A stretch of 35,182 nucleotides of DNA from Acidobacteriota bacterium (lineage in GTDB: Bacteria; Acidobacteriota; Terriglobia; Bryobacterales; Bryobacteraceae). The stretch covers positions 1 to 35,182 of the forward strand of contig JANXRE010000014.1 in the NCBI GenBank assembly GCA_025353165.1, read 5' to 3'. The notes below the pieces were generated by a model. That model was given only the letters and a program-made list of their open reading frames with translations, had not been told where the DNA came from and made no database searches. Positions 1 through 35,182 of this stretch are shown here, piece by piece (positions within the stretch are counted from its first letter, which is position 1; each line of letters starts with the position of its first letter). A program made the translations under genes and the position numbers.

Positions 1-1314
1 CGTCCGAAACAAATGGACATGGTTCTGATTAATCCCGGGATGGGCATCCAGACATTCCAGCGTTACGCCGGACAGCCGATGTTTGCAGGAACGCAATGGT
101 CGGAAGTTGGTCCCGAGGCGGCCGCGGCGGACTCGGGCCAGCCGGTCGATTTTCCCGTATCGTCGGTGGCGTACGTCCGTTGGTTCTGGTCGCAACTGGA
201 GCCCGAGCGGGGCAAGTACCGGTGGGAAATCCTGGACACCGCGCTCGACGAAGCGCGGAAGCACAAGCAGACACTTGCTATCCGGATCATGCCGTATGAC
301 CAGTCCAATCCCCTGCCGGAGTGGTATCGCAACTCCGGCGCGCGGCGCGCGAATCGGGCCGCCGATCAAGATGGAAAGGTGTGGTCTCCGGATGCCTCGG
401 ATCCGCTGTATGCGCAGACCTGGAACGCCCTGATTCGCGAAGCGGGAAAGCGTTACGACGGCCATCCTTATCTCGACTCCGTGGACATCTCGACGGCGGG
501 CTACTGGGGCGAGGGATGGGGACCGTATCTGCCGGATTGGCCGCTGCACAAGACGCTGATCGACGCCCACTTCGAGGCGTTTCCGCACACGCCCCTTGTG
601 GTCAATTTCGATTTGCTGGAGGCGTTGGTGTACGCAACACAGCGGGGCGCGGGATGGCGCCTGGATTGTTGGGGCGACATGGGCCGGCCGGGCAAGAGCG
701 GATGGTCGCACATGTTGGACGCCTACCCGGAGCAATTTGCGCGGGCCAGTCTGCAGGATGCGTGGAGGCAGGCTCCGGTGTCTCTGGAGGCGTGCGGCGT
801 GCCCGGGTCGTGGAAACAGTGGGGCTTCGATTTGCAGCCGATCTTCGAACAGGCGCTGCGCTGGCATGCGTCGACCATCAACATCAAGTCCACCGCCATC
901 CCTGCCGAGTGGAAAGCGGCCTTCGACGATTTTCAGAAGAGAATCGGGTATCGCTTCGCGCTTCGCCGGTTCGAACATCCGAAGCAGGCGCGCGCGGGCG
1001 GCATGATGCCCATCTCGATGTGGTGGTTCAACGGCGGCGTGGCTCCGGTTTATCGCGATACCAAGCTGGCGGTCGAGTTGCGGTCCGCGGATCGCGCGTA
1101 CCGTATTCCGATACCGGTGGATGTGCGCAAGTGGCTGCCCGGCGATTCGATCTACGAAGGCGCGGTGTATGTGGATGACGCGCTGGCGCCGGGGAAATAC
1201 CGGGTGCGCGTTGCGATGCTCGACCCGCGGACCGGTCAACCGGCCATCGCTCTGGCGATCGAGGGCCGGCAGCCGGACGGGTGGTACGACGTGAGTGAAA
1301 TCGAGATTCGGTAG
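1..1314 (+). CDS. DUF4832-type glycosidase-like protein, 5' partial
   Basis: The reading frame is open to the left edge of the window, so the true start and probably a signal peptide lie outside; the first visible ATG is at 13. The protein has a TIM-barrel glycoside-hydrolase look. It shows an NPGMG motif near the visible N-terminus, as in DUF4832 proteins after the leader, and a V-R-W-F-W-S-x-L-E-P-E-x-G-x-Y-R-W segment typical of beta-galactosidase-like barrels. A G-Y-W-G-E-G-W-G motif (Glu about residue 167 counted from the first ATG) is a candidate catalytic acid. The last ~100 residues look like a beta-sandwich (DUF4832 C-terminal part). The substrate is not known; a role in extracellular polysaccharide breakdown is inference. 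A promoter-like hexamer follows the stop, so the next gene need not be co-transcribed. Confidence 0.7.
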   Translation, partial: RPKQMDMVLINPGMGIQTFQRYAGQPMFAGTQWSEVGPEAAAADSGQPVDFPVSSVAYVRWFWSQLEPERGKYRWEILDTALDEARKHKQTLAIRIMPYDQSNPLPEWYRNSGARRANRAADQDGKVWSPDASDPLYAQTWNALIREAGKRYDGHPYLDSVDISTAGYWGEGWGPYLPDWPLHKTLIDAHFEAFPHTPLVVNFDLLEALVYATQRGAGWRLDCWGDMGRPGKSGWSHMLDAYPEQFARASLQDAWRQAPVSLEACGVPGSWKQWGFDLQPIFEQALRWHASTINIKSTAIPAEWKAAFDDFQKRIGYRFALRRFEHPKQARAGGMMPISMWWFNGGVAPVYRDTKLAVELRSADRAYRIPIPVDVRKWLPGDSIYEGAVYVDDALAPGKYRVRVAMLDPRTGQPAIALAIEGRQPDGWYDVSEIEIR

Positions 1315-1319
1315 CGCAT

Positions 1320-1325
1320 TATACT
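1320..1325 (+). promoter_or_regulatory. candidate -10 element for the permease cluster
   Basis: TATACT matches the bacterial -10 consensus at 5 of 6 positions and lies 14 nt before the chosen ATG at 1340, which leaves a leader of about 8 nt. No convincing -35 hexamer was seen. The placement supports the 1340 start over the in-frame ATG at 1295, which overlaps the upstream gene. Confidence 0.4.
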
Positions 1326-1339
1326 TGAGAAACATCCGA

Positions 1340-2791
1340 ATGCTTCCGACTCGCAGCGATGCACAGGACCTGAGCCGGTTCGGGTACGCCCAGGAACTGC
1401 TGCGCGGCATGGGCGGATTCTCAAATTTCGCCATCTCGTTTTCCATCATCTCGATTCTTACCGGCGCGGTCACGCTGTACGGATACGGGCTCGAGATGGG
1501 TGGCCCGCTCGAGATGACCATCGGCTGGCCAATCGCGACCATCTTCACGCTCATTCTCGCGGCCAGCATGGCTGAGCTGTGCTCGGCCTACCCGACGTCC
1601 GGCGCGATGTATCACTGGGCCGCGGCGCTGGGCGGTCCCGCGTCCGGCTGGTTCTGCGCGTGGCTGAACATCGTCGGCCTGATCGCCGCGCAGGCGGGCA
1701 TCAACTATAGTTGCGCGCAATTCATCCTGCCGTTTCTGGGACTGCCGGCCTCGCCGCGCAACGTTTTCGCGATGTTCGCTTTCACGCTGGTGGTCCACGG
1801 CGTCCTCAATCACCGCGGCGTCCGCCTGGTCGCGATCCTGAACGACCTCAGCGTGACGGTGCACATCCTGGGAGTGGCGGCGATCGTTCTAGCGGTCTTC
1901 TTCCTCGCGCCGCGGCAACCCGTGGCGTTCCTTTTTTCGGCGGTGAACAGCAACGGACGCTCGCCCTATGCGTGGGCGTTTCTGCTCGGACTGCTGCAGG
2001 CTCAATGGACCTACACCGGCTTCGACGCTTCGGCGCACATGACCGAAGAAACCGCCGACCCGAGGCGCAAAGCCCCCTGGGGGATCGTCCTCTCGGTTGC
2101 GGTGTCGGGCGTCGCCGGATACGCGCTGCTGATGGCGCTGACTCTGGCGATCCATTCGATTCCCGCCGCGCTCTCGGCCAAGGACGCGAGCGGCAACGCG
2201 ATTCCGGCCGCCATAGCGGTACTCCAGCAGGCGCTTGGCGCGAAGTTCGGAAACGCGATGGCGGCGCTCGCATCCATGGCGATGTGGTTCTGCGGCTTGG
2301 CCTGCGTCACTTCGGCGTCGCGCGCGGTTTACTCGCTGGCTCGCGATAACGGCACGCCGTTCTCGCCATTCTTTCGGCGGGTGAATCGGAAACACGGCAC
2401 GCCCGGGCCGGCCATCTGGGCGATTGTGATCGCAAGTATCGCCGCGATGGCCTGGAGCGGCGCGGTGGCGATCGTTACTTCGCTGAGCACCGTCGCGCTA
2501 TACATCGCGTATATCATCCCGATCGTGTTGGCGGCCCGCGCGCGAATGAAGGGCTCGAACTGGCCGTCGATGTCTCAATGGAGCCTCGGGCGGTGGGGCA
2601 TGGCGGCGAATGTCACCGCCATCGCCTACACGGTATTCATCTCGATCGTGCTGGTGATGCCGCCCAACGAACTGGCGGGCAAGACCCTGGGAGGTGTCAT
2701 CCTGGCGTTGTTGTTGGTTTACTTAGTTGAGGTGCGGCGGAAATTCAAAGGTCCCGCGTGGACCCGCGGCGCGATCATGGGGGGGGACTGA
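1340..2791 (+). CDS. APC-superfamily amino acid/amine permease
   Basis: A 483-residue polytopic membrane protein with about 12 hydrophobic segments. The N-terminal stretch G-F-S-N-F-A-I-S-F-S-I-I-S-I-L-T-G followed by Y-G-x-G-L-E-M-G-G-P is the signature of the APC branch that contains GABA, choline and polyamine permeases (amino acid/choline transporter family). It would import an amine or amino acid across the inner membrane. The start at 1340 is preferred because the first hydrophobic helix then follows about 25 cytoplasmic residues and a -10-like hexamer precedes it. It begins a four-gene cluster, with the next ATG only 3 nt after its stop. A run of eight G residues (2779-2786) lies in its last codons and may serve as a weak Shine-Dalgarno for the next gene. 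Substrate is inferred from neighbours (amine or amino alcohol). Confidence 0.8.
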   Translation: MLPTRSDAQDLSRFGYAQELLRGMGGFSNFAISFSIISILTGAVTLYGYGLEMGGPLEMTIGWPIATIFTLILAASMAELCSAYPTSGAMYHWAAALGGPASGWFCAWLNIVGLIAAQAGINYSCAQFILPFLGLPASPRNVFAMFAFTLVVHGVLNHRGVRLVAILNDLSVTVHILGVAAIVLAVFFLAPRQPVAFLFSAVNSNGRSPYAWAFLLGLLQAQWTYTGFDASAHMTEETADPRRKAPWGIVLSVAVSGVAGYALLMALTLAIHSIPAALSAKDASGNAIPAAIAVLQQALGAKFGNAMAALASMAMWFCGLACVTSASRAVYSLARDNGTPFSPFFRRVNRKHGTPGPAIWAIVIASIAAMAWSGAVAIVTSLSTVALYIAYIIPIVLAARARMKGSNWPSMSQWSLGRWGMAANVTAIAYTVFISIVLVMPPNELAGKTLGGVILALLLVYLVEVRRKFKGPAWTRGAIMGGD

Positions 2792-2794
2792 GGG

Positions 2795-4237
2795 ATGACA
2801 GGCCATTTCATAAACGGCGCACTCGTGCCGAGCACCGGCGCCACGAACATCGAGGTGCGCAGCCCCGCGTTCGGCGAGTTGATCGCAACCGTGCCGGACG
2901 CCACACCGGACGACGTCGATCGCGCGGTCGCAGCCGCGCGCGCCAGTTTCCAAGCGAAGTCCTGGCGCGGGAAGGATTCTTCCGAGAAAGAGCTGATCCT
3001 ATGGCGGCTCGCGGACTTGATAGAGCGGCATAAGGACGAACTCGCCCGTCTCGAGAGCATGGAGAACGGCAAGACGCTCCGCGAGGCCCTGCGCGCCGAC
3101 GTGAATCCCGGCATCGACGCGATCCGCTATTACGCGGGTTGGGTGCGGCGCATCTACGGCGAGACGATTCCCGTGGACGGTCCGTTCCTGAACTACACGC
3201 TGCGCGAGCCGGTGGGCGTGGTGGGAGCCATCGTTCCCTGGAATTATCCGACGTGCATCGCGACCTGGAAATTCGCGCCCGCGCTGGCCTGCGGATGTTC
3301 GGTGGTGCTGAAGCCCTCGGAGCTGACGCCGCTCACCGCTTTGAAAATAGCGGAACTCGCATCGGAGGCGGGAATCCCGAATGGCGTTTTCAACGTCGTC
3401 ACCGGCTACGGGCACACGGCCGGCGAGGCGCTGGCCCGGCACATGGACGTCGACAAGATCAGCTTCACCGGAAGCATTCGAACGGCGCGCTCGCTGCTCA
3501 AAGCTTCGGCCGAAAGCAACCTGAAGCGGCTCAGCCTGGAGCTCGGCGGCAAGAATCCGAACATCATCTTCCCCGACGCGGATCTCGAGGCGGCGGCGCA
3601 GTCGGCATTCTCGGGAATCTTCTCAAACAAGGGCGAAGTTTGCAGCTCCGGCTCGCGGCTGCTGGTCCATAAGGACATTCACGACCGGTTCCTGGATCGG
3701 CTGGTGGACCGGGCGAAGAAAATGAAGGTCGGCAATCCACTCGACCCGGAAACTGAGATGGGCTCTCAGATTTCGCGGCAGCAGATGGACCGCATACTCG
3801 GCTACATTCAGTCCGGCATCGCGGAAGGCGCGCATCTGGCGTGCGGCGGCGGGCGCGATACGGAAGGCGACAAGGCCAAGGGCTATTTCATCAACCCGAC
3901 GATTTTCTCGGGCGTACAGCCGCACATGAAAATCGCGCAAGAGGAGATCTTCGGACCGGTGCTCGCGGTCATTCCATTCAGCGGAGTCGACGAAGCCATC
4001 GAAATCGCGAACGGAACCATCTATGGACTGGTCTCCGCGGTGTGGACTTCCGACATCAAGACGGCGCACCGCGTGGCGGCGGGCATCCAGGCCGGCTCCG
4101 TCTGGATTAACACCTATAACGGCTTCGACAGCGCATCTCCCTTCGGCGGCTACAAGCAGAGCGGCTACGGCCGCGACCTCGGCTCTTACGCGCTCGAACA
4201 GTACACGAACGTGAAGTCTGTCTGGGTCGCTCTATGA
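2795..4237 (+). CDS. NAD(P)-dependent aldehyde dehydrogenase
   Basis: At 480 residues this is the normal length for the ALDH superfamily. The conserved P-W-N-Y-P (Asn150), L-K-P-S-E (Lys173), F-T-G-S (225-227 region), general base Glu249 in L-E-L-G-G-K and nucleophile Cys283 in E-V-C-S-S-G-S-R are all present, so it should be active. It resembles betaine-aldehyde and gamma-glutamyl-aminobutyraldehyde dehydrogenases (PuuC-like). It would oxidise an aldehyde to the carboxylate with NAD(P)+. The start is 3 nt after the permease stop and its end overlaps the GS-like gene by 4 nt (ATGA), which indicates translational coupling. In this context the substrate may be a gamma-glutamylated amino-aldehyde; that is inference. 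Confidence 0.9.
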   Translation: MTGHFINGALVPSTGATNIEVRSPAFGELIATVPDATPDDVDRAVAAARASFQAKSWRGKDSSEKELILWRLADLIERHKDELARLESMENGKTLREALRADVNPGIDAIRYYAGWVRRIYGETIPVDGPFLNYTLREPVGVVGAIVPWNYPTCIATWKFAPALACGCSVVLKPSELTPLTALKIAELASEAGIPNGVFNVVTGYGHTAGEALARHMDVDKISFTGSIRTARSLLKASAESNLKRLSLELGGKNPNIIFPDADLEAAAQSAFSGIFSNKGEVCSSGSRLLVHKDIHDRFLDRLVDRAKKMKVGNPLDPETEMGSQISRQQMDRILGYIQSGIAEGAHLACGGGRDTEGDKAKGYFINPTIFSGVQPHMKIAQEEIFGPVLAVIPFSGVDEAIEIANGTIYGLVSAVWTSDIKTAHRVAAGIQAGSVWINTYNGFDSASPFGGYKQSGYGRDLGSYALEQYTNVKSVWVAL

Positions 4238-5571
4238 AAGAAGTCCTCCAAAAACTCTCCGAAGCCGGCGTGCGGCGCATCAAGGTTGCCGCGACCGACA
4301 TCGACGGCGTCCTGCGCGGCAAGTACGTCAGCTTGGGAAAATTCGAATCCGCGGCTTCGTCCCACATCGGATTCTGCGACGTGATCTTCGGTTGGGACAT
4401 CGGCGACGTGCTGTACGACAACGTCCGCTATACGGGCTGGCACACGGGATACCCCGATGGGCGGGCGAGTGTGGATCTCAGCACCCTGCGTCTGATTCCC
4501 TGGGAGCCCGGCACCGCATTCTTCCTCCTGGACCTGCAATCGAAAAGCGGAGACCCGCTGCCGATTTCGCCGCGCCAGGTGCTGCTCCGCGTGCTCGAGC
4601 GCGCGCGGTCCATGGGATGCGCAGTGAAGCTGGCGGCCGAATACGAATTCTGGCTGTTCAAGGAAACGCCGCAGAGCGTGCGGGAGAAAGACTTCCGCCG
4701 CCTGGTGCCGCTGAGCTGCGGAATGTTCGGCTACAGTGTCCTCCGCGCATCGCAGAATTCCGCGCTCGTGCTGGACCTTATCGATCAACTAGAGGGCTTC
4801 AACATCCCAGTCGAGGGCTTCCACACCGAAACCGGCCCGGGCGTTTATGAAGCGGCGATCGCGGTGGATGAAGGCGTTGCGGCGGCGGACAAGGCCGCCC
4901 TGTTCAAGACGGCGGTGAAAGAGATCGCCGCGCGGCACAACGCGATCCCGACCTTCATGGCCAAGTGGAACGCGGCGCTGCCGGGGTCCAGCGGTCACAT
5001 CCATCAAAGCCTCGTGTCGATCGAAGACCACCGCAATCTGTTTTTCGACGATGGCCGTCCGTCGGAGTCGATGATGCGCTACATCGGCGGGTTGTGCGAA
5101 TTCCTGCCGGAGCTGATGGCGATGATCGGCCCGACGATCAATTCGTACAAGCGGACGGTGCCGGGCACGTGGGCGCCGGTGAACGCGAGCTGGGGCGAGG
5201 ACAACCGCACCACCGCGATCCGTTCGATTCCCGGCTCCGCGAAATCGACGCGCATTGAGCTGCGGCTGCCGGCGGCGGACATGAATCCGTATCTGGCGAT
5301 GGCAGCCAGCATCGCCGCGGGCCTGGAGGGCATCGAGCGCAAGCTCGATCCGCCCGCGCCCGCCACCAACGGGTACGAAGCCACGCACGCTCGCGCCTTG
5401 CCGCGCGACCTCGCCGAGGCAACCGCGCTGCTGCGCGCGTCGTCGATGGCGCGCGACTGGTTCGGCGAGGAGTTCGTCGATCACTACGCATGCACGCGCG
5501 AGTGGGAAGTGCGGCAGGCGCAACACGCCGTCACCGATTGGGAGCTGTCCCGCTACTTTGAATCCATCTGA
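4234..5571 (+). CDS. Glutamine synthetase-like gamma-glutamyl-amine ligase
   Basis: A 445-residue GS-fold protein. The N-terminal beta-grasp carries D-I-D-G-V-L-R-G-K, typical of the GlnA-like/PuuA group and not of GlnA itself. Metal and substrate residues are present: Glu136 and Glu138 in A-E-Y-E-F, Glu199 and Glu206 in T-E-T-G-P-G-V-Y-E, and the G-S-S-G-H-I-H-Q motif (His255, His257). An arginine-rich N-S-Y-K-R segment around residue 305 fits the glutamate/ATP site. PuuA-type enzymes join glutamate to putrescine, ethanolamine or alkylamines using ATP. The flanking permease, ALDH and alcohol dehydrogenase argue for a catabolic ligase, not nitrogen assimilation. The exact amine cannot be read from the sequence. 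Confidence 0.85.
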   Translation: MKEVLQKLSEAGVRRIKVAATDIDGVLRGKYVSLGKFESAASSHIGFCDVIFGWDIGDVLYDNVRYTGWHTGYPDGRASVDLSTLRLIPWEPGTAFFLLDLQSKSGDPLPISPRQVLLRVLERARSMGCAVKLAAEYEFWLFKETPQSVREKDFRRLVPLSCGMFGYSVLRASQNSALVLDLIDQLEGFNIPVEGFHTETGPGVYEAAIAVDEGVAAADKAALFKTAVKEIAARHNAIPTFMAKWNAALPGSSGHIHQSLVSIEDHRNLFFDDGRPSESMMRYIGGLCEFLPELMAMIGPTINSYKRTVPGTWAPVNASWGEDNRTTAIRSIPGSAKSTRIELRLPAADMNPYLAMAASIAAGLEGIERKLDPPAPATNGYEATHARALPRDLAEATALLRASSMARDWFGEEFVDHYACTREWEVRQAQHAVTDWELSRYFESI

Positions 5572-5578
5572 GCCCTAC

Positions 5579-6691
5579 ATGAGCACCTACACGTTTTCAT
5601 TCCCGACCACGATCCTCTTCGGCCCCGGCGCGATCGCGCAGTTACCCGCCGAGGCCGCGGAGCGCGGCATGCACAGGCCCCTCGTCGTCACCGACGCCGG
5701 GCTGGCCCGCACGCGCATAATCGACCGCATCCGGGCTCTCCTGCCCGGCGCACCCGTCTACACGGGGGTCGACCCGAACCCGACCGAGAAGAACGTCCTG
5801 GACGGTGTCGCGTTTTACCGGGACCACGAGTGCGACAGCATTATCGGAGTAGGCGGAGGATCGCCCATCGACGCCGCGAAAGCGATTCGCCTCATGGTGA
5901 CGCATCCGCTGGATCTCGCCGAGTACGACGACAACATCGGCGGCGCCGCGAAGATCGGTTCGAACGTCCCGCCCTACATCGCCGTCCCGACCACCGCGGG
6001 AACCGGCAGCGAGGTGGGCCGGTCCACGGTGATCATGATCGCGAAGACGAATCGCAAGACGGTGGTCTTCAGCCCGCACCTGATTCCCTCGATTGCGATC
6101 GACGATCCGGAGTTGACCGTCGACATGCCCGCGCACATCACCGCCGGCACGGGAATGGACGCCTTCACTCACAATGTCGAAGCGTACCTGTCGAAGGGCT
6201 TCCACCCCATTTGCGACGGCATCGCCATCGCCGGAGCCAAGCTCGCGTCGGAAAATCTTCCGCGCGTCATGGCGGACCCGCGAGACATCGAAGCACGGGG
6301 CAATATGCTGATGTCGTCGATGATGGGCGCCATCGCGTTTCAGAAAGGCCTCGGCGCCACGCATTCGCTGGCCCATCCGCTTTCTAGCGAATTCGGAATG
6401 CATCACGGAACGGCGAATGCCGTGCTGTTGCCCGCCGTGCTCGAGTTTAATCGCGAGAGCGTTCGGCAACGGTTCGCCGAACTCGAGCGGCAGCTTGGCT
6501 CCGATCTTGTCGCGCGGGTCCGGCAACTGAATTCGATCTGCGGCATTGCCCCGCGCCTCCGCGACTACAACATCCCCGGCGACGCGCTGGAATCGCTGTC
6601 GGCGAAAGCCATCGAAGACGGCTGCCACCTGCTGAATCCGCGCCCCTGCACCAGGGAGGACCTACTGTCTTTGTACCGGGCGGCATGGTAG
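5579..6691 (+). CDS. Iron-containing alcohol dehydrogenase
   Basis: A 370-residue group III (FucO/EutG-like) alcohol dehydrogenase. The nucleotide-binding G-G-G-S-P motif is at 92-96. The iron ligands match FucO spacing: Asp194 and His198 in D-A-F-T-H-N-V-E-A-Y, His262, and His276, with the catalytic-site His266 between them. The start chosen is ATG 5579 (M-S-T-Y-T-F-S-F), 7 nt after the GS-like stop; a TTG at 5558 would give a longer form overlapping that gene. It likely oxidises an alcohol to an aldehyde that the ALDH two genes upstream finishes to the acid. It is the last gene of the cluster; a new -10-like hexamer follows its stop. Confidence 0.88.
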   Translation: MSTYTFSFPTTILFGPGAIAQLPAEAAERGMHRPLVVTDAGLARTRIIDRIRALLPGAPVYTGVDPNPTEKNVLDGVAFYRDHECDSIIGVGGGSPIDAAKAIRLMVTHPLDLAEYDDNIGGAAKIGSNVPPYIAVPTTAGTGSEVGRSTVIMIAKTNRKTVVFSPHLIPSIAIDDPELTVDMPAHITAGTGMDAFTHNVEAYLSKGFHPICDGIAIAGAKLASENLPRVMADPRDIEARGNMLMSSMMGAIAFQKGLGATHSLAHPLSSEFGMHHGTANAVLLPAVLEFNRESVRQRFAELERQLGSDLVARVRQLNSICGIAPRLRDYNIPGDALESLSAKAIEDGCHLLNPRPCTREDLLSLYRAAW

Positions 6692-6701
6692 GGGATTGCG
6701 C

Positions 6702-6707
6702 TATCCT
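6702..6707 (+). promoter_or_regulatory. weak candidate -10 element for the PPIase gene
   Basis: TATCCT (4 of 6 consensus positions) sits 16 nt before the chosen ATG at 6724, in the short gap after the alcohol dehydrogenase. No clear -35 was seen, so this is only suggestive. Confidence 0.25.
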
Positions 6708-6723
6708 GGGGATTCCAGCCCCC

Positions 6724-7626
6724 ATGAGATTTTTCACCATTGCTATTCCCTTGGCGCTTGTTCTGGCGATGTCCGCAGGCGCTCAGACTCCGCCCCCCGC
6801 GAAGCCGGCCGTCGCCATTCAGCCAGCGCCGGTGCCTGCGCCCGACATCCCCGCCACGGCGGTTGTGATGACCGTTGGCGACGAGAAGATCACCAAGGCG
6901 CAGTTTGAAGCGCTGCTGGCCGCGCTGCCCGAGCAGGTCCGCAAGCAGGCGGAAGGACCGGCCCGGCGCAAATTCGCCGAGCAGTTCGCGGAACTGAAGA
7001 CCCTCGCGTTCGAAGCCCGCCGCCGGCACATCGACCAGGACGCTGGCGTCCAGCAGAGAATGGCGTTGCAGAAGGACAGCTTTCTCGCCTCGGAACTGTA
7101 TCAGACGTTCAAACCCGAAGAGTCGGACTTCAAGACGTACTACGAACAGCACAAGGCAGAATACGAACAGATCAAGGCCAGCCACATCCTGATCCGCTTC
7201 AAGGGGTCGACGGTGCCGGTCAAGAAGGACGGAAAAGATCTGACCGAGGAGGAAGCCCTGGCGAAGGCCAAGGAACTCCGCGTCAAGATCGGGGCTGGCG
7301 CGGCTTTCGCCGATATCGCCAAAGCCGAGTCCGACGACACCGGCTCCGCGCAAACCGGCGGATCCCTGCCGCCCTTCACGCACGGCCAGATGGTGCCCGC
7401 GTTTGAGCAGTCGGCCTATGGGCTGGCCGTTGGCCAGGTCAGCGATCCGGTGAAAACCCAGTTTGGCTATCACCTGATCAGGGTGGACGAGCGGTCGACC
7501 AAACCGCTCGCCGAAGTCCGAGCGCAGATCGAGACCAAGCTGAAGGCGGACATCGCGAAGAAGTCGGTGGCCGAGATCAAGAAGACCGTCCCCGTCACCA
7601 TGGACGATCAGTATTTCGGCAACTAG
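6724..7626 (+). CDS. Secreted parvulin-type peptidyl-prolyl isomerase (PpiC/SurA-like)
   Basis: A 300-residue protein that begins with a Sec signal peptide (M-R-F-F-T-I-A-I-P-L-A-L-V-L..., cleavage after A-G-A at about residue 20) and then a Pro-Ala linker. The start at 6724 is chosen because an upstream in-frame ATG at 6685 lies inside the preceding gene and would bury the leader. An N-terminal helical SurA-like region (about 50-140) precedes one PpiC rotamase domain (about 150-256). That domain has A-S-H-I-L-I, a G-G-S-L-P-P-F segment and a C-terminal F-G-Y-H-L-I-R-V, all hallmarks of parvulins. It should assist folding of exported proteins in the periplasm. The next gene starts 4 nt after the stop. 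Confidence 0.88.
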   Translation: MRFFTIAIPLALVLAMSAGAQTPPPAKPAVAIQPAPVPAPDIPATAVVMTVGDEKITKAQFEALLAALPEQVRKQAEGPARRKFAEQFAELKTLAFEARRRHIDQDAGVQQRMALQKDSFLASELYQTFKPEESDFKTYYEQHKAEYEQIKASHILIRFKGSTVPVKKDGKDLTEEEALAKAKELRVKIGAGAAFADIAKAESDDTGSAQTGGSLPPFTHGQMVPAFEQSAYGLAVGQVSDPVKTQFGYHLIRVDERSTKPLAEVRAQIETKLKADIAKKSVAEIKKTVPVTMDDQYFGN

Positions 7627-7630
7627 TTTT

Positions 7631-8488
7631 GTGGAGCCCGTTTCTCATTTCTTCTACTCTCACCGGCTGAAACTTCAGTTCTGGGATTTCGGCGGCGATG
7701 CCAAGCCCTCCGTGATCCTCGTGCACGGCGGACTGGACCACGCCCGCAACTGGGATTGGGTTGCCGCCGGTCTTTCGCCCGACTATCGCGTGTACGCCCT
7801 CGATCTGCGGGGGCACGGCAACAGCGCGCAGGCCCAGGGCGCGATGTACTCTTTGGCCGAGTACGTTCTGGATCTCTCGGCGCTGCTCGATATCATCGAC
7901 GATTTCCCCGTCTACCTGATTGGTCACTCGCTCGGCGGATTCATTGTTACGCACTACGCGGGTGTCTATCCCGACCGCGTAAAGAAACTGGTGAACATCG
8001 AGGGGTTCGGTTTCCCGAAAGGGCACAAGGTGCACGCGGCGTATTCCGACCGGCTGCGCCGCTGGATGGAAGGAATGCGCGACGTCGAGAAAAGGGAACC
8101 GCGTCCCTACCCGAGCCTGGAATCGGCCATCGCGAGAATGAAGGAAGCGAATCCGCACCTCACGGATGAACAGGCGCGGCACCTGACGCTGCACGGCACG
8201 AACTGGAACTCCGACGGCTCGCTGGTTTGGAAGTTCGACAACTACGCGCGGCTGTTCCCGCCTTACGGGCACAATCTCGACGACGTGCGCGAAGTCGCCG
8301 GCCGCATCACCTGCCCGGTGCTGTTGTTCTGGGGCGAAGAGAGTTTCATGCAAAATCCCGAGGAGGACGGCCGCACCGGCTGGATCTCCAATACAAAGCT
8401 GGTTCGCGTGCCGGGCGCGGGGCACTGGCTGCACCACGATCGACTCGATCTCTTCCTGTCGGAAACGCGAAAGTTCTTAGCGGAGTAG
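7631..8488 (+). CDS. Alpha/beta-fold hydrolase
   Basis: A 285-residue single-domain alpha/beta hydrolase with a GTG start, 4 nt after the PPIase stop, so probably co-transcribed with it. It shows the oxyanion H-G-G at 32-34, nucleophile Ser100 in G-H-S-L-G-G, and a catalytic His about residue 265 in G-A-G-H-W. A cap region lies between about 130 and 220. No signal peptide is visible, so it is probably cytoplasmic. The substrate is not predictable; esters or haloalkane-like compounds are handled by relatives. Its stop is 2 nt from a palindromic repeat shared with the convergent gene. Confidence 0.85.
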   Translation: MEPVSHFFYSHRLKLQFWDFGGDAKPSVILVHGGLDHARNWDWVAAGLSPDYRVYALDLRGHGNSAQAQGAMYSLAEYVLDLSALLDIIDDFPVYLIGHSLGGFIVTHYAGVYPDRVKKLVNIEGFGFPKGHKVHAAYSDRLRRWMEGMRDVEKREPRPYPSLESAIARMKEANPHLTDEQARHLTLHGTNWNSDGSLVWKFDNYARLFPPYGHNLDDVREVAGRITCPVLLFWGEESFMQNPEEDGRTGWISNTKLVRVPGAGHWLHHDRLDLFLSETRKFLAE

Positions 8489-8490
8489 AA

Positions 8491-8575
8491 CAATGGGGAC
8501 AGACCCCCTTTTCCATTAGAGTTCGAACGTACACTCGACGGGGTACTTCGGTGGAAAAGGCGTCTGTCCCCATTG
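8491..8575. repeat. REP-like palindromic repeat between convergent genes
   Basis: Left arm 8491-8515 and right arm 8552-8575 are inverted copies differing by one inserted base and one substitution. Both carry the CAATGGGGACAGAC core at the outer end and TTTTCCA at the inner end. The 36-nt centre (8516-8551) separates the arms. The GGGGACAG core resembles short palindromic repeats seen dispersed in many soil bacterial genomes; whether this one has other copies cannot be tested from the window. It lies between two convergent genes and could act as a bidirectional transcript end. The minus-strand gene runs through its right arm and centre. Confidence 0.75.
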
Positions 8576-9154
8576 CTTCGCGAACAGCAGAAATTCGGAA
8601 GCGATGCGCGCCGCGACGCCGTCGAGCGGCTCGCTTTTCTTCGTGCGCAAGTCGTGGCCCGCTCCCTCGCATTCGACCAGGGCGACGGGCGCCGGAATCA
8701 GCGACACCGCCGGGCGGATCTCTTCGATGGTTCCAAACGGATCCCGGCTGCCGTGCACGAACAGCGCCGGCGTGCGGATCGCGGGAAAATGCGTCGTGCG
8801 CAAATCTCCAGACTGCCGGGGCGGGTGCAACGGATAGGACAGCAGCAAAAGCGCGTCGGCGAGTTCCGGCTCCTCGGAGGCGAGCAGCGTCGCTTGCCGG
8901 CCGCCGTACGAGTGACCTCCCAGGAACACCCGGCCCAGTCCATTTTCGCGAGCCTTCGTCACATGCGCGCGGAGCCCGGCGCGGTCCGCCTCGGCTTCGC
9001 CGCGGAAGGGAGGACCGTGCGGACGGCGCTCGCGAAACGGCAAGTCGATTCGCATCACGCGCAGGCCACTGGCCGACAGGGCCCGATCCACGGCGAGCAA
9101 GAGCGGAGCATCGCGGTTCGCTCCCGCGCCGTGGGTGAGAACGAGTGTGTCCAT
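8516..9154 (-). CDS. Alpha/beta hydrolase, Tex30/KANL3-like (dienelactone-hydrolase fold)
   Basis: A compact 212-residue hydrolase starting M-D-T-L-V-L-T-H-G-A-G-A. Nucleophile Ser82 is in G-H-S-Y-G-G, the acid is probably Asp138 in G-S-R-D-P-F, and His167 is in G-A-G-H-D-L. This layout matches the small bacterial alpha/beta hydrolases related to Tex30/KANL3. The fold seems complete by about residue 192. The last 19 residues (194-212, beginning Q-W-G-Q-T-P-F) are encoded entirely by the palindromic repeat at 8491-8575, and the stop codon is in its centre, so the tail is probably a recent addition. It converges on the preceding hydrolase gene and diverges from the next one. Confidence 0.8.
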   Translation of the reverse strand: MDTLVLTHGAGANRDAPLLLAVDRALSASGLRVMRIDLPFRERRPHGPPFRGEAEADRAGLRAHVTKARENGLGRVFLGGHSYGGRQATLLASEEPELADALLLLSYPLHPPRQSGDLRTTHFPAIRTPALFVHGSRDPFGTIEEIRPAVSLIPAPVALVECEGAGHDLRTKKSEPLDGVAARIASEFLLFAKQWGQTPFPPKYPVECTFEL

Positions 9155-9255
9155 TTAGTTAGCATGACTCATATTCGTTCTCTCGGGCGCGGGAGAAGGG
9201 TCTCCAGTAGAACGCCGTGCGATTGCCCGTTCAACACGCCGGCGGACGCGAGTGT

Positions 9256-9281
9256 TAGAGTGAATATCCAAGAGTGGAGGG
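9256..9281 (+). promoter_or_regulatory. extended -10 element and strong ribosome-binding site
   Basis: TAGAGT (9256-9261) with an upstream TG at 9253-9254 forms an extended -10. GGAGGG at 9276-9281 is a strong Shine-Dalgarno ending 3 nt before the ATG at 9285. The same TTAGAGT string recurs before the VWFA gene at 12669. Confidence 0.5.
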
Positions 9282-9284
9282 ACG

Positions 9285-12200
9285 ATGAGAATCGCTGGTT
9301 TGGTCCTCATAACGATCGGGCTTGCCGCTGCCCTGAACGGCGATGACCTGTCCAGCAGGGCCTGGGATCTGGAGAGCAAGGGTGAAGCCGCGGCGGCGCG
9401 CGAACTGCTCCGGAGGACGGCACAAGGCACGAGCGACGCGCAAGCCTGGGGCGCATACGCGGAGTTCCTCGACCGCCATCGCGATCCCGCCGCGCGTGGG
9501 GCCTACGAAAAGGCGCTGAGCTTCCTGCCGGAGGGCAGCGCGCGGGACCGGGCTGCGATAGCCCGGCGGCTGGCAGCGCTCGACCTTCTGGCTGAGGATC
9601 GCGATGCGGCGGCCCGCCATCTGAAGGAATACTCCAGCGCAGCCGGCGCGCAGTTCTCCCTGCCCGCCGCCGCGCCCGCCGCCGAGCAGCCGGCCGCGAT
9701 GATCGAGATCCCGGGGCCCTTGCGCTCTTTCGCGCGGATGGCAGCGCTTGCGCCGGACCTCGGTCCGCGGGATGTTCTCCCGGCTCTGGCGCGCAACGTG
9801 GTGACGAACGGATACCAGGCCATCAGCAGCTCCGAAGGACTGGACCAAACGGAGTATCTGAAGCTCGTCATCCGGTACATGTCGCAGGCTCGCGAACTCG
9901 ATAAGCTGGGCGGACCCGATAAAGTGATCCGACTGGAATCCTGCGAGACGGCGAAGACGGCGGACCTGCTCAAGGTGCTCGGATATCGCATGCGCGGCGG
10001 CTGCGGCAGCGACGTGGTACTGGAAACCGTGAACGCCACGCGCGCGTTTTTGACCATCGACTCGGGATTTCCGCTTGCCGATCTCGAACAGGCGCTGCGT
10101 TCCAACCGGCCGTACGCCTATGACTACCATCCGTCGCGAATTCCAGTCCTTTATGGCCAGGATTACTGGCTGTCGGCGAAGGAAAAAGCGCAGGGCGAAT
10201 TCATCGACGTTTTCCTGGGCGACCCGTCCATTTGCCGGCTGTACCTGGCGCTCGCGAAGATGGATCCCGCGGTCTCGGCCGCGCTCCGCGATGGTTCGAG
10301 CGTACTCAAGCTGAAGGCTTTCGCGCACGTCCTCGATTTCTACGGCGGCTTGTTCGAAATCCGCGAAGGCAAAGCGGTGACCCCCGGCGGAGCGCGTTCG
10401 GAAAAGACGTGGGCGGAACTGGCGGGGGCGGCGCCCGATAAGCCGGCTCAGTTCTTCGAGCGGCTGGCGGCGCGCGACGACGGGTGGCTGGCAAGCTACT
10501 ACGATGCGCTGCTGCGCGTGAAGGGGCCGGCGTTGGGCTACCTTACCGAACCGGAAAGGCTGAAGCGCTTTTATGCCGCCATTCGCGGGAAAGTGACGAG
10601 CCCCGGGCCGGCGCGCCCGGTGTTCCGCGCGAACACGGACATGATGCTGCTGACCACGCGGCTGGTGGTGACTGCCGACGGGCGGCCTTTCCTGCCGGGT
10701 AATCTCGGCGTGTGGAAGAACCTGTTCATCCACCACCCAAATGGAAAATACGACGCCAAGTTGGCCAAGGCGGCGGTGGGATGGAAGGAGGCGGACGACG
10801 TCATCGAGGCGCTGTTCGCACTGTGCCGCAAAGCGGTCGACAACGAGCCGCTGAAGATTTTCATGGCGGTAAGCGACCTGGAGCGGGCGCGCTCCACGCC
10901 GCTCAAAGCCGAGACGGTGGAGCGTCTGGTTCGGGATTACAGGGCGTACGGCGCACAGTATTCGCTGTTCGCCGAGACTCCGTCGCTCGACGACCAGACG
11001 ATCGTCGCGTTCCTGGATGCGGCCGGATCCTTGAACGACATCAAGGACCAAATGGCGAGGGCCGATGCCGCCGGGTCGTTCCAGGCGGTGGCGTCGATCT
11101 GGCAAATCTTCGCGCGCCAGGGATCCATCTCTCCGGAGAAGGCCGGTGCGGCGTTACGCGACGCAATCGCGCCGTTCGATTCAGTGAGGAAAGAGCGCGA
11201 TCTGTTCGAGGCCGGCCGGGCCGGCTTGCGCGCGCTCCTCGCGGCCGCCGGCGCGCCCAAGGACGTCAACGTACAGGATGCAACGCTCGACCTGCTCGCC
11301 GGTACCGCCATGCGGGCCGACGCCGACACGCACACGCAGGTGATCGAGGATATGATCCGCGTGTTCGAGGCGCAGCGCCTGATCTCTCTGCAGTCGCTGT
11401 TCGACCTGGCGGATAATCTGGAGCGGGCCGCGGCCGGCGGGAAAGTGGACACCGCCCTGCTGAACAAGGTTGCGGCGCGCATCTCGGAGATTCAGGCGCC
11501 GCGCGCGTCCCTGACCAGCGGCGAAAAGAACCAGCTCGGCTACGGGTACTGGACTGACAAGCACATCGATAATCAACGGAAGTTAAATCTGAAGGCGGCC
11601 GTGGACAAGGCAGGCGCCGACGCCGAGAAACTGCGGGCGATTCGCGGCGCGCTCGCGCCGTTTCTGCGCGACACGCTGGTGGGATTAAACTACGTCCACT
11701 ACGCGCCCCCGGGCGCGCAGGTGCTGTACACCAATCCGGTGTTCGTGCGGAGCCACGACTTTGTCGGCGTCGCCGGCGGCAATCAGACCTGGAAGCGTAC
11801 CGAGGTCTACGGCAGCGGATGGCCCGCCAACGCAGGGGGACGGCTGGTCGGATCGCTCTCGGGCCTGCCTTACGCGCTGGCTGAGACGGAGCAGAATTTC
11901 CTCATCCCGTCCCGCGAGCAGGCGCTGATCTGGGGCGACCTTGTGCCCCAGATGCTGATCAGCTCGACCATTCCCAGGTGGTGGAACGTCAGCCACGCAA
12001 TGGTGCACTGGGTCGGACTGCACATGACCTACGGCGAGTCGCTGCTGGCGGAATCGGTTTTCGATCCGGCGCTACGCGCGCGGGTTTTGGACTCGCTTTC
12101 CAAGAACGCTGCACCAGCGCGGGCTCGAAGAGTATCCGAAGAGATCCAGGCGGGGCGCGTCGTAGCCGCCCTCGACGAAGTGACTCCCGCGGAGTTGTAC

Positions 12201-12656
12201 ATCCTGGGATCCGAGTTCGCCCCGGACGCGAAGGAGTCTTCGATCGCTGGCGAGATCCGCAGGCTGGCGCTAGAGAATCCGGAGCAAGTAAGCCTCGCCG
12301 CGATTTCGCGCGCGTTCGGCACTCCGAAACCGACGCTCTCCAACTCCTATGGGCCTGAGTTGCTAAACCTGCGCACGTTCCCGACACTGATGGGATATTC
12401 CAGCCGGATCATGGCCGAGACCTGGGAGTCGAACCTGTTGTACTACGCCGCGCTGGCGGACGAAATCCACGCCCATCCCGCCGAGTTGAACCTGCTGATT
12501 CCCGCGTGGACTCAATTGACGGTGGAGAAGATCTTCGCGACACACCTGGAGGACTGGCCGGCGCTGCTGAGGTCCCTGCGGGCGGTGGGCGATGAAGTGA
12601 GGCAGAAGGCGCGGAAGCAGCAGGCGGCGGTCGCGGCCGGCGCGGGTGCGGAGTAG
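9285..12656 (+). CDS. Large secreted protein of unknown function with N-terminal TPR-like region
   Basis: A 1123-residue protein with a short Sec signal peptide (M-R-I-A-G-L-V-L-I-T-I-G-L...). Residues about 25-125 are Ala- and Leu-rich helical pairs (W-D-L-E-S-K-G-E-A-A-A-A-R-E-L-L; W-G-A-Y-A-E-F-L-D-R), which look like tetratricopeptide repeats. The remaining ~1000 residues form a mostly helical, soluble body with no motif I recognise; there is no HExxH, GxSxG or nucleotide-binding loop and no clear membrane helix. The Shine-Dalgarno and -10 elements upstream fix the start. Large lineage-restricted exported proteins like this are common in Acidobacteria. I do not assign a function. The VWFA gene downstream has its own promoter-like element. 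Confidence 0.75.
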   Translation: MRIAGLVLITIGLAAALNGDDLSSRAWDLESKGEAAAARELLRRTAQGTSDAQAWGAYAEFLDRHRDPAARGAYEKALSFLPEGSARDRAAIARRLAALDLLAEDRDAAARHLKEYSSAAGAQFSLPAAAPAAEQPAAMIEIPGPLRSFARMAALAPDLGPRDVLPALARNVVTNGYQAISSSEGLDQTEYLKLVIRYMSQARELDKLGGPDKVIRLESCETAKTADLLKVLGYRMRGGCGSDVVLETVNATRAFLTIDSGFPLADLEQALRSNRPYAYDYHPSRIPVLYGQDYWLSAKEKAQGEFIDVFLGDPSICRLYLALAKMDPAVSAALRDGSSVLKLKAFAHVLDFYGGLFEIREGKAVTPGGARSEKTWAELAGAAPDKPAQFFERLAARDDGWLASYYDALLRVKGPALGYLTEPERLKRFYAAIRGKVTSPGPARPVFRANTDMMLLTTRLVVTADGRPFLPGNLGVWKNLFIHHPNGKYDAKLAKAAVGWKEADDVIEALFALCRKAVDNEPLKIFMAVSDLERARSTPLKAETVERLVRDYRAYGAQYSLFAETPSLDDQTIVAFLDAAGSLNDIKDQMARADAAGSFQAVASIWQIFARQGSISPEKAGAALRDAIAPFDSVRKERDLFEAGRAGLRALLAAAGAPKDVNVQDATLDLLAGTAMRADADTHTQVIEDMIRVFEAQRLISLQSLFDLADNLERAAAGGKVDTALLNKVAARISEIQAPRASLTSGEKNQLGYGYWTDKHIDNQRKLNLKAAVDKAGADAEKLRAIRGALAPFLRDTLVGLNYVHYAPPGAQVLYTNPVFVRSHDFVGVAGGNQTWKRTEVYGSGWPANAGGRLVGSLSGLPYALAETEQNFLIPSREQALIWGDLVPQMLISSTIPRWWNVSHAMVHWVGLHMTYGESLLAESVFDPALRARVLDSLSKNAAPARARRVSEEIQAGRVVAALDEVTPAELYILGSEFAPDAKESSIAGEIRRLALENPEQVSLAAISRAFGTPKPTLSNSYGPELLNLRTFPTLMGYSSRIMAETWESNLLYYAALADEIHAHPAELNLLIPAWTQLTVEKIFATHLEDWPALLRSLRAVGDEVRQKARKQQAAVAAGAGAE

Positions 12657-12669
12657 GTCCTGGGAGGGT

Positions 12670-12675
12670 TAGAGT
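12670..12675 (+). promoter_or_regulatory. -10 element implying a leaderless start
   Basis: TAGAGT ends 7 nt before the ATG at 12683, so transcription should begin at or within a base of that ATG. It overlaps the upstream GTG at 12674, which argues against that codon as the start. Confidence 0.4.
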
Positions 12676-12682
12676 GAGATTT

Positions 12683-13681
12683 ATGATTCGACTTGCGGCT
12701 GGCATCGCGTGCATCTGCGCGTGGCACGCGCAGCCCGCTCTGGCGCAGGAGGGACAGCGGCCCGTCTTCCGCGTGAAGGTGGACATGGTGGTCCTGAGCT
12801 TCACGGTGACGGACAACAAGGGCCGCTACGTGAACGGGCTGAAGCCGAAGGATTTCAAGATCACGGAAGACGGCATCGGGCAGAAGGTCGCGACGTTCGC
12901 AGAAGGGAATCGCCCCCCGGTTCAGGTTCTCGAAGACGGTTCGGTGAAGCCGCTCGCCGGCGCGGTCTCCGAAGAGGCCGCCGCGAAGGGAGTGGACCTG
13001 CGCTCGGACGCGCTGGTGGGCACCAACGTGTTCGTGCTGTTCGACACGAGCAACTACATGTATCGCGGGTTCGTGTACGCGTCCGACGCGATCGCGGATT
13101 TCGTGCGCGGGCTGGACCGCGCCGATTCTGTGGCCGTGTACACCTACAGCCGCAATCTTTCCCGCGCCGCGTCGCTGACCCGCGATCGCGGCGACGCCAT
13201 CATGGGGCTTCGCAAGGCCGTCGCCGGCGACGACTCCGCTCTTTACAACGCCCTGCTGCTGACGCTTCGCGATGCGGCCAAGGTGCCGGGGCGCAAGGTC
13301 GTCATTGTGTTTTCGAACGGCCCCGACAACGCGAGCATGGTTGCGCCCGACGACGTGCGCGCCGTGGCCGAGGATGAGGGCATTCCGATTTACGTCATTT
13401 CAACCAACGACGTCAACAAGGACTCAATTTCCAGCGGAGTGTTTAAACGCATTTCGCAGCGCACGGGCGGCAAGGCGTATTTCGCCAAGACCTGGCAACG
13501 GCAGGTGGAGGCTTTCGAGTCGATCCGCGAGGACCTCGGCAACTCCTACACGGTCACTTATTACCCACAGGCGAACGTGAACGAGGGCTTCCGCAAGATT
13601 AACGTCGAGATTCTGTCCGACGCCGCAAAGAAGTATCGGGTGCGGGCGCGGCCGGGATACCGTCCCCGCGGCGGATTCTGA
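12683..13681 (+). CDS. Secreted VWFA-related acidobacterial-type protein
   Basis: A 332-residue protein with a Sec signal peptide ending near A-L-A-Q (about residue 22). Next comes a beta-rich segment, V-F-R-V-K-V-D-M-V-V-L-S-F-T-V-T-D, with G-L-K-P-K-D-F-K-I-T-E-D-G. That combination is the hallmark of the VWFA-related acidobacterial domain family. The von Willebrand A fold spans about 113-300. Its metal site is D-T-S-N-Y (121-125): the first Asp and Ser are kept but the second Ser of DxSxS is replaced by Tyr, so metal-dependent adhesion may be altered. The start ATG 12683 is chosen over GTG 12674 because of the -10 position. Its role is unknown; extracellular or periplasmic protein binding is inferred from the fold. 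Confidence 0.85.
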   Translation: MIRLAAGIACICAWHAQPALAQEGQRPVFRVKVDMVVLSFTVTDNKGRYVNGLKPKDFKITEDGIGQKVATFAEGNRPPVQVLEDGSVKPLAGAVSEEAAAKGVDLRSDALVGTNVFVLFDTSNYMYRGFVYASDAIADFVRGLDRADSVAVYTYSRNLSRAASLTRDRGDAIMGLRKAVAGDDSALYNALLLTLRDAAKVPGRKVVIVFSNGPDNASMVAPDDVRAVAEDEGIPIYVISTNDVNKDSISSGVFKRISQRTGGKAYFAKTWQRQVEAFESIREDLGNSYTVTYYPQANVNEGFRKINVEILSDAAKKYRVRARPGYRPRGGF

Positions 13682-13730
13682 TGAAATGGGCCGCCGGTTC
13701 ACGCCGATGAACGCCGGTGGAGAGCGGAAG

Positions 13731-13736
13731 TATGAT
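13731..13736 (+). promoter_or_regulatory. candidate -10 element ahead of the hairpin and the oxidoreductase gene
   Basis: TATGAT matches the consensus at 5 of 6 positions. A start about 7 nt downstream would coincide with the first base of the 107-bp palindrome at 13743. No -35 was identified, so confidence is low. Confidence 0.3.
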
Positions 13737-13742
13737 ACCCGC

Positions 13743-13849
13743 GGCGCACGCACTCCCGCGTGCCGTGTCGAGACTCCTCTCGACACTTCTTTCCAGGGAA
13801 GACCGGCGTCGACAGGAGTGGCGACGCGGCACGCACGAGTGCGTGCGCC
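13743..13849. repeat. 107-bp imperfect palindrome (long hairpin)
   Basis: The outer arms GGCGCACGCACTC (13743 onward) and its complement (ending 13849) are perfect. Pairing continues imperfectly through GTGCCG, GTCGA and ACTCCT to a central TTCC-AG-GGAA (13791-13800). The two arms are each about 49 nt and are centred exactly, so the whole element can fold into one long hairpin. This looks like a palindromic dispersed repeat unit. It fills most of the 201-nt gap before the oxidoreductase gene and would lie in that gene's 5' leader if the -10 at 13731 is used. Confidence 0.75.
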
Positions 13850-13882
13850 ACGAAAATCCTCCGTCACTGGGGCGGCGCACTG

Positions 13883-15226
13883 ATGGCCGTATCCCGACGG
13901 AGTTTTCTCACGGCGGCGTCCGCGGTTTCCTACCGCCGAGTTCTCGGCGCGAACGACCGGGTGGGTGTCGGCTTCGTCGGCTTCGGCCTCATCGGGGCGC
14001 AGCACGTTCACGACTTTCGCGCGCAGCCGGATGTGGATATGACCGCGCTGTGCGACGTGTATCAACCGCGCATGGAGCAGGGCGTCGCGGCCTGCGGCGG
14101 CGCGGCGCGCGGCTATCGCGATTTCCGGAAACTGCTGGACGATCGCGACGTCCAGGCGGTGGTGGTTTCGACGCCCGATCACTGGCACCCGCTCATCGCG
14201 ATGATGGCGTGTGCGGCGGGCAAGGACGTGTACGTCGAGAAGCCGTTGACGCTGTTCGTCCGCGAGGGCCGCTGGATGACGGATGTGGCGCGGCGGCACA
14301 ACCGCGTGGTGCAGGTGGGAACGCAGCAGCGCAGCGGACCGCACTACCAGCGGGCGCGCGAACTGGTCCGGTCCGGGCACATCGGGCAATTGCTGACCGC
14401 GCGGATGGGCAACTCCCGGAACATCATGCCGGGGTTCGGGACGCCTCCGGATTCCGCCGCGCCGATCGATTTCGATTACCAGATGTGGCTCGGACCCGCG
14501 CCCGAACGGCCTTACAATCCGCACCGCGGTCTCTACCATTTCCGGTGGTTCTGGGATTACTCCGGCGGCCAGATGACCAACCTGGGAGCGCACGAGGTGG
14601 ACATTGTCCAATGGGCGCTCGACGCGAAAGGACCGCTGGCGGTGACCTCGACGGGCGGCCGATGGGCGCTGCGGGACGACGGCGAGACGCCCGATATTCA
14701 GGACGCGCTGTTTGAGTATCCCCGGTTCACCGCGCTCTGGTCCCACCGCGAGGCGGGCAAGGGCATGCGCGTGCAGCGTGGCCTCGAGTTCGTCGGCACG
14801 AAGGGGACTTTGATAGTGGACCGCGAAGGATTCCAGGTCGAATCCGATCTGCGAATCGATCCCCAGAACGGCGTCCCGGTGTATCGCGGGATGCCCGCGG
14901 GCGGCCCGCGGCGGTCGGACGTGAAGGGCACGCCGTGGATCGAAAAACCGGAGAGCGGCAAAGGCTCCGAGGAGGAGCAGCTCGCCGGTCACGCGCGGAA
15001 TTTCCTGGACTGCGTGAAATCGAGACAGCAGCCGATCTCCGATGTCGAAGACGGGCACCGCACGGCCGTCGCCTGCCACCTGGCTAATATTTCCCTGCGG
15101 GTGGGCCGGAAGGTCCGATGGGATTCGGAGCGGGAGGAAATCGTGGACGATCGGGAAGCGTCGGCCATGCTGGAGCGGCCGTATCGGAAACCTTGGGACG
15201 GCGTGCTGAGGAGCCTGCTCGCGTGA
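13883..15226 (+). CDS. Exported Gfo/Idh/MocA-family oxidoreductase
   Basis: A 447-residue protein with a twin-arginine leader S-R-R-S-F-L-T-A-A at residues 4-12, so it is predicted to be exported folded by Tat. The Rossmann motif is G-F-V-G-F-G-L-I-G (30-38), followed by the family E-K-P at 119-121. The C-terminal domain has M-W-L-G-P-A-P and the G-A-H-E-V-D active-site motif. Such proteins bind NAD(P) tightly and oxidise or rearrange sugars and inositols. The ATG at 13883 is chosen because it places the Tat leader at the N-terminus; upstream in-frame codons run through the palindrome. Its stop overlaps the GTG of the next gene (GTGA), so the two are translationally coupled. Confidence 0.9.
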   Translation: MAVSRRSFLTAASAVSYRRVLGANDRVGVGFVGFGLIGAQHVHDFRAQPDVDMTALCDVYQPRMEQGVAACGGAARGYRDFRKLLDDRDVQAVVVSTPDHWHPLIAMMACAAGKDVYVEKPLTLFVREGRWMTDVARRHNRVVQVGTQQRSGPHYQRARELVRSGHIGQLLTARMGNSRNIMPGFGTPPDSAAPIDFDYQMWLGPAPERPYNPHRGLYHFRWFWDYSGGQMTNLGAHEVDIVQWALDAKGPLAVTSTGGRWALRDDGETPDIQDALFEYPRFTALWSHREAGKGMRVQRGLEFVGTKGTLIVDREGFQVESDLRIDPQNGVPVYRGMPAGGPRRSDVKGTPWIEKPESGKGSEEEQLAGHARNFLDCVKSRQQPISDVEDGHRTAVACHLANISLRVGRKVRWDSEREEIVDDREASAMLERPYRKPWDGVLRSLLA

Positions 15227-16203
15227 CGCGGCGATCCTTTGTCGGAGCGATGGCCGCGGCCGTGGCGCCGGCCGGCGATCTGAAACTCGGGATCGCGTCG
15301 ACGTGCTTCATGACGGCGAGCAATCCGAAAGACACGATCGCTTTCCTGGAGCGCGGACGGGCGCTCGGCGCGGCGGGCATCCAGATGCACCTCACGTCCA
15401 CCGAACCCGCCTACGTGAAGCGTCTGCGGGATGCGGCGGAGCGCTACGGAATGTATGTCGAGACCATGGCGGAATTGCCAAAGGGCGACGTCGCGGCGTT
15501 CGAGCGCGCGCTTGCGGCCGCGCGGGATGCCGGAGCTGCCGTCATTCGCGTCGGTTGCCTGAGCGGCCGCAGGTACGAAAATTTTGCCGGCTACGACGAG
15601 TGGAAGCGGTGGGTGGAAGCGGCCCGGAATTCCGTCTTCCGCGCCGTTCCGATCGCCGAGCGGCTGAAAATGCCGCTGGCGATCGAGAATCACAAGGACT
15701 GGACCGCCGCTGAGCTCGCCGCCCTGGTCAAGCAGATCTCCAGCGAGTATGTCGGCGTGTGCCTGGATACCGGAAACAACATTTCTCTTCTCGACGATCC
15801 CTACGAGGTGGTCGACACGCTTGCGCCGTACACGCTGGCGACGCACTTCAAGGACATGGCGGTCGCGCCGGACGACGAGGGGTTCCTGTTGAGCGAAGTC
15901 GTGCTGGGCGAGGGCATGCTGGATCTGCGGCGGATGGCGCGGACGATCCGGGCGGCGCGGCCGCGGACGAAGTTCATGCTGGAGATGATCACTCGGAATC
16001 CGCTCCGCGTCCCGTGCCTGACGACGAAATACTGGGCGACGTTCCCGGACCGGAGCGGCTACGCGCTCGCGCGAACTCTGGCGATGGTGCGGCAGAACGG
16101 GGGGAAGGCACTACCGCGCGTCGACGGGCTGGCGGGCGATGCGGTGGCGCGGTTGGAAGAAGAGAACGTGCGGAAGTGCCTGGCGCGAGGCGTAGCGGGG
16201 TAG
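15223..16203 (+). CDS. Sugar phosphate isomerase/epimerase-like TIM-barrel protein
   Basis: A 326-residue xylose-isomerase-like TIM barrel starting at a GTG that overlaps the preceding stop. The N-terminus V-T-R-R-S-F-V-G-A-M-A-A-A resembles a Tat leader, which fits export together with its oxidoreductase partner. Putative metal ligands include Glu in L-A-I-E-N-H-K-D, Asp in V-C-L-D-T-G-N-N, His in A-T-H-F-K-D and Glu in F-M-L-E-M. It would isomerise or epimerise a sugar or sugar acid. The pairing with a Gfo/Idh/MocA oxidoreductase is common in carbohydrate modification loci. Substrate unknown. Confidence 0.82.
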   Translation: MTRRSFVGAMAAAVAPAGDLKLGIASTCFMTASNPKDTIAFLERGRALGAAGIQMHLTSTEPAYVKRLRDAAERYGMYVETMAELPKGDVAAFERALAAARDAGAAVIRVGCLSGRRYENFAGYDEWKRWVEAARNSVFRAVPIAERLKMPLAIENHKDWTAAELAALVKQISSEYVGVCLDTGNNISLLDDPYEVVDTLAPYTLATHFKDMAVAPDDEGFLLSEVVLGEGMLDLRRMARTIRAARPRTKFMLEMITRNPLRVPCLTTKYWATFPDRSGYALARTLAMVRQNGGKALPRVDGLAGDAVARLEEENVRKCLARGVAG

Positions 16204-16206
16204 CGG

Positions 16207-16422
16207 CTAGCCGGCAATGGGCTGCGGGGAGGCCGGAAGTCGGCTGATCACGAGATTGTGGATTTCCGCTTTGGTACTCGCGTTGTCGATATCAATTCCG
16301 ACCAGGTTGCCTCGAGCATCGTAGTCAAGCACTACGCCATCGGAAACCTCGCGGCTCTCGACGCTCGTTTGTTCCGACAGATCGATACCCGCCGCCGCAT
16401 CTGGCTTGTATCCTGCACCCAT
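16207..16422 (-). CDS. DUF2283 small protein
   Basis: A 71-residue protein. The core E-S-R-E-V-S-D-G-V-V-L-D-Y-D-A-R-G-N-L-V-G-I-D-I is a clear DUF2283 signature, usually seen as S-x-x-V-x-x-G-V-I-L-D-Y-D-x-x-G-x-L-V-G-I-E-I. The N-terminus Y-K-P-D-A-A-A-G-I-D-L replaces the family's Y-D-P-E-A-D-A-L-Y-I and is slightly degenerate. Function is unknown for the family; members often sit near DUF4258 or toxin-antitoxin-like genes, but no such partner is present here. It is convergent with the isomerase gene (3-nt gap) and divergent from the IPT/TIG gene. Confidence 0.8.
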   Translation of the reverse strand: MGAGYKPDAAAGIDLSEQTSVESREVSDGVVLDYDARGNLVGIDIDNASTKAEIHNLVISRLPASPQPIAG

Positions 16423-16428
16423 TCACGA

Positions 16429-16434
16429 TACAGT
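16429..16434 (+). promoter_or_regulatory. candidate -10 element for the IPT/TIG gene
   Basis: TACAGT (4 of 6 consensus positions) is 21 nt before the ATG at 16456. A GGGGGTG Shine-Dalgarno-like run lies between them at about 16444-16450. Confidence 0.35.
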
Positions 16435-16455
16435 TTGAATTTCCGGGGGTGTCTT

Positions 16456-16797
16456 ATGAGATATCTGGTTCCGATTCTCTCTGTCGCTGTGCTTCTTCTC
16501 GTCGCCGCGCCTCTCCGCGCACAGTCCCGGCTCACCGGCGTCGATCCGCTCAACGGGAAAACCGGCGACGTCGTAGCCGCCGCCGGCGAGAACCTCGAGA
16601 AGAGCAAGGTCGTGGAACTGTACCTCACCGACGGCACCAAGGATTGGAAGGTCCAGGTGATCGAGCAGACCGGCGAGCAAATTAAGTTCAAGGTCCCCGG
16701 CAATATCAAAGCGGGACGTTACGCCCTGATGCTCAAGACCGGCGGCCCCGATCCCAAGCTCCTCGAACAGCCGGTGAAATTCAACATCGACGAGTAG
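16456..16797 (+). CDS. Small secreted IPT/TIG-domain protein
   Basis: A 113-residue protein with a Sec signal peptide (M-R-Y-L-V-P-I-L-S-V-A-V-L-L-L-V-A-A-P-L-R-A, cut after R-A-Q). One immunoglobulin-like IPT/TIG domain follows: L-T-G-V-D-P-L-N-G-K-T-G-D-V-V-A-A-A-G-E-N-L is the typical first strand pair, and V-P-G-N-I-K-A-G-R-Y-A-L-M-L the last. The ATG at 16456 is chosen because it starts the leader and has a G-rich ribosome site before it. TIG domains mediate binding in secreted or surface proteins; a partner is not evident. Its 3' end overlaps the antisense tail of the broken transglutaminase gene by 79 nt. Confidence 0.78.
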   Translation: MRYLVPILSVAVLLLVAAPLRAQSRLTGVDPLNGKTGDVVAAAGENLEKSKVVELYLTDGTKDWKVQVIEQTGEQIKFKVPGNIKAGRYALMLKTGGPDPKLLEQPVKFNIDE

Positions 16798-17533
16798 CGC
16801 GTCAACTCCTGTTGGGATTGGTCCGGCGGCGCGGGCACGGCTCCCGGCTTTACGCGCACCGCCACGCTGAGTTCGCTCTTCGCGCCTCCTTCGAATACGC
16901 CGTGAGTGGGAGGCACATCGGCGTAGTCCCGGCCCACCGCGACGCGAATGTACCGGTCGCCGGCGACCCGCGCGTTGGTCGGATCCAGACCGAGCCAGCC
17001 CAGTTCCGGCAGAAACGCCTCCACCCACGCGTGCGAGGCGTCGTCGCCCGAACGGTCGTGGTCTTCGCCGCTATGGTGCAGATAGCCGCTCACGCACCGG
17101 CAGGGGATGCCAAGCCTTCCGACCAGCGCCACCATGACGTGGGCGAAGTCCTGGCAGACGCCGGCCCGGAGCCGGAGCGCTTCATCGATCGGCGAGACCA
17201 CATAGGTGGCTTTCGGAACGCAGTCGAACCAATCGTAGACTTCGCGATTGAGCCGCGATAGCGATTTCGGAAGGGGCGGGACGTCCGCGATTTCCGCCAG
17301 GGACTCCGTCGTCAGCAGCAGCGTGCGTGCGCCTCGGCGACGTCGAAGTGGTGGACGGTGTTCCCCTGATGGTCCCGGGAGCTGAAGGTGTTGGCGCGCG
17401 GGCGCACCGACAACTGGAACTCGAGGCACCGCTGGCGCCCCTCCGTCAGCGGCTCCATGCGAACCTCCAGCAGGCTCTCGGTCACGGGCGCGCTGTGCAC
17501 GAATTTGGTGATGTGTCGAAGGTTGTAGAGCAT
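16719..17533 (-). pseudogene. Transglutaminase-like protein gene with a frameshift
   Basis: The first frame starts at ATG 17533 (M-L-Y-N-L-R-H-I-T-K-F) and encodes the bacterial transglutaminase N-terminal beta domain up to V-H-H-F-D-V-A-E-A-H-A-R, then stops at 17312-17314. The next frame resumes at about 17325 with T-L-L-L-T-T-E-S and carries the whole papain-like core. The triad is intact: Cys in G-V-C-Q-D-F-A-H, His in D-A-S-H-A-W-V-E-A and Asp in L-D-P-T-N. One lost C in the CGCCTG context would explain the shift. The second frame has no stop until it is inside the IPT/TIG gene. A GGGAG ribosome-site-like run precedes the ATG. An assembly error of one base is the alternative, but the neighbouring alpha-E remnant is also broken, which favours real decay. 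Confidence 0.75.
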
Positions 17534-17573
17534 TTAATGTCAGCGACTCCCTTACGGTCGCGGCTCGGAAACG

Positions 17574-17935
17574 CTACAGGATACTCAATAAATGTTTCGT
17601 AGACCGCTTCGTGGCTCCGGGCAGGATCAGAAAATCGGCGACGCGCTCGGGCCACGGGTCCGCCGTGTAGGCCTTGCAAAACGCCTCGAAGGCCGTGCAG
17701 CACTTGAGCAGGCCGACCCACTCCAGATGCTCTCCCGGCGCGGGAATGCGGTCGAATGAGGGTCGAAACCGCACACGTCCTTTCCAGGTACCGCCCCAAT
17801 TGGATGAACTCCCATCCTTCACCATGGGTAATGGTGGAATCGGTGATGCCGCGGAACAGGACGTACGCCCTCGCGAATGTCGCGCAGGAACAGGGCGGCG
17901 ATATTGAAACCTTTGTGGCGCGTTTGGAATTAAGA
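17574..17935 (-). pseudogene. Remnant of an alpha-E (DUF403) protein gene
   Basis: Only the C-terminal part of the ~310-residue family survives, split over three frames. F-L-R-D-I-R-E-G (about 17870) is in one frame. L-F-R-G-I-T-D-S-T-I-T-H-G-E-G-W-E-F-I-Q is in a second (about 17780-17855), and it continues L-G-R-Y-L-E-R-T. L-E-W-V-G-L-L-K-C-C-T-A-F-E-A-F, then W-P-E-R-V-A-D-F-L-I-L-P, is in a third (17574-17770). These blocks are diagnostic of alpha-E proteins, which normally accompany a transglutaminase and a circularly permuted ATP-grasp protein. No ATP-grasp remnant is visible upstream. It ends about 40 nt before the transglutaminase start, the usual gene order. Confidence 0.75.
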
Positions 17936-18077
17936 GGATGTTTCGCGTCTGGTGACGCTCGACACATGGATTCTAAAGTGCGATCGTTACCGGCCGGAAC
18001 CGAACTTCACGTCTATAGGTAGCACGGCGCGATTCGTGTTCTAATAACGTTGAGCGAACTTGCTCTTTGGGGAAAGG

Positions 18078-19247
18078 ATGTCTGTGATGAGTCAGCCCCG
18101 TCCCGATCAACCGCTTCCTCTCACCGAACTCCAACCCGCCAACCTTTATCGTATACAGGTACGAGAACTGCGCGGCTATGCGATGTTTATGATCGATCCT
18201 GAGGGCATTCTGATCTCCTGGAACGAGGGCGTAGAACAACTCATCGGTTACTCGGAAAAGGAATGGATCGGACAGCATGCCTCCATCATCTTCACTCCCG
18301 AGGAGAAGGCGGCCGAAGTTTGCGACTCAGAGATGCGACTTGCGCGTGAGAGCGGCAGCGCAACGGATATCAGATGGCACCGGCACAAGAATGGAACCGA
18401 ATTTTTCGCGAATGGTTTCATGAATTCGGTTCATGATGAGCAGGGCGCGCTCATCGGCTATACAAAGATCCTGAGCGACGAAACGGCGCGCAAGCAGTTG
18501 CAGGATTCCCTCACTGAATCCAATACGGCTCTGGAGCAATTTGCGTATGTAGCAAGCCACGATCTGCAGGAGCCGCTCCGCACCATGAGCACTTTCGCTG
18601 AGCTGCTCTCCAACAAATATCGGGGCGCGCTGGATGCCGAGGCAGACCACTTTCTCGATTTTATGTTGCGCGGGGCCGTGCGTATGAATGCGCTGGTGAG
18701 AGATTTGCTCGCCTACGCGCGCCTGACGACCGAAGAAGAGCGGCCCTCCTCTATCGCTCTGGACGAGGATTTAGAGGCTGCGCTAACCCACCTCGAACAG
18801 GCGATCTCAGAGAGTGGGGCGGCCGTAACCCACGATCCTCTGCCCACTCTGCCGGTGGATCGCGGTCAGATGGTTCGGCTATTTCAGAACCTGATTGGAA
18901 ACGCTATTAAGTATCGGAAGCCGGATCAGGCTCCCAAAGTTCACATTGCTGCCAAACAAAAGGGGGCCGAATGGGTCATCTCGATTCGCGACAACGGAAT
19001 CGGCTTTGATCCGAAGTACGCATCGACGATTTTTGAACCTTTCAAGCGTTTGCATACGGCCGAGGAATATCCCGGGACGGGCGTTGGGCTGGCAATTTGC
19101 CGGCGTATCATACAAGCCCAACGAGGCCGCATTTGGGCAGAATCGCAGCCAGGAGCAGGAACAACCTTCTTTTTCACGCTTCCGGTCGATAGTCCAGCGC
19201 CCTTAAAGCATACGTCCCCGATTGAAAGGCCGCGCGAGCCGTCGTAA
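18078..19247 (+). CDS. PAS-domain sensor histidine kinase
   Basis: A 389-residue soluble kinase with no membrane segment. A PAS domain spans about 30-140 (L-R-G-Y-A-M-F-M-I-D-P-E-G-I-L-I-S-W-N-E-G; K-N-G-T-E-F-F-A-N-G). The HisKA dimerisation helix follows, with phospho-acceptor His161 in V-A-S-H-D-L-Q-E-P-L-R, the phytochrome/Cph1-like variant. The ATPase domain has N-L-I-G-N-A-I-K-Y (271-279), D-N-G-I-G-F-D (305-311) and G-T-G-V-G-L-A-I (333-340). A GGGGAAAGG run (18069-18077) abuts the ATG at 18078; ATG 18087 is also possible. No response regulator is next to it, so its partner is elsewhere. The PAS ligand is unknown. The mobile element at 19273 follows its stop by 25 nt. Confidence 0.9.
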   Translation: MSVMSQPRPDQPLPLTELQPANLYRIQVRELRGYAMFMIDPEGILISWNEGVEQLIGYSEKEWIGQHASIIFTPEEKAAEVCDSEMRLARESGSATDIRWHRHKNGTEFFANGFMNSVHDEQGALIGYTKILSDETARKQLQDSLTESNTALEQFAYVASHDLQEPLRTMSTFAELLSNKYRGALDAEADHFLDFMLRGAVRMNALVRDLLAYARLTTEEERPSSIALDEDLEAALTHLEQAISESGAAVTHDPLPTLPVDRGQMVRLFQNLIGNAIKYRKPDQAPKVHIAAKQKGAEWVISIRDNGIGFDPKYASTIFEPFKRLHTAEEYPGTGVGLAICRRIIQAQRGRIWAESQPGAGTTFFFTLPVDSPAPLKHTSPIERPREPS

Positions 19248-19272
19248 CCTCGCGCCGATCCTTTCTTTTGAT

Positions 19273-19293
19273 TCGTCAGAAAAATCCGTGGGT
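19273..19293. repeat. left terminal inverted repeat of the ISL3 element
   Basis: Reads TCGTCAGAAAAATCC then GTGGGT inward. It matches the complement of 20978-20998 at 16 of 21 positions and 25435-25455 of the second copy at about 17 of 21. It overlaps the last codons and stop of the transposase. Confidence 0.75.
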
Positions 19294-20525
19294 GAGTTCC
19301 GGTTCAGGCAGCTTGCCAAGTGAATGATATAGGGCCAGTTCGGCGACTGGGAAGGATCGAAACCCGTAGGATTTTCTCATGGTGACTTTTGCTTTGTTGT
19401 TCAGGCCCTCGATGACACCGCTGGAAAACTCTTTCCGAGCGCGAAAATAGTTGAGGATGAGATCGCGGTGGGCGCGTAAAGTTCTGGCGACTTTCTTCAT
19501 CGGCTCGATCCGGGACCGCATCACTTGGCGACACCATTGGTCGAGGAATTTGGTGGCCCATGCGGTGGAACCGTAATTCCCGAGTTGCTGGAAGTCTTCC
19601 TTGAGGAGATAGGCGCGAACGCTCTGGAGGTTATAGCGCACCAGATCTTTCAGTTTCACTTCTGGTTGGCGGTGAGGTTTGCGGGGCGTTTGAGGAGGCA
19701 CCAGCGAGACTTCGTCAGGATCGGTTCGTATCCGTCGCCCTTCATTCGCCTGGCTTCTGCAGCGCGGATGTCGTCGAGCGCCTTGTTCACCTTGGCGACA
19801 ATGTGGAACCGTTCAAGGATGTTGAGCGCTTGGGAGCACTTTTCGCGAATCACGCCCAGGTAGGGTTTCCACATGTCCGAGCAGACGAACTCGATCTTCG
19901 CCGATACTTCTGGGCCGATCATGGCAAAGAACTCCCGGAAGGTCTTCACCGTCCGTTCTTTTCCAATCCACAGCAGCCGTGTACAGCCCAGGTCGATCTG
20001 ATAAACCAAGGTCAGATATTTGTGCCCTTTGCCATACTGAATCTCATCCACGCCGATGGCGCGAATCGCTCCCAGGACGCGATGTTCCAGCCCCCAGGCG
20101 ACCAGATAGGCCACCGCGTCATGCACCTTGTCCCAGGAGGTGCGGAACTCTTCGGCGGTTTCTTTCCAGGATAGTTTGCGCGCCCAATACCCCAGGAAAT
20201 GTATGTAGACCTTGGTCGAGGAGTGTTTGCCGGTGCCCCACGGCACTTCTTCGACCACGACCCCGCATTGCCTGCAGTTGACCCGCCGCATGCAATAGAC
20301 CAGAAAAACCAAATAGCCTCAGAATCCGATGAACTCAAACCGCCGAGGCGTGGGAGACTGGTCGTAGCCCGGCGTCGGTTGATGACAACCCGAGCAAATG
20401 GCCATGGATCGTTTCCGCGGCCGGACCGGGATGAGGATGGATTGCTCCTCTTCGGCGAAGCTGGCTCGCCCATGCACAAATCCCGGGATGGGATGGCACT
20501 GATTCAGAATTCTGGGAAGGCGCAT
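19276..20525 (-). pseudogene. ISL3-family transposase with a nonsense and a frameshift mutation
   Basis: The gene starts at ATG 20525 (M-R-L-P-R-I-L-N-Q-C-H) and would encode about 416 residues. An N-terminal zinc-ribbon region has C-S-G-C and C-R-Q-C pairs. It is followed by a helix-turn-helix around S-W-K-E-T-A-E-E-F-R-T-S-W-D-K-V. The DDE core has Asp in G-V-D-E-I-Q, Asp in V-C-S-D-M-W-K-P-Y and Glu in G-V-I-E-G-L-N-N-K. Codon 69 is TGA (20319-20321) where the family has Trp. A second lesion at about 19660-19670, best explained by one A lost after N-Q-K, shifts the frame before V-K-L-K-D-L-V. The gene cannot make full-length protein. Its end E-L-T-H-G-F-F lies in the terminal repeat. Confidence 0.9.
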
Positions 20526-20549
20526 GAGTTGAGTGGGATCGATACAAAG

Positions 20550-20966
20550 ATGAAGACGAATCTCGATTCTCCCCCATCGACGCCCGCCGCGCTATTGCCC
20601 TACTGCCGCGATTGCCGCGACCTTCAGGAGTGGCCGGAGCGTTGGATGGGCGAGGAAAAAGATCTTCCGGTAGGGAGAAGACTCGTCGCATCCTTCATGC
20701 CCTTCCTCCTTCACCTCACCGAATCCGGCCTGTCGAAAAGAACCATCCAAAATCACGTCGACAATATGTGGCTACTCGGCGGAGAGATCATCCGTGATGT
20801 GAACGAAGACCCTTCTCTGAGCAAGGTAGCGGCGGAAAAGCTCATCGGCAACGTGATCCACCAGGACGGCGGACCGCTGATCCACAACGGCTGGGAAGAC
20901 GAGCAACGCTCCTTCGATTCCACCTGCCGGAAGTTCCACCGTTTCCACACTCAGCCCCAGCGCTGA
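20550..20966 (+). CDS. Conserved small protein, putative passenger of the ISL3 element
   Basis: A 138-residue protein of a family I do not recognise by function. It has an L-P-Y-C-R-D-C-R-D-L-Q-E-W-P-E-R-W motif (about 16-32). Next is a helical part, L-T-E-S-G-L-S-K-R-T-I-Q-N-H-V-D-N-M-W, that resembles the SAM-like core-binding domain of tyrosine recombinases. It ends R-S-F-D-S-T-C-R-K-F-H-R-F. There is no catalytic recombinase domain, no signal peptide and no membrane helix. The gene is inside the terminal repeats, divergent from the transposase, and a second degraded copy occurs at 25467 in the same arrangement. A DNA-binding accessory role is inference only. The open frame extends upstream, but ATG 20550 matches the start of homology. 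Confidence 0.7.
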   Translation: MKTNLDSPPSTPAALLPYCRDCRDLQEWPERWMGEEKDLPVGRRLVASFMPFLLHLTESGLSKRTIQNHVDNMWLLGGEIIRDVNEDPSLSKVAAEKLIGNVIHQDGGPLIHNGWEDEQRSFDSTCRKFHRFHTQPQR

Positions 20967-20977
20967 GGACCCCAGTT

Positions 20978-20998
20978 ACCCACAGATTCCCCAGACGA
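20978..20998. repeat. right terminal inverted repeat of the ISL3 element
   Basis: Its complement reads TCGTCTGGGGAATCT then GTGGGT inward, which pairs with 19273-19293. It starts 11 bp after the passenger stop codon, so the passenger is inside the element. Confidence 0.75.
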
Positions 20999-20999
20999 G

Positions 21000-23042
21000 C
21001 TATATTTCTTGTTGCACTGCCAGCGTACTCCCACCTTTCGGGGGCTGCCTCTGCATCCCCTCATAGCGCCGTTCGATCGCGGCAAACCCCGCAAGCGCCA
21101 GCATCGTCACACCGCTCAACAGCGCGCCGAGCGCGAAGCGAATCGAGCGATACCGGAACGTCAACTCGTGCGCGCCCGCCGGCACGATCACTCCGCTCAG
21201 CGCATAGTCGGCCGGTTGCACCAGCAGCTCTTTCCCGTCCACCATCGCGCGCCAACCCGGAAAGTACGGGACGGCAATGCGGAGGAGGCACTCCGCCGGA
21301 GCGCTGTACCGGACGCGATAGAAGTCGCCTTCGTAGTTGACGACCTGAATCCGCGTCATGCCGGGCGACAGTCCCCGGGCGGGCCCTTCGACCACCGCCG
21401 TTTGCGCCGGATCGAGCGTGTCCAGCATTCGTTTTGCAGAATTCGAATCCGGAACGAAGACCACGTGCGGCGGCGCGGATATGCGAGGAAGGGCGTCGGG
21501 ATTCGCCAGGATGGCCCCGCGCTGGGCGTCGATTTTGTGTGTGACCGCGAGACCGTTCAGCAGGCGCGGGTTCGCCTCGGCGGCGCTCATGTATGCGGAA
21601 TAGCGGCTCAATTCGAGGGGATTGTAGCCGTAAGTGACTTCGGTCCTCGAATCGAGCGCGCTGTTTAGGGGCCCCATGGAATTGATCACGAACGGCGACC
21701 AGATGCGGTAGGGCGCTGGCCCCTGGATCGGAACGATCGCGGCCTGAAAACGGTCGTACGCGTTGCCATAGCGTTCCTCGAAGCTCGCGCGGCTGTACGC
21801 CAGCGGGTTCGCCGACATGTTGAAGTGCCACAGATCTATCGCGCTTAACAAAATGAGGACAGCGACGATCCACGGCTGCCGGGTGCGCTCGCGGATCCAA
21901 AGTGCGCCCTGCGCCGCCGCGAGCGCCAGCCCCAGCGAGACGACAAACCAGATATGCACCGGCGCGCGGACACTGGCGAATCCGGGGAGCAGCGTCAGCA
22001 GCGAGTACAGTCCCTTGCCCGGGCCCAGTGCGTACCACAACGGCAGCAGGATCAGCACGAGCGGAATCTCCCACCGCTTTCGCCGCATCGCCGACGCGAT
22101 CGCCAGCGGGATCAACAGCAGCCCACCATAGAAGTAAAACTGCGTGATGTCTTGCGGACCGCGGTATGCGCCCGAGATCGCTCCATATTGATCGGGCCGG
22201 ATCAGGGTGACCATGTTCTCGGGCGAGAGCGCCGCGTTTGTAGCGTTCCGGTAGTTGGTCTCCGCGCGAATCGACTGAGCCGTCAATTCCAGGCCTGGCA
22301 GAGTCTGAATCGCGCTCACCAGCACAGCGATCGCCGGAATCGCGACCGCCACCGTGAGCGACCGCTTCCAGTTGGCCCGGCGCGCGATCAGAAACAGCAA
22401 TAAGGCGAGGAACGCATACAGCGCGGTTTGAAAGTGACCCGCCAGGATTACCAGGCCGCCCACGAAACCGCCCAGGAGCACCGCTCGGCCGTGGCGTGCC
22501 TCGAGGGCCCGGTCGGCGGCCCACAACAGCCAGGGCGCCAGCGCCGCGGTCTCGAACATGCCGAGATGCGAGCTGTGGCTCGAGAAAAATCCGCCGCCGG
22601 CATAAAGAACACCCGCAAGGATGGCGCAGCCCGGATGTCCCGTCAGGCGCCGCGCCAGCAGGTATGCGCCCCCCAGCGCCAGAAACGCGTGCAGAGCCAG
22701 TTCCCACTCGATGGCTTTCGGTGTGATACCGATCAGGAAGAATGGCCAATGCAACGGATACCAGCCCGCAGTCTGCGGGTCCGCCAGGAAGGGCATCCCC
22801 GAATACTCAAACGGTGTCCAGTATGGGAGGCGAAGCGATCGGAGCGATTGCGCGAAATAGTTTTGGGCGGAGTAGTGGACATCCGCCGCGTCCCACTGGA
22901 TACTCGCGGCGGGATCGAACAGGGGAGTCCAGTAGTAGATCAGCGTCGCGACGAGCAGGGCCGGCCAGAGCATCTTCGCCCACGGGAAGGCGGGTGTCGG
23001 CGGAAGAGCGGCCGCCGGCCGCTTGGCTGGTTTTTTCTTCAT
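21000..23042 (-). CDS. YfhO-family polytopic membrane protein
   Basis: A 680-residue protein with about 12 transmembrane segments in residues ~20-440, followed by a ~200-residue extracytoplasmic part and two more helices near the C-terminus. Family hallmarks are D-A-A-D-V-H-Y near the first loop, P-Y-W-T-P-F-E-Y-S-G-M-P-F-L-A-D-P-Q, and the distal F-P-G-W-R-A-M-V-D-G-K-E block. YfhO proteins are GT-C-like and are implicated in glycosylation of lipoteichoic or surface glycolipids; the donor here is unknown. Start 23042 (M-K-K-K-P-A-K-R) is chosen for its positively charged N-terminus; ATG 23081 would add 13 residues. The mobile element ends 1 bp past its stop codon. It diverges from the NlpC/P60 gene. 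Confidence 0.85.
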   Translation of the reverse strand: MKKKPAKRPAAALPPTPAFPWAKMLWPALLVATLIYYWTPLFDPAASIQWDAADVHYSAQNYFAQSLRSLRLPYWTPFEYSGMPFLADPQTAGWYPLHWPFFLIGITPKAIEWELALHAFLALGGAYLLARRLTGHPGCAILAGVLYAGGGFFSSHSSHLGMFETAALAPWLLWAADRALEARHGRAVLLGGFVGGLVILAGHFQTALYAFLALLLFLIARRANWKRSLTVAVAIPAIAVLVSAIQTLPGLELTAQSIRAETNYRNATNAALSPENMVTLIRPDQYGAISGAYRGPQDITQFYFYGGLLLIPLAIASAMRRKRWEIPLVLILLPLWYALGPGKGLYSLLTLLPGFASVRAPVHIWFVVSLGLALAAAQGALWIRERTRQPWIVAVLILLSAIDLWHFNMSANPLAYSRASFEERYGNAYDRFQAAIVPIQGPAPYRIWSPFVINSMGPLNSALDSRTEVTYGYNPLELSRYSAYMSAAEANPRLLNGLAVTHKIDAQRGAILANPDALPRISAPPHVVFVPDSNSAKRMLDTLDPAQTAVVEGPARGLSPGMTRIQVVNYEGDFYRVRYSAPAECLLRIAVPYFPGWRAMVDGKELLVQPADYALSGVIVPAGAHELTFRYRSIRFALGALLSGVTMLALAGFAAIERRYEGMQRQPPKGGSTLAVQQEI

Positions 23043-23102
23043 GACGGAGTGGCGCGAACATTTCAACTTTACACTCGCCATTGATAGTCTGAGGGTATAG
23101 TT

Positions 23103-23924
23103 ATGTTGCTGCTGGCAGCGCTGCTAATAACCTCCGGGGCCGTGATCACGCGTCCGGTCGCCAACATGTACTCCGGGCCGAGCGAGGACAAGGACGTTGT
23201 GTCGCAAGCAATCTACGGCGTAAACGTCGGCGTCGTCGAGGACAAGGGCGACTGGGTGAGGATCCGCACCCCGGACGATTACACCGGTTGGGTTCCCGGC
23301 GCGGCAGTGCTCCGCGGCGCGCCCTACGCGCAGAGCGGCAAGGTCGCCGAGGTCCAAAACCTCTACGCGCATCTCTACCGCGATCCGAGCGTGACGCGGC
23401 GCGCTCCACTGCTGACGGTGCCGTTTGAAACACGCCTGGAGGTGGTCGCCGAACCGGAGAAGCAGCCCGCATGGCTGCAAGTCCGCCTGCCCGACGACCG
23501 GTCGGCGTGGATCCAGCGCGGCGACATCGCGTTGAATCCCAAGCATCTGACCGTCGGCGAGACGATCGAATTCGCCAAACGTTTTCTGGGGCTCCCCTAT
23601 ACGTGGGGCGGAACCTCGTCCTACGGCTATGACTGCTCGGGCTACATGCAGATGTTGTGCCGCCGGCGCGGTCATGCAATGCCGCGGGACGCCCAGCCGC
23701 AGGCGGACTGGACGAGCCTGACGGTCATCGCGAAGGACCAGTTGCAGCCCGGCGATCTGCTGTATTTCGGCGCATCGGAAAAGAAGATCACCCACACGGG
23801 AATGTACACCGGCAACGGAGAATTCATCAACGCAACCACGTTCGGCAAACCGGTGATCCAAATCGACCGGCTGGACGACTCGCACTGGGCGGAACTTCTA
23901 ATTGCGTGCAGGAGGCTGAAATGA
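23103..23924 (+). CDS. Secreted SH3b-NlpC/P60 cell-wall peptidase
   Basis: A 273-residue protein with a short hydrophobic leader (M-L-L-L-A-A-L-L-I-T-S-G). Two bacterial SH3-like domains span about 15-75 and 80-145. A C-terminal NlpC/P60 domain spans about 150-270, with Cys178 in Y-D-C-S-G-Y, His231 in T-H-T-G-M-Y and a polar third residue near Asn243. The architecture matches gamma-D-glutamyl-L-diamino-acid endopeptidases (YkfC-like) that cut peptidoglycan peptides after D-Glu. It overlaps the dipeptide epimerase gene by 4 nt, and that enzyme acts on the L-Ala-D-Glu product. GATAGT (23083-23088) is the likeliest -10; a better TATAGT at 23096 is too close to the ATG. Confidence 0.9.
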   Translation: MLLLAALLITSGAVITRPVANMYSGPSEDKDVVSQAIYGVNVGVVEDKGDWVRIRTPDDYTGWVPGAAVLRGAPYAQSGKVAEVQNLYAHLYRDPSVTRRAPLLTVPFETRLEVVAEPEKQPAWLQVRLPDDRSAWIQRGDIALNPKHLTVGETIEFAKRFLGLPYTWGGTSSYGYDCSGYMQMLCRRRGHAMPRDAQPQADWTSLTVIAKDQLQPGDLLYFGASEKKITHTGMYTGNGEFINATTFGKPVIQIDRLDDSHWAELLIACRRLK

Positions 23925-25015
23925 CGCGGCGGGAATGGTGGATGACGGGCGCGGGGGCGGCGCTCGGCGCGAATCTGAACGGTGCGGCGAACTCGAGCAG
24001 GCTCGACGTGAAGACGGTGCGCCTCATGCTGAAGCACACCTGGACCACGGTGATGTCCTCCAGCGATTTTCGCGATACGCTGCACTTCGCCTACACGCGC
24101 GACGGGATCACCGGACACGGCGAGGGCGCGCCCATTACCCGGTATCGCGAGAATGCCGTCGCGGGGAAAGCGGCGGTCGAGTCGATCCGGCCGTATCTGG
24201 AAGCCGCCGATCCCTGGCAGTTCTCGAAAATCATGGCTGAAGTTTTCAAACGCGTCGAGGGAGAGTACGCCGCGAAGGCCGCCATCGACATCGCCCTGAT
24301 GGATTGGGTTGGCCAAAAGCTGGGCATCCCGCTGTACCGGTATTTCGGACTGGACGCCGCGGACACCCCGATCACCACCTTCTCCATCGGCATCGACACG
24401 CCGGAGAAGACGCGCAAGAAAATTGAAGAAGCCGCGCAGTTCCCCGTGCTGAAGATCAAGGTGGGACTTGACACCGACGAAGCCACGATCGACGCGGTCC
24501 GAGCAGTGACCAACAAGCCGTTGCGCGTGGACGCCAACGAAGGCTGGCGCGACAAGGAAGAAGCGGTCCGCAAAATCAAGTGGCTCGAGACCAAGAACGT
24601 GGAGTTCATCGAGCAGCCCATGCCCGCCGATATGATCGAGGAAACGGCCTGGGTGCGGAAACGTGTCAGCATGCCGATCATCGCCGACGAGGCGTGCCGC
24701 CATGCCGGCGACATCCCGAAACTGCGCGAGGCGTTCGACGGCGTGAACGTCAAGCTCGACAAGGCGGGCGGCATTCTTGAAGCGCACCGCATGATTCAGA
24801 TAGCGAAAGCGCTGGGAATGAAAACGATGCTCGGGTGCATGGTATCCAGCTCGGCCAGTGTAACAGCAGCCGCGCACCTTTCGCCGCTGGTGGACTACGC
24901 CGACCTGGACGGCAATCTGCTAATCTCCAACGATCCGTTCACCGGCGTTACCGTCCGGAACGGTAAACTGATGCTACCGGAGAACCCGGGACTAGGGCTA
25001 AAGGCTAACACATGA
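23921..25015 (+). CDS. Dipeptide (L-Ala-D/L-Glu) epimerase with an export leader
   Basis: A 364-residue enolase-superfamily enzyme. Catalytic residues are complete: Lys178 and Lys180 in L-K-I-K-V-G, metal ligands Asp204 (V-D-A-N-E-G-W), Glu231 (E-Q-P-M) and Asp256 (A-D-E-A), and Lys278 in V-K-L-D-K-A-G-G. This set fits L-Ala-D/L-Glu epimerases of muropeptide recycling. About 27 extra N-terminal residues (M-T-R-R-E-W-W-M-T-G-A-G-A-A-L-G-A) look like a twin-arginine leader, which is unusual because the enzyme is normally cytoplasmic. AGGAGG (23910-23915) is a strong ribosome site 5 nt before the ATG. Its stop overlaps the next ATG by 4 nt (ATGA). Confidence 0.87.
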   Translation: MTRREWWMTGAGAALGANLNGAANSSRLDVKTVRLMLKHTWTTVMSSSDFRDTLHFAYTRDGITGHGEGAPITRYRENAVAGKAAVESIRPYLEAADPWQFSKIMAEVFKRVEGEYAAKAAIDIALMDWVGQKLGIPLYRYFGLDAADTPITTFSIGIDTPEKTRKKIEEAAQFPVLKIKVGLDTDEATIDAVRAVTNKPLRVDANEGWRDKEEAVRKIKWLETKNVEFIEQPMPADMIEETAWVRKRVSMPIIADEACRHAGDIPKLREAFDGVNVKLDKAGGILEAHRMIQIAKALGMKTMLGCMVSSSASVTAAAHLSPLVDYADLDGNLLISNDPFTGVTVRNGKLMLPENPGLGLKANT

Positions 25016-25383
25016 AAAAACTGATAGTGCTATTTGTGCTCTTCGCCGTGGCGGCTTTCGCGGCCGATTTCACCGGCACCTGGGCGGGGAATCTGGACCT
25101 CACCATCGATGGCGACCAGCAGTCGTCGACGGCCAAGATCGTCCTGAAACAGGACGGCGAAAAAGTGACCGGCACGGCCGGCCGCGAGGATGAGGGGCAA
25201 GCTCCGATTCAGAATGCGACCGTGGACGGCGACACGCTGAGCTTCGATATCAAGCCGGCGGACGAAGCGCCGCTGATCCACATCGTTCTCAAGCTGGACG
25301 GGGACTCGCTCACCGGCACCGCCAAGAGCGTGGGAGAGGGGCCGGCGATCGAAGGGAAGCTCGACCTCAAGCGCGAGAAATAA
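25012..25383 (+). CDS. Small secreted beta-barrel-like protein of unknown function
   Basis: A 123-residue protein with a signal peptide (M-K-K-L-I-V-L-F-V-L-F-A-V-A-A-F-A, cut after A-F-A). Then come F-T-G-T-W-A-G-N-L and alternating short strands with repeated V-T-G-T-A and L-T-G-T-A turns, resembling a lipocalin- or calycin-like small barrel. Such proteins are frequent in Acidobacteria and have no assigned role. It overlaps the epimerase stop by 4 nt and is probably co-transcribed with the peptidase and the epimerase, which hints at an envelope role; that is inference. Confidence 0.7.
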   Translation: MKKLIVLFVLFAVAAFAADFTGTWAGNLDLTIDGDQQSSTAKIVLKQDGEKVTGTAGREDEGQAPIQNATVDGDTLSFDIKPADEAPLIHIVLKLDGDSLTGTAKSVGEGPAIEGKLDLKREK

Positions 25384-25390
25384 GACGATT

Positions 25391-25420
25391 AGCCACCGAT
25401 GGACACAGGCGAACACAGAT
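25391..25420. repeat. possible degenerate dispersed intergenic repeat
   Basis: The string AGCCACCGATGGACACAGGC followed by GAACACAGAT resembles the common CCACGGAT-GACACGGAT-AACACGGAT type intergenic repeat found in many Acidobacteria and Planctomycetes. A similar but weaker stretch is at about 13691-13718. Recognition is from memory of the motif only. Confidence 0.3.
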
Positions 25421-25434
25421 CAAAAACAAAAGGC

Positions 25435-25455
25435 TCGTCAGAAGAACCTGTGGCT
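25435..25455. repeat. surviving terminal repeat of the deleted ISL3 copy
   Basis: Reads TCGTCAGAAGAACCTGTGGC then T. It matches the left repeat at 19273-19293 at about 17 of 21 positions and lies just outside the passenger remnant, as in the intact copy. Confidence 0.7.
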
Positions 25456-25466
25456 AACTAAGAGTC

Positions 25467-25815
25467 TCAGGGCTTGGTCTGAGTGAGGAAACGGTAGAAC
25501 TTCCGACAGGTGGAGTCGAAGGATCGCTGCGCGTCTTCCCAGCCGTTTTGGATCAGCGGGCCGCCATCCTCGGGGATTACGTTTCGAACAAGTTGTTCGG
25601 CGGCGAGTTTTCTGAGCGGATAATCTCTCCACCGAGCACCCACATATTGTCGACGTGGGACAGCCCGGACGCGACGAGGTGAAGGAGGAAGGGCGTGAAG
25701 AACTTAACCAGTCTTCTCCCTGGCGGAAGATCTTTTTTCTCGCCCATCCAACGCTCTGGCCACTCCTGAAGATCGCGGCAATCCCGGCAGTAGGGCAATA
25801 GCGCGGGTGGCGGCG
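25467..25815 (-). pseudogene. Remnant of the ISL3 passenger gene
   Basis: Homologous to the 138-residue protein at 20550. L-P-Y-C-R-D-C-R-D-L-Q-E-W-P-E-R-W is intact near 25798. After S-G-L-S an 18-bp loss removes K-R-T-I-Q-N. About 23 bp are then lost after G-G-E-I-I-R, which shifts the frame. The rest (L-A-A-E-Q-L-V-R-N-V-I-P-E-D-G-G-P-L-I, then R-S-F-D-S-T-C-R-K-F-Y-R-F) continues in the next frame to a stop at 25467-25469. The first ~10 codons are replaced by the transposase junction. Not expected to be functional. Confidence 0.8.
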
Positions 25816-26028
25816 ACGATCGAATTCGTCTGCTCGGATAGGTGGAATCCCTACCTGCGGATCATTCGCGAAGAGTGTTCCCGGGCGCTCGACGACATCC
25901 GCTCCGCCCAAGCCCGGCGCACGAAGCGAGACGGATACGAACCGGTCCTGACGAAGTCTTGCTGGCGCCTGCTGAAACGATTGGCAAACCTCACCGCAAA
26001 TCAGAAGGGTGAAGCTGAAATCAAGGTC
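25807..26028 (+). pseudogene. Internal fragment of ISL3 transposase, fused to higA remnant
   Basis: Encodes I-E-F-V-C-S-D-R-W-N-P-Y-L through N-L-T-A-N-Q-K, matching the middle of the transposase at 19276-20525, including its second catalytic Asp. Sixteen residues between C-S-x-A-L and D-D-I-R are missing; in the longer copy that segment is bounded by GCGCTC direct repeats 48 bp apart. The first and third catalytic residues are absent. The frame continues without a stop into the higA-like remnant. Confidence 0.85.
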
Positions 26029-26178
26029 ATGCCTCCGATCCATCCGGGTGAAACCTTGCCGGTTACACGCATCAACGACATCGTTCGCGGCAAGCGCTCA
26101 ATCACAGCCGACACCGCGCTTTGTTTAGCGCGCTACTTTGAAACCACCCCGCAGTTCTGGATGAATCTTCAAGCTTGA
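26029..26178 (+). pseudogene. HigA-type antitoxin remnant
   Basis: From ATG 26029, M-P-P-I-H-P-G-E-T-L followed by T-R-I-N-D-I-V-R-G-K-R-S-I-T-A-D-T-A-L and F-W-M-N-L-Q-A matches the XRE/HigA antitoxin family. About 20-25 residues, including the first helix of the DNA-binding motif, are missing between L10 and P11, and the C-terminal tail after N-L-Q-A is lost. Only 49 codons remain of about 95-100. No higB toxin is visible upstream; that side is replaced by the mobile element. Confidence 0.8.
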
Positions 26179-26259
26179 ATTAGGGGAAGACGTGCGCGGG
26201 CCCGAGATTGCCGGGCGCATCAGGCCGCATCGAGCAGCCTGACACAAGCTTTTCAGGTA

Positions 26260-26287
26260 TTGACATCCAAATTATCCGCTCTATCTT
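26260..26287 (+). promoter_or_regulatory. sigma-70-type promoter for the DUF2934 gene
   Basis: A perfect -35 TTGACA (26260-26265), a 16-nt spacer and TATCTT (26282-26287, 4 of 6). It lies 30 nt before the ATG at 26318 and is the most complete promoter seen in the window. The preceding stretch 26179-26259 holds nothing recognisable. Confidence 0.6.
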
Positions 26288-26317
26288 AAAGCTAGATTGC
26301 CCTCGCGGGAGGTGACG

Positions 26318-26527
26318 ATGTCGAAGATTAAGGTTCCCGAACGCAAACGCGCAAGTTCCGCCGTTCAAACTGAAGCCGAGCGCGCGTTAACGTCGCTCGC
26401 CCACTCCCTGGACGAGCAGGATCTCGCCGCGCTGGCGTACCAACTCTGGCAGGCCCGGGGCTGTCCGGACGCGTCGCCGGAGGAAGATTGGTATCGCGCT
26501 GTGGAACAACTGCGGCCCCGCAAGTAG
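26318..26527 (+). CDS. DUF2934 small protein
   Basis: A 69-residue protein whose C-terminal half (L-A-A-L-A-Y-Q-L-W-Q-A-R-G-C-P-D, then E-E-D-W-Y-R-A-V-E-Q-L) is the DUF2934 signature. The family has no known function. The N-terminal half is basic (M-S-K-I-K-V-P-E-R-K-R) and may contact nucleic acid; that is speculative. GGGAGGTGA (26307-26315) is a strong ribosome site 2 nt before the ATG and fixes the start over TTG 26297. It is unlikely to be co-transcribed with the next gene, which has its own -10. Confidence 0.8.
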   Translation: MSKIKVPERKRASSAVQTEAERALTSLAHSLDEQDLAALAYQLWQARGCPDASPEEDWYRAVEQLRPRK

Positions 26528-26535
26528 GAACCAAT

Positions 26536-26541
26536 TACAAT
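26536..26541 (+). promoter_or_regulatory. -10 element for gamma-glutamyltransferase
   Basis: TACAAT (5 of 6 consensus) ends 9 nt before the GTG at 26551, which implies a leader of 2-3 nt at most, so the message is nearly leaderless. Confidence 0.45.
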
Positions 26542-26550
26542 ATAGAGACA

Positions 26551-28218
26551 GTGCGCGCCCAAGCCGCTTTACTCGCCCTATCCCTGCTCGTTCCCGTCTA
26601 CGCGCGCCAACCCGTCCGCGCAAAGCATGCAATGGTGGTGGCGCAGGAACCCCTCGCCGCCGACGTCGGTCTCGCGGTGCTGAAGTCCGGCGGCAATGCT
26701 ATCGACGCGGCGGTCGCCGTGGGATTCGCGCTTGAAGCCACGTATCCGTTCGCCGGAAATATCGGAGGCGGAGGTTTCCTCATCGCCCGCTTCGCCGACG
26801 GCCGCGCAACCTTTATCGATTTCCGCGAAGCCGCGCCCAAGGCCGCGTCTCGCAACATGTATCTGGACGCAGCCGGCAACGTTACGCGCGATTCCATCGA
26901 GGGATGGCGGGCGTCGGGAGTGCCCGGCACCGTTCGCGGCCTGGAACTCGCGCACAAGAAATACGGCCGCAAGCCTTGGGCGGATCTTCTGGCGCCCGCC
27001 GTTGAACTCGCCGGCAAGGGCTTCCCCGTGTCGTGGTCGCTCTCCGAGTCTCTGCGCTCCAGCCCGGTCCTCGCGAAATTCGACGAGTCGAAGCGCATTT
27101 TCCTGCGCAATGGAAGACCCTACGAGCCGGGCGAAGTTTTCGTGCAGCCTGAACTCGCGGCCACCCTTAACCGCATCCGCGCTCGCGGGTCGACCGGCTT
27201 CTACGAAGGCGAAACCGCCCGGCTCCTCGTTTCCGCGATGGAGCGTAATCACGGCATCATCACGCTGGAGGACCTTCGCAACTACCGTGCTGTCGAGCGT
27301 CAACCTCTCCAGGGCAAATACAAAGGCTACACGATCGTCACGTCGCCTCCGCCCTCTTCCGGCGGCATCGGCATCCTGCAAATGTTGGGCATGCTCGAGG
27401 GATCGGGCTACGAGAAAGGCGGCGCCGGATCCGCCGCGACCATTCACTATCTCGCCGAAACGATGCGGCGATACTACGCGGACCGCAGTGAGTATCTCGG
27501 CGACCCCGATTTCTACAAGGTTCCCACGGCCGGCCTGCTGGATCCCGCCTACATCCTCTCCCGCCGCGCGTCCATCGACCCCGACCACGTTACCCCCAGC
27601 GATCAACTCGGCGCGGGACGGCCCTCCGGACGCGAATCCACCGAGACGACGCATTATTCCATCGTGGACGCCGAGGGCAACGCGGTCGCCGTCACCTATA
27701 CGCTCAATGCCGGATACGGCAGCGGAGTCACAGTACCCGGGCTCGGCTTTCTGATGAACGACGAGATGGACGACTTCGCGTCGAAGCCCGGTTCCCCGAA
27801 CATGTTCGGCCTCGTCCAAGGCGAGTCGAATGCCATTCAACCCGGCAAGCGCCCGCTCTCCTCCATGACGCCCACCATCGTATTGCGCGACGGCAAGCCG
27901 TTCCTGGTGCTTGGCGCTCCCGGCGGATCCACCATCATCACCGCTGTCCTTCAGGTCATGTTGAACATCTTCGATTTCGGAATGAACGTGCAGGATGCGG
28001 TCGACGCGCCGCGCGTTCATCATCAATGGAAGCCCGACCGCCTACAGCTTGAACGCGGCATCTCGCCCGACACGATTGCCTTGCTCCGGCAGCGCGGCCA
28101 CGCGGTCAACGATTCGCGGCCCGTCGTGCTCGCCCGCATCGAGGCCATCCTCATCGACGGCGGATGGCTGCAAGGCGGGCAGGACGGCCGCGGTGCGGGG
28201 AAGGCCGCCGGTTACTGA
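26551..28218 (+). CDS. ggt: Gamma-glutamyltransferase precursor
   Basis: A 555-residue Ntn-hydrolase precursor with a signal peptide (M-R-A-Q-A-A-L-L-A-L-S-L-L-V-P-V-Y-A). Family blocks are complete: G-G-N-A-I-D-A-A-V-A near residue 47-56, G-N-I-G-G-G-G-F at 69-76, and the self-cleavage and nucleophile site at T366 in E-T-T-H-Y-S. Downstream is M-N-D-E-M-D-D-F and then the P-L-S-S-M-T-P motif of the glutamate pocket. Autocleavage before Thr366 would give the large and small subunits. It hydrolyses or transfers gamma-glutamyl groups of glutathione and related compounds in the periplasm. The GTG start is chosen because it begins the leader directly after the -10. The next gene starts 7 nt after its stop. 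Confidence 0.93.
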   Translation: MRAQAALLALSLLVPVYARQPVRAKHAMVVAQEPLAADVGLAVLKSGGNAIDAAVAVGFALEATYPFAGNIGGGGFLIARFADGRATFIDFREAAPKAASRNMYLDAAGNVTRDSIEGWRASGVPGTVRGLELAHKKYGRKPWADLLAPAVELAGKGFPVSWSLSESLRSSPVLAKFDESKRIFLRNGRPYEPGEVFVQPELAATLNRIRARGSTGFYEGETARLLVSAMERNHGIITLEDLRNYRAVERQPLQGKYKGYTIVTSPPPSSGGIGILQMLGMLEGSGYEKGGAGSAATIHYLAETMRRYYADRSEYLGDPDFYKVPTAGLLDPAYILSRRASIDPDHVTPSDQLGAGRPSGRESTETTHYSIVDAEGNAVAVTYTLNAGYGSGVTVPGLGFLMNDEMDDFASKPGSPNMFGLVQGESNAIQPGKRPLSSMTPTIVLRDGKPFLVLGAPGGSTIITAVLQVMLNIFDFGMNVQDAVDAPRVHHQWKPDRLQLERGISPDTIALLRQRGHAVNDSRPVVLARIEAILIDGGWLQGGQDGRGAGKAAGY

Positions 28219-28225
28219 CATCACA

Positions 28226-29071
28226 ATGGATCACGTTCTTTCAACGCACTTACTCGCGAATCACCGCCTGAACACTTTCTGGCTCGACAAGATCTGGGAC
28301 TGTGGCGTCCCGGCGGTCGAGATCTTCTGCGTCCGCCAGCACGTGGACTGGGGGGATGCTTCGCACATCCGCGAGCTAGCCGCCTGGTTCCGCGATTCCG
28401 AATTGAAGTTGCATTCGCTGCACTCCCCCATGTTCTCGGACGATATCTGGGGCCGTTCCGGTCCTCACGCGATTCTCAAAATCACCGAGCCCGTGAAGTC
28501 CAAGCGGAACGCGATGGTGGATGAGATGAAGCGAGCCATTGAAATCGCGGACAACATTCCCTGCCGCTACCTCATCCAGCACGTGGGCATCTCCGGCGAA
28601 GAATACGACGAGCGAAAGGTGGAGGCCGCATACATCGCCCTCGACGAGATCTCCTCGTTCGCGCGCCAGCGTGGAGTCGAAGTCCTTCTGGAGAATATCC
28701 CCAACGCATTTTCCACTTCGGACCGCCTCCAGCTTTTCAACGAGCAGACTCACCTGAAACTAAACTACTGCTTCGACATCGGTCACGCCAACATGACCGA
28801 GGGCGTCGAGATCGCGTTCCAGGGCATGCGGGACCGTATCCGATCGACGCACATCCATGACAATAATGGAAGAGAGGATAGTCACCTCTTCCCCCTGGCC
28901 TTGGATGGAGGCGCCATCGACTGGCCCTCGGCGATGGAGTTGCTGCGATCGCGAGCAAACCAGTATCCGCTGCTTTTGGAGCTGAAAACAGTCGAGGCGA
29001 AGAACCCGTTATCCGCCGTTAGGGATATTTTCGAGAAACTGGAAAGCCTGGAATCGCCACATGAGCGTTGA
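28226..29071 (+). CDS. Sugar phosphate isomerase/epimerase-family TIM barrel
   Basis: A 281-residue AP-endonuclease-2/xylose-isomerase-like barrel. Metal ligands typical of the family are visible: His in L-H-S-L-H-S-P, Glu in L-L-E-N-I-P, Asp and His in F-D-I-G-H-A-N, His in T-H-I-H-D-N-N-G, and Glu in L-L-L-E-L-K. It lacks a leader, unlike the other isomerase at 15223, so it is cytoplasmic. The substrate is unknown. It starts 7 nt after gamma-glutamyltransferase and overlaps the asparaginyl-tRNA synthetase start by 11 nt, so it is probably part of the same transcript. Confidence 0.85.
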
Positions 29072-30383
29072 GACCGCCGCCCCGAGAATCACGATCGCCG
29101 AAGCCGGCAAGCACGTCGGCGAGACTGTCAGCATCCCCGGATGGCTGTACAATCTTCGCCGCTCCGGCAAGATCTGCTTTCCCCAATTGCGTGACGGTAC
29201 CGGAGTCATTCAGTGTGTGGCAGTGAAGAGCAATTTGCCCGAGGAAACCTTCGAGGCTCTGAAGAACCTGACGCAGGAATCGTCCCTGATCGTCACCGGC
29301 AAGCTCCGCGAAGAATCGCGCGCGCCGGGCGGCTACGAACTCGACGTCGAGCAGGCGCACATCGTGCAGCGTGTTCCGGAAGACGATCCGTATCCGATCA
29401 CGCCCAAGGAGCACGGCACCGACTTCCTCATGGATCATCGCCATCTGTGGATTCGCAGCCGGCGGCAGCACGCCATCCTGCGCGTGCGCGCCGAGGTGAT
29501 CCGCGCCATCCGCGATTACTTCGATTCCAACGGATTCGTTTTGGTCGATACGCCGATCTTCACGCCGGCCGCATGTGAAGGCACGACCACTCTTTTCGAA
29601 GTCGATTATTTCGAGGACCAGAAAGTATACCTCACGCAATCCGGCCAGCTCTATAACGAAGCGACCGCGATGGCGTTCGGCAAAACGTATTGCTTCGGCC
29701 CCACGTTCCGCGCTGAAAAATCGAAGACCCGCCGCCACCTGACGGAGTTCTGGATGGTCGAGCCCGAGATGACGTATGCCGACCTTGACGATGTGAAGAA
29801 GGTGGCCGAGGAGATGATCGTTTTTTGCGTCCGGCGCGTGCTCGACAATCGCCGCGCCGAACTGAAGGAACTCGATCGCGATGTGTCAAAGCTCGAGGCG
29901 ATCCAGGCGCCCTTCCATCGCATGAGCTACGACGACGCGGTCGTTAAGCTGCAAGCCAAGGGTAGCGAGATTCAGTGGGGCGGCGATTTCGGCAACGCCG
30001 ACGAAACGCTGCTGACGGAAGACCTCGATCGTCCCGTGATGGTCGATCGTTTTCCAACCGGAATCAAGGCCTTCTATTTTGAAACCGACCCGAACCGCCC
30101 GGAAGTCGCCCTGGGCGTGGACGTCATTGCTCCCGAAGGATACGGCGAAATCATCGGAGGCGGGCAACGCGCCCACAGCCTGGATGTTCTGCTGAAGCGG
30201 CTCGAGGAGCACAACTTGCCGAAGGAGGCATTCGATTGGTATCTCGACCTTCGTAAATACGGAGCGGTTCCGCACGGCGGTTTCGGAATGGGCGTTGAGC
30301 GTTTCACCGCGTGGATGTGCGGCACCGAGCATATCCGCGAAACGATTGCCTTCCCGCGTATGCTCTACAGGACGAGGCCGTAA
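29061..30383 (+). CDS. asnS: Asparaginyl-tRNA synthetase
   Basis: A 440-residue class IIb aminoacyl-tRNA synthetase. The N-terminal OB fold (about 16-105) carries [15 protein letters not shown]. The catalytic domain has motif 2 [16 protein letters not shown] and motif 3 [12 protein letters not shown]-x-T-x-R-H-L-x-E-F-W-M-x-E-P-E is diagnostic of AsnRS rather than AspRS. It charges tRNA-Asn with asparagine. The first codons overlap the end of the isomerase gene by 11 nt, and the arginase ATG follows 1 nt after its stop. Confidence 0.95.
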
Positions 30384-30384
30384 A

Positions 30385-31299
30385 ATGCGCCGTTCATCCG
30401 TAGCTGTCATCGGCGTCCCCATGGATCTCGGCGCGGGCCGCCGCGGCGTGGACATGGGCCCGTCTGCCATCCGCCTGGCTCTGCTTGGCGACCGTCTCGC
30501 GGGTCTCGGCTACGCGGTCGAGGATCTGGGCAACGTCGATGTCGATCAGCCCGAGAGCGTGCCCGCGGGCCACGAGCGCGCCCGCTATCTGCCGCAGATC
30601 GCGCTCACCTGTCAACGCATTTCGCAGCGGGTGGAGAATGCCCTGCGCCAGGAGAAATTTCCCCTGCTCCTCGGAGGCGACCACTCGATTGCTATCGGGA
30701 CTGTAACCGGAATCGCGCAGCATTACCACGAACAGAACCAGAAACTCGGCTTGATCTGGATCGACGCTCACGCCGACATGAACACTCCGCAGTCGAGCCC
30801 CAGCGGCAATATTCACGGCATGCCGTTGGCCTGCTGTATCGGTCTCGGCCCGAAGGAACTGACCAGCATTTACGGTTGGTCGCCGAAAGTCGAGCCGCGT
30901 AACGTCGCCATCATCGGGCTTCGCTCGGTGGATAACGAAGAGAAGCTGAACGTCACGAAAACCGGAGTCCACGCTTCGACGATGCGCGACATCGATGAAC
31001 GCGGCTTGCGGGCGGTAATGCAGGAAGCTATGGAGATCGCCGGCGACGGCACCGCGGGCTTTCATCTTTCCTTCGACATGGATTCAGTCGATCCCGACGA
31101 AGCGCCCGGCGTCGGAACGCCCGTGCGCGGCGGTATCACGTATCGCGAGGCGCATCTGGCGATGGAGATCATCTGCGACTGCGACTCGATGCTCGGCCTG
31201 GAGATTGTCGAAGTGAATCCGGTCATCGATCAAGCCAACCGGACAGCTTTGCTGGCCGTCGAACTGGTGATGTCCGCGCTGGGAAAGCGCATCCTGTAG
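30385..31299 (+). CDS. rocF: Arginase
   Basis: A 304-residue ureohydrolase. Manganese ligands are His100 (G-G-D-H-S), Asp127, His129 and Asp131 (D-A-H-A-D), and Asp231 and Asp233 (F-D-M-D-S-V-D-P). I-G-V-P-M-D-L-G-A-G-R-R-G-V-D-M-G-P near the N-terminus and N-I-H-G-M-P after the second ligand set point to arginase rather than agmatinase or formiminoglutamase. It converts arginine to ornithine and urea. It is embedded between asnS and ddl with gaps of 1 and 3 nt, an unusual neighbourhood for a catabolic enzyme. No urease genes are in the window. Confidence 0.93.
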   Translation: MRRSSVAVIGVPMDLGAGRRGVDMGPSAIRLALLGDRLAGLGYAVEDLGNVDVDQPESVPAGHERARYLPQIALTCQRISQRVENALRQEKFPLLLGGDHSIAIGTVTGIAQHYHEQNQKLGLIWIDAHADMNTPQSSPSGNIHGMPLACCIGLGPKELTSIYGWSPKVEPRNVAIIGLRSVDNEEKLNVTKTGVHASTMRDIDERGLRAVMQEAMEIAGDGTAGFHLSFDMDSVDPDEAPGVGTPVRGGITYREAHLAMEIICDCDSMLGLEIVEVNPVIDQANRTALLAVELVMSALGKRIL

Positions 31300-31302
31300 T
31301 TC

Positions 31303-32271
31303 ATGAAAATGACGATCGCAGTTGTATATGGCGGCCGCTCCGGCGAGCACGACATTTCCGTGCGCTCCGCGAAATCGATTCTCGCCGCGCTGGATCGCAG
31401 TAAGTACGAGATCCACGAGATCTTCATCACGAAGGAAGGAAAGTGGGAGCCCGGGCCGATCCTTCCGGAGCCCGGCGCGAACGCCGGGATCGATGTGGTG
31501 TTCCCAATCCTGCACGGGACCTTCGGCGAGGACGGCACCATCCAGGGACTGCTCGAGATGGCCGAACTCCCGTATGTCGGCGCGGGCGTGCTGGCATCCG
31601 CGGTGTCGATGGACAAAGAGGTCACTAAGCGCTTGCTGCTTCAGCACCAGCTGCCGGTTGCCGATTATTTCATCGCGCATCGCGGCGAGTCGTCCATCAC
31701 GCCCCGGTTCGGGTTCCCGATGTTCGTGAAGCCGGCCAATCTCGGCTCGTCGGTCGGCATCAGCAAAGTCCACGACGAAGAAGAACTTCGCGCCGCCGTT
31801 GAGCTCGCCGCCCAGTACGATTCCAAAGTGATTGTGGAGCGCGGAATCGTGGGCCGCGAGTTCGAGTGCTCGGTGATGGGCAACGGCGATCCGCAAGCCG
31901 CAACCCCTTGCGAGATTCTTCCTTCGCGCGAATTCTACGATTACGAAGACAAGTACCTTCTCGACGCCGCCAAGATAGAACTTCCGGCCCGCCTCACCGA
32001 AACTCAGACCGAAGAGATGCGCCGGCTTGCGGTGGAGAGCTACCAGGCTGTCAACTGCGAGGGGATGGCGCGCGTCGATTTCCTTATGGAGAACGCGACC
32101 GGCCGGATCTACGTGAACGAGATCAACACCATCCCCGGCTTCACCTCCATCAGCATGTTCCCGAAGATGTGGGAGCACGCGGGCATTCCGTATTCGGAAC
32201 TGCTGGATCGACTCATCGGGTACGCCCTCGAACGGGCGGAAACGAAGAAGGCGACGCGCTACACCCGATGA
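31303..32271 (+). CDS. ddl: D-alanine--D-alanine ligase
   Basis: A 322-residue ATP-grasp ligase of normal length. The N-terminal V-V-Y-G-G-R-S-G-E-H-D-I-S-V, the F-P-I-L-H-G-T-F-G-E-D-G-T-I-Q-G segment, the phosphate-binding K-P-A-N-L-G-S-S-V-G, and the C-terminal N-E-I-N-T-I-P-G-F-T metal and acceptor site are all present. It makes the D-Ala-D-Ala dipeptide for peptidoglycan in the cytoplasm. Start ATG 31303 is 3 nt after arginase. Its stop overlaps the ATG of the S41 protease by 4 nt (ATGA). Confidence 0.95.
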   Translation: MKMTIAVVYGGRSGEHDISVRSAKSILAALDRSKYEIHEIFITKEGKWEPGPILPEPGANAGIDVVFPILHGTFGEDGTIQGLLEMAELPYVGAGVLASAVSMDKEVTKRLLLQHQLPVADYFIAHRGESSITPRFGFPMFVKPANLGSSVGISKVHDEEELRAAVELAAQYDSKVIVERGIVGREFECSVMGNGDPQAATPCEILPSREFYDYEDKYLLDAAKIELPARLTETQTEEMRRLAVESYQAVNCEGMARVDFLMENATGRIYVNEINTIPGFTSISMFPKMWEHAGIPYSELLDRLIGYALERAETKKATRYTR

Positions 32272-33689
32272 AGTTTTACCGATGCCTGGCCGCGCTCGCC
32301 GCGGCGCCCCTGTTCGCACAACCGGCGCTGGACATCGAGGTCCAGCTCAAGAAATTCGTCGAGGCCTTTGCGAAGATCGAGGCCAACGCCGCCGACACGA
32401 TCAACTCCGAGCAGGCCATCTACGGCGGCGCGATTCCCGGCATGTTGCGCGGGCTCGACCCACACTCGACGTTTCTCGATCCGCAGCAGTTCGAGCAGCT
32501 CAAGCAGATGGAGCGGTCCGAGCGCAAGGGATTCGGCAGCGTCGTCTCGGTTCTGCCCGGCCGCGTGATCCTGCTGCAGACTCTACCGGGCACTCCGTCG
32601 GCGAAAGCCGGCCTTTCGCCGGGCGACGAAATCGTCGGTATCAACAACATCCCGCTCTACCGCCTCGAGTTTGAACAATTAGTCCAGGTACTCAGCGAAA
32701 CGCGCCAGCATCAGGCCAAACTCGATGTCCGGCGGCCGGGCAGCGCGCGCACGCTTCAGTTCGTGCTGACCCCAGAGTTAATGGACTCGCCATCAGTCGA
32801 TCGCGCGTTCCTGCTCGAGCCCGGAACTGGCTACGTTCGCGTCGCCAGCTTCGATCCGCAAACGGGTAAGCAGTTGAAGGACGCAATCGAGAAGATCGGC
32901 GGATCAAAGCTGAACGGTCTCATTCTCGATTTGCGGAACAACCCGGGTGGAGTGGTGCAAGCGGCGCTCGAAACGGCTTCGCTGTTCCTCAAGCCGGGCC
33001 AGCGAATTCTCAGCGTGAAAGGCCGGTCGGTGCAAGGCGAGGACGTGGACGTTCCCAAGAATGCGGAGCCCTACAGCTTCGCGGTAGCGGTGCTGGTGAA
33101 CGAGAAGACCGCGAGCGCCGCCGAGATTGTCACCGGCGCCTTGCAGGACAACAAACGCGCGGTGGTGGTCGGCGAGCCGACGTACGGCAAAGGTCTTGTG
33201 CAAAGCGTGTTCAACTTGTCGCGCAACACGGCGCTTGCTCTGACTACCGCGTTCTACTACACGCCGAGCGGCCGTTCGATTCAGCGGCCGCTCAAGAACG
33301 TGCTGTTGCAGGCCGACACACAGGGCAACACCGGAGGCATCCGGCCGGACCAGGTCGTGGCCCCCGAAGCAGTCACGCGGCTGCGGGCCGTGCTCGAAGG
33401 CTCCGGATCGTTCGCCGCGTTCAGCACCGATTACATTGCAAAACATAAAGTAGACGATTTGTTTCAACCCTCGCCCGATCTGCTGGATGACTTTCGGGTC
33501 TATCTTTCCGAGCGCAAAATTCAACCGGGGCTTGCCGAATGGCTCGCCCATAAGAGCTGGATCGAATCGCGCCTGCAGCAGGAAATCGTTACGATGGCCC
33601 TCGGCGTGGAGAAGGGCGACGAGATCGAAATGCGGCACGACCCGGTGGTCCGTGGCGCCGTGTCACTAATCCAGACGAACAGTCGGTAA
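32268..33689 (+). CDS. Carboxyl-terminal processing protease (S41 family)
   Basis: A 473-residue exported serine protease. A short signal peptide (M-K-F-Y-R-C-L-A-A-L-A-A-A-P-L-F-A) precedes a helical N-terminal part with L-D-P-H-S-T-F-L-D at 63-71. A PDZ domain spans about 88-165 with A-G-L-S-P-G-D-E-I. The S41 core has catalytic Ser283 in E-K-T-A-S-A-A-E-I and Lys308 in T-Y-G-K-G-L-V-Q. It probably trims periplasmic or envelope proteins. Start 32268 (ATGA overlap with ddl) is chosen because it begins the leader; the frame is open upstream, antisense-free, only by chance. Its 3' end overlaps the convergent amidase by 24 nt. Confidence 0.92.
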   Translation: MKFYRCLAALAAAPLFAQPALDIEVQLKKFVEAFAKIEANAADTINSEQAIYGGAIPGMLRGLDPHSTFLDPQQFEQLKQMERSERKGFGSVVSVLPGRVILLQTLPGTPSAKAGLSPGDEIVGINNIPLYRLEFEQLVQVLSETRQHQAKLDVRRPGSARTLQFVLTPELMDSPSVDRAFLLEPGTGYVRVASFDPQTGKQLKDAIEKIGGSKLNGLILDLRNNPGGVVQAALETASLFLKPGQRILSVKGRSVQGEDVDVPKNAEPYSFAVAVLVNEKTASAAEIVTGALQDNKRAVVVGEPTYGKGLVQSVFNLSRNTALALTTAFYYTPSGRSIQRPLKNVLLQADTQGNTGGIRPDQVVAPEAVTRLRAVLEGSGSFAAFSTDYIAKHKVDDLFQPSPDLLDDFRVYLSERKIQPGLAEWLAHKSWIESRLQQEIVTMALGVEKGDEIEMRHDPVVRGAVSLIQTNSR

Positions 33690-35096
33690 GAACTTCGGCT
33701 CCTGCCGCGCCTTTGTAGCCTGCTCGAACGCGTAGGCCAGCCGGATCAGTTTGCCCTCGGTCCAGGCAGCGCCGAAGAAGCTGATGCCGATCGGCAGCCC
33801 ACGCACCAATCCCGCCGGCACCGTTACATGCGGGTACCCGGCAATCGCGGCCGGCGTTGAGCAACCGCCAGTATCCTGATCGCCGTTCACCAGGTCGATC
33901 AGCCACGCCGGTCCGTTCGTCGGAGCCACGATTGCGTCCAGCCTGTGCTTCTCGATCACCGCGTCGATTCCTTCTTCGCGTGTGAGGCGCCGGCATTTCG
34001 CGAGCCCTTCGATGTACGCGTTCTCGGTGAGCGGACCCTTCTTCACGGCCTGCTCGCAAATCTCCTGCCCGAACCAAGGCATCTCCTCGGCGCGGTGCTT
34101 CTGGTTGAACTCGATCAACTGGGCGAGCGACTTCACGGGGCCTTTTCGCGATTCGAGGTACGCGTTCAGCCCGGCTTTGAACTCATACAGCAGCACGTCG
34201 AATTCGGCGTCGTTGAATTGGCCGTGGGTTGGCAGGTCGGCCGGGTCGACGATCTCCGCGCCTTGCCGCTTCATCTCGGCGATCGCATTATCGATTAGCT
34301 TGTCTACATCCGAATTCTTGCCGAAGAATTTTCTCGCGATTCCCAGCCTCGCGCCTTTCAACCCGCGTGCGTCGAGCGATTTCGTGTAGTCCTCGCCGCG
34401 CGTGCCGAGCACGGTCAGCAGCAATGCGGCGTCCTGCACCGTTCTCGCCATCGGTCCCGCGGTGTCCTGCGTGTGCGAGATCGGAATAATCCCCGCGCCC
34501 GGGATCAGCCCGACGGTCGGCTTGATGCCGACGATTCCGTTCACGGACGAGGGCGAGACAATGGAACCATCCGTTTCCGTGCCGATGGCCATCGCGCACA
34601 GTCCAGCCGCGACCGCGGCACCGGAACCGGAACTGGATCCGCTCGTGTTCCGGTCGAGCGCGTACGGGTTTCGAGTCAGGCCTCCGCGCCCGCTCCAGCC
34701 GCTGACGGAGTGCGTGGAGCGGAAGTTTGCCCACTCGCTGAGGTTTGTCTTGCCCAGGATCACGGCTCCGGCTTTTCTCAAGCGTTCCACCAGTGGCGCG
34801 TCGCGGGCTGGCGTTGGCGCATCGGCTAGCGCCAGTGAGCCGGCCGTCGTTTTCATGCGGTCGGCGGTATCGATGTTTTCCTTGATGAGAATCGGTATGC
34901 CGCTCAGGGGGCCGGGCAATGCCTTCGCTTCAATCGCGAGCGCGTCCGGGTTGATCTGGATGACCGCGTTTAGCTTCGGCCCGCGCCTATCGATTTCATC
35001 GATGCGGGCGAGGTAATGCTGAGCGGGCGTCTGCGATTGTGCTCGGGCCACTGCCGCTGAACATAGGCTGGAAATAAGAATGTCGCGCCGGGTCAT
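33666..35096 (-). CDS. Exported amidase-signature hydrolase
   Basis: A 476-residue amidase. The N-terminus M-T-R-R-D-I-L-I-S-S-L-C-S-A-A-V-A-R-A looks like a Tat or Sec leader. The Ser-cisSer-Lys triad is readable: Lys72 in L-I-K-E-N, cis-Ser about 154 in S-G-S-S-S-G-S-G, and nucleophile Ser178 in T-E-T-D-G-S-I. It hydrolyses amide bonds of an unknown substrate; peptide amidases and allophanate-like enzymes are relatives. The start ATG is immediately downstream of a GATAAT -10, so the message may be leaderless. It converges on the S41 gene, and its promoter sits right after the terminator of the rRNA operon. Confidence 0.9.
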   Translation of the reverse strand: MTRRDILISSLCSAAVARAQSQTPAQHYLARIDEIDRRGPKLNAVIQINPDALAIEAKALPGPLSGIPILIKENIDTADRMKTTAGSLALADAPTPARDAPLVERLRKAGAVILGKTNLSEWANFRSTHSVSGWSGRGGLTRNPYALDRNTSGSSSGSGAAVAAGLCAMAIGTETDGSIVSPSSVNGIVGIKPTVGLIPGAGIIPISHTQDTAGPMARTVQDAALLLTVLGTRGEDYTKSLDARGLKGARLGIARKFFGKNSDVDKLIDNAIAEMKRQGAEIVDPADLPTHGQFNDAEFDVLLYEFKAGLNAYLESRKGPVKSLAQLIEFNQKHRAEEMPWFGQEICEQAVKKGPLTENAYIEGLAKCRRLTREEGIDAVIEKHRLDAIVAPTNGPAWLIDLVNGDQDTGGCSTPAAIAGYPHVTVPAGLVRGLPIGISFFGAAWTEGKLIRLAYAFEQATKARQEPKFLPTVRLD

Positions 35097-35102
35097 TTAG
35101 CT

Positions 35103-35108
35103 ATTATC
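35103..35108 (-). promoter_or_regulatory. -10 element for the amidase, leaderless spacing
   Basis: GATAAT on the minus strand (5 of 6 consensus) ends 6 nt before the amidase ATG, so the transcript would start at the initiation codon. Confidence 0.45.
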
Positions 35109-35110
35109 CC

Positions 35111-35145
35111 AAAAGGCAAAAGCCCGGTCTGGAAGACCGGGCTTT
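35111..35145 (-). terminator. Rho-independent terminator of the rRNA operon
   Basis: A perfect 12-bp stem (35119-35130 with 35134-35145, arm AAAGCCCGGTCT) with a 3-nt loop. On the minus strand it is followed by TTTTGCCTTTT. It lies just past the 5S rRNA 3' end and points the same way. Confidence 0.85.
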
Positions 35146-35157
35146 AGCTGGTTTAAT

Positions 35158-35182
35158 TGGGCGATGTCCTACTCTCCCACAG
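35158..35182 (-). rRNA. rrf: 5S rRNA, 3' end only
   Basis: Read on the minus strand, CTGTGGGAGAGTAGGACATC followed by GCC matches the conserved 3' segment of bacterial 5S rRNA (G-A-G-A-G-T-A-G-G). The gene enters from the right edge and only about 25 nt are inside the window; the exact 3' end is uncertain by a few bases. A strong terminator follows, so this is the end of an rRNA operon transcribed leftward. Confidence 0.8.

Follow-up and report, generated by a model that had tools for sequence, protein, structure and literature searches.

The window (the whole stretch of DNA analysed here, 35,182 nucleotides) comes from an assembly of 5.77 Mb and 200 contigs, in which it is contig C163. It contains an ISL3 transposon with two genes; the copy is old, but the frame of its passenger gene (hereafter P) is still open. 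The element spans 1732 bp (19270-21001; the ends were set by comparison with other copies), and its left terminal repeat (IRL; 19270-19293, + strand) matches the right one (IRR; 20978-21001, - strand) at 16 out of 24 positions. The original prediction, made from the sequence alone, had set the ends at 19273 and 20998: the repeats are present there (19273-19293 and 20978-20998, with 16 of 21 positions identical as read from the sequence) and both genes are enclosed, but comparison with other copies moves the outer base of each arm 3 bp further out, to 19270 and 21001. The two end sequences in the window (GATTCGTC and AGCTCGTC) have diverged.

Two genes lie between these ends, whereas a single ORF is usual for the ISL3 family, though it does not strictly define it. 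The transposase gene, tnp (19276-20525, - strand), is broken into three open pieces (20525-20319, 20312-19656 and 19701-19276) by an in-frame stop near 20319 and a frameshift between about 19656 and 19701. The second and third pieces match the Pfam family DDE_Tnp_ISL3 (PF01610; 5.9e-36 and 1.7e-30, respectively), so the predicted ISL3 assignment stands, but the damage to the gene had gone unnoticed; uninterrupted tnp frames exist in four other loci (L008, L112, L037 and L039). P (20550-20966, + strand) has 138 codons, and its standing as a gene is backed by relatives and by dN/dS values (see below). Its length, the 24 bp that separate the divergent starts (20525 on the - strand and 20550 on the + strand) and the 11 bp from its stop to the right repeat were all read correctly in the original prediction.

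The 8-mers flanking the element mismatch at four of eight positions, so the window copy shows no target duplication; since its tnp is broken and no duplication is visible, we regard this copy as old. Another copy, decayed and in the opposite orientation, occupies about 25432-26007 (- strand), with a right end at about 25432, a P remnant at 25816-25473 (- strand) and a tnp fragment at 25807-26007 (+ strand); this fragment is an internal part of tnp and adjoins the P remnant. The right ends of the two copies thus face each other, with 4.4 kb of other genes between them.

The terminal repeat is absent from the repeat-finder list for the window and therefore cannot by itself prove an element; the proof comes from other genomes. 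In Paraburkholderia aromaticivorans BN5, two plasmids have in common a block of 1709 identical bp that includes tnp and P (their annotated starts overlap by 2 bp). A search of plasmid records gives seven full-length copies on three plasmids of this strain, six of them identical (1709 bp) and one of 1708 bp; five out of seven are flanked by exact 8-bp target duplications, and the element ends are GGTTCGTC and GGCTCGTC. An Acidobacteriota unit of 1731 bp (L112) has the exact duplication AAAAAGAA, and a unit of 1741 bp (L010 and L116, one element present in two collections) has the exact duplication ACTTTCCG. In genome G004, six right ends have the P C-terminus and the repeat in common, and diverge directly past GACGAGGC. 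The terminal repeats are about 24 bp long and start with GG (GA, GC or AG in some copies), and the 8-bp target duplications are mostly AT-rich. The duplication check covered 20 rows, 11 of which had no scorable end pair; mismatches (out of eight) are one for L038, two for L078, four for the window and for L039, five for L069 (whose scored right end is a poor repeat) and six for L008.

None of the units with exact duplications has an end located between tnp and P; such an end had been named in advance as evidence against a shared element. The unit of tnp and P transposes as a whole, and P is part of the element, as originally proposed. A different view, in which the ISL3 element has tnp only and P next to it is a gene of the host or an open frame arisen by chance, would fit the imperfect repeat and the absent target duplication in the window, and also the single gene typical of ISL3 elements. 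We find this scarcely credible: the multi-copy units refute it, exact duplications and identical blocks surround both genes, and the dN/dS values of P are between 0.11 and 0.23.

A search with the window P protein (P0001) found matches in eight of 61 relatives and in two of 396 genomes of a phylum sample (its own genome is included in both counts), and a profile (A1) found P matches in at least 36 out of 237 genomes of the family (mostly draft assemblies, with no more than 17 candidates scored in each). Scanning a genome-contig collection with one P protein gave four P relatives, all in Terriglobia MAGs, and the host of the window is therefore probably a soil bacterium of the Acidobacteriota. 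No P relative was found in a phage collection (one P query), and viral-contig scans with P and with tnp gave no relatives. Among plasmids, 1,151 records have a match to the ISL3 transposase and five of them reach at least 60% identity to the query; these are exactly the five records, out of 72,556, that hold P.

P is mostly found beside an ISL3 transposase. We collected 59 P copies across 56 loci (51 from places matched by profile A1, plus L086, L008, L037, L038 and L039), leaving out many C-terminal P pieces at contig edges (e.g. most of those in G004, G563, G565 and G010). In 34 copies the N-terminal part of P is present together with 200 bp or more of upstream sequence; for 25 of these an ISL3 tnp in divergent orientation (sometimes a mere fragment) is no more than 300 bp away, so the outcome that would have spoken against the prediction, P lying mostly apart from ISL3 transposases, was not seen. 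The other nine comprise L067, where what is left of tnp has the expected position but scores weakly (E 0.02), seven fragments or rearrangements (L074, L080, L083, L084, L100, L102 and L108), and L086. The last (contig C73 of G062) belongs to another Acidobacteriota family, and its P homologue is intact (41% identity to P); neither an ISL3 tnp in 14 kb nor a recognisable end pair was found there, and this gene may have been freed from an element or adopted by the host. Many truncated P copies are still ended by the right repeat. Seen from the transposase, a clear P lies within 900 bp at eight of 30 tnp loci, among the family matches listed. The two genes remain together in both Acidobacteriota and Burkholderiales. 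At the start of contig C79 of G002 (L028), a P right end is immediately followed by a C-terminal piece of tnp of equal strand, which looks like a junction of two element ends.

P is under purifying selection: dN/dS is 0.11-0.23 for ten of 11 P pairs (the remaining pair is saturated). It has no significant match in Pfam, NCBIfam, PHROGs or PADLOC. The original prediction had seen in P a likeness to the core-binding domain of tyrosine recombinases without the catalytic part. In favour of this, hhalign of 14 P sequences against three integrase domains (PF02899) of the same genome gives a probability of 93.9 (score 44.6), whereas shuffling the columns of either side 200 times gave scores of at most 21.5 and 18.2, and a reversed domain gave 9.2. 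But the same three integrases taken as single sequences rank 1, 2 and 4 among 35 proteins with probabilities of only 12, 10 and 1%, and neither Pfam nor PDB gives significance: Phage_int_SAM_1 is matched by two of the 14 members (best 0.14), on a par with the unrelated DUF934 (0.13) and HTH_36 (0.15), and in a PDB sequence search Cre (E 0.67) ranks below TRIM75 (0.2) and PaaC (0.55). The predicted fold was modelled too: AlphaFold, with five close sequences, returns an all-helical model too weak to use (pLDDT 60.4), with which Foldseek finds nothing below E 1.5. No Pfam match to the catalytic domain of tyrosine recombinases is found in the 138 aa of P. The similarity of P to the SAM-like core-binding domain is one of profiles; P differs from the integrases in having no catalytic domain and from PF02899 members in its single-sequence score (0.14 at best in Pfam). 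The profile comparison, as a single test, lends moderate support to reading P as a distant, solo domain of the core-binding type.

If so, P would be a small DNA-binding protein that binds the region of the back-to-back starts, or the element ends, and modulates the transposase, through autoregulation or in an architectural role. The close or overlapping starts leave little room for separate promoters between tnp and P. A two-gene ISL3 transposon in which P has such a DNA-binding, transposase-modulating function, and in which its place is exchangeable, is the reading we prefer, and we would give it about an even chance; the function assigned to P is an inference. Weighing against this reading are the intact P homologue with no ISL3 match nearby (L086), the low share of tnp loci with a clear P (eight of 30), the distance between the P proteins of L111 and L112, and the low support of some deep tree nodes (see below for the last two).

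The exchangeable place is seen in relatives without P. Several Acidobacteriota transposases from loci lacking P are 83-87% identical to that of L112, and in the P-less relatives a short stretch to the right of the tnp start resembles the 5' region of P (by eye), after which the sequences diverge from one another. In L211 (the same locus as L121) a remnant of P residues 4-39 is detected within a cargo element (tblastn 0.001). Of 17 loci with long flanks, 13 have a right repeat on the side of the cargo, at a distance of 0.7-5.4 kb; the other four (L204, L214, L215 and L216) have no right end on that side and were excluded from duplication scoring. One of the 13 (L212) bears P and the 12 others lack it. 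Exact 8-bp duplications flank eight of these 12 (L202, L203, L205, L206, L207, L209, L210 and L218); L217, L208 and L211 have three, four and six mismatches, and for L213 the left end was not found. A further 20 right-end loci, many of them cut by contig ends, yielded one exact duplication (L270); L269 has one mismatch and two others have six and seven, the remaining 16 being without a scorable left end. In total, nine cargo elements have exact duplications. For the 6003-bp element L202, the empty site with uninterrupted flanks is found in genomes G624 and G628. A plain one-gene ISL3 sister group had also been considered for these loci and was dropped, as the searches for right repeats and duplications put the cargo inside the ends. 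The right flank of G553:C264 (ATAAAATC) equals the left flank of G553:C621, and the two are probably one element split over contigs.

The cargo is diverse. A PadR regulator with a MacB/FtsX permease is found in L202 (together with a HAD protein) and in L203, MacB/FtsX in L217, a protein of the metallo-beta-lactamase-fold superfamily in L205, an M1 peptidase in L206, a nucleoside hydrolase and IS21-type istA/istB in L209, an ankyrin protein in L218, an amidohydrolase in L270, a sigma factor and DUF3738 in L208, an ECF sigma factor and a protein kinase in L211, and PadR and DUF3738 in L213; no domains were found for L207 and L210. At a threshold of 1e-5 no nucleotide similarity was found among the cargo interiors of 12 elements. 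L203, a 4748-bp element with an exact 8-bp duplication, is in the window's own genome (locus G000:C113:3000-21530); in G645:C133 (L261) there is a right end that agrees with that of L203 in both flank (GAAAATCA) and border.

Because relatives carry other genes there, the place of the passenger is not fixed. We suggest that the stretch from the tnp start to the right repeat acts as a slot, occupied by P by default and by unrelated host genes in derived copies; jointly with the accessory role of P, this is as probable as stated above.

Passengers as such are not new. Typical members of the ISL3 family carry tnp only, as the original prediction had stated. Six ISs with tnp only, ISL3 among them, appear in one paper (PMC6305408), but passenger-bearing ISL3 elements are also known: the same paper describes ISPst2a/b (2985 bp, with an ArsR regulator and a permease, and 8-bp direct repeats), another describes ISPpu12a (3372 bp, with a predicted CzcD; PMC4447125), and a third describes a DEH element between two ISPpu12 copies, with tnpA, lspA, czcD and cueR named in a figure legend (PMC12060670). 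IS copies with passengers unrelated to transposition are called transporter ISs (tIS; PMC3129680). The elements described here share with the ISL3 family the DDE_Tnp_ISL3 transposase, the inverted repeats of about 24 bp and the 8-bp target duplications; they differ from it in that the P clade adds a divergent P, in place of which derived copies carry cargo from the host. Like ISPst2 and ISPpu12 they are ISL3 elements with passenger genes inside. However, the passengers of ISPst2 and ISPpu12 are recognisable regulator, resistance or transport genes while P belongs to an orphan family, and in the P clade the segments at the two ends recur while the cargo enclosed by them varies from copy to copy. 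The sister copies with cargo agree with the tIS concept; P also lies inside the ends but may be related to transposition.

P may be ordinary cargo itself, selfish or of benefit to the host (e.g. an antitoxin, defence or stability gene), one passenger among many. The unrelated genes that fill the slot in relatives, the known ISL3 elements with passengers and a weak match to BrxA in PADLOC (0.039, for one of 14 P members) are consistent with this. But only P recurs with tnp across phyla, in the same place and orientation, whereas the other cargo that we examined varies by copy, and P could not be placed with significance in any family of Pfam, NCBIfam, PHROGs or PADLOC; we consider the cargo explanation unlikely. 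Slightly easier to entertain, if still doubtful, is that P is no regulator but takes a direct part in transposition, as a co-factor that works with the transposase in assembly or targeting; cargo copies would then move with the P of another element in their cell. The two genes are together in two phyla, and three of the nine genomes with exact-duplication cargo elements (G000, G455 and G573) also hold a P match. No P match is found in the other six (G631, G567, G023, G034, G646 and G506, searched with profile A1 at no more than 17 candidates per genome, mostly drafts), and yet their elements have transposed; P may have been lost later or missed. P is therefore probably dispensable for movement. 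The same is suggested for the preferred modulator role, in which P is probably not strictly required, as several tnp sub-lineages have other DNA in its place and have still transposed.

A FastTree phylogeny of 37 tnp rows (L089 is labelled as P-bearing though its P is broken, and L204 as cargo-bearing from its border and a split contig) places P-bearing elements, those of Burkholderiales included, on both main branches, and cargo-bearing ones at several places among them. For example, L213 is inside a clade (0.998) whose other members all bear P, L211 groups with L069 and L078 (0.969), and L207 and L210 group with L089 (0.929); there is also one cargo-only clade (0.97 for seven). The separation of the clade with P and cargo from the outgroup has a support of only 0.42, and some deep nodes are low. 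The simplest reading of this tree is that P was ancestral and has been replaced several times. P may itself be swapped, or evolve fast: in L111 and L112 the transposases are close (91% identical) and the P proteins far apart (61%), with a synonymous divergence (pS) of 0.43 in tnp and 0.69 in P.

The cargo is bordered by inverted CGRTAAACGCT motifs. The recurring forms are CGATAAACGCT on the left and, inverted, CGGTAAACGCT on the right; one of two motif forms is exact in seven of eight left rows and nine of 15 right rows, and the others vary (rows were chosen by a motif expression, which two further right ends and the left border of L270 do not match; L261 was left out as the same insertion as L203). 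The right segment (148-bp query; some matches are partial) is found in 31 out of 237 family genomes. The slot thus appears to have inverted borders, and a mechanism of capture is conjectural. One conjecture is that these ISL3 elements are modular carriers, with a recurring left segment (tnp and about 85 bp) and a right segment (about 150 bp), between which cargo would be swapped as cassettes at the inverted CGRTAAACGCT motifs; P, as a solo protein of the core-binding type, would be the ancestral occupant, perhaps a relic or co-factor of the exchange machinery. We hold this to be improbable.

A description of P or of the exchange slot was not found in the open-licence papers searched and, as far as the searches reached, both P and the recurrently replaced slot are new. 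To our knowledge, no conserved partner gene of this kind has been described for the ISL3 family; if P does modulate the transposase, this large IS family would have a family of accessory genes that is as yet uncharacterised. From the sister copies with cargo it is seen that simple elements of the IS type move varied chromosomal genes in Acidobacteriota (regulator and permease pairs, hydrolases, peptidases, and sigma factor and kinase genes), a route of transfer that could easily be overlooked in annotation. With cargo borders that recur, the way in which an IS swaps its load can be tested directly.

The outgroup transposases (L139-L143, about 47-52% identity) were found without a clear P, and no coding cargo was recognised at outgroup loci. 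No right end was found for L274; L275 has an end-like match only, 397 bp from the tnp start, and in L276 an exact 8-mer pair points to a candidate right end at 360 bp, where the repeat matches at 13 of 20 positions. Folding of the left cargo border gives z values of 0.5 and 0.8 for two C-clade queries and -2.3 for L139. About 83 bp to the right of the tnp start are kept in the outgroup loci L139-L142; in L139 this stretch ends in a pair of 15-bp hairpin arms, and the arms of L140 and L142 also pair, with changes on both sides (by eye).
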